Positions 1 through 64,000 of a DNA stretch of 64,000 nucleotides are shown in pieces. Position numbers and translations under genes: made by a program. Below the pieces are notes generated by a model. The model worked only from the letters and a program-made list of their open reading frames with translations. It had not been told where the DNA came from and did no database searches. The DNA is from Dissulfurispira thermophila (GTDB lineage: Bacteria; Nitrospirota; Thermodesulfovibrionia; Thermodesulfovibrionales; Dissulfurispiraceae): assembly GCF_014701235.1 (NCBI RefSeq), contig NZ_AP022873.1, forward strand, positions 62,001 to 126,000, given 5' to 3'. The stretch's first letter is position 1, and every line of letters starts with the position of its first letter.

Positions 1-44
1 AAATTGTTGATTTTGTTGAGGTATATCCTTAAAATTTATCTGTT

Positions 45-602
45 ATGATAACAGACAGTCCTGATGGGATAAAACAGCTTAATACATTAATAGAACTTTC
101 GGCACTTATTAACTCATCCCTTGATATTGCTGAAATTAGGAAAAGGTCAATACAGGCTGTTACAGAACTCGTGAATGCAGAGGCTGGAAGCCTGCTTTTT
201 TTAGATGGAGATACAGGCGAACTTTATTTTGATGTTGCTATTGGAGAAAAAGGAGAGCATATAAAAACAATACGACTTAAAAGAGGAGAAGGTATTGCAG
301 GATGGGTTGTAGAGCATAATGAGCCTGTGATTATAAATGATGTCCAGAATGACTCGAGATTTTTTAAAGGTGGAGATGAAAAGAGCGATTTTACAACAAA
401 AAACATGATATGTGTGCCTGTAAAAACAAAAGACAGACTTGTAAGTATGCCACAGGCGATAAATAAGAATGATTCATCATTCAGCACATCTGCTCTTGAT
501 TTGTTGGTAGGTCTTTTTAATCAGGTTGCTATAGCAATAGAAAATGCAAGGCTTTATAATGCATTTTTTAAGGCATATAAAGAGATGGAGATAGTGATAT
601 GA
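45..602 (+). CDS. GAF domain protein
   Basis: A stand-alone GAF sensory domain of 185 residues. The fold spans about residues 12-168: a helix ending near NAEAGSLLFLD, the segment GEGIAGWVVEHNEPVIINDV and the closing helix NQVAIAIENARLYN are all typical. There is no output domain after it. The stop overlaps the ATG of the next gene by four bases (ATGA), so the two are translationally coupled and probably work together; since the partner resembles class II cyclic-nucleotide phosphodiesterases, a small-molecule sensing role is plausible but not shown. No strong ribosome binding site is visible before the ATG, and an in-frame TAA at 30-32 limits how far the start could move upstream. The ligand cannot be read from the sequence. 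Confidence 0.8.
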   Translation: MITDSPDGIKQLNTLIELSALINSSLDIAEIRKRSIQAVTELVNAEAGSLLFLDGDTGELYFDVAIGEKGEHIKTIRLKRGEGIAGWVVEHNEPVIINDVQNDSRFFKGGDEKSDFTTKNMICVPVKTKDRLVSMPQAINKNDSSFSTSALDLLVGLFNQVAIAIENARLYNAFFKAYKEMEIVI

Positions 603-1366
603 AGGTAAAAGTGCTTGGATGTTCAGGAGCAGAATTTCCGGGGCATAATCCGCCTGGTTTTTTGTTGGATGATGAGATACTGTTTGATGCAGGCAGTCTT
701 ACCAATGTCCTTGACAAAAGTGCTCAGGCAAAGATAAAAGATATATTCATTACTCATGCACACCTTGATCATATAAGAGGCATCTCATTTCTTGCAGACA
801 ATATAATAGTTGCAAAAAGAAGACAAAGAGTAAATATTATCAGCATTCCGCTTGTGATAAAGACAATAAAGAAAAATCTCTTGAATGATTCTCTCTGGCC
901 TGATTTTACGATGATACCTGATTATGAGAATGCAGTGCTGAAATACAGGGAAATAAAACCGAGTGAGTCAATAAGGATAAATGATTATAAAATCACTCCG
1001 TATAGTGTTCATCATTCAGTTCCAGCAGTAGGATATTTGGTTGAAGACTCAAGCAAGAAGCGATTTTTTTATACAGGGGACACAGGACCTACTGATTCCA
1101 CCTGGAATGCCATAGGAGACAAAAAGATTCATTGCCTGATAATAGAGGTCTCTTTCCCTAATAAAATGCGGAATATGGCAATATTAACAGGGCATCTTAC
1201 ACCTCAATTATTGAAGGAAGAGTTAATGAAAATCAAGCAAATGCCAGATAAGATATACATCACTCATCCAAAACCACAACACTTCAATGCCATTAAAAGA
1301 GAGTTGGAAAGGCTTAAGATAGAAAACCTGCGGTTGCTGAAGGATGGAGATATAATCAGGATATAA
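599..1366 (+). CDS. Metallo-beta-lactamase-fold hydrolase, class II cyclic-nucleotide phosphodiesterase-like
   Basis: A 255-residue metallohydrolase. The zinc motif THAHLDH sits at residues 52-58 (His53, His55, Asp57, His58), followed by FYTGDTGPTD, the segment IEVSFPNKM, GHLTP and ITHPKP. The SFPN and GHLTP elements are the ones I associate with class II 3',5'-cyclic-nucleotide phosphodiesterases rather than with RNase Z or glyoxalase II. No signal peptide is visible, so it is expected in the cytoplasm. It overlaps the GAF gene upstream by four bases. The cyclic nucleotide substrate is inferred from family; another phosphodiester is possible. A hairpin followed by a T-run ends the transcript. 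Confidence 0.75.
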   Translation: MKVKVLGCSGAEFPGHNPPGFLLDDEILFDAGSLTNVLDKSAQAKIKDIFITHAHLDHIRGISFLADNIIVAKRRQRVNIISIPLVIKTIKKNLLNDSLWPDFTMIPDYENAVLKYREIKPSESIRINDYKITPYSVHHSVPAVGYLVEDSSKKRFFYTGDTGPTDSTWNAIGDKKIHCLIIEVSFPNKMRNMAILTGHLTPQLLKEELMKIKQMPDKIYITHPKPQHFNAIKRELERLKIENLRLLKDGDIIRI

Positions 1367-1407
1367 ATAACTTATTGCTTATTGTCAGCAATAAATCCTG
1401 ATTTTTT
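1354..1407 (+). terminator. Hairpin with T-run between convergent genes
   Basis: AATCAGGAT (1354-1362) pairs with ATCCTGATT (1395-1403), with a second inner stem TTATTGC/GCAATAA (1372-1378/1388-1394), followed by T residues to 1407. It closes the GAF-phosphodiesterase operon and lies in the last codons of ribE on the other strand. Confidence 0.55.
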
Positions 1408-2055
1408 GAGTGCTGACAGGAGTCCAGAATCTTGATTTTTACTTTGTGAGCCATGAGTCATGAGCAATGAGTTACTTAAGAATTTTGCCACATACTTCCC
1501 TAAAATATCAGGCTCAAGATTGACTGTATCTCCAATATTTTTGAATCCTATAGTAGTCATTTTTGCAGTATGTGGTATTATTACAACGTTGAAGGCATCT
1601 TTTAAGACATCCACAACTGTGAGACTTATGCCATCAACTGTAACAGAACCTTTTTCTATGAGGTATCTCAATATATTGTCAGGGGCTTGTATCTCAACCC
1701 TTATTGCATTGCCTATGTGGGTCTTGCTTTTTATTCTACCTGTGCCTTCTACATGGCCTGTGACAAAATGTCCGCCAAGCTTTGAGTTTGGTCTAAGGGA
1801 TGGTTCAAGATTAACCCTATCGCCTCTTCTAAGGCTTCCGAGATTTGTGCTTTTTAGGGTTTCATGTGAAACATCGAATGAGAAAATGTCTTTGTCTATA
1901 GATACCACAGTAAGACATACACCATTTATAGCAATGCTGTCTCCTATTACAGCATCTTTTATGACATCTGATGATTTTATAAATAACCGAGCGCTCTCTG
2001 TCTTTTTTTCGAGAGAGACTACTTCACCAAGTTCTATTATCAGTCCTGTAAACAT
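1372..2055 (-). CDS. ribE: Riboflavin synthase alpha chain
   Basis: Catalyses dismutation of two 6,7-dimethyl-8-ribityllumazines to riboflavin. It has the two tandem lumazine-binding barrels of the family: the first opens with MFTGLI at residue 1, the second with HFVTGHVEGTG near residue 96. The protein is 227 residues, a little longer than usual. The extra length lies at residues 195-212, between the conserved KYVAKFL helix and the C-terminal helix SGLLSALKKSGF, and is encoded by a repetitive ATGAGTCATGAGCAATGAG-like tract. It is the last gene of the ROK kinase-lepA-lepB-ribE series, 18 bases after lepB. No FMN riboswitch precedes it. Confidence 0.93.
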   Translation of the reverse strand: MFTGLIIELGEVVSLEKKTESARLFIKSSDVIKDAVIGDSIAINGVCLTVVSIDKDIFSFDVSHETLKSTNLGSLRRGDRVNLEPSLRPNSKLGGHFVTGHVEGTGRIKSKTHIGNAIRVEIQAPDNILRYLIEKGSVTVDGISLTVVDVLKDAFNVVIIPHTAKMTTIGFKNIGDTVNLEPDILGKYVAKFLSNSLLMTHGSQSKNQDSGLLSALKKSGFIADNKQ

Positions 2056-2073
2056 ACTATCTCATAGCTAAAT

Positions 2074-2682
2074 TTAATGTATCAGTTTCCCTATTCTTCC
2101 AATTCTTGGCATTTTCTTTATATTATCCCATGACCAGTATATTATGAATGCCTTACCTTTTACTTCTTTCATATCTACATAGCCCCAGTATCTGCTGTCA
2201 TAACTCTGGTCTCTATTGTCTCCCATGACAAATAACTTGTCTTTCGGAACAAGATATGGACCAAAATTATCCCTTGGTTCTATGCGGCCTGCCTGTGAAG
2301 AGTTGTCAGTGTGCTGCACATAAGGTTCCTGTATTGGCTCGCCATTGACATAGATTACTTTGTTTCTGCCCTCAATTATATCACCTTCTGTGGCAATAAC
2401 CCTTTTTATAAAGTCTCTACTTGGATCCTCTGGATATTTAAAAACTATAATATCTCCTCTTTTTGGTTTTGTAAAAATTAATATTCTGTTGTCAGAGAAA
2501 GGTATTTTTGTGCCGTATATAAATTTATTTACGAGTATATGGTCACCGATAAGAAGGGTTTGCAACATTGACCCTGAAGGGATCTTGAATGCCTGTACAA
2601 CATATGTCCTGATTATTAATGCCAGAATTAATGCAGTAATAATTGCCTTTGCGTATTCCAAAAACTTGTTCTGTTTATTCAT
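2074..2682 (-). CDS. lepB: Signal peptidase I
   Basis: Membrane-bound serine protease that removes signal peptides from exported proteins. One N-terminal membrane segment (about residues 11-29) is followed by the catalytic serine in IPSGSM (Ser38) and the general-base lysine in FIKRVIA (Lys93). The box E signature GDNRDQSYDSRYWG is intact near residue 155. The length of 202 residues is normal for a one-anchor enzyme. It follows lepA by 88 bases and precedes ribE, a lepA-lepB order seen in many bacteria. Confidence 0.95.
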   Translation of the reverse strand: MNKQNKFLEYAKAIITALILALIIRTYVVQAFKIPSGSMLQTLLIGDHILVNKFIYGTKIPFSDNRILIFTKPKRGDIIVFKYPEDPSRDFIKRVIATEGDIIEGRNKVIYVNGEPIQEPYVQHTDNSSQAGRIEPRDNFGPYLVPKDKLFVMGDNRDQSYDSRYWGYVDMKEVKGKAFIIYWSWDNIKKMPRIGRIGKLIH

Positions 2683-2770
2683 TTACCATTTGCCTCCAGT
2701 TACAGCTCCTTTGAACTGTTTGAAACCATTTGGATGGTTTTTGTTAAATCTTTTAAGCCGTTGAATTTTT

Positions 2771-4561
2771 CTAATCTTTTACCTGCAATACCGAGAGGAA
2801 CGCCTCTTGTGGTATTTCAACTTTTCCGATCTGTTTCATTCTTTTTTTGCCCTCTTTTTGTTTTTCGAGGAGTTTTCTTTTTCTTGTAACATCCCCACCA
2901 TAACATTTTGCAAGGACATTTTTCCTAAGAGCCTTTACACTTTCTCTTGCTATAACCTTTCCGCCTATAGCAGCCTGTATTGCAATCTCAAACAATTGCC
3001 TTGGGATAACCTCTCTTAATTTTTCTGCAATCTGCCTTCCTTTATAATACGCCTTATCTTTATGTACAATCAAGGAAAGTGCATCCACAGGCTCTCCATT
3101 GAGCAATATATCAAGCTTGACGAGGTTAGATTCTCTGTAGCCCAAAAATTCATAATCCATAGATGCATAACCTTTTGAGACAGACTTAAGCCTGTCATAA
3201 AAGTCCCATAGTATTTCATTTAAAGGAAGTTCATAAGTAACCATAATCCTATCCTGGCTTATGTAGCTGAATTCCTTTTGTATGCCTCGCTTCTCCTGAC
3301 AGAGTTCAAGTATCTGGCCTATATATGTCTGCGGCACAAAAATGGTTACTTTTACGAATGGTTCTTCTATCTTCTGGTGTCTATCAGGGAGGCTGCTCGG
3401 GTTATCAATATAAAATTCTTTGCCTGCCATATCAGTTACCTTATAAACAACAGTGGGTGCTGTGCTGATAAGTGAAAGCGAGAACTCTCTTTCGAGTCTT
3501 TCTTTTATTATTTCCATGTGGAGCAGTCCAAGGAATCCACATCTAAATCCAAATCCAAGGGCAGAAGATGTCTCTGGTTCAAAGCTGAAGGATGAATCAT
3601 TTAGCCTCAGCTTTTCGAGTGAATTTTTCAAGTCTTCATATTGATGCGTCTCAATAGGATAAAGCCCACAAAAGACCATAGGCTTTATTTCTTTATATCC
3701 GGGCAAAGGCTTGTCAGCAGGGTTGTTTGCATCTGTTATGGTATCTCCTATCTTTGTATCTCCCACATTTTTTATGCCTGCGATTACATACCCAACCTCA
3801 CCTGAAGAAAGATGAGGCACTTCCTGCATCTTTGGGGTAAATACACCAACCTTGGTAACCTCGTACTCCTTATTTGTTGCCATTAGTTTTATTCTCATAG
3901 CAGGCTGTATTATCCCTTCAAACACCCTGACAAGAACTATAACTCCTTGATAGTTATCAAACCATGAATCAAATATCAATGCCTTTAGAGGGTTTTTATC
4001 TGCATCTATTGGAGATGGTATCTTTTTTACAATGGCTTCGAGTATCTCTTTTATGCCTATACCCTCTTTTGCGCTTGCAAGTATTGCATCAGAACAGTCT
4101 ATACCGATGGCTTCTTCTATTTGAGCCTTAACTCTTTCAGGTTCTGCGCCTGGCAAATCTATTTTGTTGATAACAGGTATTATCTCATGATTATGCTCAA
4201 CAGCAAGATAAGTATTTGCAAGGGTTTGTGCCTCTACCCCCTGTGTGGCATCAACCACTAAAAGACTCCCCTCGCATGATGCAAGACTTCTGGATACTTC
4301 GTATGAAAAGTCAACATGTCCGGGTGTATCTATGAGATTTAGCACATAAGAATTTCCATCATCAGCCTTGTAGTTTAATCTTACAGCATGTGCCTTAATA
4401 GTGATGCCTCTTTCTCTCTCAAGATCCATAGAATCTAAAACCTGCTCTGTCATTTCTCTTGAACTCAGTGCTCCTGTAAATTCCAGAAGCCTGTCTGCAA
4501 GTGTGGACTTGCCGTGGTCTATATGTGCAATGATAGAAAAATTTCTGATATTTTTAGACAT
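2771..4561 (-). CDS. lepA: Elongation factor 4 (LepA), ribosomal back-translocase GTPase
   Basis: A translational GTPase that binds ribosomes and acts on stalled or mis-translocated complexes. GTPase motifs are complete: HIDHGKSTL (G1), DTPGHVDF (G3) and NKIDLPGA (G4), followed by the EF-G-like domains and the LepA-specific C-terminal domain rich in lysine. I start it at [17 protein letters not shown]; an in-frame ATG 14 codons upstream would run into the previous gene and adds residues unlike the family. With this start the ATG lies one base after the stop of the ROK kinase, implying coupling. The product is 596 residues, normal for the family. Confidence 0.96.
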
Positions 4562-4562
4562 A

Positions 4563-5498
4563 CTAAACCCTGCATTCTTCAAAAACAAGCTGAGCAGCAC
4601 CAATTATACCGGCATTATCGCCCAGTAATGAAGGAATTATTTTCACATTACTGTAAAGCTCTTTTAATGTCCTTTTTGATGCCTCTTGTATTGCTGTTTC
4701 AACATATATGTTCCATGCACCTAAAAGTCCTCCTGTGAGGATAATTGCATCAGGGCTTAATATGTTTATTAAATTAGCAATGCCTATGCCGAGACTCTTT
4801 CCTGCCTCTCTAAGCACAGTCCGTGACAGTGGGTCTCCATCAAGGGCTGCTTTATAGATATCTTCAGCAGTTATTTTATAAAAGTTACCATTATACATGG
4901 CTTTTAATGTACTATTTGTTCCTTTTTCTATTTCTGATACAGCATTTCCTATAATAGCGCTTGCTGATGCATATGATTCAAGACATCCCACATTGCCGCA
5001 TGCACAAGGCTGTCCATCAGCCCTGATACTCATATGTCCTACTTCTGCTGCCACAGAGAGCAATTTATTGTTAACTATTATACCCCCTCCGATACCCGTG
5101 CCGAGTGTGAGCATCACGAAATTTTTAAAGTCCTTTCCTGCTCCGATACATTTTTCTCCATAAGCAGCAGCATTAGCATCATTTTCTATAACAACACAGG
5201 TCTTGTATCGGCTCTTTATATCTGCCTCGAGATCAATACCTGAAAGTGCTGATATGTTAGGTGATCTCATAATAATGCCAGCATTTCTGTTTATTATGCC
5301 TGCAACAGCAATCCCTATGCCGCATATTTGTTCTGCATATTTTGAAGATAGGGAGTCTATAAGCTTGTGAATCACGGCAATGGGTTTGGTGCCAGTTGAT
5401 TCCTTTAATTTTGATTTCACTTCACCTGCTGAGTTAACCAATGCAGCCCTTATATTAGTACCGCCAATGTCTATCCCAATGGCATAGTTTTTTGCCAT
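4563..5498 (-). CDS. ROK-family sugar kinase (glucokinase-like)
   Basis: A 311-residue cytoplasmic kinase of the ROK family. The N-terminal phosphate loop [14 protein letters not shown] and the second glycine-rich loop [13 protein letters not shown] bind ATP. The family zinc-binding signature is present near residues 160-178 as GHM...[11 protein letters not shown], and the active-site aspartate lies in [12 protein letters not shown]. Glucose is the likeliest substrate because the protein has no DNA-binding HTH and looks like bacterial ROK glucokinases, but N-acetylmannosamine or fructose kinases share these motifs. It is the first gene of the lepA-lepB-ribE operon; a GAGGTGAG ribosome binding site precedes the ATG. 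Confidence 0.85.
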
Positions 5499-5615
5499 AA
5501 AATCTCACCTCTTTTGTGTTAGGATTGTTTTTAGTGCGGAAGCACTGAAGACTTCCGAACTCCCGACTATCTATAGTTGGAATAGTTATTATAACAGAAA
5601 AATATCGCTTTACGC

Positions 5616-5647
5616 TTGACGCATTTTAGAATAAATTGTGTTATACT
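5616..5647 (+). promoter_or_regulatory. Extended -10 promoter of the bamA-lpx operon
   Basis: TGTTATACT (5639-5647) is an extended -10 element; a TTGACG at 5616-5621 lies 20 bases upstream, longer than ideal, so the TG extension probably matters. The inferred start is about 25 bases before the chosen bamA ATG. Confidence 0.5.
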
Positions 5648-5679
5648 AACCCTCAATGAGCAAAAGTGGAGGATATTTT

Positions 5680-7983
5680 ATGAATATGAATAAGCTTAAT
5701 AGAGTAGTCATAGTTGCAATATTATTACTGACCACTCTGGTAATCAGCAAATCGTCCTCACTACAGAGAATCTTTGATTTTTTTGCTCTCCCTGTTTTTG
5801 CACAAGAACTTCCAATTGTAACAGCTATTGAAGTAAAAGGAGTTAAGCGCATAGAAGAAGGCTCAATTAAGGCAAAGATATCTCAAAAAATCAAGGATCC
5901 ACTCTCTCAGGAAAAGACAACAGAGGATATAAAAGCAATTTATAAAATGGGTTACTTTGATGATGTCAAGGTCGAAATAGAGCCATTTGAAGGTGGAATA
6001 AAGGTCATCTATCTTGTTAAAGAAAAACCAACTATTGTAAAGGTAGATTTCCAAGGAAACAAAAAATATAAAGATGATGATTTGAAAGACAAAATTTCAT
6101 TGACTGCAGGAGCAATCTCAGATGTGACCCTGATTAATGATAATGCTGTGAAATTGAAGAAATTTTATGAAGATGAGGGGTATTATCTTGCCAATATAGT
6201 CCCTGTTGTAAGAAAAATCGAAGAAGGGGAGGTTTCAGTAACATACCAGATAGATGAAGGCAAAAAAGTAAAAATAAAGGAGATAAAGATAGAAGGTAAT
6301 AAAGCACTTTCTGCCAGCAAAATAAAAAAGGCAATGAAGACTTCTGAGAGAGGGTTGTTCTCATTTATTCTTGGTGGCGGATATTATAAAAAAGACGAGA
6401 TGAAGGCTGATATAGAAAGGATAAAAGACCTTTATTATAACAATGGGTATATAAAGGTTACTGTTGGGGAGCCCAGGATCCAGCTCACAGAAGATAAAGA
6501 GGGAATGCAGATTATAATACAGATTTCTGAAGGCGAACAATTTAAGGTCTCATCTGTAGAGATTGCAGGCAACAAGGCATTTTCAGAGGATGAATTGCGA
6601 AAGCTGATAAAACTTGCTCCAAAGACGATTTTTAATAAGGAGATCTTGCGTAAAGATGTAACTGCAATTACAGACCAGTACTCAAATAATGGATATGCTC
6701 TTGTTGTGGTTTCTCCTGACCTTATACCAAATGAAGAGACAAAAGAGACGAGGGTAGTTTACAGGATTGACGAAGGAGATAAATATAAAATCGGTAGGAT
6801 AGAAATATCAGGGAATACAAAGACAAGAGATAAAGTAATAAGAAGAGAAATAAGATTGGATGAAGGAGATGTTTTTAATGCCTCTGCCTTAAAAAGAAGC
6901 TATGAAAGAATTAATAACCTGCAGTTTTTTGAATCTGTTGAGCTTTCTCCAAAGCCAAAGCCCGAGGAAAAGCTTGTTGACCTCGATGTTAAGGTAAAAG
7001 AAAAGGCAACAGGTTTTCTGAGTGTGGGTGGAGGCTATAGTTCTATAGACAGATTTGTGGCAATGGTTGATATAACGCAAGGCAATCTCTTTGGCAGTGG
7101 GCAGTATATAAAGCTTCGTGGAGAACTTGGCGGCAGGAGTTCTTTTTATGAACTCTCTTTCAGGGACCCCTGGTTTATGGATAAACCAATATCATTTGGA
7201 ACCAGTATTTACAAAACAACAAGAAAATATGGAAACTTCGAAAGAAAGGCTACAGGACTGGAGGTATCATTTGGAAAGAGTTTCTGGGAATACTGGGGTG
7301 CATCCATAGCCTATAACTATGAAAAGGCTACAATATTTAATGTAAAAGATACAGCCTCTCAGACAATAAAGGATCAGGAGGGAACAGCCACAACAAGCAG
7401 TGTGACCTTGTCTGTTGGAAGAGATACGAGGGATAATTATCTGGATCCATTGAAAGGGTCTAAGAATGTGCTCTCTACAACTTTTGCAGGACTTGGCGGC
7501 ACAAATGCGTTTTATAAAGCGCTGTTTGATTCAGGGTGGTATTATCCCTTATTTGATGTAACTACTGTGCACCTTCGTGGAAGAGTTGGTTATGCATCAG
7601 GCATTTTTGGTAAAAAACTCCCCCTTTATGAAAGATATTATGTTGGAGGTATTTACACTGTGCGCGGTCTTGGCTATGGTGAAGCAGGTCCTAAAGATAT
7701 AAATGGAGAGGCAATAGGTGGAGAAAAACAGTTGGTATTTAATGCAGAGTATATATTTCCAATAGTGGCAGAGTATAAATTCAAAGGACTTGTATTTTTT
7801 GATGCTGGAAGGGCATATGCAACAGGAGAGACGATTGGCAGTGATCTTAGATATACATCAGGTGCTGGTATCAGATGGATATCTCCAATAGGACCTATCA
7901 GGATAGAGTGGGGTTATAATCTGGATAAAAGGCCGGGTGAATCATCAAGCAAAGTGGAATTTACATTTGGTTCATTCTTTTAG
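5680..7983 (+). CDS. bamA: Outer membrane protein assembly factor BamA
   Basis: The central subunit of the BAM complex, which folds beta-barrel proteins into the outer membrane. After a signal peptide (hydrophobic residues near 8-20, likely cleaved near VFAQ) there are five POTRA repeats over about residues 40-420, recognisable from recurring patterns such as IKEIKIEGNKALS and VSSVEIAGNKAFS. The C-terminal half is the 16-strand barrel with the conserved YVGGIYTVRGLGYG loop and a terminal phenylalanine. I use the ATG at 5680 because GGAGGA lies six bases before it; the ATG at 5656 has no such site. The product is 767 residues. It opens an envelope operon with skp and lpx genes. Confidence 0.95.
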   Translation: MNMNKLNRVVIVAILLLTTLVISKSSSLQRIFDFFALPVFAQELPIVTAIEVKGVKRIEEGSIKAKISQKIKDPLSQEKTTEDIKAIYKMGYFDDVKVEIEPFEGGIKVIYLVKEKPTIVKVDFQGNKKYKDDDLKDKISLTAGAISDVTLINDNAVKLKKFYEDEGYYLANIVPVVRKIEEGEVSVTYQIDEGKKVKIKEIKIEGNKALSASKIKKAMKTSERGLFSFILGGGYYKKDEMKADIERIKDLYYNNGYIKVTVGEPRIQLTEDKEGMQIIIQISEGEQFKVSSVEIAGNKAFSEDELRKLIKLAPKTIFNKEILRKDVTAITDQYSNNGYALVVVSPDLIPNEETKETRVVYRIDEGDKYKIGRIEISGNTKTRDKVIRREIRLDEGDVFNASALKRSYERINNLQFFESVELSPKPKPEEKLVDLDVKVKEKATGFLSVGGGYSSIDRFVAMVDITQGNLFGSGQYIKLRGELGGRSSFYELSFRDPWFMDKPISFGTSIYKTTRKYGNFERKATGLEVSFGKSFWEYWGASIAYNYEKATIFNVKDTASQTIKDQEGTATTSSVTLSVGRDTRDNYLDPLKGSKNVLSTTFAGLGGTNAFYKALFDSGWYYPLFDVTTVHLRGRVGYASGIFGKKLPLYERYYVGGIYTVRGLGYGEAGPKDINGEAIGGEKQLVFNAEYIFPIVAEYKFKGLVFFDAGRAYATGETIGSDLRYTSGAGIRWISPIGPIRIEWGYNLDKRPGESSSKVEFTFGSFF

Positions 7984-8022
7984 AGACAATAAATGAGTGA
8001 ATGGGCAGAAAATCGTTCGAAT

Positions 8023-8070
8023 CGTTCAAGAAGTTCAATATTGAACTATTTGATTGAACAATGTTGAACT
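8023..8070. repeat. GTTCAA/TTGAAC palindromic intergenic repeat
   Basis: The bamA-skp gap holds a cluster of GTTCAA and TTGAAC words, including a perfect 16-base palindrome AGTTCAATATTGAACT at 8032-8047. A related cluster lies at about 62184-62236 between the mvhD and tusA-like genes. It may be a small dispersed repeat; no function can be assigned. Confidence 0.5.
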
Positions 8071-8117
8071 TTATTATTAACTGCTCATCTACTCATCAAT
8101 TAAAAATGGAGGATAAA

Positions 8118-8657
8118 ATGAAAAAAATTCTGGTTGTGGTAGTATTGAGTTTTTGCCTGCTTTCAGTGGGTATGATTCCTCAAAAATCTAATGCAGAGGC
8201 ACTAAAAGTAGGCATTGTAGATCTTCTGAGGGCACTCAATGAGTCAGAGGCGGGCAAGAGGGCAAAGGCAGATTTGGAGTCATTGATAAAATCCAAGCAG
8301 ACATCTATAGAGGAAAAAGGAAAGAATATTGAGAAACTGAAGGCAGAGTTAGAAAAGCAGGCAGCTATTATATCTGCTGAAGCAAAAAAGGCAAAGGAAG
8401 AAGAATTAGAGCGTCTTATCAGGGATTATCAGAGAGTGGTTGCTGATTCTCAGGCAGAGGTCAAAAAAAAGGAAGGTGAATTGACAGGGGAGATTCTCAA
8501 GGATTTAAGGGAAATGATTAATAAGATTGTACAGGAGGAGGGATATAACTTAATACTCGAAAATGCCGAGGGTCTTGTGCTATATGCAAACAAATCCCTT
8601 GATCTTACAGATAAGGTGATAAAGAGATATAATGAATCAAAGGCAGGTAAGAAATAG
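8118..8657 (+). CDS. skp: OmpH/Skp-family periplasmic chaperone
   Basis: Holds unfolded outer-membrane proteins on the way to BamA. Residues 1-25 form a signal peptide ([18 protein letters not shown]), followed by [13 protein letters not shown], the typical first strand of the family, and then a long charged coiled coil (about residues 45-130) that forms the tentacles of the trimer. Its length of 179 residues is standard. The ATG at 8118 was chosen because GGAGG lies just upstream and because the signal peptide then begins correctly; an upstream in-frame ATG at 8061 would add a non-conserved leader. It sits between bamA and lpxD as in many Gram-negative genomes. Confidence 0.9.
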
Positions 8658-8668
8658 ATTTAGATGAA

Positions 8669-9688
8669 ATGAAGTTAAAAGATATTGCAAATTTAATTAG
8701 TGGTGAAATTGTCGGAGATAGAGACTTAGATATAACAGGTGTTGCTGGAATTTTAGATGCAAAGGAAGGAGATATCACCTTTGTGTCAGGCAAAAAAAAT
8801 TTAAAAAGCATTAAAAATACTAAAGCATCTGCAGTTATAGTAAGAGAATATATCCGAGATTTAGCAAAACCACAGGTAATTGTAAAAAATCCTCATTATG
8901 CATTTGCACAACTTCTATCGCATTTTTATGTAAGGCCGCATCAGTGCATGGGCATCAGTAAGAATGCCTTTGTATCTAATACAGCAGTTATAGGACAGGA
9001 TGTAACATTATATCCCTTTGTATATGTATCTGAAGGAGCAAGCATAGGCAGAGGAACAGTTATTTATCCTAATGTATTTATCGGAGAAAACACGAGCATT
9101 GGCGAAAACTGCCTTATATATCCGAATGTGACTATAAGAGAAGGTGTTTTTATAGGCAACAGGGTAATTATTCAAGCAGGTGCTGTTATAGGTTCGGACG
9201 GCTTTGGCTATGTGCTTGAAGAAGGTGTGCATCAGAAAATACCACAGATCGGCGGTGTTATAATAGAAGATGATGTAGAGATTGGCTCAAATGTTACAAT
9301 TGACAGGGCAACAACAGGCAACACCATAATTGGTAAAGGAACAAAAATAGACAACCTTGTTCAGATAGGACATAATGTAACTGTTGGTAAAAATGTTATA
9401 TTAGTAGCTCAGGTTGGAATAGCTGGCAGTTCTATTATAGGAGATGGAGTGGTACTTGGCGGTCAGGTTGGTGTTGCTGATCATACAACTATAGAAGCTG
9501 GTACCATGATAGGTGCAAAAGGGGGTGCCATGGGAGAAATGAAGAGGGATATATATTCAGGCATACTGCCAATGCCGCACAGGGAGTGGCTAAGGGCAAT
9601 GGCAGTATTTACAAAACTGCCAGAACTCAATAAAAAGATTCATGAACTCGAAGAAAAACTAAAAAGGAGGGAAAATGGTAGATATTAA
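8669..9688 (+). CDS. lpxD: UDP-3-O-(3-hydroxyacyl)glucosamine N-acyltransferase
   Basis: Third step of lipid A synthesis: transfers a hydroxyacyl chain from acyl carrier protein to the amino group of UDP-3-O-acylglucosamine. The N-terminal uridine-binding domain (to about residue 100) is followed by a left-handed beta helix built of hexapeptide repeats (for example [20 protein letters not shown]) and a C-terminal helix. The catalytic histidine lies in [12 protein letters not shown] near residue 233. The length of 339 residues fits the family. Its 3' end overlaps fabZ by 14 bases. Confidence 0.95.
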
Positions 9689-10097
9689 AGAGATATTTTC
9701 TATACTTCCTCATAGGTACCCATTTTTGCTCGTTGATAGGGTTGTGGAATTTACTCCCGAGATTAGAGCAGTGGGAATTAAAAATGTAACTATTAACGAA
9801 CCCTTTTTTCAAGGACATTTTCCTAATAATCCTGTGATGCCGGGTGTGTTGATTGTCGAAGCAATGGCACAGGTAGCAGGGATTATGGCATTTAAATCCG
9901 GCGTGGAAGGGAAGAATGTCTATTTTATGAGCATTGAAAAGGTAAAATTCAGAAAACCTGTGGTTCCGGGCGATCAACTCAGACTGGAAGTGCAAGTTAT
10001 TCATAGGAGGGGAAATGTCTGGAAGTTTTCAGGCAGTGCATTTGCTGGTGACCAGTTGAAATCAGAGGCTGAATTTACTGCTATGGTTGCACCATAA
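9675..10097 (+). CDS. fabZ: 3-hydroxyacyl-ACP dehydratase FabZ
   Basis: Dehydrates 3-hydroxyacyl-ACP in fatty acid elongation, and so balances hydroxyacyl chains between lipid A and phospholipid. The hot-dog fold is complete in 140 residues, with [13 protein letters not shown] at the start and the active-site helix [20 protein letters not shown], which carries the catalytic histidine and glutamate. AAGGAGGG lies before the ATG inside the end of lpxD, so the two are coupled. The lpxD-fabZ-lpxA order is conserved in many Gram-negative bacteria. Confidence 0.96.
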
Positions 10098-10112
10098 AGG
10101 ACAGGGGGATTA

Positions 10113-10892
10113 ATGTCAAAGGATATACATAAAACAGCCATTGTGAGTTCAAAAGCAGAAATTGATGAGGATGTTTACATAGGTCCATTTTGCATAATTG
10201 GCGAAGAGGTTGTTATAAGAAGAGGCACAAAACTTATTTCAAATGTAATTGTTGAAGGAGATACTGAGATAGGTAAGGATTGTGTAATTCATCCCTTTGC
10301 TACTATAGGAGTTGCTCCTCAAGACCTCAAGTATAAGAATGAAGAGACAGGAGTAAAAATTGGCAATAAGAATATCATCAGGGAATATGTATCAATTCAT
10401 AGGGCATCGGTAGGTGGAGATGGATTTACAGAGATAGGTGACTCAAATTTTCTTATGGCATATGTTCATATAGCTCATGATTGCAAGATTGGCAATTCTG
10501 TAATTATGGCAAATGCAGCTACATTAGCAGGTCATGTGCATGTGGAGGACTATGCTGTTATTGGAGGACTTGTAGCTGTTCATCAATTTACACGGATAGG
10601 TGCATATGCAATGGTGGGAGGTTTCAGCGGCATAGGTCAAGATATACCCCCTTACACTATGGCATCTGGAGCCAGGGCAAAATTATATGGGTTAAATGCC
10701 ATAGGTCTTAAGAGGCATGGTTTTTCTGATGAGGCAATAAATAGCCTTAAAAAGGCATATAAGATCCTTTTTAGGGAAAAGCGCACACTAAAGGATGCCT
10801 TGAAAAAGATAAAGTCAGACCTGCCCGAAACCCCTGAAATAAAACATCTAATAGAATTTATAGAAAAAAATAAACGAGGAATATGCAGATAG
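10113..10892 (+). CDS. lpxA: UDP-N-acetylglucosamine O-acyltransferase LpxA
   Basis: First step of lipid A synthesis: moves a 3-hydroxyacyl group from ACP to the 3-OH of UDP-GlcNAc. The 259-residue protein is a left-handed beta helix of hexapeptide repeats followed by a helical C-terminal domain (from about residue 190). The catalytic histidine lies in AYVHIAHDCKIGN near residue 120. GGGGG precedes the start. The gene overlaps lpxI by ten bases. Confidence 0.96.
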   Translation: MSKDIHKTAIVSSKAEIDEDVYIGPFCIIGEEVVIRRGTKLISNVIVEGDTEIGKDCVIHPFATIGVAPQDLKYKNEETGVKIGNKNIIREYVSIHRASVGGDGFTEIGDSNFLMAYVHIAHDCKIGNSVIMANAATLAGHVHVEDYAVIGGLVAVHQFTRIGAYAMVGGFSGIGQDIPPYTMASGARAKLYGLNAIGLKRHGFSDEAINSLKKAYKILFREKRTLKDALKKIKSDLPETPEIKHLIEFIEKNKRGICR

Positions 10893-11752
10893 GTCAAGAG
10901 ATAGGAGCCAAAAATATTGGAATAATTGCTGGGACAGGAGATCTCCCCAAGATAATAGCCAGAGATGCAAAGGAGCGAGGCTTCAAGGTAATTACAGTAG
11001 CCCTTGAAAACCTTGCATCTCATGACATGGAAAGAGTCTCAGATGAGATAAAATGGATTAATGTTGGGAAGTTTGGAGAATTGATAGATACCCTGATAAA
11101 ATTTAATGTGAAAGAAGCAATTATGGCAGGAAAGGTCTCAAAGACTCTCCTTTATAAATCCAAAGTAACACCTGATATTAGGGCAGTGAAGTTGCTTTTT
11201 TCTTTGAAGGATAAGAGTGATGACTCTATACTTAATGCAATAACAAGGGAACTCGAAAAAGAGGGCATTCATGTAATCAATACTGCAACCTTTAGTCCTC
11301 ATCTTCTTACACCAGAGGGCGTGCTGACAGAGGACCCGCCAACAATGGATGAATGGAAGGATATAGAGTTTGGCTGGGCAATTGCAAAAGAGATAGGCAG
11401 ACTCGACATAGGGCAGACTGTTGTTGTAAAGGGACAGGCTGTAATGGCAGTAGAGGCAATAGAGGGAACAGATGATGCGATACTTCGCGGTGGAAGGCTT
11501 TCTGGAGAGGGTGCTGTAGTGATTAAGGTATCTAAACCGCATCAGGATATGAGGCTTGATGTTCCTGTTATAGGTATAAATACCCTTAGGTCCATGATTG
11601 AGGTAAAGGCAAGGATCATTGCAATTGAAGCACACAAAAGTATGATAGTAAATAGGGATCGATTGATTAGAGAAGCAGAAGAGTCAGGGATTTCAGTTGT
11701 TGGAATCTCACATGAAAAAATCGCAAAGAAACTCTCTCATATGAAGTATTGA
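10883..11752 (+). CDS. lpxI: UDP-2,3-diacylglucosamine pyrophosphatase LpxI (DUF1009)
   Basis: Hydrolyses UDP-2,3-diacylglucosamine to lipid X, the step done by LpxH in E. coli. The N-terminal domain begins IGIIAGTGDLPKIIARDAKERG and the C-terminal domain holds VVKGQAVMAVEAIEGTDDAI and VSKPHQDMRLDVPVIG, the DUF1009 signatures. The length of 289 residues is normal. CGAGGA within lpxA precedes the ATG, so the gene is coupled to lpxA. Its use here in place of lpxH agrees with a lineage outside the Gammaproteobacteria. Confidence 0.92.
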   Translation: MQIGQEIGAKNIGIIAGTGDLPKIIARDAKERGFKVITVALENLASHDMERVSDEIKWINVGKFGELIDTLIKFNVKEAIMAGKVSKTLLYKSKVTPDIRAVKLLFSLKDKSDDSILNAITRELEKEGIHVINTATFSPHLLTPEGVLTEDPPTMDEWKDIEFGWAIAKEIGRLDIGQTVVVKGQAVMAVEAIEGTDDAILRGGRLSGEGAVVIKVSKPHQDMRLDVPVIGINTLRSMIEVKARIIAIEAHKSMIVNRDRLIREAEESGISVVGISHEKIAKKLSHMKY

Positions 11753-11755
11753 CAA

Positions 11756-12757
11756 ATGTCTTATATCGCTACTATAAAAGAAGGCATACAAACTGTTCAT
11801 AAAAACTATCAATTAGTAATCATTCAGTTTGCATCAATGCTTTTAAGCTGTATAGGGTTTTTTACCATTGTCGGGATTCCAATAGCTATTGCATTTATCA
11901 TGTTTGGATTGGATCTTACAGAGATACTCAGGATCAAAGACATAGTAAGTGCTTTTAAAGGTTCAGCAGAATTATTGAATAAATATTTTGCAATGGCAAT
12001 AGTGATAATATTGACTCTTCTCATATATGTAGCCTTTATTATTGCTTTGTGGATATTTACTATTAGTGGGACAATAGGTGTTTTAAGAGATAGTATTATT
12101 GATGCAGACTTTAAGTTTAAACTAAAGACTTTTCTTAGAGAAGGCAGAAATTTTTTCTCACCTGTTTTTTTCTTTTCAGCTATGATTGGCATTGCATTTA
12201 TATTCTTAGCATTTATGCTTGGACTTTTAGGAGGAGGTACGTCAGCAATTATTGAAATGGCAAAGGCTCAGGAAGCAACCCTTGCTTTGTTTCTTGGGGT
12301 ATTCTTTTCTCTTATAATTCTTTCTGTGGGCATATTTTTAATAATAGTCACTCTTTCCATAACCACATATGGGATTGCTCATCTATCATTTCAAAGATCA
12401 AACACAATAGAAACAATAAAGAATACAGTTAGATACATTTATTCCCGCCCGTCATCCATGGGTTTTTATGCCATTTTATTGATAGGATATATGGTAGTTG
12501 GTTTTCTGGTTATTTTAATTGGTTCTCCATTCACATTAATACCGATAATAGGTCCTATACTTTCCTTGCCATATCAACTCGTTACTTATGTCATACAGGG
12601 TTATGTTAGCCTTGTAATGCTTTCTTCGATATTTCATTATTATTATAAGACATGGTATTCTTTGTCGTCCTCAGAGTCCAGTGAGGATGCTGATACTTCT
12701 CTGATAACAGAAGAAGGGCAAGCCTTTGCTCATGAGGAGAAGGATGAGACACAATAA
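11756..12757 (+). CDS. Multi-pass membrane protein, function unknown
   Basis: A 333-residue integral membrane protein with about six hydrophobic segments (near residues 20-55, 80-105, 140-165, 180-215, 240-265 and 268-300) and an acidic, serine-rich tail after residue 305. The overall look resembles the GPDPase membrane-domain or DUF4013-like families of unknown role; I cannot assign a function. It starts three bases after lpxI, so it belongs to the envelope operon and may act on membrane lipids or transport. Its last 152 bases overlap the lipoate ligase-like gene on the opposite strand; the overlap covers the hydrophilic tail and is likely real because both proteins look intact. Confidence 0.7.
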   Translation: MSYIATIKEGIQTVHKNYQLVIIQFASMLLSCIGFFTIVGIPIAIAFIMFGLDLTEILRIKDIVSAFKGSAELLNKYFAMAIVIILTLLIYVAFIIALWIFTISGTIGVLRDSIIDADFKFKLKTFLREGRNFFSPVFFFSAMIGIAFIFLAFMLGLLGGGTSAIIEMAKAQEATLALFLGVFFSLIILSVGIFLIIVTLSITTYGIAHLSFQRSNTIETIKNTVRYIYSRPSSMGFYAILLIGYMVVGFLVILIGSPFTLIPIIGPILSLPYQLVTYVIQGYVSLVMLSSIFHYYYKTWYSLSSSESSEDADTSLITEEGQAFAHEEKDETQ

Positions 12758-13454
12758 AAGTAATATTAAATATCTCCTCAAAGGCTGATTTTATATATTC
12801 CTTAAATTTTTCATGTTCAAAATTTGGTATCAGTTTTCTTAGACCAAGGATTTCTTTGGATTGTCGGAGTGATGGAGCAATGGTTTTAAAGACCAAATCG
12901 ATTTTTTCATAATCTATAGAATAAGGTATTGATCCTTGCTGCAAAAATCCATCTTTCCATCTCTTCTGTGCTGATCCTATTAGCTTTTTCCCATCAAGAC
13001 TTATCTCACCATATGATGTGGATTTAAAGCAGAGAGGGCTTCGTGTAAGATTTGCTACAGATTCCCTTTGTGTTTTTATAGTAACTTTTAAGCCCATTCG
13101 ATGTAATGATGATTGAAATGCAAGGCTTAATCTATGATAGGTCTCTAAAAGGCCACCTGAAAAAAAACCTTCATTCCTTGCAGAAAAACTATATGTGAGT
13201 TCATCCCCGTGAAGGATTCCCCTGCCTCCTGTTGGTCTTCTGACAACAGGAATATTATTGTTTATGCAGTATTCGATATTAATATCCGCTATCTTCTGGA
13301 AAGAGCCGAGACTTACAGAAGTGCATCTCCAGTTGTAAAATCTTAATGTTGGGGGAGCATTGCTGTTTCTTACAGAGATTGCAATTGCTTCATCCAGTGC
13401 CATGTTGTATGCAGCATCGCAAAGACCCGAGTCTATTAATCTCCAATCGGTCAC
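12606..13454 (-). CDS. Lipoate-protein ligase A family protein
   Basis: A 282-residue member of the biotin/lipoate A/B ligase family, which attaches lipoate or octanoate to E2 or GcvH proteins. The binding loop RRPTGGRGILHGDELTYS lies near residue 70 and the catalytic lysine in GKKLIGSAQKR near residue 155. The C-terminal end LSEKYQHPHWTLR resembles the family's closing helix. The start codon is GTG, with GGAAG upstream. Whether it is an LplA ligase or a LipM-type octanoyltransferase cannot be decided by eye. It follows the CooT-like gene in the same direction. The last 152 bases overlap the convergent membrane protein gene. Confidence 0.85.
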   Translation of the reverse strand: MTDWRLIDSGLCDAAYNMALDEAIAISVRNSNAPPTLRFYNWRCTSVSLGSFQKIADINIEYCINNNIPVVRRPTGGRGILHGDELTYSFSARNEGFFSGGLLETYHRLSLAFQSSLHRMGLKVTIKTQRESVANLTRSPLCFKSTSYGEISLDGKKLIGSAQKRWKDGFLQQGSIPYSIDYEKIDLVFKTIAPSLRQSKEILGLRKLIPNFEHEKFKEYIKSAFEEIFNITFIVSHPSPHEQRLALLLLSEKYQHPHWTLRTTKNTMSYNNNEISKKALQG

Positions 13455-13470
13455 TTAAAACTTCCTTTTT

Positions 13471-13665
13471 CTACTCTTTTGTCTCTTCAAGCAATATCTT
13501 ATGCTTGAGAAGAGATATTTCCTTGACATGGCCCTCGAAAGTTTTTTGCTCTCCAAAGAGGTTTCTGAGATATATCTTGCTGCCTTCGGGTATTAAGAGA
13601 TCAACATTTTCGAGGTAGAGTTCCTCTTTACCATTTTTATAAATATATGCATTTGCTTCACACAT
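13471..13665 (-). CDS. CooT-family nickel-binding protein
   Basis: A 64-residue protein beginning MCEANAY, with the conserved cysteine directly after the start that binds Ni(II) in CooT, the carbon monoxide dehydrogenase accessory protein. The rest forms the small beta-barrel typical of the family (LIPEGSKIYLRNLFGE). CO dehydrogenase genes are not in this window, so the partner is unknown. The ATG overlaps the stop of the DUF3842 gene by eight bases; the pairing of CooT-like and DUF3842 genes suggests a shared job. Confidence 0.8.
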   Translation of the reverse strand: MCEANAYIYKNGKEELYLENVDLLIPEGSKIYLRNLFGEQKTFEGHVKEISLLKHKILLEETKE

Positions 13666-14074
13666 ACAAGTCCTCCTTAATACGATTTATAAGTTTTTCT
13701 ATTAAATGTGGAAGAGGCTCTTTTGTGATTCCTATTACTTCCACACCCTCTTGATTTAATGGGATAAGTAGTTTTTTTGCAGGCGATGAGGCTATTGCCT
13801 CAGCCATTGCTTGTGTAAGTTCTCCAAGCATTCCATTTGATAAAACAATACTTAAAGGACCGATAATAATGTCCACCTTGCCTGCATTCCATATAATAGC
13901 ATTTTCACCTGTAGCACCTTTATTTGCTCGAGCCTTCATCATAGAGCTTGTAGCAGTAGAGTTTGTTCCTAATGCTATAATCTCTATGTTGTCTCCGAAC
14001 TCTTCTCTTAGCCCTTTTATTATAAGGCTACCTATACCGCCGCCCTGACCATCTATAACAGCAATTTTTCTCAT
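13658..14074 (-). CDS. DUF3842 family protein
   Basis: A 138-residue cytoplasmic protein with a glycine-rich nucleotide-binding-like start, IAVIDGQGGGIGSLIIKGL, and the conserved stretch ALGTNSTATSSMMKARANKGATGENA, both typical of DUF3842. No biochemical role is known to me. I choose the start MRKIAV at 14074; an in-frame ATG six codons upstream lies in the promoter. The -10 box ends only seven bases before this ATG and there is no Shine-Dalgarno site, so the mRNA may be leaderless. It leads a three-gene operon with CooT-like and lipoate ligase-like genes. Confidence 0.82.
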   Translation of the reverse strand: MRKIAVIDGQGGGIGSLIIKGLREEFGDNIEIIALGTNSTATSSMMKARANKGATGENAIIWNAGKVDIIIGPLSIVLSNGMLGELTQAMAEAIASSPAKKLLIPLNQEGVEVIGITKEPLPHLIEKLINRIKEDLYV

Positions 14075-14081
14075 AAAAGTA

Positions 14082-14111
14082 AGTATAACCAAAACATAGG
14101 TTAAAAGACAA
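14082..14111 (-). promoter_or_regulatory. Promoter of the DUF3842-CooT-ligase operon
   Basis: On the minus strand TTGTCT (14111-14106) and TATACT (14087-14082) are 18 bases apart. Seven bases separate the -10 box from the ATG at 14074, implying a transcript that begins at or next to the start codon. Confidence 0.55.
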
Positions 14112-14113
14112 AA

Positions 14114-14122
14114 TGTTATAAT
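14114..14122 (+). promoter_or_regulatory. Extended -10 promoter of the DUF401 gene
   Basis: TGTTATAAT is a consensus extended -10 element. Only five bases (TTCTA) separate it from the ATG at 14128, and no -35 or Shine-Dalgarno site is apparent, so a leaderless message is expected. Confidence 0.6.
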
Positions 14123-14127
14123 TTCTA

Positions 14128-16579
<2,452 letters not shown>

Positions 16580-16590
16580 TTAATTAAAGA

Positions 16591-16678
16591 CAGGTTGAGG
16601 CTAAGGTCAAGGTTGAGGAAAAAGCAAAATTTACTTTTCATGTTTTTAAATCTTAACCTTAACCTTGACCTCAACCTG
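16591..16678. repeat. Dispersed palindromic repeat, copy 1
   Basis: Arms of about 27 bases made of AAGGT/GAGGT words (16591-16618 and 16652-16678) are near-perfect reverse complements around a loop with AAAAAGCAAAAT, ACTTTTCA and TTTAAATCT. The loop recurs at 34762-34800 with only four differences in about forty bases, all T/C transitions. Both copies lie between divergent genes. It resembles REP or MITE-type non-coding elements. Confidence 0.75.
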
Positions 16679-16691
16679 TTTTTTTAATTAC

Positions 16692-16700
16692 TGATATAAT
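16692..16700 (+). promoter_or_regulatory. Extended -10 promoter of the FliK-like gene
   Basis: TGATATAAT is an extended -10 consensus lying ten bases before the ATG at 16711. No Shine-Dalgarno site is visible, so the 5' leader would be only about three bases. Confidence 0.55.
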
Positions 16701-16710
16701 AGAATTAGCT

Positions 16711-18099
16711 ATGATTAATTTCAAGATAACAGGACTCAACGATACTTTTATATCAATTGAAAAGCCTGCTGGAAAGTCTATAGCATTAAAGTTAGGCGAG
16801 ATAGTAAAGGCAGAGGTAATGGATGTGCTGCCATCAGGTGGTATAACTTTAAAGATAAAAGGAGATTTTATCACAGCAAAAACAGAGGTGCCTCTTGAGA
16901 AGGGCACAGTTGCATTTTTCAAGGTAACTATCCTTCCGGCTGAAGGCAAGGATTTAAGACTCCAGTTTATGGGCTATGAAACAAACGAGATTCGAAATTC
17001 AAAATTCGAAATTCAAAATTCAACAGGCAAAGATATTTTAAAACTTATGAAGGAATTAGAGAATAGTCTTAAAAACAATACAACTTCAAGCTCTAAATTT
17101 CAAACTCTAAACTCTGAACTCTTAAAGTCGCTGCCTCATGATATTAATTCAATTCCTAAAGAAATAAGAATACAGCTTCAAAATCTATTACAAGCAAGTC
17201 TAAAGATAACAGGGCAGAGCATACAGGCAAGGCTTGATAATTTTATAAGCCAACTTCCCGAAGGCATAAAAAATCATCCGGTTGTGCAAAATCTTGCAAA
17301 AGATTTAATGGTAAGTGTAGAAAAACTTCTTCAGACTCCAATGAAAGACATCCTGCAAGATACAGGCGTTGTACTCGAGGCAAAGATAAGGACTATTGTC
17401 GAGATGTTTAAACATATGGAATATTCTGAAGAAGTAAAAACAGGGGCAGAAAAGTTGGCAACTGGGGAATCAAAGATTATTAACAGCAGCCATGTAGAAA
17501 CACCAGTATTGCCTCAAGATAAGGGCGGTGTAACAGGTGAATCAAAACATGTATGGGTACAGCATGATATGGCATTTATTAAAAAGGACTTAAAGGCAGA
17601 ATTGCTTCAGCTTAAGCAATATCTCGCGTCTTCTGAACATGAATTAACAATATCTCAAAAGGAAGGTGTTGTCAGGGCTGTAGATGGACTTATTAAAGAT
17701 ATAGAGACATTTCAGGTATTATCTAAGGCAACAGACTCTTTTTATACATTTTTGCCTATTAACTGGCACGCATTAAGAGATGGAGAGGTTTCTTTCAAGC
17801 GGGGTCGCAGTGATGCAAGGGGAATATCTTACTCCTGTAGAGTCAATCTCGATCTCGAAAGGTTTGGAAGTCTTTCTATACTGATTATGATATATAACAA
17901 GGAATTCCTTGTGTCTTTCAGAGTAGAAAATCCTGAATTCCAGAAAATCATCAGTAATAATATAAAAGAGTTACAGGATTCCTTTATTGCAAGAGGTTTG
18001 AATCTCAAGGCAGTGAATATCATGGACAGCAATGATGCAAAATGGGAACAATTTGAGAATCTTGAATCTGGTGAAAGGCAAATAAGCATTAAGATTTAG
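16711..18099 (+). CDS. FliK-like hook-length control domain protein
   Basis: A 462-residue protein whose C-terminal third (about residues 345-440: FLPINWHALRDGEV, NLDLERFGSLSILIMIYNKEFLVSFRVE and the final helix with ARGLNLKAVNI) matches the pattern of the FliK C-terminal domain. The N-terminal part (residues 1-85) is a compact beta-rich domain and the middle is helical and low in complexity. In B. subtilis a FliK-like protein is likewise paired with an FlhB C-terminal homologue (YlqG-YlqH), and this gene is followed three bases later by such a homologue, which supports the call. Residues 92-107 and 125-140 are encoded by short sequence repeats. No flagellar genes lie nearby, so the role in secretion specificity is inferred. 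Confidence 0.6.
   Translation: MINFKITGLNDTFISIEKPAGKSIALKLGEIVKAEVMDVLPSGGITLKIKGDFITAKTEVPLEKGTVAFFKVTILPAEGKDLRLQFMGYETNEIRNSKFEIQNSTGKDILKLMKELENSLKNNTTSSSKFQTLNSELLKSLPHDINSIPKEIRIQLQNLLQASLKITGQSIQARLDNFISQLPEGIKNHPVVQNLAKDLMVSVEKLLQTPMKDILQDTGVVLEAKIRTIVEMFKHMEYSEEVKTGAEKLATGESKIINSSHVETPVLPQDKGGVTGESKHVWVQHDMAFIKKDLKAELLQLKQYLASSEHELTISQKEGVVRAVDGLIKDIETFQVLSKATDSFYTFLPINWHALRDGEVSFKRGRSDARGISYSCRVNLDLERFGSLSILIMIYNKEFLVSFRVENPEFQKIISNNIKELQDSFIARGLNLKAVNIMDSNDAKWEQFENLESGERQISIKI
16990..17023. repeat. 14-bp tandem repeat inside the FliK-like gene
   Basis: ATTCGAAATTCAAA occurs twice back to back (16990-17003, 17004-17017) and is followed by ATTCAA. It encodes part of the low-complexity stretch at residues 92-105 and keeps the frame together with its flanks. 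Confidence 0.75.
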
Positions 18100-18102
18100 T
18101 TT

Positions 18103-18369
18103 ATGGCAGATACTCGTAAAAAGGCAGCGGCATTAAGATACGATGCCAAAAAGGATGCAGCGCCAAAGGTTGTTGCAAAAGGCAGCGGTAAGATTGCAGA
18201 GAAGATACTCGAGATAGCAAAAGAGCATAATATCCCGATAAGAGATGATCCACAGCTTGTAGAGGTGCTCTCGACTCTTGATATTTATCAGGAAATTCCA
18301 CCTGAGCTTTATAGAGCAGTTGCTGAAATATTGGCATTTGTTTATAGAATGACAAAAAAGGTGCAATGA
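18103..18369 (+). CDS. FlhB C-terminal domain homologue (YlqH/FlhB2-like)
   Basis: An 88-residue protein equal to the cytoplasmic C-terminal domain of the type III export gate protein Flh[41 protein letters not shown] and [19 protein letters not shown] line up with the region after the NPTH cleavage site of FlhB; the membrane part and the NPTH site are absent. Such stand-alone proteins can substitute for the cleaved FlhB domain in some species. It starts three bases after the FliK-like gene and its end overlaps the next gene by four bases. Confidence 0.85.
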
Positions 18370-18998
18370 AACCCCTTGCCAAAATTTACAATAAGCTTTA
18401 CTCCTTCTATGGTCCTCAATGTTGGTGGCCAGGGGATACTCCTTTTGAGATTGCTGTGGGAGCAATACTTACACAGAACACCAACTGGGGAAATGTTGAA
18501 AAGGCGATAAAAAATCTCAAAAATGCAAGGGCATTATCAGTAAAGGCATTGCATGAATTGCCTTTGCACGAGATTGCCCTACTAATAAAGCCTGCTGGAT
18601 ATTTTAATGTAAAAGCCAAAAGATTAAAATCATTTGTAGATTTTCTTGTTAAAAATTTTAATAGTAGCATGGAAAAAATGAAAAAAGAGGATATGGAGTC
18701 CATTAGAAAGAAACTGCTCGATGTTCACGGCATTGGACCTGAGACTGCTGATTCAATTCTTCTTTATGCCCTTAATAAGCCAGTATTTGTAATTGACGCA
18801 TATACGAAGAGAGTGCTTTCGAGACATAAAATTCTGGATTATGATGCATCATATACTGAATATCAAAACCTTTTTCATAAAGAACTGGATGAGGATATTC
18901 AGATGTTCAATGAATATCATGCGTTATTTGTGAGGATAGGAAAAGATTTCTGCAAACCAAGGCCGCTTTGCGAAAGATGTCCACTGAGTGATTTTTGA
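18366..18998 (+). CDS. Endonuclease III-related HhH-GPD DNA glycosylase
   Basis: A 210-residue base-excision repair glycosylase. The helix-hairpin-helix is [10 protein letters not shown] (residues 121-130) and the catalytic aspartate is Asp144 in FVIDAYTKR. The lysine that gives endonuclease III its lyase activity is replaced here (GIGPETA, not GxGxKTA), so a monofunctional glycosylase such as 3-methyladenine DNA glycosylase III is likely. The C-terminus carries three cysteines (196, 202, 205) of the usual four-cysteine iron-sulfur loop; the stop TGA falls exactly where the fourth is expected. The start overlaps the FlhB-like gene by four bases. Confidence 0.82.
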
Positions 18999-19069
18999 TT
19001 GCATTACACTATAAAAATTGCTACATTTGAAGTATAAATTTTTCTAAGGTTTCACAAAATTAAAAAATT

Positions 19070-19132
19070 CCCTCTCCCTTTTGGGGAGAGGGGTAGGGTG
19101 AGGGGTAGGATAGGGTGAGTGGTAAACTGCTA
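19070..19132. repeat. G/C-rich palindromic repeat (REP-like) in a 295-base gap
   Basis: CCCTCTCCC (19070-19078) pairs with GGGAGAGGG (19084-19092) around a five-base loop, followed by several GGGGTAGG/TAGGGTGAG words. The composition differs sharply from its AT-rich surroundings and resembles CCCTCTCCC..GGGAGAGGG repeats seen between genes in many Gram-negative genomes. The rest of the gap from 18999 to 19293 holds no gene; a TTGACA at 19191 lacks a convincing -10. Confidence 0.6.
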
Positions 19133-19293
19133 AAAATAGGGTGAAAGGGAGATTTTTAGACATATAACTAATTGAAAATAAATGAAAATCTTGACAGGAG
19201 GGCAAGTCTAAAAATGCTATGTCAAATAAATCATAAAATCAATGGATTACGAATTTTGTGAACCCCACTAAATTTTTCTGAAGGGAGGTCTAT

Positions 19294-20196
19294 ATGCATA
19301 GGAGAGAATTCATAAAATCAGCGGCAATTGCAGCGGCAGGGTTTGCAATACCTCACAGCATAGACACATTGTTTAGCACTGCTGGGGCATTTGAAAAGGT
19401 TGACCTTGCTGTTGCTCACGGTGCTTCTCCTTCTAAGATTACAAGGGCAGCTATTGATGCAATGGGAGGCATGAAAAAATTTATATCAAGGGGTGATATT
19501 GTAGTTATTAAGCCTAACATGGCATGGGACAGGACACCTGAGCAGGCTGCGAATACAAATCCAGAAGTGGTTGCAGAGGTAGTTAAAATGTGTTATGAGG
19601 TAGGCGCAAAAAAGGTTAAGGTCTTTGACAGGACAGTCAATGATCCAAGAAGGTGCTATGTGCAAAGTGGAATTGCAGATGCTGCAAAGGCAGCAGGTGC
19701 AGAGGTCAGCTATGTTGATGAGAGAAAATTCAGAGACATGGACATAAAGGGTGAGGCAATAAAATCATGGCCGCTTTATACAGATATATTTGAGGCAGAC
19801 AAGGTTATAAATATTCCTGTGGCAAAACACCATGGCTTGGCAAAATTGACCATGTCTATGAAAAACTGGATGGGCGTGATGGGCGGTTCAAGGAGGCAGA
19901 TACATCAGAGGCTCGATGAAAGCCTTGTTGATCTTTCAATGTTTATAAAACCTACCCTTACAATTCTCGATGCTGTAAGAATCCTTATAGCAAATGGGCC
20001 TCAGGGTGGAAATCTTGCTGATGTAAAGAAACTTGATACAGTTATAGTCGGCATTGATCAAGTTGCTATTGATTCATTCGGCGCTACACTCTTTGGCATG
20101 AAAGGAAGCGAGCTCGGATATGTGAAGATTGCGGATAAAAGAGGCATTGGCACAATGGATATCTCAAAATTAAAGATCAGAAAAATAAGCGTATAA
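19294..20196 (+). CDS. DUF362 domain protein with Tat signal
   Basis: A 300-residue protein exported by the twin-arginine pathway: the N-terminus HRREFIKSAAIAAAGFA has the RR motif followed by a hydrophobic stretch. The body has the DUF362 pattern: GDIVVIKPNMAWDRTPE, ADKVINIPVAKHHGLAKLTMSMKNWMG and LTILDAVRILIANGPQGG. DUF362 proteins often occur with ferredoxin domains; here the iron-sulfur protein starts one base after the stop. GGGAGG precedes the ATG. The substrate is unknown; location outside the cytoplasmic membrane is inferred from the Tat signal. Confidence 0.82.
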   Translation: MHRREFIKSAAIAAAGFAIPHSIDTLFSTAGAFEKVDLAVAHGASPSKITRAAIDAMGGMKKFISRGDIVVIKPNMAWDRTPEQAANTNPEVVAEVVKMCYEVGAKKVKVFDRTVNDPRRCYVQSGIADAAKAAGAEVSYVDERKFRDMDIKGEAIKSWPLYTDIFEADKVINIPVAKHHGLAKLTMSMKNWMGVMGGSRRQIHQRLDESLVDLSMFIKPTLTILDAVRILIANGPQGGNLADVKKLDTVIVGIDQVAIDSFGATLFGMKGSELGYVKIADKRGIGTMDISKLKIRKISV

Positions 20197-21747
20197 ATGA
20201 AAAATCTCAGGAAAATTTCGCAGGGGATATTTTTATTAATATTTTTGTTTCTCTTCATTCAGACTGAATCAAAGGGAAGGGATGATCTCGGCTATCCTGT
20301 AAAAATATTCCTTGATTTCGATCCTCTCATTTTAACTACTACAGTACTCTCCGCACACCATGCTGCAAAGACATTCTATCTGTCTATTATCGCCGCTGGC
20401 ATTACATTAATTTTTGGCAGGGTTTTTTGTGGATGGATTTGTCCTTTGGGGACTTTGAATAATATTGTTAGCTCTTTTAAAAAATGGCGCACCAGTGCTG
20501 TTAATAGAGAGTGGTATAGGGTGAAATATTACATCCTTATATTCCTGCTTGCATCATCAATATTTTCCCTTCAGCTTGTCGGGATTGCGGATCCCATATC
20601 ACTGCTCATAAGGTCCCTCTCTGTGAGCATCTATCCTATGTTTAATTATAGTGTGAGGGCAGTATTTGACAGTATATACAGTTCTGACATTAGAGGCATT
20701 GTGAATGTTTCAGAACCCATATACTCTGCTCTTAAAAAAACTCTGCTCTCTTTCCAGCAGCCATTCTATATTCAGAGTGCATTCATCGGTATTTTATTTT
20801 TCCTAATCCTTGGATTAAACCTTGTAGAAAAGCGATTCTGGTGCAAGTATTTATGTCCACTTGGTGCATTATTAGGTCTCTTTTCGAGATTCTCGATTTT
20901 GAAAAGGTCTGTTAGCGAAGAATGTGCATCATGCGGTGCATGTGCCAATGTTTGCCAGGGAGGTGCAAACCCTGATAAAAAAGAGGAATGGAGAGATACA
21001 GAGTGTCTTTATTGTTGGAACTGTGATGATGCATGTCCACAGAATGCAGTGAGCTTCGGATTTTCTCGGGAAAAAGTAGCCGCATCTATGGATCTGGGAA
21101 GAAGGCGCGTGATTACATCAATGGCAGCAGGTGTAGTTGCAGTCCCGCTTTTAAGGGTAAATCCCCTCTCAAAATCAGAATTTATCCATGCGCGACTAAT
21201 CAGGCCCCCAGGATCACTTGAAGAAAAGGAATTTCTTAAGAGGTGTGTGAAATGTGGTGAGTGCATGAAGGTATGCATAACCAATGGGTTGCAGCCAACA
21301 GTCATTGAAGCAGGATTTGAAGGAATATGGTCTCCTATCCTTATTCCCAAGATAGGCTATTGCGAATATCGCTGCACACTCTGTGGACAGGTATGTCCAA
21401 CAGGTGCAATAAAGAAATTAACATTGGAAGAAAAAGTAAAGGTCAAAATAGGGCTTGCAATGATTGATAAGGGTAGATGTTTACCATATGCCCATTCAAG
21501 ACCTTGCATTGTATGTGAGGAAGTATGTCCAACACCGAAAAAAGCAATATGGTTTGAAAAAGCAGTTGTTAAAGATAGAAGAGGGAAAGAGGTCTTTGTT
21601 CAGCAGCCGAGGGTTGACCTTGATCTATGCATTGGCTGTGGAATTTGCGAAGCTAAATGTCCTGTTGTTGACAGTCCTGCAATCTATGTAACGAGCATAG
21701 GAGAGTCGAGATCAAAGGATAATAGGTTGTTAATGGATAGATATTAG
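20197..21747 (+). CDS. NapH/NapG-type membrane iron-sulfur protein (fusion)
   Basis: A 516-residue electron carrier. The first half is NapH-like: four to five membrane segments with the motifs CGWICPLG and CKYLCPLG, then two [4Fe-4S] motifs (CASCGACANVC with CLYCWNCDDACP). A second hydrophobic segment with a GRRRVITSMAAG start near residue 300 is followed by a NapG-like half with CVKCGECMKVC, CEYRCTLCGQVCP, a CIVCEEVCP motif and CIGCGICEAKCP. The single chain joins what are two proteins, NapH and NapG, in nitrate reductase operons. No nitrate reductase is present, so it probably passes quinol electrons to another periplasmic enzyme, perhaps with the DUF362 protein upstream. Confidence 0.85.
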   Translation: MKNLRKISQGIFLLIFLFLFIQTESKGRDDLGYPVKIFLDFDPLILTTTVLSAHHAAKTFYLSIIAAGITLIFGRVFCGWICPLGTLNNIVSSFKKWRTSAVNREWYRVKYYILIFLLASSIFSLQLVGIADPISLLIRSLSVSIYPMFNYSVRAVFDSIYSSDIRGIVNVSEPIYSALKKTLLSFQQPFYIQSAFIGILFFLILGLNLVEKRFWCKYLCPLGALLGLFSRFSILKRSVSEECASCGACANVCQGGANPDKKEEWRDTECLYCWNCDDACPQNAVSFGFSREKVAASMDLGRRRVITSMAAGVVAVPLLRVNPLSKSEFIHARLIRPPGSLEEKEFLKRCVKCGECMKVCITNGLQPTVIEAGFEGIWSPILIPKIGYCEYRCTLCGQVCPTGAIKKLTLEEKVKVKIGLAMIDKGRCLPYAHSRPCIVCEEVCPTPKKAIWFEKAVVKDRRGKEVFVQQPRVDLDLCIGCGICEAKCPVVDSPAIYVTSIGESRSKDNRLLMDRY

Positions 21748-21764
21748 GATAATTGATATTTTAA

Positions 21765-21838
21765 TGGCGGTGCAGGGATTTGAACCCCGGACACTGCGGA
21801 TATGAGCCGCATGCTCTGACCAACTGAGCTACACCGCC
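21765..21838 (-). tRNA. tRNA-Met (CAT anticodon)
   Basis: On the minus strand the cloverleaf is complete: acceptor GGCGGTG pairing with CACCGCC, D-arm GCTC/GAGC, anticodon stem TGCGG/CCGCA with loop CTCATAT giving anticodon CAT, and T-arm with GGTTCAAAT. The CCA end is not encoded. A CAT anticodon also occurs in initiator tRNA and in tRNA-Ile2; the G1:C72 pair excludes the initiator, but tRNA-Ile2 cannot be fully excluded. Confidence 0.93.
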
Positions 21839-21886
21839 TTTAAGGAAAAAATATTATAGCAAACAAAAACTTTTTATAGCAATATA

Positions 21887-21916
21887 TTGACAAAAAAATC
21901 CAAATTGCTGTATTAT
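21887..21916 (+). promoter_or_regulatory. Promoter of the speH-speE operon
   Basis: TTGACA (21887-21892) and TATTAT (21911-21916) are 18 bases apart, about 55 bases before the speH start. This is the closest match to a sigma-70 consensus in the window. Confidence 0.65.
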
Positions 21917-21927
21917 TTTTAGCTTAA

Positions 21928-21945
21928 AAGGAGCGGTTGCTCCTT
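21928..21945 (+). promoter_or_regulatory. Hairpin in the speH leader
   Basis: AAGGAGC, a GGTT loop and GCTCCTT form a perfect seven-base-pair stem directly downstream of the promoter. It contains an AAGGAG word that could mimic a ribosome binding site. It may stabilise the mRNA or regulate expression; there is no T-run, so it is not a simple terminator. Confidence 0.4.
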
Positions 21946-21972
21946 CGATTCTAAACTGAAGGGGGTAGAGAA

Positions 21973-22380
21973 TTGCATGCTTTAGGTACCCATCTTTTAG
22001 TGGAATTGAGGGACTGTAATCCTGAGATTCTCAAAGACTTAAGTAAGGTTAAGGATGCATTGGTTTCAGCAGCAAAAGAGGCCATGGCAACAATTATCGA
22101 TGTATCATTCCATGAATTTAATCCTTTCGGGATTAGTGGTATGGTTGTTATAGCTGAATCCCATCTCTCTATTCATACATGGCCTGAATACGGTTATGCT
22201 GCGGTAGACATATTTACCTGTGGAGACATCATCAAACCAGAGGTCGCTGCCCATTATCTGATTGCCCAGTTTGAGAGTAAAAATCCTTCCATTGTTGAAA
22301 TGAAGAGAGGTATTCTTTCATGCTCAAACGAAAAACTTCCTCACAAGGTATGCGATGCTGAACTCCAAATGGTTTCTTGA
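21973..22380 (+). CDS. speH: S-adenosylmethionine decarboxylase proenzyme
   Basis: Makes decarboxylated SAM, the aminopropyl donor for polyamines. The 135-residue proenzyme has the self-cleavage site AES-HLSIHTWPE, with Glu62/Ser63 as the processing point that creates the pyruvoyl group, and the catalytic residues His68 and Cys83. The start codon is TTG at 21973, with AGGGGG upstream; the nearby ATG at 21977 is out of frame, and no other in-frame start fits the family's N-terminus (normally M-x-A/S-LG-x-H). The 3' end overlaps speE by 26 bases. Confidence 0.93.
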   Translation: MHALGTHLLVELRDCNPEILKDLSKVKDALVSAAKEAMATIIDVSFHEFNPFGISGMVVIAESHLSIHTWPEYGYAAVDIFTCGDIIKPEVAAHYLIAQFESKNPSIVEMKRGILSCSNEKLPHKVCDAELQMVS

Positions 22381-23278
22381 GCAGACAACTGACCACGAAG
22401 GCTCTTTCCATTCACTTGAGGAGATAATATATGCTGGTAACACGCGCTACCAGCATATAGAAATTGTTAGAATAGGCAGTTATGGTAAATGCCTTGTTAT
22501 AGATGGAAAGATTCAGTCCAGTGAAGTGGATGAATTTATCTATCACGAGGCACTGGTACACCCTACAATGCTTCTTGCTGATTCATGTAATAAAATTCTT
22601 ATTGCAGGCGGTGGTGAAGGTGCTGTTGCAAGAGAGGTATTAAAGCATCCCTCTGTTTCAGATGTGACGATTGTGGACCTGGACGAAATAGCAGTAGCAC
22701 TCTCTAAACAGTATCTTTTACAATGGCATAGAGGAGCATTTCAGGATAGCAGAGTGAGGATATTTCATGAAGATGCAAGGAAATTCATAGAAAGGCATAC
22801 CAGTAAGTTCGATGTTATTATAGTTGATCTGCCTGAACCGAGTGACGGGGGTCCCGCCTTTTTGCTTTATACAAAGGAATTTTATGATAGTGTTTATAAC
22901 TGTCTCAATGAAGGTGGTGCTATGGTTACGCAGGCAACATCTGCCTCGGTGAATAATCTCAAGGTTTTTGCAGCTATAGTAAATACAGTTAAAGAGGCAT
23001 TTCCATATGTAAACCCTTATGTAGTTAATATCCCTTCATTTTTTGCACCATGGGGATTTGTCCTGTCATCAAAAAAGAGGGATATTTTGAGTTTATCGCG
23101 CCAATATATTGAAGACACCTTGGATAGGCTTACAGGAGAGCTAAGATTTTATGATTATGAGACACATCAAGGGATGTTTTCTCTGCCAAAGTATTTGAGG
23201 AATGCATTAAAACAAGAGGATTTTGTGATCAAAGACTCATCCCCGATTTCATTCTATCCCTCATTAAATAGGAAATAG
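22355..23278 (+). CDS. speE: Polyamine aminopropyltransferase (spermidine synthase family)
   Basis: Transfers the aminopropyl group from decarboxylated SAM to a diamine or polyamine. The 307-residue protein has the N-terminal beta domain, the SAM-binding loop AGGGEGAVAREVLKH and acidic strand VDLDEIAV, and the active-site motif DLPEPSDGGPAFLLYT. In spermidine synthases this motif is usually D-S-T-D-P; DLxxP followed by GGP recalls thermospermine synthases of the ACL5 type, so the product may be spermidine or an isomer such as thermospermine. It is co-transcribed with speH. A strong hairpin overlaps its stop codon. Confidence 0.9.
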   Translation: MLNSKWFLEQTTDHEGSFHSLEEIIYAGNTRYQHIEIVRIGSYGKCLVIDGKIQSSEVDEFIYHEALVHPTMLLADSCNKILIAGGGEGAVAREVLKHPSVSDVTIVDLDEIAVALSKQYLLQWHRGAFQDSRVRIFHEDARKFIERHTSKFDVIIVDLPEPSDGGPAFLLYTKEFYDSVYNCLNEGGAMVTQATSASVNNLKVFAAIVNTVKEAFPYVNPYVVNIPSFFAPWGFVLSSKKRDILSLSRQYIEDTLDRLTGELRFYDYETHQGMFSLPKYLRNALKQEDFVIKDSSPISFYPSLNRK

Positions 23279-23306
23279 GAAGTAAAGAATTTCCTATTTC
23301 CTATTT
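23266..23306. terminator. Bidirectional hairpin between speE and pgk
   Basis: AAATAGGAAATAGGAA (23266-23281) and TTCCTATTTCCTATTT (23291-23306) are perfect 16-base complements with a nine-base loop. It overlaps the speE stop codon and lies between convergent genes. The stem is AT-rich and its T-run is short, so efficiency is uncertain. Confidence 0.6.
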
Positions 23307-23328
23307 AACTATAAGTAACTATAAGCAC

Positions 23329-24558
23329 TTATTTTTTATCTGTTAAAGCAGATATTCCGGGAAGTTCCTTACCTTCCAGCAACTGGAGTGATGCGCCTCC
23401 CCCTGTTGATATGAAGGTTATAGCATCGCTGACACCTGCTTTATGAACGGCAAAATCAGTATCGCCACCGCCAACAATTGTCAGGGCATAAGCATCAGCA
23501 ACAGCATGTGCAATAGCAAAAGTTCCCCGCGAGAATGCATCTATCTCAAATACACCCATCGGACCGTTCCAAATTATGGTCTTTGCATTCTGAAGTGCTT
23601 CAGAAAATAGTTTTACTGATGCGGGTCCTATGTCCAGTGCCCTCCATCCCCTGGGAATTTCCTGAGTTGTGACTATCTTGGTCTCTGCACCCGGCTCTAG
23701 ACTCTGAGCAACCACGCTGTCAACCGGGAGATAGAACTTCACATTGTTTTTTTTGAGCCTATCCATTATATTTTTTGCAAGCTCTATCATATCTTCTTCT
23801 ACAAGAGAATCACCAATTTCATATTCCATTGCTTTTATAAATGTATATGCCATTCCTCCGCCAACTATCACCTTATCTACTTTATCAGCAAGATTTTCTA
23901 AAACCCCTATTTTCCCTGATACCTTTGCTCCCCCGAGTATAGCTACAAATGGTCTTACAGGATTGTCCACAACACCTTTGAGATATTCTATCTCTTTCTT
24001 AAGCAAAAAACCTGCAGCAGATGGGAGAAATTTTGTAATCCCTGCGATGGATGCATGTGCCCTATGTGCTGCACCAAAGGCATCATTCACATAAAAATCT
24101 GCTAACTTTGATAGAGACTTTGCAAATGCCTCATCGTTTTTTTCTTCACCGGGATGGAAACGAAGGTTTTCTAACAGCATTACATCTCCGTCTCTCATTT
24201 TCGACACAAGGCTTTCTACCTGTGGGCCTATGCAGTCAGGAGCAAAAATGACCTCTTTATTAAGAAGTCTTTGTAATCTTTTTGCAACAGGTGCAAGGCT
24301 AAATCTTGGCTCTACCTTTCCTTTTGGTCTGCCTAAATGAGATGCGAGGATTACCTTTGCACCTTCATCTATAGCATAGTTGATGGTAGGCAGAGTGGAA
24401 CGGATTCGCCTGTCATCTGTGATAACCATATTGTCATCGATGGGTACATTAAAATCTGTCCTTATAAAAACTCGCTTGCCCTTTATCTGAAGGTCTTCTA
24501 TTGTAAGTTTACCAAGAATATCCTTTATCTCAACAGATATGTTATTTTTCTTTGCCAT
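23329..24558 (-). CDS. pgk: Phosphoglycerate kinase
   Basis: Converts 1,3-bisphosphoglycerate and ADP to 3-phosphoglycerate and ATP. The 409-residue chain has the substrate-binding arginine region [21 protein letters not shown], the hinge and nucleotide loop [15 protein letters not shown], and the C-terminal [13 protein letters not shown] and [13 protein letters not shown] signatures. It starts with a roughly 12-residue extension before the usual beginning of the family. It lies 19 bases after gap in the same operon. Confidence 0.97.
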
Positions 24559-24577
24559 ACCTTATCTCCTATAAAAG

Positions 24578-25597
<1,020 letters not shown>

Positions 25598-25656
25598 TTA
25601 GTGCCAATGAGATTATGAGTGAATAAGTTAAAAACCTCACCTATTCATATACCCAT

Positions 25657-26904
25657 TTACTCATTGACTATGAATTTATTAATAACCATTCCGGTTAAAA
25701 GCTTTGGATAAAAATATGTTGATTTAGGTGGCATTCTCAACCCTGATAGTGCAACTCTTTCAACATCATCCACACTTGTTGGTCTTAGAAAAAATGCTGC
25801 GTCAAACTCCCCATCATCTGTTCTCTTTATAGCTTCTTTTACATCCATTTCATATGTCACATTGGTTATTCCAAGGTCTCTTTTTAGTATTAACTCATGA
25901 AGAACCACCACATCGAGGTTTTTTAAGGCAGGCTCTATATCTTTGAGATCTGTGCCCCTGTATTTCAAGATATACCATTGTCTTTCTTTGCCAATATAGA
26001 GACCGAATCTGCACCCTGATTCTGCACCCCAGAAAATCTTCTGATTTTCTGGGTCCTCTGATTCTATATTGTCCTTAATAGTTTCTATTTCAAAGTCCAT
26101 CTGGAGTTTGTGCAAGATTTCATTTGCATTAGTTATGCCCTTGATTAGCCTGTGAGTCGGAAGTATTGCAATGCCCTCATCAGATATATTTGCAAGGAAC
26201 ATTAACACATATTCCCACGGTCCATCCCCCATTTCTTTGAAAAATTCCAATGCAACTTCATATCTGTGGTGTCCATCAGCTATAAATATAGGTTTGTCTG
26301 ACAACTCTTTTATTATTGCATCTATTTGCAACTTGTCTTGTATCTTATAAAGCTTATGTACTGCTCCATCTATATCTCTTGCACTGATATATGGTTTGTC
26401 TTTGATATTATTTAATATGCTGGAGGTTATCTTTTCAGGACTGTTATAAAGAGAGTATATAGGACTTATATTTGCAAGGCATGCCCTCATGAGATTTAGT
26501 CTATCAGCCTTTGGTTTTGCATGGGTGGCCTCATGTGGAAATACACCTTTGCCAAGCTCCTCTATCTTAACAAGGCTCATAAGTCCTCTTAAGGTTTTAT
26601 TCTTGCCATACAGATTGTAGTCAATTTCATAAGCATAAAACATTGGGTTTGCATCCTGAACAAGAATGCCTTGTTTTATCCAATGTTCAAAAAACCCTCT
26701 TGCCCTTGTATATTTGTTATCACCATTCGTATCATTTGGGAGTTCCTTGCCAAAATCTACTCTGACGATATTGTAAGGGCTTTTATTGTAAAGGACATCT
26801 CTGTATTCAGGTGTAATTACATCATATGGAGGAGCGATTACCTCATCACCTGAAACTTTTGCTGGATTATATAGGATTCCCCTGAAAGGAATAATTTTTG
26901 CCAT
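25657..26904 (-). CDS. DUF1015 family protein
   Basis: A 415-residue cytoplasmic protein of the DUF1015 family. Diagnostic blocks are the N-terminal FRGILYNP...IAPPYDVITPEYRD and the central ADGHHRYEVALEF near residue 210, which recalls the ParB/sulfiredoxin-type active-site pattern D-G-H-x-R. The family occurs with one-carbon and serine metabolism genes in some bacteria, but no function can be taken from this context: it is followed by gap-pgk and divergent from the sensor kinase gene. Confidence 0.85.
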   Translation of the reverse strand: MAKIIPFRGILYNPAKVSGDEVIAPPYDVITPEYRDVLYNKSPYNIVRVDFGKELPNDTNGDNKYTRARGFFEHWIKQGILVQDANPMFYAYEIDYNLYGKNKTLRGLMSLVKIEELGKGVFPHEATHAKPKADRLNLMRACLANISPIYSLYNSPEKITSSILNNIKDKPYISARDIDGAVHKLYKIQDKLQIDAIIKELSDKPIFIADGHHRYEVALEFFKEMGDGPWEYVLMFLANISDEGIAILPTHRLIKGITNANEILHKLQMDFEIETIKDNIESEDPENQKIFWGAESGCRFGLYIGKERQWYILKYRGTDLKDIEPALKNLDVVVLHELILKRDLGITNVTYEMDVKEAIKRTDDGEFDAAFFLRPTSVDDVERVALSGLRMPPKSTYFYPKLLTGMVINKFIVNE

Positions 26905-27015
26905 ATTTTAATAACCATTACCCGTGTCCATTCACGGATTATTTTTGCATCTATATTATCATAAATTGTCAGAGTTTTTCATTACGGATTATCCTAAAGG
27001 AGATTATGGATAGAA

Positions 27016-27044
27016 TTGACAAAGCTGTATGGAAATTCTAAACT
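27016..27044 (+). promoter_or_regulatory. Promoter of the sensor kinase operon
   Basis: TTGACA (27016-27021) and TAAACT (27039-27044) are separated by an ideal 17 bases. The -10 box lies 21 bases before the kinase start. The -35 is within a tiny 11-codon frame that begins at 27006 after a good AAAGGAG site. Confidence 0.6.
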
Positions 27045-27065
27045 GTAAACAAGGCTAAACCAGCT

Positions 27066-29033
27066 ATGAGCTATGAGTTAAATAATACAGGTAAGTTTCT
27101 CAGAAATCTTACACTTAGCACAAAATTTACTCTTGCTATCGGCTTTATCCTTCTTACCTTTTGTGTAATATTTTCTCTCCTAATATATCTTCATCTGAAA
27201 AATAGGGTAATAGAGGATGCCAATGAAAAGACCAGGATTATAATGACCCAGATAAACGCTGTTGGAGATTATATTAAACATACATTGCGTCCAAAGATGT
27301 TTGAGGTGCTTCCTAATGTGCAGAATAAGGAGGAGTTTGTTGTGGAAGCAATGTCAACAACACATGTGACCCAAGAGGTAATGAAGAGATTTAATGCTGA
27401 TATGAAGGATTATGTCTTTAAAAGAGTTTCTGATAATCCGCTGAATCCAATGGACAAAGCTGACGAACTCCACGAAAGGTTGATAGCATTTTTCCGGGAA
27501 AATAAATGGCAAAGATCATGGAATGGCATAATTAAGGCAGAGGATAAAGAGTTTCTCATTAGAGTTAAAGCGATAATTGTAGAGAAAGGATGCCTTAAAT
27601 GTCACGGAGCCCCCTCTACGGCACCAAAAGGGCTTATTAAAAAATATGGAACAAAGAGTGGTTTTAGATGGAAAGAAGGAGATATAATTGGCGTTGAGTC
27701 TGTAACTGTTCCCATTGATATTGCGATCGGACAGATTAAAGAGATAGCTATTTCTACCTTTGTGTTTGGCTTTATAACTCTTTTATTTCTTTTTATATCA
27801 CTTCAAGGTGCATTCTGGAGTCTTGTAAGCAGACCGTTGAGCAAATTGACCTCTGTATTTAAAGGTATTGCTAATGGCACAGAGCCTCTGAACCAGAATC
27901 TTATCATCACCTCACATGATGAGATTGGAGAATTAACAGAATCTTTTAATCAGATGGCAAAACATCTCTATAATGCTCAAGAGGACCTAAGAAAAAATGC
28001 TGAAACTCTCCGCTCAATTTTTGAAGGTATTAGTGACCCCCTTGCTCTCATAAATCCTGATTGCACGCCAGAAATCACCAATCATGCATATCGAGAGTGG
28101 ATCTCAAAAGGTAAAAGCGCGGTCTTTACAAAAAGGTGTGAGCCAGAAAACTGTGACCCTGATACAATGTGTCCTATTTGTTTTCTGGCGAAGGCAAAAA
28201 AGGAAAAAAAGGCTGTTTCTGAGTACTGGGAAGGTGATGATGGGAATTATTATTATGTGCATCTCTATCCTATATTTGATGATAAGGGAGATGTATTCAA
28301 GGCAGTGCATTATGTCAAAGATATAACAGATAAAAGAAAAATGGAAGAGCAGTTGAGGATGGCTGAAAAGCTTGCTGCTATTGGTCAGCTTTCTGCGGGA
28401 ATAGCCCATGAAATAAACAATCCATTAGGTGGGGTAAGGCTTTGTTTTAATAATCTAATGACCACATCTATGGATGAAAAAACAAAGAAAACACATATCG
28501 ATGTGATCAATTCAGGGCTTGCAAGGATTCAGGATATTGTAAAACAACTTCTGGATTTCTCAAAAAAATCAGCACTGAGTATCTCTCCAGCATCCATAAA
28601 CACTCTTATAGAGAATGTACTGAATCTGACAGATTATCTTATATCAAAAAGAGAGATAAAGATTATAAAAAAACTCTCTCCTGATGTCCCTGAGATAATG
28701 GTTGACCCAAATAAGATGGAACAAGTATTTTTAAATATTATCCTAAACGCTGTCCAATCAATGAATGGAGACAAAGGTCTATTAACTATAGAGACATCTT
28801 GTAATAATGGTTTTTGCATCGCCTCTTTTGCTGATTCCGGACATGGTATCTCTGAAGAGATCTTACCTTATATCTTTGATCCATTTTTTACTACAAAACC
28901 TGTTGGAGAGGGCACAGGACTTGGTCTTTCAGTTAGTAAATCAATAATAGAGCAACATAAGGGCAAGATATTAGTTGAAACTAATCCAAAAGGCACAAAA
29001 TTTACTGTGATGTTACCTTGTGATGAAGGGTAA
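27066..29033 (+). CDS. Membrane histidine kinase with Tll0287-like haem sensor domain
   Basis: A 655-residue sensor kinase. Membrane segments at about residues 20-42 and 230-257 enclose a periplasmic domain of the Tll0287-like/DUF3365 type, with GCLKCHG (a CxxCH haem-binding motif) near residue 178 and YGTKSGFRWKEGDIIGVESV after it. A HAMP linker follows, then a PAS domain with a four-cysteine cluster (RCEPENCDPDTMCPICF, residues about 357-373), a phosphoacceptor helix GQLSAGIAHEINNPLGG (His near residue 448) and a HATPase domain with GTGLGLSVS. It should sense redox state or a small gas through haem. The last 14 bases overlap the NtrC-type regulator, so the two form one two-component system. 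Confidence 0.9.
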   Translation: MSYELNNTGKFLRNLTLSTKFTLAIGFILLTFCVIFSLLIYLHLKNRVIEDANEKTRIIMTQINAVGDYIKHTLRPKMFEVLPNVQNKEEFVVEAMSTTHVTQEVMKRFNADMKDYVFKRVSDNPLNPMDKADELHERLIAFFRENKWQRSWNGIIKAEDKEFLIRVKAIIVEKGCLKCHGAPSTAPKGLIKKYGTKSGFRWKEGDIIGVESVTVPIDIAIGQIKEIAISTFVFGFITLLFLFISLQGAFWSLVSRPLSKLTSVFKGIANGTEPLNQNLIITSHDEIGELTESFNQMAKHLYNAQEDLRKNAETLRSIFEGISDPLALINPDCTPEITNHAYREWISKGKSAVFTKRCEPENCDPDTMCPICFLAKAKKEKKAVSEYWEGDDGNYYYVHLYPIFDDKGDVFKAVHYVKDITDKRKMEEQLRMAEKLAAIGQLSAGIAHEINNPLGGVRLCFNNLMTTSMDEKTKKTHIDVINSGLARIQDIVKQLLDFSKKSALSISPASINTLIENVLNLTDYLISKREIKIIKKLSPDVPEIMVDPNKMEQVFLNIILNAVQSMNGDKGLLTIETSCNNGFCIASFADSGHGISEEILPYIFDPFFTTKPVGEGTGLGLSVSKSIIEQHKGKILVETNPKGTKFTVMLPCDEG

Positions 29034-30429
29034 GATATTAATAATAGAAGATGAACCGACCATGAGGGTTGGGATAAGTCACCTTCTCACATCTTCTGGT
29101 TATGTAGTGAAAACCTGTGGAGATGGGGCAGAGGGGCTTTCTGTGATAGAGAAAGAAGGCTTTGATTTAATTATCACAGACCTCAAGCTTCCTAAATTTG
29201 ACGGGCTTGCAATCCTAAAGCATGTAAAGAAAACAACCCCAGAGACAGGTGTTATTATTATGACAGCTTATGCTGATGTTAGGACAGCAGTACAGGCTAC
29301 CAAAGATGGGGCTTTTGATTATATCGCAAAACCATTTTCTAACGATGAGATACTGATTATAGTAGAAAGATTTTTAAAATTTAAAAACCTCGAAATAGAG
29401 TTGAGTCGTCTTAAGGAGTCTGTAAATAAACAGATAGGGTTTGAAAATATTGTAGCTATAAGCCCTTCAATGAAGGATATTTTTGACCGTATATCATCTA
29501 TAGCCAAAACAGACATCCCTGTTCTTATTCAGGGAGAAAGCGGCACAGGAAAAGAACTCGTGGCAAATGCAATCCATAACCTCAGCTTGAGAAGAGACAA
29601 GCCATATATAAAGATAAATTGTGCTGCAATACCAGAGAATCTTTTTGAATCTGAGCTTTTTGGTCACGAAAAGGGTGCTTTCACAGGCGCGGTAATAACA
29701 AAAAAGGGTAAATTTGAATTTGCAGATAAAGGGACTATATTTTTCGATGAGATAGGGGATATGCCTTTAGGGTTACAGGCAAAACTTTTGAGGGTTATTG
29801 AAGACCAGACCATTACGCGACTTGGCGGCAATAAACCTATCAATGTAAATGTAAGAGGGATATTTGCAACAAGCAAAAATCTAAAGGATTGCGCTACTGC
29901 CGGCTCATTCAGAGAGGATCTCTTTTACAGGATAAATATAGTTCCTATAATTATTCCACCTTTAAGAAAAAGGAAGGAAGATATTCCCTGTCTTATAGAG
30001 CATTTTTTAAAATGTTTTGGAGAGAAATACTCAAAACCTGAACTGAAGGTTTCACCCAGTGCATATGAATCCTTAATGTCTTATGATTATCCAGGAAATG
30101 TTCGTGAACTGAAGCATGCTATAGAGCGAGCAGTCTTGCTCTCTAAAAATGGATTGATAGACATAAAGGATCTTCCAGATGAATTCTTCATTCAAAAGAC
30201 AGAAAATACACCTCTTAATTTATCACTTCAGGATGGGGTTATGTTTGCAGAGAGGCAGATAATAATTAATGCATTGAAAGAGACAAGAGGCAAAAAAATA
30301 GAGGCTGCAAAAAGACTCGGAATAAGCAGAAAGGTCCTCTGGAAAAAAATTAAAGAATATAATATTCAAAATGTTTCCCAATGGGAACAAAAATCCAATA
30401 ATGTTCCCAAAGAGAAACATGATGATTAG
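29020..30429 (+). CDS. NtrC-family sigma-54-dependent response regulator
   Basis: A 469-residue activator. The receiver domain (about 4-118) has the phosphoacceptor aspartate in LIITDLKLPKFDG. The AAA+ domain has Walker A GESGTGKE, the sigma-54 contact loop GAFTGA, Walker B GTIFFDEIGDMP and the arginine-finger region. The Fis-type helix-turn-helix is AAKRLGISRKVLWKKIKEYNI. Translation may begin at GTG 29020 or the adjacent ATG 29023. The last ~20 codons, after the HTH, lie over two palindromes that look like this protein's own binding sites, upstream of a sigma-54 promoter for the transporter gene. Confidence 0.95.
   Translation: MMKGKILIIEDEPTMRVGISHLLTSSGYVVKTCGDGAEGLSVIEKEGFDLIITDLKLPKFDGLAILKHVKKTTPETGVIIMTAYADVRTAVQATKDGAFDYIAKPFSNDEILIIVERFLKFKNLEIELSRLKESVNKQIGFENIVAISPSMKDIFDRISSIAKTDIPVLIQGESGTGKELVANAIHNLSLRRDKPYIKINCAAIPENLFESELFGHEKGAFTGAVITKKGKFEFADKGTIFFDEIGDMPLGLQAKLLRVIEDQTITRLGGNKPINVNVRGIFATSKNLKDCATAGSFREDLFYRINIVPIIIPPLRKRKEDIPCLIEHFLKCFGEKYSKPELKVSPSAYESLMSYDYPGNVRELKHAIERAVLLSKNGLIDIKDLPDEFFIQKTENTPLNLSLQDGVMFAERQIIINALKETRGKKIEAAKRLGISRKVLWKKIKEYNIQNVSQWEQKSNNVPKEKHDD
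30372..30389. promoter_or_regulatory. Putative activator site 1 (UAS) for the NtrC-type regulator
   Basis: TGTTTCCCAATGGGAACA is an 18-base near-perfect palindrome within the end of the regulator gene. The reverse complement of site 2 matches it at 15 of 18 positions. Centres of the two sites are 30 bases apart, about three helical turns. Confidence 0.65.
30402..30419. promoter_or_regulatory. Putative activator site 2 (UAS)
   Basis: TGTTCCCAAAGAGAAACA, an inverted version of site 1, ends 65 bases before the -24 element. The spacing is typical of enhancer sites of sigma-54 activators. Confidence 0.65.
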
Positions 30430-30484
30430 CCTGCTATCTCTCCAAGTCCTTGTTTTTCAAAATAATTCTTCCAATAGCTATTAA

Positions 30485-30500
30485 TGGTATCCTTGTTGCA
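30485..30500 (+). promoter_or_regulatory. Sigma-54 promoter of the YeiH-type transporter gene
   Basis: TGGTAT-CCTTG-TTGCA matches the -24/-12 consensus TGGCAC-N5-TTGCA, with GG and GC ten bases apart. It lies downstream of an NtrC-family gene and its candidate enhancer sites, 168 bases before the transporter start. Confidence 0.7.
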
Positions 30501-30667
30501 TAAAATATATCTTCAGGGGGGGCAATTAATTAAAGTAAGTGTGAGGCAGACACGCTCACAGACACACCGTAAACACACATGAGTTTTAAAAAAGGGGGTG
30601 ATAAAAACAGATTATTTGAAATGCAAGAATCATGATCAGAAATTTTAAGAAGGGAGGTAGTAAGTAT

Positions 30668-32482
30668 ATGGTAGAGAAAGGGCAAGGAATAGATGAAGAT
30701 AAACTATCAGAAGGAAGATGTGACACAGTAGAGACCTGCGAGCCTGAGCTAAAGAAAGGTATAAGTGAAGACTGGTTGTCCTTATGGTTAGGATTATTCA
30801 TATTTGCACTTTCACTCTTTGCATTTACAGGGAATGATATTCTTGGCTGGGCAACATCAACAAAGGTTTGGACAGATATTAACAAATCAATCTCGCCTGT
30901 ATCAAAGAAATTTCAGACAGTAAAAGGTGAAATCACAAAGATCGAAGACAACAAGGTTACCCTTAAAAAAGCAGACGGTAAAGAAGAAACTATTACTGTA
31001 AAGGATGCCTCAGGATTAAAGATAGGCGATACATATGAAAAGAAGGGCATTTCTGGGTTCACATCATTAATAATGACCTATGTTTTTTTGCTGGTAGTAA
31101 TGGGTATAGGTGCTGCTGCATTGAGGGCTAATATAGGCAAATTTGTAGTCGGATTTACGATAGTTTTCTGGATTTCCTATATATGTTGGCTCATTGGTCA
31201 TTATGCATATATAGCAGCCCTTGACCCCAAAAAATCAGGAGTGACATGGTCACTAAGGCTTTCTGGCGAGGCTGGGTTTATTATCGCCCTTATAGTTGGG
31301 CTCATCATAGGAAACTTCTTCCCAAAAGTCTCTGCAACACTAAAAGAGGTTTTAAGGCCCGAGTTATTTGTAAAGACAGCGATTGTTATAATGGGGTCTC
31401 TTCTTGGTCTTAAGGCTGCAGAGTCACTCGGTCTTGCAACAGCAGTTATGTTCAGGGGTCTTTGTGCTATTGTAGAGGCATACCTCATCTATTGGGCAAT
31501 TGTTTATTTTGTTGCGAGAAAATACTTTAAATTCAGCAGAGAATGGGCAGCACCCCTTGCATCAGGTATATCCATATGTGGGGTCTCAGCCGCTATAGCA
31601 ACGGGAGGTGCGATAAGGGCAAGGCCTGTGGTTCCTGTAATGGTCTCCTCTCTGGTGGTTATTTTTGCTGTTATAGAGCTTGTAATATTGCCGTTTTTTG
31701 CTCAACAAGCGCTATGGAAAGAGCCTCTTGTGGCTGGTGCATGGATGGGTCTTGCTGTTAAGACTGATGGGGCAGCAGTAACAAGCGGGGCAGTCACAGA
31801 TGGGCTTATCAGGGCAAAGGCACTTACAGAGGCGGGCATAAATTACAAAGAGGGTTGGATAACAATGACCGCCACCACAGTGAAACTCTTTATAGACATA
31901 TTTATAGGGGTATGGGCATTTATTCTGGCACTAATATGGTGTACTAAAATCGAGTGTAAGGAAGGACAAAAAGTTCAAGCCATAGAGATATGGCACAGAT
32001 TCCCTAAGTTTGTGCTTGGGTATGCCATAACATTCATTATATTTCTGTTAATCTGCTTACCTGCTACAAGGGCAATACAGCCTGTGGATGAAAAGGTAAA
32101 ACCAATAAAAGAAGAAATAGTTAAATTGGAAAAACAGCTTCCCACAGTTACAGAACCTGCAGCACAAGCAGCCTTGAAAGAAAAGATCAAGGCAAATAAA
32201 GACAAAATAAAAGAATTAGAGTCACCGATTAAAGACCAAAAAACAACTATAGCAAGGGCAAAGGATGCAACAAGCGGAAGCAATGTGTTCAGGGTGATGT
32301 TTTTCCTTCTCACCTTCTTTACAATAGGCGTAGTATCCAATTTTAAGAAGTTGTGGGAAGAAGGGATTGGTAAACTGGCAGCGGTCTATATACTCTGCCT
32401 GTTTGGGTTCATTATATGGATAGGACTGGTTATCTCATGGATATTCTTCCATGGCGTAAAACCGCCTGTGATAACGGGATAA
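30668..32482 (+). CDS. YeiH-family putative sulfate exporter, enlarged
   Basis: A 604-residue member of the YeiH/Cons_hypoth698 transporter family (usually about 340-350 residues). The core has LSGEAGFIIALIVGLIIGNF, VKTAIVIMGSLLGLKAA, ASGISICGVSAAIATGGA and the WMGLAVKTDGAAVTSGA block. Two soluble inserts set it apart: a beta-rich stretch at about residues 78-122 (VKGEITKIEDNKVTL...) and a charged coiled coil at about 480-540 between the last membrane segments. I choose the ATG at 30668 because of the GGAGG before it; the ATG 36 bases upstream has no such site. The family's substrate is not proven; sulfonate or sulfite-type anions are possible. It is the likely target of the sigma-54 system upstream. 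Confidence 0.82.
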   Translation: MVEKGQGIDEDKLSEGRCDTVETCEPELKKGISEDWLSLWLGLFIFALSLFAFTGNDILGWATSTKVWTDINKSISPVSKKFQTVKGEITKIEDNKVTLKKADGKEETITVKDASGLKIGDTYEKKGISGFTSLIMTYVFLLVVMGIGAAALRANIGKFVVGFTIVFWISYICWLIGHYAYIAALDPKKSGVTWSLRLSGEAGFIIALIVGLIIGNFFPKVSATLKEVLRPELFVKTAIVIMGSLLGLKAAESLGLATAVMFRGLCAIVEAYLIYWAIVYFVARKYFKFSREWAAPLASGISICGVSAAIATGGAIRARPVVPVMVSSLVVIFAVIELVILPFFAQQALWKEPLVAGAWMGLAVKTDGAAVTSGAVTDGLIRAKALTEAGINYKEGWITMTATTVKLFIDIFIGVWAFILALIWCTKIECKEGQKVQAIEIWHRFPKFVLGYAITFIIFLLICLPATRAIQPVDEKVKPIKEEIVKLEKQLPTVTEPAAQAALKEKIKANKDKIKELESPIKDQKTTIARAKDATSGSNVFRVMFFLLTFFTIGVVSNFKKLWEEGIGKLAAVYILCLFGFIIWIGLVISWIFFHGVKPPVITG

Positions 32483-32495
32483 AGGAGGAGATATT

Positions 32496-32657
32496 ATGCC
32501 AGAAGAGCCAAGGTTAGTGGATGAATTAAAAAAAATGGAATATGAACCATTGCTCCCCGTGGAAAAGAAGCTCATTGGCTGGAGCATAGGACTTGGAATC
32601 GGGCTATTAGCAATATTGGTGTGGGTGAGTTATACATTTTTCCCCGGTGGACATTAG
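32496..32657 (+). CDS. Small single-pass membrane protein downstream of the transporter
   Basis: A 53-residue protein starting MPEEPRLVDELKK, with an acidic N-terminus and one hydrophobic helix at residues 27-47. A strong AAAGGAGGAG ribosome binding site precedes the ATG, 13 bases after the transporter stop, and a strong terminator follows. I do not recognise a family. The context suggests an accessory subunit of the transporter. Confidence 0.75.
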   Translation: MPEEPRLVDELKKMEYEPLLPVEKKLIGWSIGLGIGLLAILVWVSYTFFPGGH

Positions 32658-32663
32658 ACACAA

Positions 32664-32699
32664 AATAGGGTGAAGGGTCATCAACCCCTTCACCCTATT
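32664..32699. terminator. Bidirectional terminator hairpin
   Basis: AATAGGGTGAAGGG (32664-32677) and CCCTTCACCCTATT (32686-32699) are perfect 14-base complements with an eight-base loop. It ends the transporter operon on the plus strand and overlaps the uvrB stop codon on the minus strand. Confidence 0.75.
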
Positions 32700-34704
32700 G
32701 CTTATAGCCAATTTTTAGCATCCTATTTTTTAGTTCTTTAATTTTATCTCTTATTTGTGCTGCCCTTTCAAAGTCCAGATTTTTTGCAGCCTCTTTCATT
32801 TCTGTCTCAAGCCTTTTAATAGTATCCTCACTTAATTCATATTCAGCCTTTTCTTCAGCTACCACTGGCACTGTAAAGTAATCTGACTCATAAATTGAGC
32901 TCAATATATCCTTTATGTCGCTCTTTATTGTTTCAGGAGTAATTTTCATTTTCTCATTGTATTCAGACTGGATTTTCCTTCTCCTTTCGGTTTCATCGAG
33001 TGCCTTTTTCATAGAGCGTGTTATTGTGTCTGCATACAGTATTACTTCTCCGTTTATATTTCTTGCTGCACGACCTGCTGTCTGTATTAAAGACCTCTCG
33101 GATCGCAGAAAGCCTTCTTTGTCAGCATCAAAGATTGCAACAAGAGAAACCTCGGGCAAATCAAGCCCTTCCCTCAATAAGTTTACGCCTATCAGCACAT
33201 CAAATTGTCCGAGTCTCAGGTCCCTTAATATCTCTACTCTTTCGAGTGTATCTATATCAGAGTGCAGATACTTTGCCCTTATTCCGAGTTCTATATAATA
33301 ATCTGTCAAATCCTCTGCCATCTTCTTTGTTAATGTCGTAACAAGCACCCTTTCTCCTCTTTCTACTCTTTTTTTAATTTCTCCTAAAAGGTCATCTACT
33401 TGTCCTTTAACAGGTCTTACTGTCATTTTAGGGTCCATAAGTCCTGTGGGTCTTATAATCTGTTCAATAATCCTTCCATTAGATTTTTTGATCTCGTATT
33501 CAGCGGGCGTTGCAGAGACATATATCACCTGGTTTATTCTGCAAGCAAATTCTTCGAATTTCAAAGGCCTATTATCAAGGGCAGAAGGTAATCTAAATCC
33601 ATAATCAACAAGGGTCTGTTTTCTTGAGCGATCGCCTTCATACATGCCTCCGATTTGAGGAATTGTGGCATGAGATTCGTCTATTATCATGAGATAATCT
33701 CCCTTTGAAGGACCACTTATCAGGTAGTCTATAAGTGTATATGGAGGCTCTCCTGGCAGTCTTCCACTTAAATGTCTCGAATAATTTTCTATGCCGTGAC
33801 AATAGCCAAATTCCTTTAGCATTTCAAGATCAAATCTTGTCCTCTGTTCAATCCTCTGAGCATAGAGGATTTCACCTTTATTTTTGAAATAACTTATTCT
33901 TTCTCTGAGTTCATCCTCTATGCCCTTAAATGCCTTTTCGAGTTTTGGTTTTGGAGTAATCCAATGGCTGTTTGGATAAATCACAAGCCTTTGAAGTCTC
34001 TTATTTTTTTGTCCTGTCAGCGGGTCGAACTCATATATAGCATCAATGTCGTCTCCAAAAAATTCTATTCTTATTGCTGTATCGCGTGAAAAAGAAGGGT
34101 ATATTTCAACAATATCACCTCTTACCCTGAATGCCCCTCTTTTGAAATCAGCATCAGAACGAATATAAAGCATTTCGACCAATTTTTTTAAAAGTTCATC
34201 TCGCTTTGTCCTCATCCCTTCTTCAATAAATAGATGCATTCCAAGATAATCTTCTGGAGAACCTATCCCATATATGCACGAAACAGATGCTACAACGATT
34301 ACATCTTTCCTCTCGAGTATTGACATTGTTGCTGAGTGCCTTAATCTATCGATGTCATCATTTATCATGGCATCTTTTTCTATATAGGTATCAGTTGCTG
34401 GTATGTATGCCTCAGGCTGGTAGTAATCATAATAACTGACAAAAAACTCCACCGCGTTTTTAGGGAATAATTCCTTGAATTCACCATACAGTTGAGCTGC
34501 GAGTGCTTTATTATGCGCTATGACAAGGGTTGGTTTATTTACACTATCAATGACATTTGCGATTGTAAATGTCTTGCCAGAGCCTGTGACCCCCATAAGC
34601 ACCTGATGCTTGAGTCCTTTTATAACTCCATCGGTTAGTTGCTCAATGGCATTTGGCTGGTCGCCTTTTGGAGAAAAGTTTGTTGTCAAACTAAACTTGT
34701 CCAT
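32695..34704 (-). CDS. uvrB: Excinuclease ABC subunit UvrB
   Basis: DNA damage verification helicase-like subunit of nucleotide excision repair. The 669 residues contain Walker [10 protein letters not shown], the damage-probing beta-hairpin [12 protein letters not shown], helicase motifs through QTAGRAARN, and the C-terminal UvrC-binding coiled coil (about 630-669, [21 protein letters not shown]). The length is normal. It is a single gene, with a dispersed repeat and a divergent purF upstream. Confidence 0.97.
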
Positions 34705-34720
34705 AGTTTTATGCTAAAAT
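34703..34720. repeat. 18-bp direct repeat, left copy
   Basis: ATAGTTTTATGCTAAAAT overlaps the first bases of uvrB and recurs exactly at 34844-34861. The two copies flank the dispersed palindromic repeat. The word contains TGCTAAAAT, a possible extended -10 box. Confidence 0.8.
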
Positions 34721-34739
34721 CACATCTGTCCAACTGATT

Positions 34740-34812
34740 CAGGTTAAGGTTAAGGTCGAGGATAAAAAGCAAAACTTACTTTTCACGTCTTTAAATCTCA
34801 ACCTCAACCTTT
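34740..34812. repeat. Dispersed palindromic repeat, copy 2
   Basis: AAGGT-rich left arm (34740-34761), loop with AAAAAGCAAAAC, ACTTTTCA and TTTAAATCT, and an AACCTCAACCT right arm. The loop is about 90 percent identical to copy 1 at 16.6 kb; all differences are T/C transitions. Like copy 1 it lies between divergent genes (uvrB and purF). Confidence 0.75.
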
Positions 34813-34843
34813 CCTTTCACTAAATGAGCATATCTTATTTTGG

Positions 34844-34861
34844 ATAGTTTTATGCTAAAAT
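34844..34861 (+). repeat. 18-bp direct repeat, right copy, with possible purF promoter
   Basis: Exact second copy of ATAGTTTTATGCTAAAAT. TGCTAAAAT at 34853-34861 could be an extended -10 for purF, about 98 bases upstream of its ATG. Confidence 0.6.
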
Positions 34862-34958
34862 ATAACTGATATAAATTTCAAAAAAAGCCATATGATCTTG
34901 TTAAGGGAGCATTAAAAGCAGCGCAATCATTTTTAGAAAAACTATCAAGGCTCAGTGA

Positions 34959-36368
34959 ATGAAAAGCCTCTTTCATAATATCCATGAAGAATGTGGTATC
35001 TTTGGTGTGTATGGACATCCAGAGGCGGCTAATCTTGTATATCTTGGACTTTATGCGCTACAGCATCGTGGGCAAGAAGGGGCTGGTATATGTTCTTCTG
35101 ACGGTGCCCAGTTTCATTTAGAAAAATCTATAGGCCTTGTTGCTGATATATTTACAGAAAAAAGGATAAAGCGTCTTCCCGGAAGCATGGCAATAGGGCA
35201 TAACAGATATTCCACCGCGGGCGGCGGAGGTCTTAAGAATGTCCAACCTCTTGTTGCAAACTATGCACTTGGAACTATTGCAATAGCTCACAATGGCAAC
35301 TTGATAAATGCCGAACGATTAAAAGATGAGTTGGAAACAGATGGTGCCATATTTCAGTCAACATCTGACAGTGAAGTAATTCTTCATCTTATAGCGAGGT
35401 CTAAAGAAGATAACCCGCACTATCGTATTGCAGAAGCACTTAGAAGTGTCAGCGGTGCATATAGCCTTCTTTTTCTGAGGGAATCAGAGTTGATCGCTGT
35501 AAGGGATCCAATGGGGGTTAGACCCCTTTCAATCGGACAGGTTGATGGTGCTTATGTGATTGCATCAGAGACATGTGCTTTTGATCTCATAGGTGCTGAA
35601 TACCTGAGAGATGTGGAGCCCGGGGAGATGGTAATTATAAATCACAACGGACTTCAATCTGTGAGGATATTACAGAGCATCAGAAAGGCATTCTGTGTGT
35701 TTGAATTTATATACTTTGCGCGTCCAGACAGTTATATATTCAATCACATATGTGTCAACACAATGAGAAAGGAATTTGGGAGACAACTTGCAAAAGAGTC
35801 TCTTGTGGATGCTGATATAGTTATACCTGTGCCTGACTCAGGAGTTCCTGCAGCAATTGGTTTTGCAGAACATGGGAAACTCCACTTTGATTTTGGATTG
35901 ATAAGAAATCACTACATAGGAAGGACATTCATAGAGCCAAAACAGAGCATAAGGCATTTTGGAGTAAAGATAAAGCTCAACCCAGTAAGAGATCTATTGA
36001 AAGACAAGAAGGTTATTGTTGTGGATGATTCAATAGTGAGAGGGACAACGAGCAAGAAGATCGTAAAAATGATAAGGGAAGTTGGCGGTGCAAAAGAGGT
36101 TCATATGAGGATATGTTCTCCTCCTACGGTTGGACCGTGTTTTTATGGGATAGATACACCTACAAGACAAGAATTAATTGCATCAAGCCATATTACAGAA
36201 GAGATAAGGAAATATATAACTGCTGATACCCTTTCCTATTTAAGCATTGAGGGATTAAAGAGCATTATTCCTAATCCTGAGAACTACTGCACAGCATGTT
36301 TTGACAACAACTATCCTATACAGTTCCCTGAAGACAGATTAGAACAAATGGAGTTAGTATTTGCATGA
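34959..36368 (+). CDS. purF: Amidophosphoribosyltransferase
   Basis: First committed step of purine synthesis, making phosphoribosylamine from PRPP and glutamine. The N-terminal nucleophile is Cys12 in EECGIFG after an 11-residue propeptide, as in the B. subtilis type that carries a [4Fe-4S] cluster; candidate cluster cysteines are near residues 243, 266 and in [12 protein letters not shown] at the C-terminus. The PRPP loop [14 protein letters not shown] is intact. The product is 469 residues. The stop lies one base before the start of the M29-type gene. Confidence 0.96.
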
Positions 36369-36369
36369 G

Positions 36370-37497
36370 ATGATTACAAAGACCATTCAGGCAATATATA
36401 AGACAAATTTAGGAGTTAAAAGAGACGAGAAGGTCCTTGTCTTTACAGACAGGATTACACCTTCGGAAGTCTTACACGAAAACGCCCTTTGTATGCGTGA
36501 AAGGCTGAGGGATATATCTTTATTAACAGCAGAGATTGGAAAGGCATTTACTAAAAAAATTTCTTATTATGAATATGCTGCTACAGGGAGCCATGGTGCT
36601 GAGCCTCCTGAGGAATTGTGGGGCATAGCATTTGGGAAACAGATTGTAAGCGAACTCAAAATGCATAAGCTTTTATCACCCCTTATAAAAAAAGAAGTTA
36701 CAGATAAGGAAATAAACATAGCAGAGGCCATTATTTCTAAAAACAAGCGGTCTGCTGTAAATGTAGTAATTGCCCTTTCAAATTATTCAACGAGCCACAC
36801 GAGATTCAGGGATTTTTTAACTCGCGTATGCGGATGTCGTTATGCGAGTATGCCAATATTCGAGGTCTCGATGCTCGAAACCTCTATGAATGTTGATTGG
36901 AAAAGGCTTTCAAAAAGGACCAAGTCCATAGCAAGAATTGTTAATACAGCAGAAACCATAGAAATAAAAACCCCAAATGGCACTTACATCACCATGTCAA
37001 AGAAAGGTAGAAAGGCATTATCTGATGATGGCATACTCACAAAACCCGGGTCATTCGGCAATCTTCCATCAGGTGAGGTCTTTTTTGCACCTGTTGAAGG
37101 AAGTGCAAAGGGAAGGCTTGTTCTTGAATGGGCTCCAACAAGGGAATTAAAATCTCCCATAACTTTAATCATTGAGAAAGGCATTGTAAAAGAGATAATC
37201 GGAGATGAGCCTTATGCTGATTTGCTAAGGGCAAAGCTCAATGAGAGGGATGAAAACAAAAATATTGCAGAGCTTGGAATAGGAACGAATGACAAGGCAA
37301 AGAGGCCTGACAATATCCTCGAATCAGAGAAGATTTTAGGGACAATACACATTGCCCTTGGTGATAACAGTTCCTTTGGAGGAAACATAAAGACGCCATT
37401 TCATCAGGATTTTGTGTTTTTCAAACCGACGGTAAGGCTGATAAAAAAGGACCGAAGTGAGACATATCTGATTAAAAATGGGGTGTTGATGCCCTGA
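36370..37497 (+). CDS. M29-type (thermophilic metallo) aminopeptidase-like protein
   Basis: A 375-residue cytoplasmic protein that resembles the aminopeptidase T / M29 peptidase family. The C-terminal half has the family blocks GNLPSGEVFFAPVEGSAKG, AELGIGTNDKAKRPDNILESEKILG split by the metal-binding glutamates, and GTIHIALGDNSSFGG. The N-terminal part is more divergent, so catalytic competence is uncertain. I use the ATG at 36370, which follows the purF stop by one base; a TTG three codons upstream is possible. GGAG in the end of purF supports coupling. Confidence 0.78.
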   Translation: MITKTIQAIYKTNLGVKRDEKVLVFTDRITPSEVLHENALCMRERLRDISLLTAEIGKAFTKKISYYEYAATGSHGAEPPEELWGIAFGKQIVSELKMHKLLSPLIKKEVTDKEINIAEAIISKNKRSAVNVVIALSNYSTSHTRFRDFLTRVCGCRYASMPIFEVSMLETSMNVDWKRLSKRTKSIARIVNTAETIEIKTPNGTYITMSKKGRKALSDDGILTKPGSFGNLPSGEVFFAPVEGSAKGRLVLEWAPTRELKSPITLIIEKGIVKEIIGDEPYADLLRAKLNERDENKNIAELGIGTNDKAKRPDNILESEKILGTIHIALGDNSSFGGNIKTPFHQDFVFFKPTVRLIKKDRSETYLIKNGVLMP

Positions 37498-37537
37498 TAG
37501 GTAGTTATATGGGACAGACTGTTTTTTATGTAAGAGT

Positions 37538-38176
37538 ATGAAAACTTTATCACGCGATACTTTCATCGAAATTTTTCCATTTTTCAGGAAAGCGCCTGAT
37601 AGTCTAATAGAAGAAATCCTGTCAACAGCTCGTTATCAAGCCTTTTTAGCTAATACGATTGTCTATACTGAAGGGGATTCATGCTCATCCATCGCTCTTT
37701 TGCTTTCAGGAGAAATCAGAGTTTATAAGATCGGAGAGAACGGTCGTGAGATAACATTATACGAGATTGGTGCGGGAGAAACATGCATACTCAATGCATC
37801 TTGCATATTGTCTTCTAAAAAGTATCCAGCGCATGCCTTATCCACGAAAGGGGGAAAGATGATGCTTATCCCCTCCAGAGAGTTCCGCGGGATGGTTGCA
37901 AGATATGAGGACATGAGAGACTTTATTTTTGGACTCCTCAGCGATCGCCTTACGGCTGTGATGGCTCTTGTAGAAGATGTCGCATTCGGCAGAATGGATG
38001 AAAGACTGATAGATTACATCATCGAAAAATCTGAGGATGGCATTTTGAATGCAACACATCAAAAGATAGCAAGCGACCTCGGCACATCGAGAGAGGTTGT
38101 AAGTAGGCTGCTGAAGGATTTCGAGAGAAAGGGTAAAGTTATCTTATCAAGAAATTCCATTCAATTGAAAAATTGA
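37538..38176 (+). CDS. Crp/Fnr-family transcriptional regulator
   Basis: A 212-residue regulator with an N-terminal cyclic-nucleotide-binding-type barrel (about 10-130) and a C-terminal winged helix (helix-turn-helix HQKIASDLGTSREVVSRLLKDF near 167-190). It lacks the N-terminal cysteine cluster of FNR and the full cAMP-phosphate pocket of CRP, so its signal is unknown; one conserved-looking cysteine pair lies in ETCILNASCIL, a pattern found in DUF2892-associated and redox-responsive regulators. A palindrome between this gene and the DUF2892 gene is its probable operator. Confidence 0.88.
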   Translation: MKTLSRDTFIEIFPFFRKAPDSLIEEILSTARYQAFLANTIVYTEGDSCSSIALLLSGEIRVYKIGENGREITLYEIGAGETCILNASCILSSKKYPAHALSTKGGKMMLIPSREFRGMVARYEDMRDFIFGLLSDRLTAVMALVEDVAFGRMDERLIDYIIEKSEDGILNATHQKIASDLGTSREVVSRLLKDFERKGKVILSRNSIQLKN

Positions 38177-38203
38177 ATTTCTAACAAAATCTAAATCCTC
38201 TTT

Positions 38204-38218
38204 TGTGACTTTGTCACA
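38204..38218. promoter_or_regulatory. Crp/Fnr-type palindromic operator
   Basis: TGTGACTTTGTCACA is a perfect palindrome around a central T, 70 bases before the DUF2892 ATG and 28 bases after the stop of the Crp/Fnr-family gene. The half-site TGTGA is the CRP-type half-site, though the half-sites are five rather than six bases apart. Confidence 0.6.
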
Positions 38219-38287
38219 TACACCACTATGCCGCATCCTTTAAACTGAATCCATGAAGCATAAAAAATTTTCAGGAGGTGAGCAGAG

Positions 38288-38479
38288 ATGAAGAAAAATA
38301 TTGGCAATGTTGAAAGGGTAGTAAGGATAATAGGAGGTGCTGCAATAATGTCGCTGGCATTTGTCGGACCGCAGACGCCATGGGCGTTTTTTGGAGCGAT
38401 TCCCTTATTGACAGGGTTGCTTGGATGGTGCCCGCCATACGCTCTGTTTGGCATTTCTACATGCAAAACCAACAAATAA
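38288..38479 (+). CDS. DUF2892 (YgaP-like) membrane protein
   Basis: A 63-residue membrane protein with the DUF2892 pattern: KNIGNVERVVRIIGGAAIM at the start, two membrane segments and LLGWCPPYALFGISTC with two cysteines. Such proteins accompany rhodanese domains and Crp/Fnr-type regulators and are thought to act in sulfur or stress responses. CAGGAGG precedes the ATG. It appears to be controlled by the regulator upstream. Confidence 0.85.
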   Translation: MKKNIGNVERVVRIIGGAAIMSLAFVGPQTPWAFFGAIPLLTGLLGWCPPYALFGISTCKTNK

Positions 38480-38507
38480 AGGCAGGACGCAAGTCCTGCC
38501 TTTATTT
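38474..38507 (+). terminator. Strong intrinsic terminator
   Basis: AAATAAAGGCAGGAC (38474-38488) and GTCCTGCCTTTATTT (38493-38507) form a perfect 15-base stem with a GCAA tetraloop, overlapping the stop codon of the DUF2892 gene. Confidence 0.85.
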
Positions 38508-38512
38508 GTTTC

Positions 38513-38525
38513 TATAATGTATAAT
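38513..38525 (+). promoter_or_regulatory. -10 region for cutA
   Basis: Two TATAAT hexamers (38513-38518 and 38520-38525) lie directly after the terminator and about 55-65 bases before the cutA ATG. No clear -35 is seen. Confidence 0.4.
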
Positions 38526-38580
38526 AAACTATGGCACAACATTGGAAATACTTGTCATAGCTGTTTGATAGGGAGGCTTT

Positions 38581-38895
38581 ATGGAAGCAATTGTAGTATA
38601 TATAACCACACCAAATGAAGATGATGCAGCAAAGATAGCAAAAGCACTTGTCGAACAAAGGCTTGCCGCCTGCGTGAATATTATAGGGGGAATTCGCTCG
38701 ATTTACTCATGGCAAGGTAAGATTGAGGATGATGCAGAGGTCTTGATGATTGTCAAGACACAAAGGTGTTTATTTAAGCCGTTGAAAAAGCTCGTAAAGG
38801 AACTGCACAGTTATACAGTGCCAGAGCTTATTGCCCTGTCAATAATTGAAGGTTCAGAGGATTATCTAAACTGGTTGAAGGAAGTAACGCAATGA
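38581..38895 (+). CDS. cutA: Divalent cation tolerance protein CutA
   Basis: A 104-residue trimeric PII-like protein linked to copper tolerance and other roles. Family blocks are ITTPNEDDAAKIAKALVEQRLAAC (split), VNIIGGIRSIYSWQGKIEDDAEVLMIVKT and HSYTVPELIALSI. GGGAGG precedes the ATG. The stop overlaps the next gene by four bases. Confidence 0.95.
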   Translation: MEAIVVYITTPNEDDAAKIAKALVEQRLAACVNIIGGIRSIYSWQGKIEDDAEVLMIVKTQRCLFKPLKKLVKELHSYTVPELIALSIIEGSEDYLNWLKEVTQ

Positions 38896-39203
38896 AAGAC
38901 AGGGCATATACGAATATAATCTGCAAGGGATTCTGCAAGTATTATAAAGAAGGCAAGGAAGAGCTTCATTGCGGGGGATATGAAATCCTGAGAAATAACT
39001 TTACGCCTTATGAATTAAAGACACTTGTCGGATTATTGAAGTGCAGAGATGAGATCAAAAATCATATTACTGCAAAAAATAACACATTGATAAACCTCAT
39101 ATGTGCAAGGTGCGATTTTTTTATAGAAGAATGCGATTACACATACAACTACGCAGGACCACCTTGCGGAGGCTACATAATCATTAACCAACTATACGGT
39201 TAA
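38892..39203 (+). CDS. Cysteine-rich hypothetical protein
   Basis: A 103-residue protein I do not recognise. It has nine cysteines in two similar halves: an N-terminal ICKGFCKYY...HCGGYEIL and a C-terminal ICARCDFFIEEC...PPCGGYIII, each ending in CGGY. The arrangement suggests binding of one or two metal ions or an iron-sulfur cluster. It overlaps cutA by four bases, so it is co-translated with it, and its last 20 bases overlap the convergent gene. Confidence 0.7.
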   Translation: MKDRAYTNIICKGFCKYYKEGKEELHCGGYEILRNNFTPYELKTLVGLLKCRDEIKNHITAKNNTLINLICARCDFFIEECDYTYNYAGPPCGGYIIINQLYG

Positions 39204-39549
39204 TCTGCTTCTGCCTTGTATTTTCTGCCCTTGTATTTTCAGCAGTCCTATTTGTATTCTGATATGCTTGCACTGCATATTCTGATTCGATATTTCTGAT
39301 TCCCTGGGTTTTTTGTTGTGCTTCTTCATTAGGAATATTTATAGTTGTTCTGTCTGCATTTCTTGTTTTTGCCTGTTTGCTCAGGCTTACCCTGACATCT
39401 TCTGAAGTTGGATTATTTCTTTCTGTATTTCCCATCTGCTGCATCTGCCTCTGGGATTGCTGCGATTGAGTGTTCTTTTTCTTTTGAATGTCATATTTTG
39501 AAATCATATCTGTTTGCAGTTGATTATTTGATGCCTGATTTACTGGCAT
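39184..39549 (-). CDS. Gln/Asn-rich small hypothetical protein
   Basis: A 121-residue hydrophilic protein with many Q, N, T and R residues and no cysteine, membrane segment or recognised domain; it is probably disordered. The start is the ATG at 39549, which has AGGAGG eight bases upstream inside the end of hisD; an earlier in-frame GTG would overlap hisD. Its position directly after hisD makes it part of that transcript, but no role in histidine synthesis is suggested by its sequence. Confidence 0.6.
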   Translation of the reverse strand: MPVNQASNNQLQTDMISKYDIQKKKNTQSQQSQRQMQQMGNTERNNPTSEDVRVSLSKQAKTRNADRTTINIPNEEAQQKTQGIRNIESEYAVQAYQNTNRTAENTRAENTRQKQINRIVG

Positions 39550-39550
39550 A

Positions 39551-40828
39551 TCAAACACCTCCTCTTCTTATTCTAATTGTATTGGCATGTGCCTCAAGTC
39601 CTTCTATGTTGGCAATTGCCTCCACAGCATCTGATAAGATCATAAACCCTTTTTTATCAAATTGCAAGAGGCTTGTTCTTTTTATGAAATCATAGACTCC
39701 AAGAGGAGATGAGAATCTCGCTGTGCCCCCTGTGGGCAGTGTATGATTTGGACCTGCTGAGTAATCTCCTAAAGGCTCAGGTGTCCACTGCCCAAGAAAT
39801 ACAGCACCAGCATTTTTAATCATTTTGACAATATGTGCTGGGTTTTCTGTCATGATTTCGAGGTGTTCGGGTGCAATCTCATTTGCTATATTTATAGCCT
39901 CTCTAATATCTTTTGTTTTGATTATAGCTCCAAATTTTTTTAGTGATTTTCTTGCTATGTCTTTTCTTTTCAATCCATTGAGTTGAGTATTCAATTCCTG
40001 AATCACCCTCTCTGCAAGAACTTCTGAATTAGTTATTAATATACTGGATGCAAGCTCATCGTGCTCTGCCTGACTTAATATATCAGCAGCGACAAAGGCA
40101 GCATTTGCAGTCTTATCTGCGATTATTAATATTTCACTTGGTCCTGCAATCATGTCTATGTCAACCTCTCCAAATACCATTTTTTTTGCAAGGGCAACAT
40201 AGATATTTCCAGGGCCAACGATCTTATCTACTTTTTTTATGCTCTCTGTGCCATATGCCATTGCACCAATTGCTTGAGCACCTCCAATCCTGTAAACTTC
40301 CTTGATGCCAAGCATCTCTATTGCTGCCATAACATATGGATTGGTTTCTCCATCAGGAGTTGGAACGCAAAGGGCTATTTCATCAACACCAGCAACCTGA
40401 GCGGGAATAACATTCATCAATACAGTTGAGGGGTATGATGCCTTGCCCCCCGGCACATAAATACCCACCCTTTCTAAAGGCATAATTATTTGTCCAAGGA
40501 TGACGCCATATTTTTTAAATGACCATGATTTTTCTTCCTGTTTCTTGTGAAAATCCCATATTCTTTTTGCTGACAATTCTAATGCCTTAATGACTTTCTT
40601 GTCTGCATTCTTAGCATATTTTGCTATGTCAGAGGTTTTAATCTTTATAGGGAGGTCATGTTTATCGAACTTGTGCGTATATTTATTTAAAGCAGTATCG
40701 CCTTTTTTTCTCACTTCAGCGAGGATATTCTTTACAGTGCATTGTATTTCATAGCTTACACCTGATGCCCTTTTTCTGAGAAGTTTGAGGAATGATGATA
40801 TTTCTTTATTATCTTTAAGGACTTTCAT
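39551..40828 (-). CDS. hisD: Histidinol dehydrogenase
   Basis: Oxidises histidinol to histidine in two NAD-dependent steps with a zinc ion. The 425 residues hold VPGGKASYPSTVLMNVIPAQ, the zinc/catalytic region IDMIAGPSEILII...DILSQAEHDELASS, and GPNHTLPTGGTARFSSPLG near the C-terminus. The gene stands apart from other his genes. There is no Shine-Dalgarno site and an extended -10 lies eight bases before the ATG, so the mRNA may start almost at the initiation codon. Confidence 0.96.
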   Translation of the reverse strand: MKVLKDNKEISSFLKLLRKRASGVSYEIQCTVKNILAEVRKKGDTALNKYTHKFDKHDLPIKIKTSDIAKYAKNADKKVIKALELSAKRIWDFHKKQEEKSWSFKKYGVILGQIIMPLERVGIYVPGGKASYPSTVLMNVIPAQVAGVDEIALCVPTPDGETNPYVMAAIEMLGIKEVYRIGGAQAIGAMAYGTESIKKVDKIVGPGNIYVALAKKMVFGEVDIDMIAGPSEILIIADKTANAAFVAADILSQAEHDELASSILITNSEVLAERVIQELNTQLNGLKRKDIARKSLKKFGAIIKTKDIREAINIANEIAPEHLEIMTENPAHIVKMIKNAGAVFLGQWTPEPLGDYSAGPNHTLPTGGTARFSSPLGVYDFIKRTSLLQFDKKGFMILSDAVEAIANIEGLEAHANTIRIRRGGV

Positions 40829-40836
40829 AGTGATTA

Positions 40837-40845
40837 ATTATATCA
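40837..40845 (-). promoter_or_regulatory. Extended -10 promoter of hisD
   Basis: On the minus strand TGATATAAT, identical to the element before the FliK-like gene, ends eight bases before the hisD ATG at 40828. Confidence 0.55.
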
Positions 40846-40846
40846 T

Positions 40847-40877
40847 AATGCGTCGAGCGTCGAGCGCTCGACGCATT
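40847..40877. terminator. Hairpin between acs and hisD
   Basis: AATGCGTCGAGCG and CGCTCGACGCATT form a perfect 13-base stem with loop TCGAG, directly after acs and before the hisD promoter. It lacks a T-run on the minus strand and is made of GCGTCGAG words similar to the GCGTCAAGCG repeats elsewhere, so it may be a repeat acting as a terminator. Confidence 0.5.
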
Positions 40878-40888
40878 ACCCATTATTT

Positions 40889-42862
40889 TTACAGTCTTCC
40901 TTTTAGTAACTCATCTACAACCGATGGGTCTGCGAGAGTGGAGACATCTCCAAGGTCATCTACATCACCCTTTGCAATCTTCCTGAGTATCCTCCTCATT
41001 ATCTTTCCACTTCTTGTCTTTGGAAGTCCCGGTGCAAATTGGAGCTTGTCAGGTGTTGCAATTGGACCAATCACTGTTCTTACATGTCCAACAAGGATCT
41101 TTTTTAAGTCATCAGATGGTTGGTATCCTTCTTTAAGTGTTACATATACATATATACCTTCGCCTTTTATCTCATGTGGATACCCCACAACTGCTGCCTC
41201 TGCAACAGCCTCATGGCTAACAAGTGCTGACTCTACCTCAGCAGTGCCAAGTCTGTGCCCAGAAATATTAATGACATCATCTATTCTTCCCATAAGCCAG
41301 TAATCACCGTCTTCATCAATCCTTGCACCATCACCTGTGAAGTATTTGCCCGGAAATCTCGAAAAATAGACCTCTTTTACTCTCTTGTTTTCAGGGTCTC
41401 CATATGTCCCCCTTATCATTCCTGGCCAGGGTTTTTCTATTACAAGATATCCTCCTTCATTAACACTAGCCGGAGAGCCGTTTTCTTTCAGAATTACAGG
41501 AACTACGCCGGGGAACGGTCTATTTGCTGAGCCTGGTTTCAGAGTCATTGCGCCTGGAAGGGGAGTTATGAGTATCCCCCCTGTTTCTGTCTGCCACCAT
41601 GTATCAACTATAGGGAGCTTACCTTTTCCAACATATGTGTGATACCACATCCATGCCTCGGGGTTTATTGGTTCACCCACTGTTCCGAGCAATCTTAATG
41701 AGGATAGGTCATATCTTGTTACCCAGCTTTCGCCTTCTCTCATGAGAGCTCTTATTGCTGTTGGCGCAGTATAGAAGATATTTACTCTATGTTTATCACA
41801 AATCTCCCAGAATCTTCCGGGATTGGGATATGTTGGCACCCCTTCAAACATCAGGCTTGTTGCTCCATTGCTCAGGGGTCCGTAAACAATGTAACTATGT
41901 CCTGTTACCCATCCTATATCTGCAGTGCAGAAGTGTATATCTTCATCGTGATAGTCGAATATCCATTTAAAAGTGAGGTTTGTAAATAACATATAGCCGC
42001 CTGTTGTATGAAGGACACCTTTTGGTTTCCCTGTAGAGCCTGAAGTGTAAAGAATAAACAAGGGGTCTTCTGCATCCATCCACTCAGGCTCACAGTAATT
42101 TGCTATATCATGGGCAGCCATTTCCTCATGCCACCATATATCTCTGTTTGGCTCCATATCTATGGCGGGGTCAGTTCTTTTTACCACTATCACCTTTTCT
42201 ACATTTGGACATTCATGGAGTGCTTCATCTGCATTTGCCTTGAGTGGAACAAACCTCCCGCCCCTAACACCTCTATCTGCAGTAATAAGGAGTTTTGCCT
42301 GGCAGTCTTGTATTCTATCTCTTAATGCCTGTGCGCTAAATCCTCCAAACACTATACTGTGGATTGCTCCTATCCTTGCACATGCAAGCATTGCTATCAC
42401 AAGCTCAGGTATCATTGGAAGATATATAGTTACTCTATCGCCTTTTTTCACACCATGCTTTTTAAGGATATTTGCAAATCTATTTACTTCGTAATAGAGC
42501 TGCTGATAAGTATATGTCCTATAGCCTCCACTGTCCATCTCCCATATTATTGCAGCCTTATTTCTTATGGGAGTTTTTATAAACCTGTCAAGACAATTAT
42601 ATGATGCATTGAGTTTTCCGCCCATAAACCATTTTATTTCAGGTTTTTCAAAGCTCCACTCTAAGACCTTGTCCCATTTCTTGAACCATGTCAGATTTTT
42701 CTCAGCCATCTCTGACCAGAAGCCTTCTGGGTCTTCAACAGACCTTTTGTAAATAGACTCGTAGTCTTTCATGCTCTTGATGTGCGCCTTTTCACTGAAT
42801 TCTTTTGGTGGTGGAAAAGTCCGCTTCTCAGCAAGTAAGACGTCAATCCCTTCCTTTGACAT
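40889..42862 (-). CDS. acs: Acetyl-CoA synthetase
   Basis: Activates acetate to acetyl-CoA through acetyl-AMP. The 657-residue AMP-forming ligase has the P-loop [11 protein letters not shown] near residue 265, the adenylate motif WWQTETGG, the hinge [13 protein letters not shown] and the C-terminal lysine in [12 protein letters not shown], the usual site of acetylation control. It is the last gene of the acetate operon, 31 bases after the symporter gene, whose transport would supply its substrate. Confidence 0.96.
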
Positions 42863-42893
42863 TCTGATACCTCCTTTGAGTTAATATTTTTAT

Positions 42894-44687
42894 TTATCCC
42901 CTCGGATACCTCAAGCTCGCAACCATTTCTTGAACCTCTTTTGGAGGTTCCTTTGTTATCTTTGAGACCACAAAGGTAACAACAAAGTTTATTACCATCC
43001 CGATGGTTCCAATACCCTCAGGAGATATTCCAAGAAACCAATGTTCAGGTTTATTCAAAGCCGGGTTCATAAATTTAAAGTAAATAATATAGGCTGCAGT
43101 AAATATTATACCCGAAAGCATACCTAATATGGCACCCTCTTTTGTTGTCTTTTTCCAGAATATTCCCATTATTATTATTGGGAAGAACGACGATGCAGCG
43201 AGACCAAAGGCAAATGCCACAACCTGGGCAACAAAGCCAGGTGGATTTATTCCGAAATACCCAGCTACTGATACTGCCAGAAAAGCAGCAATCCTCGCCC
43301 AGACGAGTTCGGTCTTTTCTGATATATGGGGTGCTATAACATTCTTTATAAGGTCGTGAGAGAGCGCAGATGATATGACCAAGAGTAGGCCAGCTGCAGT
43401 AGAAAGTGCTGCTGCAAGACCTCCAGCAGCAACAAGGGCGACAACCCATGCCGGAAGCTTCGCTATCTCGGGATTAGCCAAGACCATTATGTCATTATCC
43501 ACATGTATTTCGTTTGCTGTCTTTGAATCAACAGGGGTTTTTACCAACCTTTCACCGTGTTGCCCCCTCATTACCTGACCCTTTTCATCCTTTAAGAATT
43601 CTATCTTTCCCTTAAATGCAGCACCTTTTGCAAATTGCATCTTACCATCCCCATTTTTATCCACCCATGCAACAAGGCCTGTCTTTTCCCAGTTTTTAAA
43701 CCATGAAGGTGCCTCTTCATAAGACTTATTATGAACACTCTTTATGAAATTCAACTTTGCAAATGCACCCACAGCAGGTGCTGTTGTGTAAAGAATAGCT
43801 ATAAAAAGTAGTGCCCATCCTGCTGATGCACGGGCTCCTTTAATTGTGGGTGTTGTGAAAAATCTAATAATTATATGTGGTAATCCAGCAGTTCCTACCA
43901 TGAGGGCGAAGGTTATAGCAAAGACATCTATTGTTGCCTTTGTACCGCTTGTGTATGCTGGAAGACCGAGATCTATCTGTATCTGGTTTAGTTTATCAAG
44001 TAGAAACCCAGCATCTGTGCTGAGAAGTCTCTGCCCTGCCTCGCTAAGGCTCGCACCTAAACCAATCTGTGGGATAGGTATACCTGTAAGCATTATTGAT
44101 ATAAATATAGCAGGTATCAGGTATGCAATTATCAAGACACAATACTGGGCAACCTGAGTATAGGTGATTCCTTTCATTCCTCCAAGAACGGCATAAAAAA
44201 GGACTATTCCCATTCCTATCAGAACACCAGTGTTTATATTAACCTCGAGGAATCTCGAAAAGACAACCCCAACACCCCTCATTTGTCCAGCAACATATGT
44301 AAAGGAAACGAATATTGCACATAGGACAGCAACTATTCGGGCTGCCTGGGAATAATATCTCTCTCCAACAAACATGGGGACTGTATATTTGCCATACTTT
44401 CTCAGATAAGGTGCAAGTAGCATAGCTAATAACACATAGCCACCTGTCCAGCCCATTAAATACATAGAGCCATCCCTTCCTAAAAAGGCTATCATACCTG
44501 CCATTGATATGAATGAGGCAGCAGACATCCAGTCAGCACCTGTTGCCATTCCGTTAAAAACAGGATGAACCTGTTTTGCAGCCACATAAAACTCACCTGT
44601 TGACTTTGCCCTCGACCATATAGCTATCCCTATATAAAGGGCAAAGGATAATCCTACTATTATCCAAGTCCATGTTAATATATCCAT
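42894..44687 (-). CDS. Sodium:solute symporter, acetate permease-like (large subunit)
   Basis: A 597-residue SSS-family transporter with about 13 membrane segments. It has the family start SRAKSTGEFYVAAKQVHPVFNG and GMATGADWMSAASFISMAG, and the sodium-site helix near GLPHIIIRFFTTP. A soluble insert at about residues 315-400 (with KNGDGKMQFAKGAA) lies between two membrane helices and is typical of the VC_2705 subfamily. The DUF4212 partner upstream and acs downstream indicate acetate or a similar short acid as substrate. Confidence 0.9.
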   Translation of the reverse strand: MDILTWTWIIVGLSFALYIGIAIWSRAKSTGEFYVAAKQVHPVFNGMATGADWMSAASFISMAGMIAFLGRDGSMYLMGWTGGYVLLAMLLAPYLRKYGKYTVPMFVGERYYSQAARIVAVLCAIFVSFTYVAGQMRGVGVVFSRFLEVNINTGVLIGMGIVLFYAVLGGMKGITYTQVAQYCVLIIAYLIPAIFISIMLTGIPIPQIGLGASLSEAGQRLLSTDAGFLLDKLNQIQIDLGLPAYTSGTKATIDVFAITFALMVGTAGLPHIIIRFFTTPTIKGARASAGWALLFIAILYTTAPAVGAFAKLNFIKSVHNKSYEEAPSWFKNWEKTGLVAWVDKNGDGKMQFAKGAAFKGKIEFLKDEKGQVMRGQHGERLVKTPVDSKTANEIHVDNDIMVLANPEIAKLPAWVVALVAAGGLAAALSTAAGLLLVISSALSHDLIKNVIAPHISEKTELVWARIAAFLAVSVAGYFGINPPGFVAQVVAFAFGLAASSFFPIIIMGIFWKKTTKEGAILGMLSGIIFTAAYIIYFKFMNPALNKPEHWFLGISPEGIGTIGMVINFVVTFVVSKITKEPPKEVQEMVASLRYPRG

Positions 44688-44705
44688 ATAAAGTTACCTC
44701 CCCTT

Positions 44706-44972
44706 TTATTTTTCATGCACATCATATTTTTTATCGAGGACATTCATAAGCCTTACATAGATTGCTATTAGTATCACAAATGTCACCTCTGATCCCTGAT
44801 TTGCAAACCAGAATCCTAAAGGAAAACCAAATATCTTGATATTATCCAGCGTATTAGCAAAAATTATCCCGCACAGATAAGACACAGTAAACCATATAGA
44901 GAGAAGAATCACTATATAGGTAAGATTCTCTCTCCAGTAAGCCTGAAGTTTTTCCTTTCTTGCCTCTGTCAT
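44706..44972 (-). CDS. DUF4212 symporter small subunit
   Basis: An 88-residue membrane protein with two hydrophobic segments (about 16-38 and 50-72). YWRENLTYIVILLSIWFTVSY, split by its charged border, and GFPLGFWFANQGSEVTFV are DUF4212 signatures. These proteins regularly precede VC_2705-type symporters and are regarded as their small subunit. AAGGAGG lies before the ATG. Confidence 0.92.
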   Translation of the reverse strand: MTEARKEKLQAYWRENLTYIVILLSIWFTVSYLCGIIFANTLDNIKIFGFPLGFWFANQGSEVTFVILIAIYVRLMNVLDKKYDVHEK

Positions 44973-45047
44973 TTTTTTACCTCCTTTTAGTTTTTAGGAT
45001 CTAAACAAGCAGATCATTTCTATAGTGTCTCTTTATCACCCCCCCTT

Positions 45048-45731
45048 TTACACCTCACCTATCTTTAAAAGGTCTTTAAGTGTTTTTATTCCTTCTTTAT
45101 TTAATAGATGCAAAAATTTCTGGAACAACTGGGCTGTAACAAAGGCATCATAAATTGCATTATGGATGCCTCCAACATGGATATCGAATTTTTTTGCAAG
45201 CTCAAAAAGTGATTTGTTGTCAGGACCACCCTCAAAAAATGCATCAGGTCTCTGCTGTCTTTTCCACATCCATTTGTAAATCCTGTATGTGTCAACAGAT
45301 GGGTTTTCCAGTTTATACCGGAAAAGTCTTTTCATCTGCGTGTTTAAAAATTTCATATCTATATCAATAAAATGTCCCACAATAACCCTATTGGTGCAGT
45401 TATCTATGAATTCTTTCATAATGATTCCTATATCAGGACATTCAGCGCTTTCTGATGGTGTTATTTCATGTATGAGAATACTCTCCCTTACACAGGTATC
45501 TGTCTTGACAATCCTGTAAAAAAAATCTCCGAGACTAATAGTGCTACCATTCATCTTTATTGCGCCGATAGATATAATAGAAGCCTTTTTAGCATCAAGA
45601 CCTGTGAGTTCGGTATCCACAACAATATATTTTGCCTCCTGAATTGGCGTGTTTAGATCTATATTCATAGGGCTATCTTTAAAGTGACTCTCAAGACCGT
45701 ATAGTTTCCATTGGCTCAATATCGTCATCAT
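45048..45731 (-). CDS. DnaQ-like 3'-5' exonuclease domain protein
   Basis: A 227-residue DEDDh exonuclease. Exo I is VDTELTGLDAKKASIISIG (Asp, Glu), Exo II lies in GHFIDIDMKFLN and Exo III in GGIHNAIYDAFVTAQLF (His, Asp). It is not fused to a polymerase. The gene's start touches the end of the DUF294 regulator gene and precedes the symporter subunits; the same neighbour set is common in acetate-using proteobacteria, suggesting an unexplained regulatory link such as RNA or nucleotide turnover. Confidence 0.88.
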   Translation of the reverse strand: MMTILSQWKLYGLESHFKDSPMNIDLNTPIQEAKYIVVDTELTGLDAKKASIISIGAIKMNGSTISLGDFFYRIVKTDTCVRESILIHEITPSESAECPDIGIIMKEFIDNCTNRVIVGHFIDIDMKFLNTQMKRLFRYKLENPSVDTYRIYKWMWKRQQRPDAFFEGGPDNKSLFELAKKFDIHVGGIHNAIYDAFVTAQLFQKFLHLLNKEGIKTLKDLLKIGEV

Positions 45732-47635
45732 TACATCATCCTCCCGAGAAGATACCTCTGCTCTATCATTTCCTGTATATCTGATATTAAGCTACAGACA
45801 GCTTTGAGGGTCTTTTTTTCGAGATTACTTAGTTGATCAGGATTAATAAAATTATCAGGACTTTTACCATTTTCTATCTGAGAAAGCTGATGCTGCACCC
45901 TCAAGAACATAAGAAATTCAAAGGCATGCTCTAACTCATCACCAAATTCCCTTACTGTGTCATGTATATTCTTTAGCCTCCTAATCCTGTCGATCGTAGA
46001 TGTATCTGGAATCCGCTTTTCCAGTGCAAAGAGCCTGACTATGTTCAGCAGAGGCGCTATACATCTGAACTTAAGATTTAACTGGTCTTTATGCTCTCCT
46101 GTCTTTTCAACAACAAATGTCCTGAAAAAACCTATCGGTGGCTTAACATTTACAGTCATTCTCGCCATCTGAACCATAAAAATATCATGATCCTTTAGTG
46201 CCTTAAGAAGATGCTCTTTTAAATCCTCTGCAAGCTCTACATCTCCATGAACAGGCCTGAAATCAAAGAGTATGACAGAGGCGAGTATTGCTTCTGGGGT
46301 GGGAGTAACGATCCAGTCTGTAAAATATTGTTTCCAGACGCTCAGAGGCTGTCTCCACTTCTGATTGCTCGCCATATAGTTGCCTGTGCAGAGGGGAAAG
46401 CCACACTCAAGCAACCCATTTATGACAAAATTAGAAAACCTCTCAAAGTAATCCCTTACAACTGATGCCTCTTTATCATCCCTTGGATCTGCATAGATGA
46501 TTGCATTATCCTGGTCGGTCTTAAAGGTCTGCTCCTTCCTGCCTTCACTGCCATATACTATGAAACAGTAAGGAACTGGAGGTCTTCCAAAATTTTTTTC
46601 CGCTATCTCAAGGACTTTCTTTATCAGGCTGTCATTTATCTCGGAGATGATACGTGCAATATTAGAGGCCTTTGCCCCATCTTTTAACAAAAGCCCAACA
46701 AGTCGAATTATCTTTTTTGAGAGAGTTGCAAGTCCAGAAATTGTCTGTTGACTCTCTATCTCCTGCGCTATGGTTAATGGGGATGTTCCCTGAAGTAACA
46801 TCAGATCGTGGTTTGTAACAACACCTATTAGATTACCATCCTTTATTACAAGAAGATGATGAATCTTGTGCCTTATCATTTTCAATATAGCCTCATAACA
46901 ATAATCACTCGCATCTATTCTGATGAGAGGTAGACTCATAATATTTTTCACAGGATCTCTTACATCCCTTCCCTTTGCAACAACCTTTTCCCTGAGATCT
47001 CGATCCGTTACTATCCCTACAGGAAGCCCTCTTTCATCAACAACAACTACAGAACTAATCCTGTTTTGTGTCATTATTTGCGCTGTTTCCTGAATAGAAG
47101 AGTCTATACTGCATTTAATTACATTTTTTGATGCTATATCCTCCACGCAAGTGGTAAAAAGCATCCTATCGCTCTCGCTCACCTTCATACTTCTTTGGAG
47201 CATTTCCTTGAAGGTCTTATCAAGGTACTTAGAAAGATGAGATTTTAGAAAATATTCTGCAAGTACCGCATTTTTATCCAGTAACTGTAAAACCCTTTCT
47301 TTATTCAGAAGGTAACAAATCGTGTCCTCTGTGGCGAGGACATTGGTCTTCTGTCCTTCTTCTGAGATAATAGACCATAAACCAAAATTATCCCCCTCAC
47401 CCCGATAATCAATAACGACATCTTCACCAGCGGCATTTTTAACAAAGACCTTTACAGCACCCTTCTTAATAATCCTTAATGCCTTTATATTTCTTTCGCC
47501 ATGTTTCAGGATTAATGTGCCTTTAGGATAAAACTCCATGGTCAGGCTTGTAGCTATCCTCTGTAATTCCTCATCACTGAGAAATTGAAAAGGTGGTGAT
47601 TTTTTTAAAAATTCAACGACCTCTTCTATGATCAT
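45731..47635 (-). CDS. cNMP-binding/CBS/DUF294 nucleotidyltransferase-like regulator
   Basis: A 634-residue cytoplasmic protein. A cyclic-nucleotide-binding-type barrel (about 10-125) is followed by two CBS domains (about 165-285), the DUF294 nucleotidyltransferase fold (about 310-440, with GSEGRKEQTFKTDQDNAII, the G-S and D-x-D pattern of GlnE/GlnD-type enzymes) and a helical C-terminal domain. It opens the acetate operon and probably senses adenine nucleotides or modifies a partner to control uptake. No Shine-Dalgarno site is visible before the ATG. A sigma-54-type element lies immediately upstream. Confidence 0.9.
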   Translation of the reverse strand: MIIEEVVEFLKKSPPFQFLSDEELQRIATSLTMEFYPKGTLILKHGERNIKALRIIKKGAVKVFVKNAAGEDVVIDYRGEGDNFGLWSIISEEGQKTNVLATEDTICYLLNKERVLQLLDKNAVLAEYFLKSHLSKYLDKTFKEMLQRSMKVSESDRMLFTTCVEDIASKNVIKCSIDSSIQETAQIMTQNRISSVVVVDERGLPVGIVTDRDLREKVVAKGRDVRDPVKNIMSLPLIRIDASDYCYEAILKMIRHKIHHLLVIKDGNLIGVVTNHDLMLLQGTSPLTIAQEIESQQTISGLATLSKKIIRLVGLLLKDGAKASNIARIISEINDSLIKKVLEIAEKNFGRPPVPYCFIVYGSEGRKEQTFKTDQDNAIIYADPRDDKEASVVRDYFERFSNFVINGLLECGFPLCTGNYMASNQKWRQPLSVWKQYFTDWIVTPTPEAILASVILFDFRPVHGDVELAEDLKEHLLKALKDHDIFMVQMARMTVNVKPPIGFFRTFVVEKTGEHKDQLNLKFRCIAPLLNIVRLFALEKRIPDTSTIDRIRRLKNIHDTVREFGDELEHAFEFLMFLRVQHQLSQIENGKSPDNFINPDQLSNLEKKTLKAVCSLISDIQEMIEQRYLLGRMM

Positions 47636-47645
47636 GCAAGATATT

Positions 47646-47662
47646 TTGCAAATTGAATGCCA
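47646..47662 (-). promoter_or_regulatory. Sigma-54-type promoter of the acetate operon
   Basis: On the minus strand TGGCAT-TCAAT-TTGCA matches the -24/-12 consensus with GG and GC ten bases apart. The predicted start is only one or two bases before the ATG at 47635, which is unusual and lowers confidence. Confidence 0.5.
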
Positions 47663-47713
47663 GATTTAAAATCAGAAAAATCAATGTTTCCATAGAACGG
47701 GAAATAAATTTTT

Positions 47714-47745
47714 CGTAACTATTTGTTTACTGCGTAACTTTTTGT
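47714..47745. promoter_or_regulatory. Paired repeat upstream of the sigma-54-type element
   Basis: CGTAACTATTTGT (47714-47726) and CGTAACTTTTTGT (47733-47745) differ at one of 13 bases and are 19 bases apart, 52-83 bases upstream of the -24 element. They may be activator sites. Confidence 0.45.
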
Positions 47746-47756
47746 AACAGAATATT

Positions 47757-47800
47757 GAATTGGTGAATTGGTGAATTGGTGAAGTGGTGAATGGGTGAAG
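47757..47800. repeat. 8-bp tandem repeat
   Basis: GAATTGGT is repeated three times exactly and about twice more with substitutions. It lies between the acetate operon and the duplicated cheA segment. Confidence 0.85.
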
Positions 47801-47826
47801 GGGGTAAATAGGCTTTAGGCTAATCT

Positions 47827-48553
47827 TCAGCTATGGAAAGCTGTGCCGCTTCCCAAAGCCGTCTCTATGCTTATGCTCCCTTTTAAATCCTCTACAATGG
47901 TCTTTTTCACGACATCCAGCCCCACTCCTCTGCCTGAGACATCGGTTACAATAGCGCTTGTGCTAAAGCCGGGCTGAAATATCAAGTCCATCAAAGCTAT
48001 ATCGGACATGGCTTCTATCTCTTCAGCAGTAAACATTTTTTTGCGCAATGCCTTTTCTTTTATTTTTTCTTTGTCAATTCCCCTTCCGTCGTCTCTTACA
48101 TCTATAAGCACACTTGCAGCATCATAAGATGCTGAAAGCCTTATAGTGCCTTTTGCCGGTTTGTTAGCATTTTTTCTTTCATCAGCAGGCTCTAATCCAT
48201 GATCTATTGCATTTCTTATTAAATGCAAGATAGGCTCTGCAAGCCTGTCCACTATCTGCTTGTCAAGTTCAATCTCTGAGCCTTCAATAATTATGTCTAT
48301 ATCTTTACCAAGTGTTCTTGATAAGTCTCGCACCATCCTTGGCATTGAGTCAAAGACCATGGATAAAGGAACCATTCTCAATGTGAGCGCAGTTGAGCGC
48401 AGTTCATCAGAAAGCAAGCTGCTTATGGTGCTGTAATCATTAATCATGGAGACTAAATCTTTGATATCAGAAATAAGTGATGTAAATGCAGTTACAATGG
48501 TATTACTTTGTGCCTTTTGACTTATAAGTTCAAGCTGTCTTTTAGCAGCACTT
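47827..48553 (-). pseudogene. Internal fragment of cheA (duplicate)
   Basis: This segment encodes residues about 215-455 of the CheA at 49256-51493, covering the dimerisation domain and most of the ATPase domain, with no difference seen by eye over 722 bases. It has no histidine phosphotransfer domain, no start region and ends with four foreign bases and a stop. It cannot make a working kinase. The upstream end is fused to a fragment of rarA on the other strand. Confidence 0.9.
47832..48553. repeat. 722-bp perfect direct repeat, copy 1
   Basis: Identical by line-by-line comparison to 50128-50849, in the same orientation, offset by 2296 bases. The identity starts and stops abruptly on both sides. 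Confidence 0.95.
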
Positions 48554-48841
48554 CGCGCTGTTGAATTTGTCGGAATGCCGGAAGCAAGAATACCTCTCGC
48601 TCAAGCTGTGATATATATTTCACAAGCTCCCAAAAGCAATGCGTGTATTACAGCCATTGACGCTGCAACTGAAGACATTAAAAATGAACAGACAATGGAA
48701 GTCCCTGACCATTTAAAAGACTCTCACTATAAGGGAGCCGAAAAACTCGGGCATGGTAAAGGTTATAAGTATCCGCACGATTACGGCGGCTATGCAGAGC
48801 AGGATTACCTGCCTAAGAAGAAAAAATATTATAAGCCTTAG
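48554..48841 (+). pseudogene. rarA: C-terminal fragment of RarA (MgsA) recombination factor
   Basis: The last about 95 codons of a replication-associated recombination protein A. AVEFVGMPEARIPLAQAV, APKSNACITAIDAATED, VPDHLKDSHYKGAEKLGHG and YKYPHDYGGYAEQDYLP are unmistakable for the RarA C-terminal domain. Everything upstream, including the AAA+ ATPase, is missing: the reading frame stops at the junction with the duplicated cheA segment. An in-frame ATG at 48575 exists but leaves only 88 residues, so this is a gene remnant. Confidence 0.88.
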
Positions 48842-48851
48842 AATCCGCTAT

Positions 48852-49229
48852 TTATTTTTTCAAAGCAGCTTTAACCGCTGAAAGTATATTAACTTCAATA
48901 TTGTCATCCTTTACAACATAATCAAATGCCCCTTTAACAATAGCTCCATCCGCCACATAACAATCGTCTATCCCGCTTAAAGCAAGAACCGGCAATGTGA
49001 AACCAGACTTTCTGATTCTATCAATAAGCTCATAGCCGTTCATCTCAGGCATATTTATATCGGTAATTATAAGGTCCAAGTCACTGTTGACAGTCACGGC
49101 ATTTAAAGCGTCTCTGCCGTTTTCGCATGAAACCACATCATAGCCTTCAGACTCCAAAATCACGCCTATCATCTCCCTCACAAAAGGATCGTCGTCAACC
49201 AAAAGAATTTTTACTCCTTGTGCATCCAT
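48852..49229 (-). CDS. CheY-like single-domain response regulator
   Basis: A 125-residue receiver domain. The acidic pocket is VDDDPF near residue 12, the phosphoacceptor is in [13 protein letters not shown] near residue 57, and the conserved lysine is in YVVKDDN near residue 107. It is very similar to the receiver at the start of the hybrid kinase at 58002-59552. It lies 26 bases after cheA, ends the chemosensory operon and could carry phosphate from CheA. Confidence 0.92.
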   Translation of the reverse strand: MDAQGVKILLVDDDPFVREMIGVILESEGYDVVSCENGRDALNAVTVNSDLDLIITDINMPEMNGYELIDRIRKSGFTLPVLALSGIDDCYVADGAIVKGAFDYVVKDDNIEVNILSAVKAALKK

Positions 49230-49255
49230 ATTTCCTCCATGTTAAATTTTTCGTA

Positions 49256-51493
49256 TTATGTTTGTTGAAATCCAACCAGATTCTGAAGTGTCTCTATCAG
49301 ATTATTCTGGTCAAAAGAGCCTTTGACTATATAGGCGTCAGCACCAACCCTGATCCCCCTCATCTTGTCGTCTTCTTTACTGCGAGATGTTACTATGATT
49401 ATAGGTGTATCTTTATAACTCTCCTCTGCCCTTAATCTCTCTGTAAGAGAAAAACCATCCATAAGAGGCATCTCCACATCTGTAATCACAGCATCATATT
49501 TGAATTTCATTGCCTTATTGAGTCCGTCCATTCCGTCCTCGGCAAGGTCAACTTTATAGCCATATGATTCAAGTATGCTCTTTTCTATTTCACGGGTATT
49601 TATAGAGTCATCAACTACTAAGATATTCAGAGCCCTTTCCTGTATCTGTCTTTCTTTAACAACAGAACCTTTCAAATTTTTGATTGCATCTATCACAGCC
49701 GAGATATTGAGGACATTGACGACCTTATTTCTACCAGAAATCGTAACACCTACTGACATGCCTGTCTTTTTTATGCACAAAGGAAAAGGCTTTATAACCA
49801 TATCTTCTTCATCAATAAGCTCGTCAATTATAAGACCTAATTTCTCTGCTACAGCATGGATTATCATAATCAAAGGCTCTCTGATAGTCTTCTTCATTTT
49901 TTGTGCTTGCTGTGCTTTATTGTCAGGACATTTCAGAATATCGCTCAGCCTTTCTACAGGGATAAATTCATTTCTTAATCTTATAGCCTTTTTATCTAAG
50001 ACATCCATAAATTCTGTCTCAGGCACTCTTAATACCTCTTTTACATACTGAGCCGGAATCGCAAATGTAATGCCCGAAGCAGATATTAAAAGTAGGCGCA
50101 TTATAGCGAGCGTCAAAGGCAGTCTTATATGGAAAGCTGTGCCGCTTCCCAAAGCCGTCTCTATGCTTATGCTCCCTTTTAAATCCTCTACAATGGTCTT
50201 TTTCACGACATCCAGCCCCACTCCTCTGCCTGAGACATCGGTTACAATAGCGCTTGTGCTAAAGCCGGGCTGAAATATCAAGTCCATCAAAGCTATATCG
50301 GACATGGCTTCTATCTCTTCAGCAGTAAACATTTTTTTGCGCAATGCCTTTTCTTTTATTTTTTCTTTGTCAATTCCCCTTCCGTCGTCTCTTACATCTA
50401 TAAGCACACTTGCAGCATCATAAGATGCTGAAAGCCTTATAGTGCCTTTTGCCGGTTTGTTAGCATTTTTTCTTTCATCAGCAGGCTCTAATCCATGATC
50501 TATTGCATTTCTTATTAAATGCAAGATAGGCTCTGCAAGCCTGTCCACTATCTGCTTGTCAAGTTCAATCTCTGAGCCTTCAATAATTATGTCTATATCT
50601 TTACCAAGTGTTCTTGATAAGTCTCGCACCATCCTTGGCATTGAGTCAAAGACCATGGATAAAGGAACCATTCTCAATGTGAGCGCAGTTGAGCGCAGTT
50701 CATCAGAAAGCAAGCTGCTTATGGTGCTGTAATCATTAATCATGGAGACTAAATCTTTGATATCAGAAATAAGTGATGTAAATGCAGTTACAATGGTATT
50801 ACTTTGTGCCTTTTGACTTATAAGTTCAAGCTGTCTTTTAGCAGCACTTTCCAGAGATTTTATATCATGCAGTATAGTTTTTGCCTTACTTTTAGTAGAG
50901 ACTATCTCTTCCATGAGCTTTATAAGCCTATCGAGCTTATTTGCGCTTATTCTGAGTGTCTCAGAAGTAGCAGGAGGTGTCTTTACAGTGGTTTTTACTT
51001 CTACTTTTGGCTCAATGCTGCTTGTAGGCAATGCCTGCGGCACAGCAGGCTCTGTTTTTGGCGATTCTGACTGAGGGGCGGGTTTATCTGCTGTTATATC
51101 AGTTTTTGATCCCTTTGCTGCAGCAGCAAGGGCTTCGCATAGTGCAGTGTTGTCATCAGTGATTTCCTGTCCTAAAGCTGTCTTTTCTACCATGTTTGAG
51201 ATGGCATCAACTGCTGAAAAAATAAGATCAAAAGTTTCTTTAGATAGAGTAATCTTGCTATCTCGCACGGCACCAAGCACATCTTCAAGCTTGTGGGCTG
51301 TCTCTGATATTTGCGTAAGCTTCATCATTCTGGATGAGCCCTTGATAGTATGGGCAGAACGAAAAACAGCATTTATGGTCTCTTTGTCATCAGGATTCTT
51401 TTCAAGTAAAACAAAGCCATCATTCAATTTATTTATATGTTCCCGCGCCTCTTCAACAAAACGGGCAATGAATTTTTTCATGTCAATAGCCAT
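49256..51493 (-). CDS. cheA: CheA hybrid histidine kinase with C-terminal receiver
   Basis: The central kinase of the chemosensory array, 745 residues. An HPt domain with His48 in SAHTIKGSSRMM is followed by a proline-rich linker (about 130-170), a dimerisation domain (about 175-255), the ATPase domain with HLIRNAIDHGLE and DDGRGID, a CheW-like domain (about 470-600) and a receiver (about 617-740, DAVITDVEMPLMDG). The C-terminal receiver is typical of Wsp-like and Pil-Chp-like systems and may act as a phosphate sink. No separate P2 domain is apparent. The middle third is duplicated 2.3 kb downstream. Confidence 0.95.
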   Translation of the reverse strand: MAIDMKKFIARFVEEAREHINKLNDGFVLLEKNPDDKETINAVFRSAHTIKGSSRMMKLTQISETAHKLEDVLGAVRDSKITLSKETFDLIFSAVDAISNMVEKTALGQEITDDNTALCEALAAAAKGSKTDITADKPAPQSESPKTEPAVPQALPTSSIEPKVEVKTTVKTPPATSETLRISANKLDRLIKLMEEIVSTKSKAKTILHDIKSLESAAKRQLELISQKAQSNTIVTAFTSLISDIKDLVSMINDYSTISSLLSDELRSTALTLRMVPLSMVFDSMPRMVRDLSRTLGKDIDIIIEGSEIELDKQIVDRLAEPILHLIRNAIDHGLEPADERKNANKPAKGTIRLSASYDAASVLIDVRDDGRGIDKEKIKEKALRKKMFTAEEIEAMSDIALMDLIFQPGFSTSAIVTDVSGRGVGLDVVKKTIVEDLKGSISIETALGSGTAFHIRLPLTLAIMRLLLISASGITFAIPAQYVKEVLRVPETEFMDVLDKKAIRLRNEFIPVERLSDILKCPDNKAQQAQKMKKTIREPLIMIIHAVAEKLGLIIDELIDEEDMVIKPFPLCIKKTGMSVGVTISGRNKVVNVLNISAVIDAIKNLKGSVVKERQIQERALNILVVDDSINTREIEKSILESYGYKVDLAEDGMDGLNKAMKFKYDAVITDVEMPLMDGFSLTERLRAEESYKDTPIIIVTSRSKEDDKMRGIRVGADAYIVKGSFDQNNLIETLQNLVGFQQT
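50128..50849. repeat. 722-bp perfect direct repeat, copy 2 (within cheA)
   Basis: Partner of 47832-48553. Here the flanks continue the cheA frame, so this copy is the source. Confidence 0.95.
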
Positions 51494-51525
51494 AATATCA
51501 CCTTGTTATATTTCAATCATGCAAA

Positions 51526-53022
51526 TTATAAGGCCTTTTTCAGCTTTTGTAGATTATGTCTGCACAAATGCGCAATCTCCTCTGCTGAAAAAGTCAGAGG
51601 GAAAAACGTAAGCCCATGTCCATCTACTGCAGTCTTTTTGATTAAGTTCATGGCAATCTCATACTCTTTGCATGATTTATTTAAATCTCCTCTATCCCTG
51701 TGTAGTTCGGCAAGATAAAAATGCGCAAGCCAGCATGATGAACTGATATACACTGCCTCCTTAAATCTATTTATTGCAGCATCATAATCTTCTTTTATTT
51801 TTGAGATTATTCCAAGCAGCAAGATACTCTCAAGACACCACCTATCTCTCTGGATATTCATCTGACAAATGTGCTCAGCTTCGTCAAACTGACGCCGATT
51901 AAGCAAAATGCTTGCTTTTAGAGTGTTTGCCTTTTTCATATAAGGCTCAATATTTAATATCTCATCTATTGCCTTTAGTGCATCATCATATCTTTTATCA
52001 TTTGCCATTGACAGCGCCTTGTTAAACAATGCATTGCAATCAATTTTTTCTTTACTTTCATGCCGTTGTCTGGATTCGGATTCACATGGAGGCTCAATCT
52101 TTATATGTTTTTTAGAAGGCTTTTTTATAGTCTGTGAAATGCGATTAGCAGGACAGGCATTACTTATAAAATCATTACTCCTATCAACATCCATAATATT
52201 TGCTTCATACTGCTTAATCTCACTTTTCCTATAAACAAAAACACCATCAATCTCCTCAAGTCTCATTGTGCCTATGTTATGAGCCATTGTTTCAGTAGCA
52301 CTTACTATGATAAAACCATCTGGATTCAACACCTCTGAAAGTTTTTCAAAGATCATCTTCTGGACATCAGACTCAAAATAAATAGAGACATTGCGGTAAA
52401 AAATAACATCCATATTGCAGAGATAAGTAGGGTAAATATTGTTTAAAAGATTAAAGACATAGAAATTGACATTGTTTCTAAGTTCGTCCTTAATCCTATA
52501 GCCGCCATTGTTAAGCTTAAAAAAATACTTATCCTTTAGCTCAACAGGAAAAGTCCTGAAAGAAAAATTTGAATAAATTCCTTCTTTAGCCTTATATACT
52601 GCATCGCGGTCAATATCTACAGCAGAGATATAAAATTTATTCAATGCAGAGTTGCCAAATTTCTCAAGCACTGCCATCAATATAGAGTATGGCTCCTCAC
52701 CTGTGGAGCATCCCGCACTCAATATCCTGATCTTTTCACTACTGTTTTTCGTTTGAAGCAACTCAGGAATAAGTCTTTCTACAAAGAGATGAAGATGAAA
52801 AGGCTCTCTGTAAAAATAGGTTTCATTTACTGTTATAAAATTAACCAGGCTGTTAAATTCCTCTTTGTCTGAGGTAACAAGGAGATAATAATCTTCATAA
52901 GACTTTGAGCCTGTTGACTCCATACGACTGCGTACGCCTTTTTCAAGATTATAATCGCGTATATCGTTAAAGCGGAAGCCGCATTTATCCCTAAAGAGGT
53001 TCTTAAACGGAGTTAATCCCAT
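51526..53022 (-). CDS. cheR: CheR methyltransferase with TPR repeats (WspC-like)
   Basis: Methylates glutamates on the chemoreceptor with SAM. The 498 residues begin with the CheR helical domain (NETYFYREPFHLHLF near residue 86) and the SAM-binding ILSAGCSTGEEPYSI near residue 120, followed by the sequence NVSIYF near residue 212 in the usual C-RNV-x-IYF place. After a variable linker come three to four TPR-like repeats (about 325-470), as in WspC of Pseudomonas. The first 20 bases overlap cheB. Confidence 0.93.
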   Translation of the reverse strand: MGLTPFKNLFRDKCGFRFNDIRDYNLEKGVRSRMESTGSKSYEDYYLLVTSDKEEFNSLVNFITVNETYFYREPFHLHLFVERLIPELLQTKNSSEKIRILSAGCSTGEEPYSILMAVLEKFGNSALNKFYISAVDIDRDAVYKAKEGIYSNFSFRTFPVELKDKYFFKLNNGGYRIKDELRNNVNFYVFNLLNNIYPTYLCNMDVIFYRNVSIYFESDVQKMIFEKLSEVLNPDGFIIVSATETMAHNIGTMRLEEIDGVFVYRKSEIKQYEANIMDVDRSNDFISNACPANRISQTIKKPSKKHIKIEPPCESESRQRHESKEKIDCNALFNKALSMANDKRYDDALKAIDEILNIEPYMKKANTLKASILLNRRQFDEAEHICQMNIQRDRWCLESILLLGIISKIKEDYDAAINRFKEAVYISSSCWLAHFYLAELHRDRGDLNKSCKEYEIAMNLIKKTAVDGHGLTFFPLTFSAEEIAHLCRHNLQKLKKAL

Positions 53023-54058
53023 GATTTTGCACCTGTTTTAAAGCCGCTATATCAACTAAATCCCGGCTTATTTTTTCTATCGGAAGTATCCTGTCAATAC
53101 ACCCGCTGTCAATTGCAGCCTTATTCATACCAAAAATAACAGATGTCTTTTCATCCTGTGCTATAGTTACACCACCTGATTTTTTTATCTTTCTCATGCC
53201 TTCTACGCCGTCGGTTCCCATGCCGGTAAGGATTATGCCGATACAATTTTTTCCATATACATCAGCAACCGATGAAAGGAGCATATCACACGAAGGATGA
53301 TATATGTCTTTCTGTTGCCTTTCTATAAATGTTATTGTTTTTGATGGACTTACCTTCATGTGCATTTCAGACGGCGATATATAAACAGTAGCCGGAGTCA
53401 AAAGATCTCCATCGGATGCTACTTTCACATTTAATTTAGAAACCTTATTAAGCCATTCAGCCATGCCATGGACAAAACCATCTGAGATGTGCTGGGCTAT
53501 AACAATTGGAAAAGGGAATTTGCTCGGTAAAGAAGAAAGTATAATTGATAAAGCCTTTGGACCTCCTGTAGAAGAGGCTATAGCAATAATCCCGCCTTCT
53601 TTTTCAAAGGAAAAAACAGCCGCCTCCAGTGGCTTAATGCCTGCAGAACGACGCCTCCCTGCAATATGAGTGACTACCTTAACCCCTGAAAGCAGCTTTA
53701 TTTTGGCGATAAACTCCTTTGCGCCATTTAGATTGACTTCGGGCTTCTGGACAAGGTCAAGAGCACCTCTCGATATCGCATCATATGCTGTCTGGGCATC
53801 GTTTTTTGAGGTTACTACAAGTATAGGCACAGCATTCTCTGACATGATATGTTCTATTGCATCAAGTCCGTTCATGACAGGCATTTCAATATCCATTGTT
53901 ACGATATCTGGTTTTAATTCTTTAACCATTTGCACGGCCTTACTGCCGTTTGAAGCCTCGCCCGCTATTATTATGTCTTTATCAGCAGAAAGCATCTCTA
54001 TGATGAGCTCTCTTATAAGCCGACTGTCATCAACAATCAATACCCTGATAGGTCTCAT
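53003..54058 (-). CDS. cheB: CheB chemoreceptor methylesterase
   Basis: Removes receptor methyl groups and deamidates glutamines. The 351 residues have an N-terminal receiver (phosphoacceptor in IVTMDIEMPVMNG near residue 56) and a C-terminal esterase with the triad serine in IASSTGGPKAL, histidine in IAQHISDGFVHG and aspartate in LTGMGTDG. It overlaps the receptor gene by four bases, giving a tight mcp-cheB-cheR-cheA series. Confidence 0.95.
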   Translation of the reverse strand: MRPIRVLIVDDSRLIRELIIEMLSADKDIIIAGEASNGSKAVQMVKELKPDIVTMDIEMPVMNGLDAIEHIMSENAVPILVVTSKNDAQTAYDAISRGALDLVQKPEVNLNGAKEFIAKIKLLSGVKVVTHIAGRRRSAGIKPLEAAVFSFEKEGGIIAIASSTGGPKALSIILSSLPSKFPFPIVIAQHISDGFVHGMAEWLNKVSKLNVKVASDGDLLTPATVYISPSEMHMKVSPSKTITFIERQQKDIYHPSCDMLLSSVADVYGKNCIGIILTGMGTDGVEGMRKIKKSGGVTIAQDEKTSVIFGMNKAAIDSGCIDRILPIEKISRDLVDIAALKQVQNHGINSV

Positions 54059-55377
54059 TCCGCCTCTACCTTGAAACTATCAATTATCTCTTTCATATCT
54101 CTGGACAGCCTTGCAAGGTCCACACATGCCTGACTTATTTGATTTACGGAGCCTGCAGTCTGGCTGGCGCCTGTTGAAATTTCTCTTAATGCTGCCAGCA
54201 CCTGATCGCTTGCTGTTTTCTGCTGCTGGGTTGAAAGAGATATCTGTTTGGCAGCATTTGTTGTTTCTTGCGCTGCATCAACTATTGCAAACAATGTCTG
54301 CGCTGCTTCGCTTGAGTGTTCCATCCCTTCCTGAATGCCTTTTGAGCCCTTTTCAGAAACAATAACAAGGCGGTCAATAGCATCTTGAATTTCATTAATT
54401 TTTGCCTCTATCTCTCTTGTTGATTCCATAACGCTGTCGGCAAGCCGTCTGATCTCTACTGCAACAACACCGAATCTCTTGCCCGCCTCTCCAGCGCTTG
54501 AAGCCTCAAGGGCAGCGTTAAATGCTATGAGCTTGGTCTGATCTGCTATCTTATTTATCAACTCCATTATCTTGGTTATTTCCTTGGATTTTCGTCCCAG
54601 ATTAACTATTTCCTCAATACTTTGCTGGTTGTCTGCTTGTATCTCTTGCATCTTCATAATAACAGTCTCTACCGCAGTTGCACCATTTTTGGTGTCTTCC
54701 CAAGTTTTTGTCGCTATATCTACGACAGATTTGGAATGCTCTGCTATTTGCGATGAAGACGCAGACAGTTCTTCCATAGTTGATGTAATCTCTGTCACTG
54801 CTGCTGATTGCTCTGATGCAACAGCCGCTTGCTGTTCAACAGAAGCTGATATCTCACTTGCATATGAGTTGAGCCTTATTGCAGTATCGGAAATCCTTTT
54901 GATAACACTATGCAGATAAGCAATAAAACCATTAAACCATATAGACAGTTTTCCTATTTCATTATGTGTGGTCTCAGGTATCCTTATAGTCAGGTCATTG
55001 TCAAAACCTTCTATTGCCGCTGAGATATCTCTTGCAGGTCTGCTAATGAATTTATCCGAATAATGCTTAATGAAAAAAACAGCTATCACCAATATCAGAG
55101 TGGAGATGATTAAATGTTTAACAATAAAATGTGAGATTTCTTTTTTTGCCTTTTCTGTCTGAACAAGTGCCTTTGCATTAATATCAACACTGCGGATGTT
55201 TTCAGACTGAAACTCCTTAAATGCAGTAACCCACATCTCATTGTTTGTCTTTATTTCCGATATTGTCAAATAAGCATGTACAATAGAAATGACAATAATT
55301 GGAACTATTACGAAGAATAAAATCTGCGATTTCAATGACTCCCTTATATCAAACATCTGTCTTAAAAAAGACTGCAT
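54055..55377 (-). CDS. Methyl-accepting chemotaxis protein
   Basis: The only receptor in the operon, 440 residues. Two membrane segments (about 18-38 and 90-110) enclose a small periplasmic region of about 50 residues, followed by a HAMP domain (about 110-165) and the signalling coiled coil with the hairpin tip KIADQTKLIAFNAALEASSAGE split around residue 285. The small sensory part resembles WspA-type receptors more than ligand-binding PAS or Cache receptors. CAGGAGG precedes the ATG. Confidence 0.93.
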   Translation of the reverse strand: MQSFLRQMFDIRESLKSQILFFVIVPIIVISIVHAYLTISEIKTNNEMWVTAFKEFQSENIRSVDINAKALVQTEKAKKEISHFIVKHLIISTLILVIAVFFIKHYSDKFISRPARDISAAIEGFDNDLTIRIPETTHNEIGKLSIWFNGFIAYLHSVIKRISDTAIRLNSYASEISASVEQQAAVASEQSAAVTEITSTMEELSASSSQIAEHSKSVVDIATKTWEDTKNGATAVETVIMKMQEIQADNQQSIEEIVNLGRKSKEITKIMELINKIADQTKLIAFNAALEASSAGEAGKRFGVVAVEIRRLADSVMESTREIEAKINEIQDAIDRLVIVSEKGSKGIQEGMEHSSEAAQTLFAIVDAAQETTNAAKQISLSTQQQKTASDQVLAALREISTGASQTAGSVNQISQACVDLARLSRDMKEIIDSFKVEAE

Positions 55378-55409
55378 ACAAACCTCCTGTAAATAGTTTA
55401 TCTTTAAAT

Positions 55410-55802
55410 CTAAGCTGTTTTTTTAAGCCTATAAAAATCCACCAGCAGTATAATGCCGATGTCTGTCAATACTGCACCCCAAACTGCTCTTGAGCCGAGC
55501 ATCTTGATTATAAATGGCATCGGCTTGATGTCTGCTATGTTTACATCTAAAATATCTTCGGGGTCCTCTATGATAATCAAAGGCATCTCTGATGCCTTGA
55601 GCCTAATGGCTTTAGGACGGATAAAGCTTACAGCCCTTTCGCCAAATGGAATAATCTCATCAAGTTTTTTGATGTTAGCGCTGCTTTCTTGTGCTGTTTG
55701 CATATCCAACATCTCAATAATTTGCTCAGTATCAATTCCCATCTTTACTCCTGATACAGTAAAGACAAGTATGCTTAGATACTGAAGTTCGTTATCAAAC
55801 AA
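55410..55802 (-). CDS. CheW-like protein, divergent
   Basis: A 130-residue protein with the outline of a CheW SH3-like domain: LVFTVSGVKMGIDTEQIIEML at the start and GSRAVWGAVLTDIGIILLVDFYRL at the end. The usual glycine-rich ING/R-G motif is replaced by IRLKASEMPLIII, so it is divergent. It lies between the canonical CheW and the receptor gene and may be a second coupling protein or a receptor-specific adaptor. Confidence 0.7.
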   Translation of the reverse strand: MFDNELQYLSILVFTVSGVKMGIDTEQIIEMLDMQTAQESSANIKKLDEIIPFGERAVSFIRPKAIRLKASEMPLIIIEDPEDILDVNIADIKPMPFIIKMLGSRAVWGAVLTDIGIILLVDFYRLKKTA

Positions 55803-55823
55803 AATGCTCTCCTATCAATCAAT

Positions 55824-56339
55824 TCATTGCATTATCTTTAAAAATATCTTTTCAACATCTAAAATAGTGACGCTTTTATCTCTATATATAATTTCGCCTG
55901 CTACATATTCCTTAACTGCATTGTTAAGAGTAGAGAGAGGCTGTTTTGTTGAACTCGTAGGAATATCTAATACATCTTCCACGGCATCAACAAGCACACC
56001 AGCGCGTACAGCATTTTTTTGGATAATAGCAATGCGAGAGCTTAAAGAGGTCTCCGAATCAGGTAATCCTAAAAATTTATTTATGCTTAAAACAGCCTCT
56101 ATGTCGCCCCGTAAATTGATCACACCCATGACAAAATCTGCAGTTGCCGGCACATAACAGATTTCTGGGACATGGAGTATCTCCTTAACATCCTCGCCAT
56201 AAAATCCATAGTAGCTGTTGTGCAGCAAGAACACAACAATCTTTACTGTGGCCTCGTCCACATCAACAATCTCTCTCTTTGAACTGCGCCTTTTGAGTTC
56301 ATCAAGGATAATATCGCTTTTATTTCTTAACTCTTCCAC
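55824..56339 (-). CDS. CheW coupling protein
   Basis: Connects receptor and CheA. The 171 residues include a charged N-terminal helix of about 25 residues and the CheW fold: VVFLLHNSYYGFYGEDVKEIL, VMGVINLRGDIEAVLSINKF (the ING/R-G motif) and VAGEIIYRDKSVTILDVEKIF. The first 13 bases overlap the end of the GGDEF gene upstream. Confidence 0.9.
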   Translation of the reverse strand: MEELRNKSDIILDELKRRSSKREIVDVDEATVKIVVFLLHNSYYGFYGEDVKEILHVPEICYVPATADFVMGVINLRGDIEAVLSINKFLGLPDSETSLSSRIAIIQKNAVRAGVLVDAVEDVLDIPTSSTKQPLSTLNNAVKEYVAGEIIYRDKSVTILDVEKIFLKIMQ

Positions 56340-57985
56340 TCTACCTCCGATGCCTTTATAACCTTATTGCGGCCGCTGTGCTTGGCTTCGTATAAAGCTT
56401 TATCTGCAGCACTGCATATATCAACTGCGTTATCATAAGCTGGATAGCCTGCTATGCCTGCGCTAAATGTGCAATAAAATTCACTGCCGTTAGCTTGATG
56501 TTTTATCTTTGAAAAAGCTGTTCTTATTTCGTCAAGTATCCTCATGGCATTGTCAACATCAGTGTCTGAGAAAACAATTGCAAATTCCTCGCCGCCATAT
56601 CGTCCAACAATGTCTGTTCTTCTCAGTCTGTGCTGTAAAAGCCCTGATAGACTAACTATGACCCTGTCTCCAATAAGGTGTCCATAAGTATCGTTCACAG
56701 ATTTAAACTTATCAATATCAATCATTGCAAATGCCATCACACCTTTTTGACGCCGCGCCCTATCAATCGCAGCATCAAGCCCTTCTTTTATCATTGTGTG
56801 ATTAAGCAGCCCCGTAAGACTGTCTTTCCCCATAAAGGACCTGATGATGCGCATCCTGTCCGCGCGTATGCTTACAGAAGATATAAGAATTTCTGGATTT
56901 ACAGGTTTTGCAAGAAAATCATCGCCTCCCATACGCATAGCATTCATCTGCTTATCTATATCCGTCTCAGTAGATAAGAAAACAATCGGGATGCTGAAAT
57001 AATCATCCATCTGCCTGATTGCCTTTGCAAGTATATCTCCGTTATATTGAGGCATATATTTATCCATGAGTATCAAGTCCGGGTTAAACTCAGATAAAGC
57101 ATCAAATGCATTTAATGGATTATTCAGTATCTTTGTATCCATGCCGCCTTCTTCAAGTATTGCTGCATAATACTGGGCAAGCTCTACCTCGTCATCAATT
57201 ATAAGTATGCGGTATGGTTTTATTTCCTTTCGCGCTATTAAAATATCCAATCTCTCTATAAGTGAATCAATCTTTACCGGCTTTGTAAGATATGCCTCAC
57301 CACCTGCCTGTACAGCTTCTATACGCGCAAAAATATCACTCCTTGCTGATATAAAAACAACCGGTATTCTTTTTTGAAAATATCTCTGCATCTCTGACAC
57401 AGCTTCTATTCCAGCGACCTCTCCCTCTTTAAATATAATATCCATAACTATCACATCTGGCGGCTCTTTTAATGCTGCCATTTTAAAGTCATCAATATTG
57501 TCAAATGGCATGACTTTATAACCAAAATGACTTATCTGCGACTCAAGTGTCTGAAGGAGATGAGGATCATCTTCTACCAGAAATACCTTTTTTACTGAAT
57601 TTTCATCAGACGAATGTGCTGACAAAACAGCATGAGACTTAACAGCATCGGCATCCACAATCTTTGTATTGTTTATATGATGTTCAAGCAGCACAATATA
57701 TTCTCTAATCTCCGCAAGTGCGGTAAAATCAATGGGTTTATTATTTTCAATAATTCCTTTTAACAATTGCTCAAACTGTCTTGCATTATCAGCTATCTCT
57801 TTAAAGCCAAATGAAGCGGATGTGCCTGCAATGCTATGGACAAGTCTATGCAGATTTGCCATATCAGCATCGCTGTGGCAAGCATCCTTTATCTTGCTAT
57901 AAATATTGTTTACATCATTGAGTTTTGCAGGAAGGGTTTTAATATAGCTTTCCCTAAGCGCCTTTAATTTATCCCTTACACTCAT
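56327..57985 (-). CDS. HPt-REC-REC-GGDEF diguanylate cyclase response regulator
   Basis: A 552-residue output protein. An N-terminal HPt domain has the phosphohistidine in LVHSIAGTSASFG (His50). Two receivers follow (about 132-250, aspartate in VIVMDIIFKEGE; about 256-375, aspartate in LILMDKYMPQYNG), then a GGDEF domain (about 385-550) with an intact active site GRYGGEEFAIVF and an inhibitory site RRTD five residues earlier. It should make cyclic di-GMP when phosphorylated, like WspR, with extra phosphorelay domains. It lies between the hybrid kinase and CheW genes. Confidence 0.93.
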   Translation of the reverse strand: MSVRDKLKALRESYIKTLPAKLNDVNNIYSKIKDACHSDADMANLHRLVHSIAGTSASFGFKEIADNARQFEQLLKGIIENNKPIDFTALAEIREYIVLLEHHINNTKIVDADAVKSHAVLSAHSSDENSVKKVFLVEDDPHLLQTLESQISHFGYKVMPFDNIDDFKMAALKEPPDVIVMDIIFKEGEVAGIEAVSEMQRYFQKRIPVVFISARSDIFARIEAVQAGGEAYLTKPVKIDSLIERLDILIARKEIKPYRILIIDDEVELAQYYAAILEEGGMDTKILNNPLNAFDALSEFNPDLILMDKYMPQYNGDILAKAIRQMDDYFSIPIVFLSTETDIDKQMNAMRMGGDDFLAKPVNPEILISSVSIRADRMRIIRSFMGKDSLTGLLNHTMIKEGLDAAIDRARRQKGVMAFAMIDIDKFKSVNDTYGHLIGDRVIVSLSGLLQHRLRRTDIVGRYGGEEFAIVFSDTDVDNAMRILDEIRTAFSKIKHQANGSEFYCTFSAGIAGYPAYDNAVDICSAADKALYEAKHSGRNKVIKASEVEWKS

Positions 57986-58001
57986 AATCTCAGTATCTCC
58001 T

Positions 58002-59552
58002 TCACTTTACAGGCAGCGTAAATATAAAACAGCTGCCCTTTCCAATCTCGCTTTCTGCCCATATCTTCCCGCCGTGAGATTCTACTATCTGCTTACATAT
58101 TGGCAGTCCAAGACCTGTGCCTCTTGGTCTATCTGTAAGTGTCTCGCCAACTTGCTTGAATTTCTCAAATACCTTTTGCAAATCATCAGGTGCAATGCCT
58201 ATGCCCGTATCAGTAACAGCTATTTCGATAACACGCTTGCCATCGCTTGTACTGTCTTTTTCTGAAATAATACTTGCCCGCACAGTAACCGAGCCGCAAT
58301 CAGTGAATTTCACTGCATTAGAAAGAATGTTTATAAGGACCTGAATCAAACGATCACCGTCCCCTATGATATCAGGTATGGAATCATCTATATTGATTTT
58401 TAGTTCAAGCTGCTTTTGTGCAAAAAGCGGCGCTGTAGCGTCTATTGCCCGTTGAATAATATCGCTCATACTGCAGAGTTCCTCTTTTAATTGCATTTTG
58501 CCTTCTTCTATTTTCGATATATCCAGCACATTGTTAATCAGATTAGTAAGACGATTACCTTCTGTTATTATAATGTCTATATTGCCGGCTACCTGCTCAA
58601 CGGTCTTTCTGAGCCTTGAGTCGTCCTTGTCAACACACGGAAAAATCACAGTTTCAAGTCTATTTTTTATTATCTTTGCAAAGCCTATTATGGAAGTAAG
58701 AGGAGTCCTGAGTTCGTGAGAGACAACTGAAATAAAATCATTTTTCATCCTGTCAACTTCTTTTTCAAAAGTAATATCCCGCAATATAACAAGCGCCCCT
58801 ACATGGCCGCTGTCTTTATCCACTGCGAATTGTTTTCTTATAGAGGTAGCAACAGCCCGTACTATCTTGTTGGTGGAAATATCTATATCAGCAGTATAAA
58901 CATCATCCCTGTTCATACGGCTTTTATCAAGCAGAGAGGTTAGCGCTTCATCAAACATCTCGCTATAACCTCTGCCTATAATTGCATTACCCGATAGATT
59001 AAAGAGCGAGCTTATAGCCTGATTGGCAAGGGTTATTTTGCCGCTCTCGTCAATAACCAAAAGACCATCAGGCATAGTATTAATAATAGCCGTTAAATAC
59101 GAAAGGGCATTTTCAAGTTCTTCTTTTTTGTGAGAAAGATCAGTAATCAACTGCAGATTAGCCTGGCGGAGGTGTTGTTTTTCAAGGGTTTTTTTTACAG
59201 TAATATCTATAGTGTCCTGTATAAATTCGTCTTTAATAAGATAATCATCAGCACCGATGTTAAGAGCGGCCAGCATCATATCTATCTCTTTATTACTGCT
59301 CAAGACTATAATCGGCACGTTGAATGTCTTGCTCCTGAGTTCCTTTATCAGTTGCAATCCATCCATCTCCGGCATATTAATGTCAGTTATAATTAAATCT
59401 ATAGAGGGATCATCAGCATATCTTTGCAGGGCGGCTTTTCCATTGTCAGCATCACTGACAACATACCCTTTATCATCAAGCACTACCGACAGCATTTCCC
59501 TTACAAATATGTCGTCGTCAACTAGAAGGACCTTTTGTTTTTGCTCATTCAT
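58002..59552 (-). CDS. REC-PAS histidine kinase
   Basis: A 516-residue soluble kinase. An N-terminal receiver (about 5-122, phosphoacceptor in [13 protein letters not shown]) is followed by a short coiled coil, a PAS domain (about 150-265), a dimerisation helix with [17 protein letters not shown] (phosphohistidine near residue 290) and an ATPase domain ending [14 protein letters not shown]. There is no membrane segment. It could pass phosphate to the HPt-REC-REC-GGDEF protein encoded 16 bases downstream. Confidence 0.92.
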
Positions 59553-59560
59553 AATATAAA

Positions 59561-59953
59561 TTACAGCCCTAATACCTCTTTTGCTTTTTCTATCACTTCA
59601 TCTGGATTAAAGGGTTTGGTCATATAAATATCGCATCCTACATCTGCCCCCCGTTGTTTGTCAAACTCTTGTCCTTTTGCTGTCAACAATATAATAAAAA
59701 CATCTTTCATACCGAGGTCGTTTTTTATCTTATGGCAGACATCAAATCCATTCATACGGGGCATCATAATATCAAGGAATACAAGATTTGGGTTTTCGCT
59801 TTTTATTATATCAAAAGCGTCTTCTCCGTTGTCGCAATTGAGCAGTTGCACGCCCTCGTCTTCGAGTTCTTCGAGCGTTTGCTCCAGCAGCAGCCTTATA
59901 TGTGGCTCATCGTCTGCTATCAATATCTTACGCATCTCATCCTCCTTTTGCAT
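59561..59953 (-). CDS. Single-domain response regulator
   Basis: A 130-residue receiver with DDEPH near residue 16, the phosphoacceptor in [15 protein letters not shown] near residue 62 and the conserved lysine in [11 protein letters not shown] near residue 113. No output domain. It lies eight bases before the hybrid kinase start and six bases after the HD-GYP gene. Probably a phosphate carrier or sink. Confidence 0.92.
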
Positions 59954-59959
59954 AAATTC

Positions 59960-61372
59960 CTATATAATAATCTCCTTTAATGTATTGCCTTTGAAAAATG
60001 CCTCCATGACATCAGATGCAAAAAAAGCTGACACCACATCAGGGTCAAACTGCGCTCCAGCATGCTTTTTCAGTTCTTCAAATGCGACATCAAGGCTCAA
60101 TCCCTGTCTGTAGGGTCTATTGGATGTCATGGCATCAAAAGAATCTGCTACAGCAATAATGCGGGCAGCAATATCTATATCTTTTCCCTTAAGTCCATCA
60201 GGATACCCTTTGCCATCGTACCTTTCATGATGATGTTTCACACCAGGTATGATGTCTTTAAACTGCTTAATGTGAGCAAGTATCTCTTCACCGTATAGTG
60301 TATGTTTTTTTATCTCTTTAAACTCTTCGTCCGTAAGCCTACCGGGCTTGCACAGCACTGTATCTTTCACGCCGATCTTCCCTACATCATGCAGTATTGC
60401 CGAAAGTTTAAGCCTTGTCATATCCTCATCTGACAGGGCAAGCACCTTTCCTATGGCAAGGCTGTATTGCATAACCCTCTTTGTATGCCCCCCTGTATAA
60501 GGATCTCTCTTTTCTATGGTCTCTGCAAGAGTGATGACTGCCATAAGAAAAGTCTCTTTTAGTTCGTCATAAAGTCTCGCGTTTTCTATTGCGGCAGCAG
60601 TCTGAGATGCAATAGTGTTAAGGATTTTAAGATGTTCAGCGGTATAATTAATCGGGCTCATACTGCTTATCTTAATAGTTCCCATGACCTTGTCTTTTGT
60701 CTTGAGCGGAGAGCATATCATGGAATTTGCATTAACTTCTTCGTCAGCGTGGCGGGCATCTGACAGCACATTATTTACTATCTCAGCGATTCCTGTCGTA
60801 AAAATGCTACCTTCTATTCCATGCCCTATTTGTATTAGCGGACTGGTATCAGCCTCATGGCCCCATGTTGCAATAGTCTCCAATTTCCCATCTCCATTTA
60901 GAAGTCTTAAAGATGCCCCGGTGCATTCTATAAATTTCTTTGCTTGCTCTACTGCCAGTGTTGCAGCTTCATTGAGATTAAGACATGAGGAGACTTTTTC
61001 AGACAGGTCATACAGAAGAGTTATTTCTTTGTATTTGTTTAAAGTTTCATGTGTAATATTTTTTATCTCTAATTCTCTTTGCGCTATATATGAAAGTATT
61101 GAGGCAATAGGCGCAATCTTGCTGCTGCCCCCTGCCCATCCTATAACCTCTCCAAATGCATTAATTGGGTATCTGCCTGATTCATCACTTCCTTCATATG
61201 CAGCAAGCAATATAGCACCATCAGCGTCTTGTATCGTGACAGGAGAGCCTATAGAATTTATAATGCTCTGGATTATTGCAATAACATTTTTTTTATGCAA
61301 TATTTTTTTTAGGCTTATCTGTCCACGATTATTTTCCTTATTAGAGTCTATGGTTAAAACTGTATCTGACAT
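59960..61372 (-). CDS. GAF-HD-GYP cyclic di-GMP phosphodiesterase
   Basis: A 470-residue enzyme that breaks down cyclic di-GMP. An N-terminal region with a PAS-like look (about 25-85) is followed by a GAF domain (about 115-265) and an HD-GYP domain with HDVGKIG near residue 333 and HHERYDGKGYPDGL (the GYP motif) near residue 390. The start at 61372 has AGGAGA upstream; an in-frame ATG 13 codons earlier lies in the remains of the toxin gene. It opens the chemosensory operon, opposing the GGDEF protein. Confidence 0.92.
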   Translation of the reverse strand: MSDTVLTIDSNKENNRGQISLKKILHKKNVIAIIQSIINSIGSPVTIQDADGAILLAAYEGSDESGRYPINAFGEVIGWAGGSSKIAPIASILSYIAQRELEIKNITHETLNKYKEITLLYDLSEKVSSCLNLNEAATLAVEQAKKFIECTGASLRLLNGDGKLETIATWGHEADTSPLIQIGHGIEGSIFTTGIAEIVNNVLSDARHADEEVNANSMICSPLKTKDKVMGTIKISSMSPINYTAEHLKILNTIASQTAAAIENARLYDELKETFLMAVITLAETIEKRDPYTGGHTKRVMQYSLAIGKVLALSDEDMTRLKLSAILHDVGKIGVKDTVLCKPGRLTDEEFKEIKKHTLYGEEILAHIKQFKDIIPGVKHHHERYDGKGYPDGLKGKDIDIAARIIAVADSFDAMTSNRPYRQGLSLDVAFEELKKHAGAQFDPDVVSAFFASDVMEAFFKGNTLKEIII

Positions 61373-61391
61373 TTCTTTATCGTCTCCTGTG

Positions 61392-61690
61392 CTAATCGTT
61401 AGTATAGTCAATAGGGTTTCTTCTATTAGCCCACACAGTCAAAATCTCGATTACATCTTCCTTTATCTCATAAAACAACAGATAATAACGGCTGCAAACA
61501 GTTACCCTTACATTTTCATGTCTATCTTTCTGCCCATATAATTGTATTGTGATATATACTTTACGGCATCATTGAATTCCCGCGATAGTTTTCGGCTATA
61601 ATTTTTATTGCCATTTCTCAAATGCCAATATTCCAAAATTTGCCTTCTCTCATTCTTTGCATTCAGCGACCAGACTACTCGTTTAGCCAT
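61392..61690 (-). pseudogene. RelE/ParE-family toxin gene, frameshifted
   Basis: The frame from 61690 gives AKRVVWSLNAKNERRQILEYW and continues to GRKID, then ends early at residue 60. The next frame continues the same protein as HENVRVTVCSRYYLLFYEI and VIEILTVWANRRNP to a stop at 61392. One base is missing near 61515-61522. The whole would be a typical ParE/RelE toxin of about 99 residues. Loss of the toxin would leave the antitoxin alone; a sequencing error is also possible. Confidence 0.8.
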
Positions 61691-61914
61691 ACATCTTCTT
61701 CTTTTTTCAATTCTTCATTGGCAATATATTTTCCACCGGCTATTTGCTCCTTGCCTTGCAGTATCATCGTTTTCTGTTCATCGCTTACCCGATAAATCCT
61801 TTCTGATTGAGAAACCGTATCCAAAATCTTTTTTATAGCATTCAGGAATTCTTTATCTTCAATCTCATAAATCTTGTCAGCCAGCAAATTTTTTAATTGC
61901 GCAACTGCTATCAT
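61675..61914 (-). CDS. Antitoxin of a type II toxin-antitoxin pair
   Basis: A 79-residue protein overlapping the toxin start by 16 bases, the usual antitoxin-toxin arrangement. The C-terminal half SDEQKTMILQGKEQIAGGKY and NEELKKEEDVWLNE has the pattern of antitoxins that pair with RelE/ParE toxins. AAGGAGGG precedes the start. It is followed by the frameshifted toxin. Confidence 0.75.
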   Translation of the reverse strand: MIAVAQLKNLLADKIYEIEDKEFLNAIKKILDTVSQSERIYRVSDEQKTMILQGKEQIAGGKYIANEELKKEEDVWLNE

Positions 61915-61932
61915 AATCTTATCCCTCCTTTA

Positions 61933-62154
61933 TCAGAACTGTATCTGACACTTTTTTGCTCCGCCCTCGTCTCTTATCCAGAGCAATATCTTTTTTGACC
62001 TTGTGCACCAATCCCGCACATCTTTTTCAAATGTAGGACAGTCTGCCATGACTTCCAAAATATCACCGGGTTTCATCTTCACAGCCATTGCTGTAATTTT
62101 TAATGTAGGCTGTGGACATTTGAGTCCTTTTGCGTCAATTGTTTGCACTGCCAT
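61933..62154 (-). CDS. TusA/SirA-family sulfur carrier protein
   Basis: A 73-residue protein with the family signature DAKGLKCPQPTLKI; Cys13 would carry persulfide sulfur. Two further cysteines lie near residues 39 and 49 (MADCPTFEKDVRDWC), as in the respiratory or Hdr-associated members. AGGAGG precedes the ATG. It follows the hdrA-mvhD pair, so it may deliver sulfur to or from that complex. Confidence 0.9.
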   Translation of the reverse strand: MAVQTIDAKGLKCPQPTLKITAMAVKMKPGDILEVMADCPTFEKDVRDWCTRSKKILLWIRDEGGAKKCQIQF

Positions 62155-62183
62155 TTTTTATTCCTCCTTGTTTTTAAATAAGG

Positions 62184-62236
62184 TTCAAACAGCTTAAGTC
62201 ATTCAAATAGTTTGTGCGGCTTAAATGGCTTGAACG
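62184..62236. repeat. GTTCAA/TTGAAC-type repeat overlapping the mvhD stop
   Basis: GTTCAAACAGCTTAAG and GGCTTAAATGGCTTGAAC words form an imperfect inverted repeat. It resembles the cluster at 8.0 kb. Confidence 0.4.
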
Positions 62237-62709
62237 ATTTTTATAGGCCCTAATCCCCTGACCGTCTCCACCATATCTGTTATCACTCTTACAAACTTAT
62301 CTCCCTCACCTGCTGAAACATAATCAAATCTGCATCTGTCTTCTTCTATGCCCATTTGTTTAAGTAGCCTTATAAGCATCTTATATCTCTGAACTGCCCT
62401 GTAATTTCCTTCCTTATAATGGCAGTCTCCCGGGTGACATGCAAGAATTATAACACCATCTGCTCCATTTTCAAATGCCTTCATTACAAATTGGGGGTCA
62501 ATTCTTCCGCTGCACATAACCTTTATTACATTTACATTCGGAGGATAAGGGTTTTGCGATGCCCCGGCCTTATCCGCCCCAGCATATGAACACCAGTTGC
62601 ACAGAAAACCAATTATCTTAGGCTCAAAATTGTCTGCTATCGGGGACAGTCCCGATTCTACGAAATTCTTTTCTTCGCTTTGACGCTTGACGCCTGACGC
62701 TTGACTCAT
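62221..62709 (-). CDS. MvhD-type iron-sulfur electron transfer subunit
   Basis: A 162-residue protein of the MvhD/FlpD family, which carries a [2Fe-2S] cluster and links HdrA to hydrogenase or formate dehydrogenase. FEPKIIGFLCNWCSYAGADKAG is split over residues 28-49, followed by VMCSGRIDP and ACHPGDCHYKEGN. Residues 2-27 before the domain are not typical; they are encoded by GCGTCAAGCGTC-type repeats and a small ATCGGG/CCCGAT hairpin. The ATG overlaps the hdrA stop by four bases. Confidence 0.9.
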   Translation of the reverse strand: MSQASGVKRQSEEKNFVESGLSPIADNFEPKIIGFLCNWCSYAGADKAGASQNPYPPNVNVIKVMCSGRIDPQFVMKAFENGADGVIILACHPGDCHYKEGNYRAVQRYKMLIRLLKQMGIEEDRCRFDYVSAGEGDKFVRVITDMVETVRGLGPIKIVQAI

Positions 62710-64000
62710 CGTAGCACCTCCTGTATTTCTGCAAATATCTCTTCGTTTGTAAAGTGATTGCCCTTAACAGCCCCTGATGGACAAGCTGCAACACATGTGC
62801 CGCACCCCTGACATAGCACATCATTTACCACTGATATTTCTTTTTCACTATCAAATGATATGGCATTATAAGGGCATACAGATATACATATCCTACATCC
62901 TGAACATCTATCAGAATCTATAACTGCTGTAATAGGCTTTATTTCAAGCTTTCTACCTGTAACGAGACCTGAGAGAATATAGCCGGCAGCAGCCATTGCC
63001 TGATTCATTGCCTTTTGTATATCCATTGGAGACTGGCATGTGCCTGCGAGATATATACCTTTGATCTTACTCTGCGTAGAATCAAGCCTGTTATGGAGTT
63101 CTTCAAAAAAGCCATATCTGTCTATATCTGCCTCCAGTATGCTGCTTAGCACATCAGATTTTGGGGACGATACTATCGCAGGACAAAGTATAATCATATC
63201 TGCCTGAATGCTGTCTGCCTCTGCCGGCAATATCTTATTTCTGATAAATTTCTTGCTGTTTTGTGCAATAACTTCTATATCCTCAATATTTCTGTATCTG
63301 ATGAAAGTAGATTTAATGTTATCCATGGCATGGTGATAAAGTGAATAACCCTCTTTTCCCGGTATGACCAATTCTTTATACAGATGGTATATCTTTGCAT
63401 CAGGCAGTTTTTTGCTTATCATGTGATTGAATTTAAATGCGTAACTGCAGCATATCCCAGAGCAGTAATCATTATGTTTTTTATCGAGGCTTCCAACACA
63501 ATGAATTATTGCGATAGATTCAGGGGATGCACCTGACAATAGCTTGATTTCTCCGCCTGTTGGACCATTTGAAGCAAGCATCCTTTCAAACTCATAAGAG
63601 GTATAAATATCCTGATAATTGCCATAGCCAAGATTTGGTATTTTTCGGCAATCATACAGAGATGAGCCTATAGCCACTAATATAGCGCCTACATTTCTCT
63701 CTATCGTCTCTTGTTGTTCGTCAAATATGAAAATCCCTTCACCAAGTGGGCATGCTTCAACGCAAGCGTTGCAGTCTTGTCCCTTTAATTTAAGGCAGAC
63801 ATCAGCATCAATAAAAGGCGCATTCGGAAGTGCCCCTGTAAATGGGAAATCTATAGCCTTTCTTTCATTTAATCCATAATTAAACTCGTTTTTTGTACTT
63901 TCAGGACAAACAGCTACGCACTCAGCACAGCCTATGCACTGATGTGTGTCAATGCGTCTTGGTGATTTTTTAATCTTAACAATAAAATTACCGTAATATC
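62706..64000 (-). CDS. hdrA: HdrA-like heterodisulfide reductase subunit A (5' end outside the window)
   Basis: The C-terminal 430 or so residues of an HdrA-type flavoprotein; the frame is open to the window edge. Visible features are a [4Fe-4S] site CIGCAECVAVCPE, a second cysteine group CLKLKGQDCNACVEACP, the FAD-domain strand VGAILVAIGSSLYD, the pair CSGICCSYAFK, and a C-terminal two-cluster ferredoxin CSGCRICISVCP and CQGCGTCVAACP. HdrA bifurcates electrons in methanogens and serves similar roles in sulfate reducers and acetogens. HdrB and HdrC are not seen downstream. The partner is the coupled mvhD gene. Confidence 0.9.
   Translation of the reverse strand, partial: YYGNFIVKIKKSPRRIDTHQCIGCAECVAVCPESTKNEFNYGLNERKAIDFPFTGALPNAPFIDADVCLKLKGQDCNACVEACPLGEGIFIFDEQQETIERNVGAILVAIGSSLYDCRKIPNLGYGNYQDIYTSYEFERMLASNGPTGGEIKLLSGASPESIAIIHCVGSLDKKHNDYCSGICCSYAFKFNHMISKKLPDAKIYHLYKELVIPGKEGYSLYHHAMDNIKSTFIRYRNIEDIEVIAQNSKKFIRNKILPAEADSIQADMIILCPAIVSSPKSDVLSSILEADIDRYGFFEELHNRLDSTQSKIKGIYLAGTCQSPMDIQKAMNQAMAAAGYILSGLVTGRKLEIKPITAVIDSDRCSGCRICISVCPYNAISFDSEKEISVVNDVLCQGCGTCVAACPSGAVKGNHFTNEEIFAEIQEVLR

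What the first reader, a model, noticed from the sequence alone, without database searches (positions are those of the whole stretch)
56327..57985. Diguanylate cyclase with its own HPt and two receivers
HPt-REC-REC-GGDEF is a compact phosphorelay in one chain. Each of the two kinases nearby (CheA-REC and REC-PAS-HK) could feed it. The active site GGEEF and the RxxD inhibitory site are both intact, so it should be a regulated active cyclase.
Basis: partly seen in the sequence, partly recalled or inferred. Interest (0 to 1): 0.5.

Follow-up and report, generated by a model that had tools for sequence, protein, structure and literature searches.

The report
Chemosensory-linked phosphorelay cyclic-di-GMP synthase
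This is an enzyme predicted to make the bacterial signal cyclic-di-GMP, which most likely receives its switch-on phosphate from a chemotaxis-like sensing pathway encoded next to it; the same kind of enzyme and gene cluster was described before in Halomonas, so it is a known kind found in another phylum.

Summary
In detail: 56327-57985 (-) encodes a 552-residue HPt-REC-REC-GGDEF protein with H50, D182, D308, RRTD and GGEEF present. It belongs to a Wsp-like chemosensory operon (two CheW, MCP, CheB, CheR-TPR, CheA-REC, CheY), with a REC-PAS-HK, a second lone REC and a GAF-HD-GYP protein alongside. This cluster type was printed for Halomonas titanicae in 2018 (PMC5907407); here it is in a phylum inferred to be Nitrospirota, with permuted gene order.

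Added on mechanism: among 65 aligned relatives that keep the HPt histidine, the second receiver is intact in 65, but the first is a pseudo-receiver in 32 and lacks its Asp in 12. With an intermediary receiver nearby or fused, H50 is present in 52 of 52 rows; without one, in 11 of 34 (rule framed post hoc). Seven relatives carry a receiver fused before the HPt. CheA-REC is the recurrent kinase (23 loci); a same-strand REC-HK occurs in 2 of them, its receiver in the clusters' CheY clade.

Best model: CheA-P1 to an intermediary receiver to H50 to D308 to GGDEF. Phosphotransfer is inferred.

The parts
56327..57985 (-). Diguanylate cyclase HPt-REC1-REC2-GGDEF, 552 aa
   Evidence: Pfam; motifs; AlphaFold2 model
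57695..57955 (-). HPt domain (residues 11-97), phosphorylatable H50
   Evidence: Pfam Hpt E 3.9e-10; H50 invariant in the 35-sequence alignment A1, whose members I chose
57236..57589 (-). REC1 (residues 133-250), D182; intact here, pseudo-receiver in 32 of 65 H50-bearing rows
56873..57208 (-). REC2 (residues 260-371), D308; intact in 65 of 65 H50-bearing rows
56363..56824 (-). GGDEF domain (residues 388-541), RRTD I-site and GGEEF A-site
49256..51493 (-). CheA-REC kinase (P1 with AHTIKG at 47-52, no P2 match in Pfam, kinase core, CheW-like, C-terminal REC)
   Evidence: Pfam; motifs; CheA-REC with the cyclase in 23 loci incl. window
48852..49229 (-). Stand-alone CheY-like receiver next to CheA, same clade as the receiver between CheA and the cyclase in relatives
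   Evidence: Pfam; REC tree clade of 24, support 0.991; best hit is that receiver or the REC-HK in 5 of 6 loci compared
51526..53022 (-). CheR-TPR methyltransferase
   Evidence: Pfam
53003..54058 (-). CheB (REC-methylesterase)
   Evidence: Pfam
54055..55377 (-). MCP (signalling domain; HAMP match below the curated cut-off); short segment between two apparent membrane helices, read by eye
   Evidence: Pfam; sequence
55410..55802 (-). Short CheW-like protein (CheW3 type)
   Evidence: weak Pfam CheW, below cut-off; hits the CheW3 genes of L112 and L113 but nothing in L031, L172, L179, L188
55824..56339 (-). CheW
   Evidence: Pfam
58002..59552 (-). REC-PAS-HisKA-HATPase kinase; receiver belongs to the CheY clade of these clusters
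   Evidence: Pfam; tree
59561..59953 (-). Second stand-alone receiver, of a different type
   Evidence: Pfam; nearest to CheYs of L119, L130, L124
59960..61411 (-). GAF-HD-GYP putative c-di-GMP phosphodiesterase, HD and GYP motifs present
   Evidence: Pfam; motifs

Best explanation
The gene is the output enzyme of a Wsp-like chemosensory pathway that controls c-di-GMP instead of a flagellar motor. A membrane receptor with two CheW proteins regulates CheA; CheA autophosphorylates on its P1 histidine. The phosphoryl group passes to an intermediary receiver (the CheY 48852-49229 and/or CheA's own C-terminal receiver), from there to H50 of the cyclase's HPt, and from H50 to D308 of REC2, directly in front of the GGDEF domain. 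Phosphorylated REC2 drives the GGDEF dimer into its active arrangement; the product shuts it off at the RRTD I-site. REC1 is mainly a structural partner of REC2; where intact, as here, it may be an extra phosphate sink. CheR-TPR and CheB give adaptation, and the HD-GYP protein may remove c-di-GMP. Shown here: domain content, intact residues, operon context, conservation pattern, co-occurrence. Inferred: every phosphotransfer step, its direction, the activation step and the physiological output.
For: Domains and motifs. CheA-REC with the same cyclase in 23 loci including the window; H50 kept in 23 of 23 of these and REC2 intact in 23 of 23. Over 92 aligned rows, 65 have H50: REC2 quintet intact 65/65, REC1 intact 33/65; Fitch changes 15 for REC1 pseudo-receiver status against 2 for REC2. 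H50 against an intermediary receiver nearby or fused: 52 H50+/receiver+, 11 H50+/receiver-, 0 H50-/receiver+, 23 H50-/receiver- (Fisher 6e-13, rows not independent). Fused form REC-HPt-REC-REC-GGDEF in 7 loci; in a tree of 179 receivers from 35 chosen loci, 6 cyclase-borne receivers and 5 stand-alone CheYs of hybrid-kinase loci form one clade, support 0.994; five of the 6 are labelled N-terminal, the sixth (L124) was numbered as REC1 by the script and I take it to be the N-terminal one. REC1-REC2 and REC2-GGDEF spacings are near-fixed (9-10 in 92 of 92; 28 in 89 of 91) while HPt-REC1 varies from 18 to 58 in the 65 H50 rows: a tethered HPt on a rigid REC-REC-GGDEF body. REC2 carries D/E355 (65/65), R374 (64/65) and R377 (63/65), placed like the acidic/Arg pair of the activated receiver dimer of DgcR and PhoB (passages of PMC8041772; the residue match is mine).
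Against: No kinase or cyclase assay of this protein was seen. In the window the cyclase lies at the other end of the operon from CheA and its CheY, and a REC-PAS-HK is directly upstream (16 bp gap). In the partner test the window row itself was scored 'receiver present' through the REC at 59561, which is not of the CheY clade; CheA and the CheY lie beyond the 4.5 kb limit. REC1 is fully intact in the window and in 10 of 10 CheA-linked loci of the inferred Pseudomonadota set, so its chemistry may matter. Ten rows with at least 3 kb on both sides keep H50 with no intermediary receiver seen (L173, L035, L183, L187, L197, L199, L042, L043, L044, L132). The intermediary-receiver rule was framed after seeing the map, some loci give two rows, and parsimony gives only 6 H50 losses, one of them (L045) a contig-edge artefact. 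AlphaFold2 domain placement was too weak (pTM 0.53 and 0.48) to support any docking.
Confidence: 0.66

Rival explanations
1. The REC-PAS-HK directly upstream is the main kinase: it phosphorylates REC2 (or REC1) directly or through its own receiver, and CheA controls that kinase or something else. (The rivals are not all mutually exclusive with the main model, so the odds do not sum to one.)
For: The HK gene lies 16 bp from the cyclase gene and has H279 in VSHELRTP. In relatives L118, L121, L128, L131 a plain GAF-histidine kinase lies near an HPt-less or HPt-dead cyclase, so this cyclase family can plausibly be driven directly.
Against: Only 2 of the 23 CheA-linked loci have a same-strand REC-HK (window, L031). 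H50 is intact in the window, whereas in the plain-kinase clade it is gone. The HK's receiver is in the CheY clade.
Confidence: 0.2
2. The relay runs inside the cyclase: CheA-P1 phosphorylates REC1, which passes the phosphate to HPt and on to REC2.
For: REC1 is complete in the window and in all 10 CheA-linked loci of the inferred Pseudomonadota set; the flexible HPt tether could reach both receivers.
Against: REC1 lacks at least one catalytic residue in 8 of 13 CheA-linked loci of the window's phylum although H50 and REC2 stay intact, so REC1 cannot be the general donor.
Confidence: 0.18
3. The HPt works backwards, draining phosphate from REC2 to another receiver (a reset or sink), while CheA phosphorylates REC2 directly as WspE does to WspR.
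For: Multistep relays with an Hpt are described as reversible (passage of PMC12632262). WspR has no HPt (passages of PMC5907407; its phosphorylation by WspE is recalled). The same co-occurrence with a spare receiver would be expected.
Against: Loss of H50 goes with absence of a seen intermediary receiver and, in one clade, with a plain kinase, which fits a forward relay at least as well; no data here separate the directions.
Confidence: 0.2

Closest known systems
Chemosensory cluster 2 of Halomonas titanicae KHS3 and its HPt-REC-REC-GGDEF cyclase (PMC5907407; abstract, section 26 and passages read)
   Same: Same cyclase architecture with phospho-residues, A- and I-site; same gene set: MCP, CheB, CheR-TPR, CheA-REC, CheY, CheW2, short CheW3.
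   Different: Window gene order is permuted (cyclase before the cheW genes, CheA and CheY at the end), with REC-PAS-HK, a second REC and HD-GYP genes beside it; phylum inferred as Nitrospirota, whereas section 26 of the paper describes Proteobacteria only.
Wsp pathway (WspA-F, WspR) of Pseudomonas
   Same: CheA with C-terminal REC, CheR-TPR, CheB, two CheW, MCP, cyclase output (partly recalled; passages of PMC5907407).
   Different: WspR is REC-GGDEF with a long helix and no HPt; cluster wsp has no CheY gene.
PleD of Caulobacter (receiver, pseudo-receiver, GGDEF; PDB 1w25, 2v0n)
   Same: REC-REC-GGDEF core; ten best Foldseek hits of the model by E-value (TM-scores low, 0.25-0.33).
   Different: PleD has no HPt, and there the first receiver is phosphorylated and the second is the pseudo-receiver (passage of PMC12632262). 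In the present family the first is the one that decays: a mirror image.
DgcR of Leptospira biflexa (REC-GGDEF; PDB 6zxb, 6zxm)
   Same: REC2-GGDEF half; 6zxb 30% identity over 295 columns in Foldseek, 6zxm best profile hit among PDB sequences.
   Different: One receiver, no HPt; activated through phosphorylation of that receiver by a kinase (abstract of PMC8041772).

Membership tests
H. titanicae-type chemosensory cluster 2 | Cyclase with HPt-REC-REC-GGDEF, all phospho-residues present | tested here: met
H. titanicae-type chemosensory cluster 2 | Gene set MCP, CheB, CheR-TPR, CheA-REC, CheY, CheW2, short CheW3 | tested here: met
   CheW3 rests on a sub-threshold Pfam match and on hits to CheW3 of L112 and L113 (2 of 6 loci compared); no Halomonas sequence itself was compared
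H. titanicae-type chemosensory cluster 2 | Gene order MCP-CheB-CheR-CheA-CheY-DGC-CheW2-CheW3 | tested here: not met
   Window order is DGC-CheW2-CheW3-MCP-CheB-CheR-CheA-CheY, a circular permutation; the paper reports permuted clusters too
H. titanicae-type chemosensory cluster 2 | MCP of length class 40H | not tested
   no length-class count was made
Wsp pathway proper | WspR-type REC-GGDEF output without HPt | tested here: not met
   HPt and second REC present
Alternative-cellular-function (ACF) chemosensory pathways | CheR-TPR and a multidomain response regulator in the cluster | tested here: met
   criterion from section 9 of PMC3447774
PleD-type REC-REC'-GGDEF | First receiver the phosphorylated one, second a pseudo-receiver | tested here: not met
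   REC2 intact 65/65, REC1 pseudo 32/65 among H50-bearing rows; both intact in the window. Five HPt-less spirochaete-named rows do have a damaged REC2
Active diguanylate cyclase | GG[DE]EF active site and RxxD I-site | tested here: met
   GGEEF 464-468, RRTD 455-458
Active diguanylate cyclase | Makes c-di-GMP from GTP | not testable with these tools
   needs an enzyme assay
Four-step His-Asp-His-Asp phosphorelay | Phosphotransfer through an intermediary receiver to HPt and then to a terminal receiver | not testable with these tools
   only conservation and co-occurrence support

The most novel reading that the evidence does not exclude
In these clusters the small CheY is not a motor-type output but a Spo0F-like shuttle that carries phosphate from CheA to the HPt of a cyclase whose first receiver is turning into a pseudo-receiver, so a chemoreceptor array drives c-di-GMP synthesis through a true four-step relay. 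The relay is kept or lost as a unit when the kinase is swapped, and the CheY slot is rewired by fusion to other outputs (histidine kinase, SpoIIE phosphatase).
Probability: 0.4. Interest if true: 0.55.

Novelty: new member of a known kind. Interest (0 to 1): 0.36.

Why it matters
In 2018 the Halomonas authors knew of no characterised cyclase with this domain organization (passage of PMC5907407). The comparative pattern here (REC2 intact wherever H50 is kept, REC1 expendable, HPt tied to an intermediary receiver, fusions of a receiver to the cyclase) turns an open wiring question into a short list of point mutants. It also places the system in a phylum beyond the Proteobacteria discussed in section 26 of that paper and offers a mirror image of the PleD layout.

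Tried and rejected
A literal 'two kinases feed one enzyme' reading was set aside as the main model: a same-strand REC-HK is present in 2 of 23 CheA-linked loci. A REC1-centred relay was set aside as the general rule because REC1 is degenerate in 32 of 65 H50-bearing rows. Structure: I hoped the fused REC-HPt-REC-REC-GGDEF of L119 would show the receiver docked on the HPt, but pTM was 0.48 and no model coordinates were in the Python box. The second lone REC (59561-59953) was first taken for the cluster's CheY; the tree places it near CheYs of L119, L124 and L130. A scan of the phylum of L035's genome found 1 of 198 genomes at E <= 1e-70, the centre itself. Literature: no paper held the string HPt-REC-REC-GGDEF. 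One search (Halomonas titanicae KHS3 with diguanylate cyclase) listed 2 papers, the 2018 one and one with a single mention; of the 5 papers only the 2018 one held 'Halomonas'. One search (nitrospir with chemosensory terms) found 13 papers, 8 shown, of which one held 'nitrospir' (twice) and it was not opened. 'Proteobacteria only' rests on section 26 of PMC5907407 and these searches of an open-licence library. Also opened but not relied on: passages of PMC7288161 and PMC9981736. Rows left out of the 92-row alignment: L115 (cyclase split in two frames, not mended), L167 (duplicate of L035), and ORFs under 225 bits. The 65 H50 rows include two whose output is a kinase, not GGDEF (L133 second copy, L134). 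CheA-linked L115 and the cut contig L175 are not in the 23.

Full report
Observation. The ORF at 56327-57985 (-) is 552 aa and Pfam reads Hpt, two receivers and GGDEF. H50, D182, D308, RRTD and GGEEF are present, and both receivers carry all five catalytic residues in this protein. AlphaFold2 on a 35-sequence alignment gives the expected domains (mean pLDDT 86, pTM 0.53), and the best Foldseek hits by E-value are PleD, then DgcR and WspR.

Surroundings. The gene is part of a run of same-strand genes: GAF-HD-GYP, REC, REC-PAS-HK, the cyclase, CheW, short CheW, MCP, CheB, CheR-TPR, CheA-REC, ending with a lone CheY-like receiver at 48852-49229. That is a Wsp-like chemosensory cluster of the alternative-cellular-function type. 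The genome (one contig, 2,370,875 bases) has 11 GGDEF places and one other near-full-length CheA-like place (C1:1373642-1375438, 33% identity). The phylum is inferred: a same-family genome (G116) has a contig of the same length and match position as the contig of 'Nitrospirae bacterium GWB2_47_37'.

Relatives. The protein search of 395 genomes of the phylum matched all 395 at E <= 0.001 (many only through REC-GGDEF parts); the listing shows 24 matches above 320 bits including the window's own, 21 of them over most of the length and 3 from about residue 122-134 onwards. In the phylum of L036's genome (inferred Pseudomonadota from the contig's name, Magnetococcales), 43 of 299 genomes match at E <= 1e-70; in the phylum of L035's genome, 1 of 198. 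Neighbourhoods were taken from 26 and 40 regions and, with 80 named loci, mapped with profiles that I built from window domains. Twenty-three loci, the window included, have CheA-REC with the cyclase: 13 of the window's phylum, 10 of the other. A stand-alone receiver of 120-138 aa lies immediately beside the cyclase in 10 of those 10, and also beside it in hybrid-kinase loci L034, L171, L176, L177, L178 and L192. In the window's relatives the CheY slot can instead hold REC-HK (L031) or REC-SpoIIE (L120 and L125 by Pfam; L114, L122, L123, L129 have a REC protein of the same size in that slot, not tested with Pfam), in L120 with a HATPase_c_2 protein, a STAS protein and an MshEN-T2SSE ATPase before the cyclase. 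In a tree of 179 receivers from 35 chosen loci, the window CheY and the receiver of its REC-PAS-HK fall in one clade of 24 CheY-slot receivers (16 lone, 8 fused; support 0.991).

Conservation test. Of 92 aligned family members, 65 have H50. In these REC2 is intact in 65 of 65; REC1 misses one or more of five residues in 32 of 65 and the Asp in 12 of 65 (pseudo-receiver as defined in a passage of PMC12632262, which also gives background rates of 0.9% missing His in Hpt domains and 2.0% missing Asp in receivers). In CheA-linked loci REC1 is a pseudo-receiver in 8 of 13 of the window's phylum and 0 of 10 in the other. Twenty-seven rows lack H50; REC2 is damaged in five of these, all HPt-less and on spirochaete-named contigs. 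On a FastTree of the REC2-GGDEF columns, Fitch changes are 6 for H50, 15 for REC1 status and 2 for REC2 status. One of the six H50-lacking clades, L045, is a cut contig.

Partner test. I asked whether H50 goes with an intermediary receiver (CheA-REC, hybrid kinase, lone receiver under 180 aa within 4.5 kb on the same strand, or one fused to the cyclase). Of 86 rows with enough flank or with such a receiver seen: H50 with receiver 52, H50 without 11, no H50 with 0, no H50 without 23; with at least 3 kb on both sides (76 rows): 43, 10, 0, 23. The Fisher values (6e-13 and 5e-12) ignore relatedness, some loci give two rows, the rule was framed after seeing the map, and the window row is scored through the REC at 59561. 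In the clade L118/L121/L128/L131, sister to the CheA-linked group of the window, the HPt is absent or carries Q in place of H, and the kinase nearby is a plain GAF-HK. Counter-cases exist: L043 and L044 keep H50 beside a kinase without REC (Pfam done for L043; L044 by my profiles only).

Mechanism. Near-fixed REC1-REC2 and REC2-GGDEF spacing and a variable HPt tether, with the points above, favour CheA to an intermediary receiver to HPt to REC2. The direction and each transfer are inferred. c-di-GMP targets are unknown; the genome has 6 MshEN and 5 PilZ places.

Known or new. The cyclase and cluster type are in print for Halomonas (abstract, section 26 and passages of PMC5907407), where the authors noted 83 proteins of this layout, permuted clusters, and that to their knowledge no cyclase of this domain organization had been characterised. 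What is added here: the phylum, the REC1/REC2 asymmetry (the reverse of PleD), the tie between HPt and an intermediary receiver, the fused form, and the placing of the REC-PAS-HK receiver in the CheY clade. I saw none of these in the parts of the papers that I read; the paper's supplements were not read.

Noticed in passing
window 47832-48553: An exact 722-bp copy of part of the cheA gene (50128-50849, kinase core) lies just beyond the operon, next to what looks like the 3' end of a rarA-type gene (named from memory) that is 76% identical to C1:1277907-1278194; a recent duplication or an assembly artefact.
   Followed up: partly
L118 5214-7472; L121, L128, L131: HPt-less or HPt-dead relatives of the cyclase lie near a 752-778 aa REC-bearing protein; the one tested with Pfam (L118) is MshEN-T2SSE-zinc ribbon-REC, an assembly ATPase with a domain that in other proteins binds c-di-GMP (recalled).
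   Followed up: partly
L120 10802-14499 and L125 9015-12705: Between CheA and the cyclase: a REC-SpoIIE phosphatase, then in L120 a HATPase_c_2 protein, a STAS protein and an MshEN-T2SSE ATPase; suggests a partner switch and a pilus-type output wired to the same pathway.
   Followed up: partly
L168 2982-5441, L169 7982-10483, L187 10867-13329: A tandem second gene of 819-833 aa beside the cyclase; the one tested (L168) is HPt-REC-REC-GGDEF-EAL, i.e. the same input on a possible phosphodiesterase.
   Followed up: partly
L133 14819-16879, L134 8813-11638, L135 8891-10936: HPt-REC(-REC) input joined to a histidine kinase instead of GGDEF.
   Followed up: no
window 47746-47831: A short repetitive stretch (gtgaattggtgaa-like) that accounts for 31 of the 34 matches, short places spread over the genome.
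   Followed up: no
L191, L193, L194, L196, L198, L200, L201, L203, L204, L205: A clade of relatives (10 of 10) with the HPt histidine replaced and REC1 degenerate; an MCP gene lies next to the cyclase in 9 of the 10.
   Followed up: no
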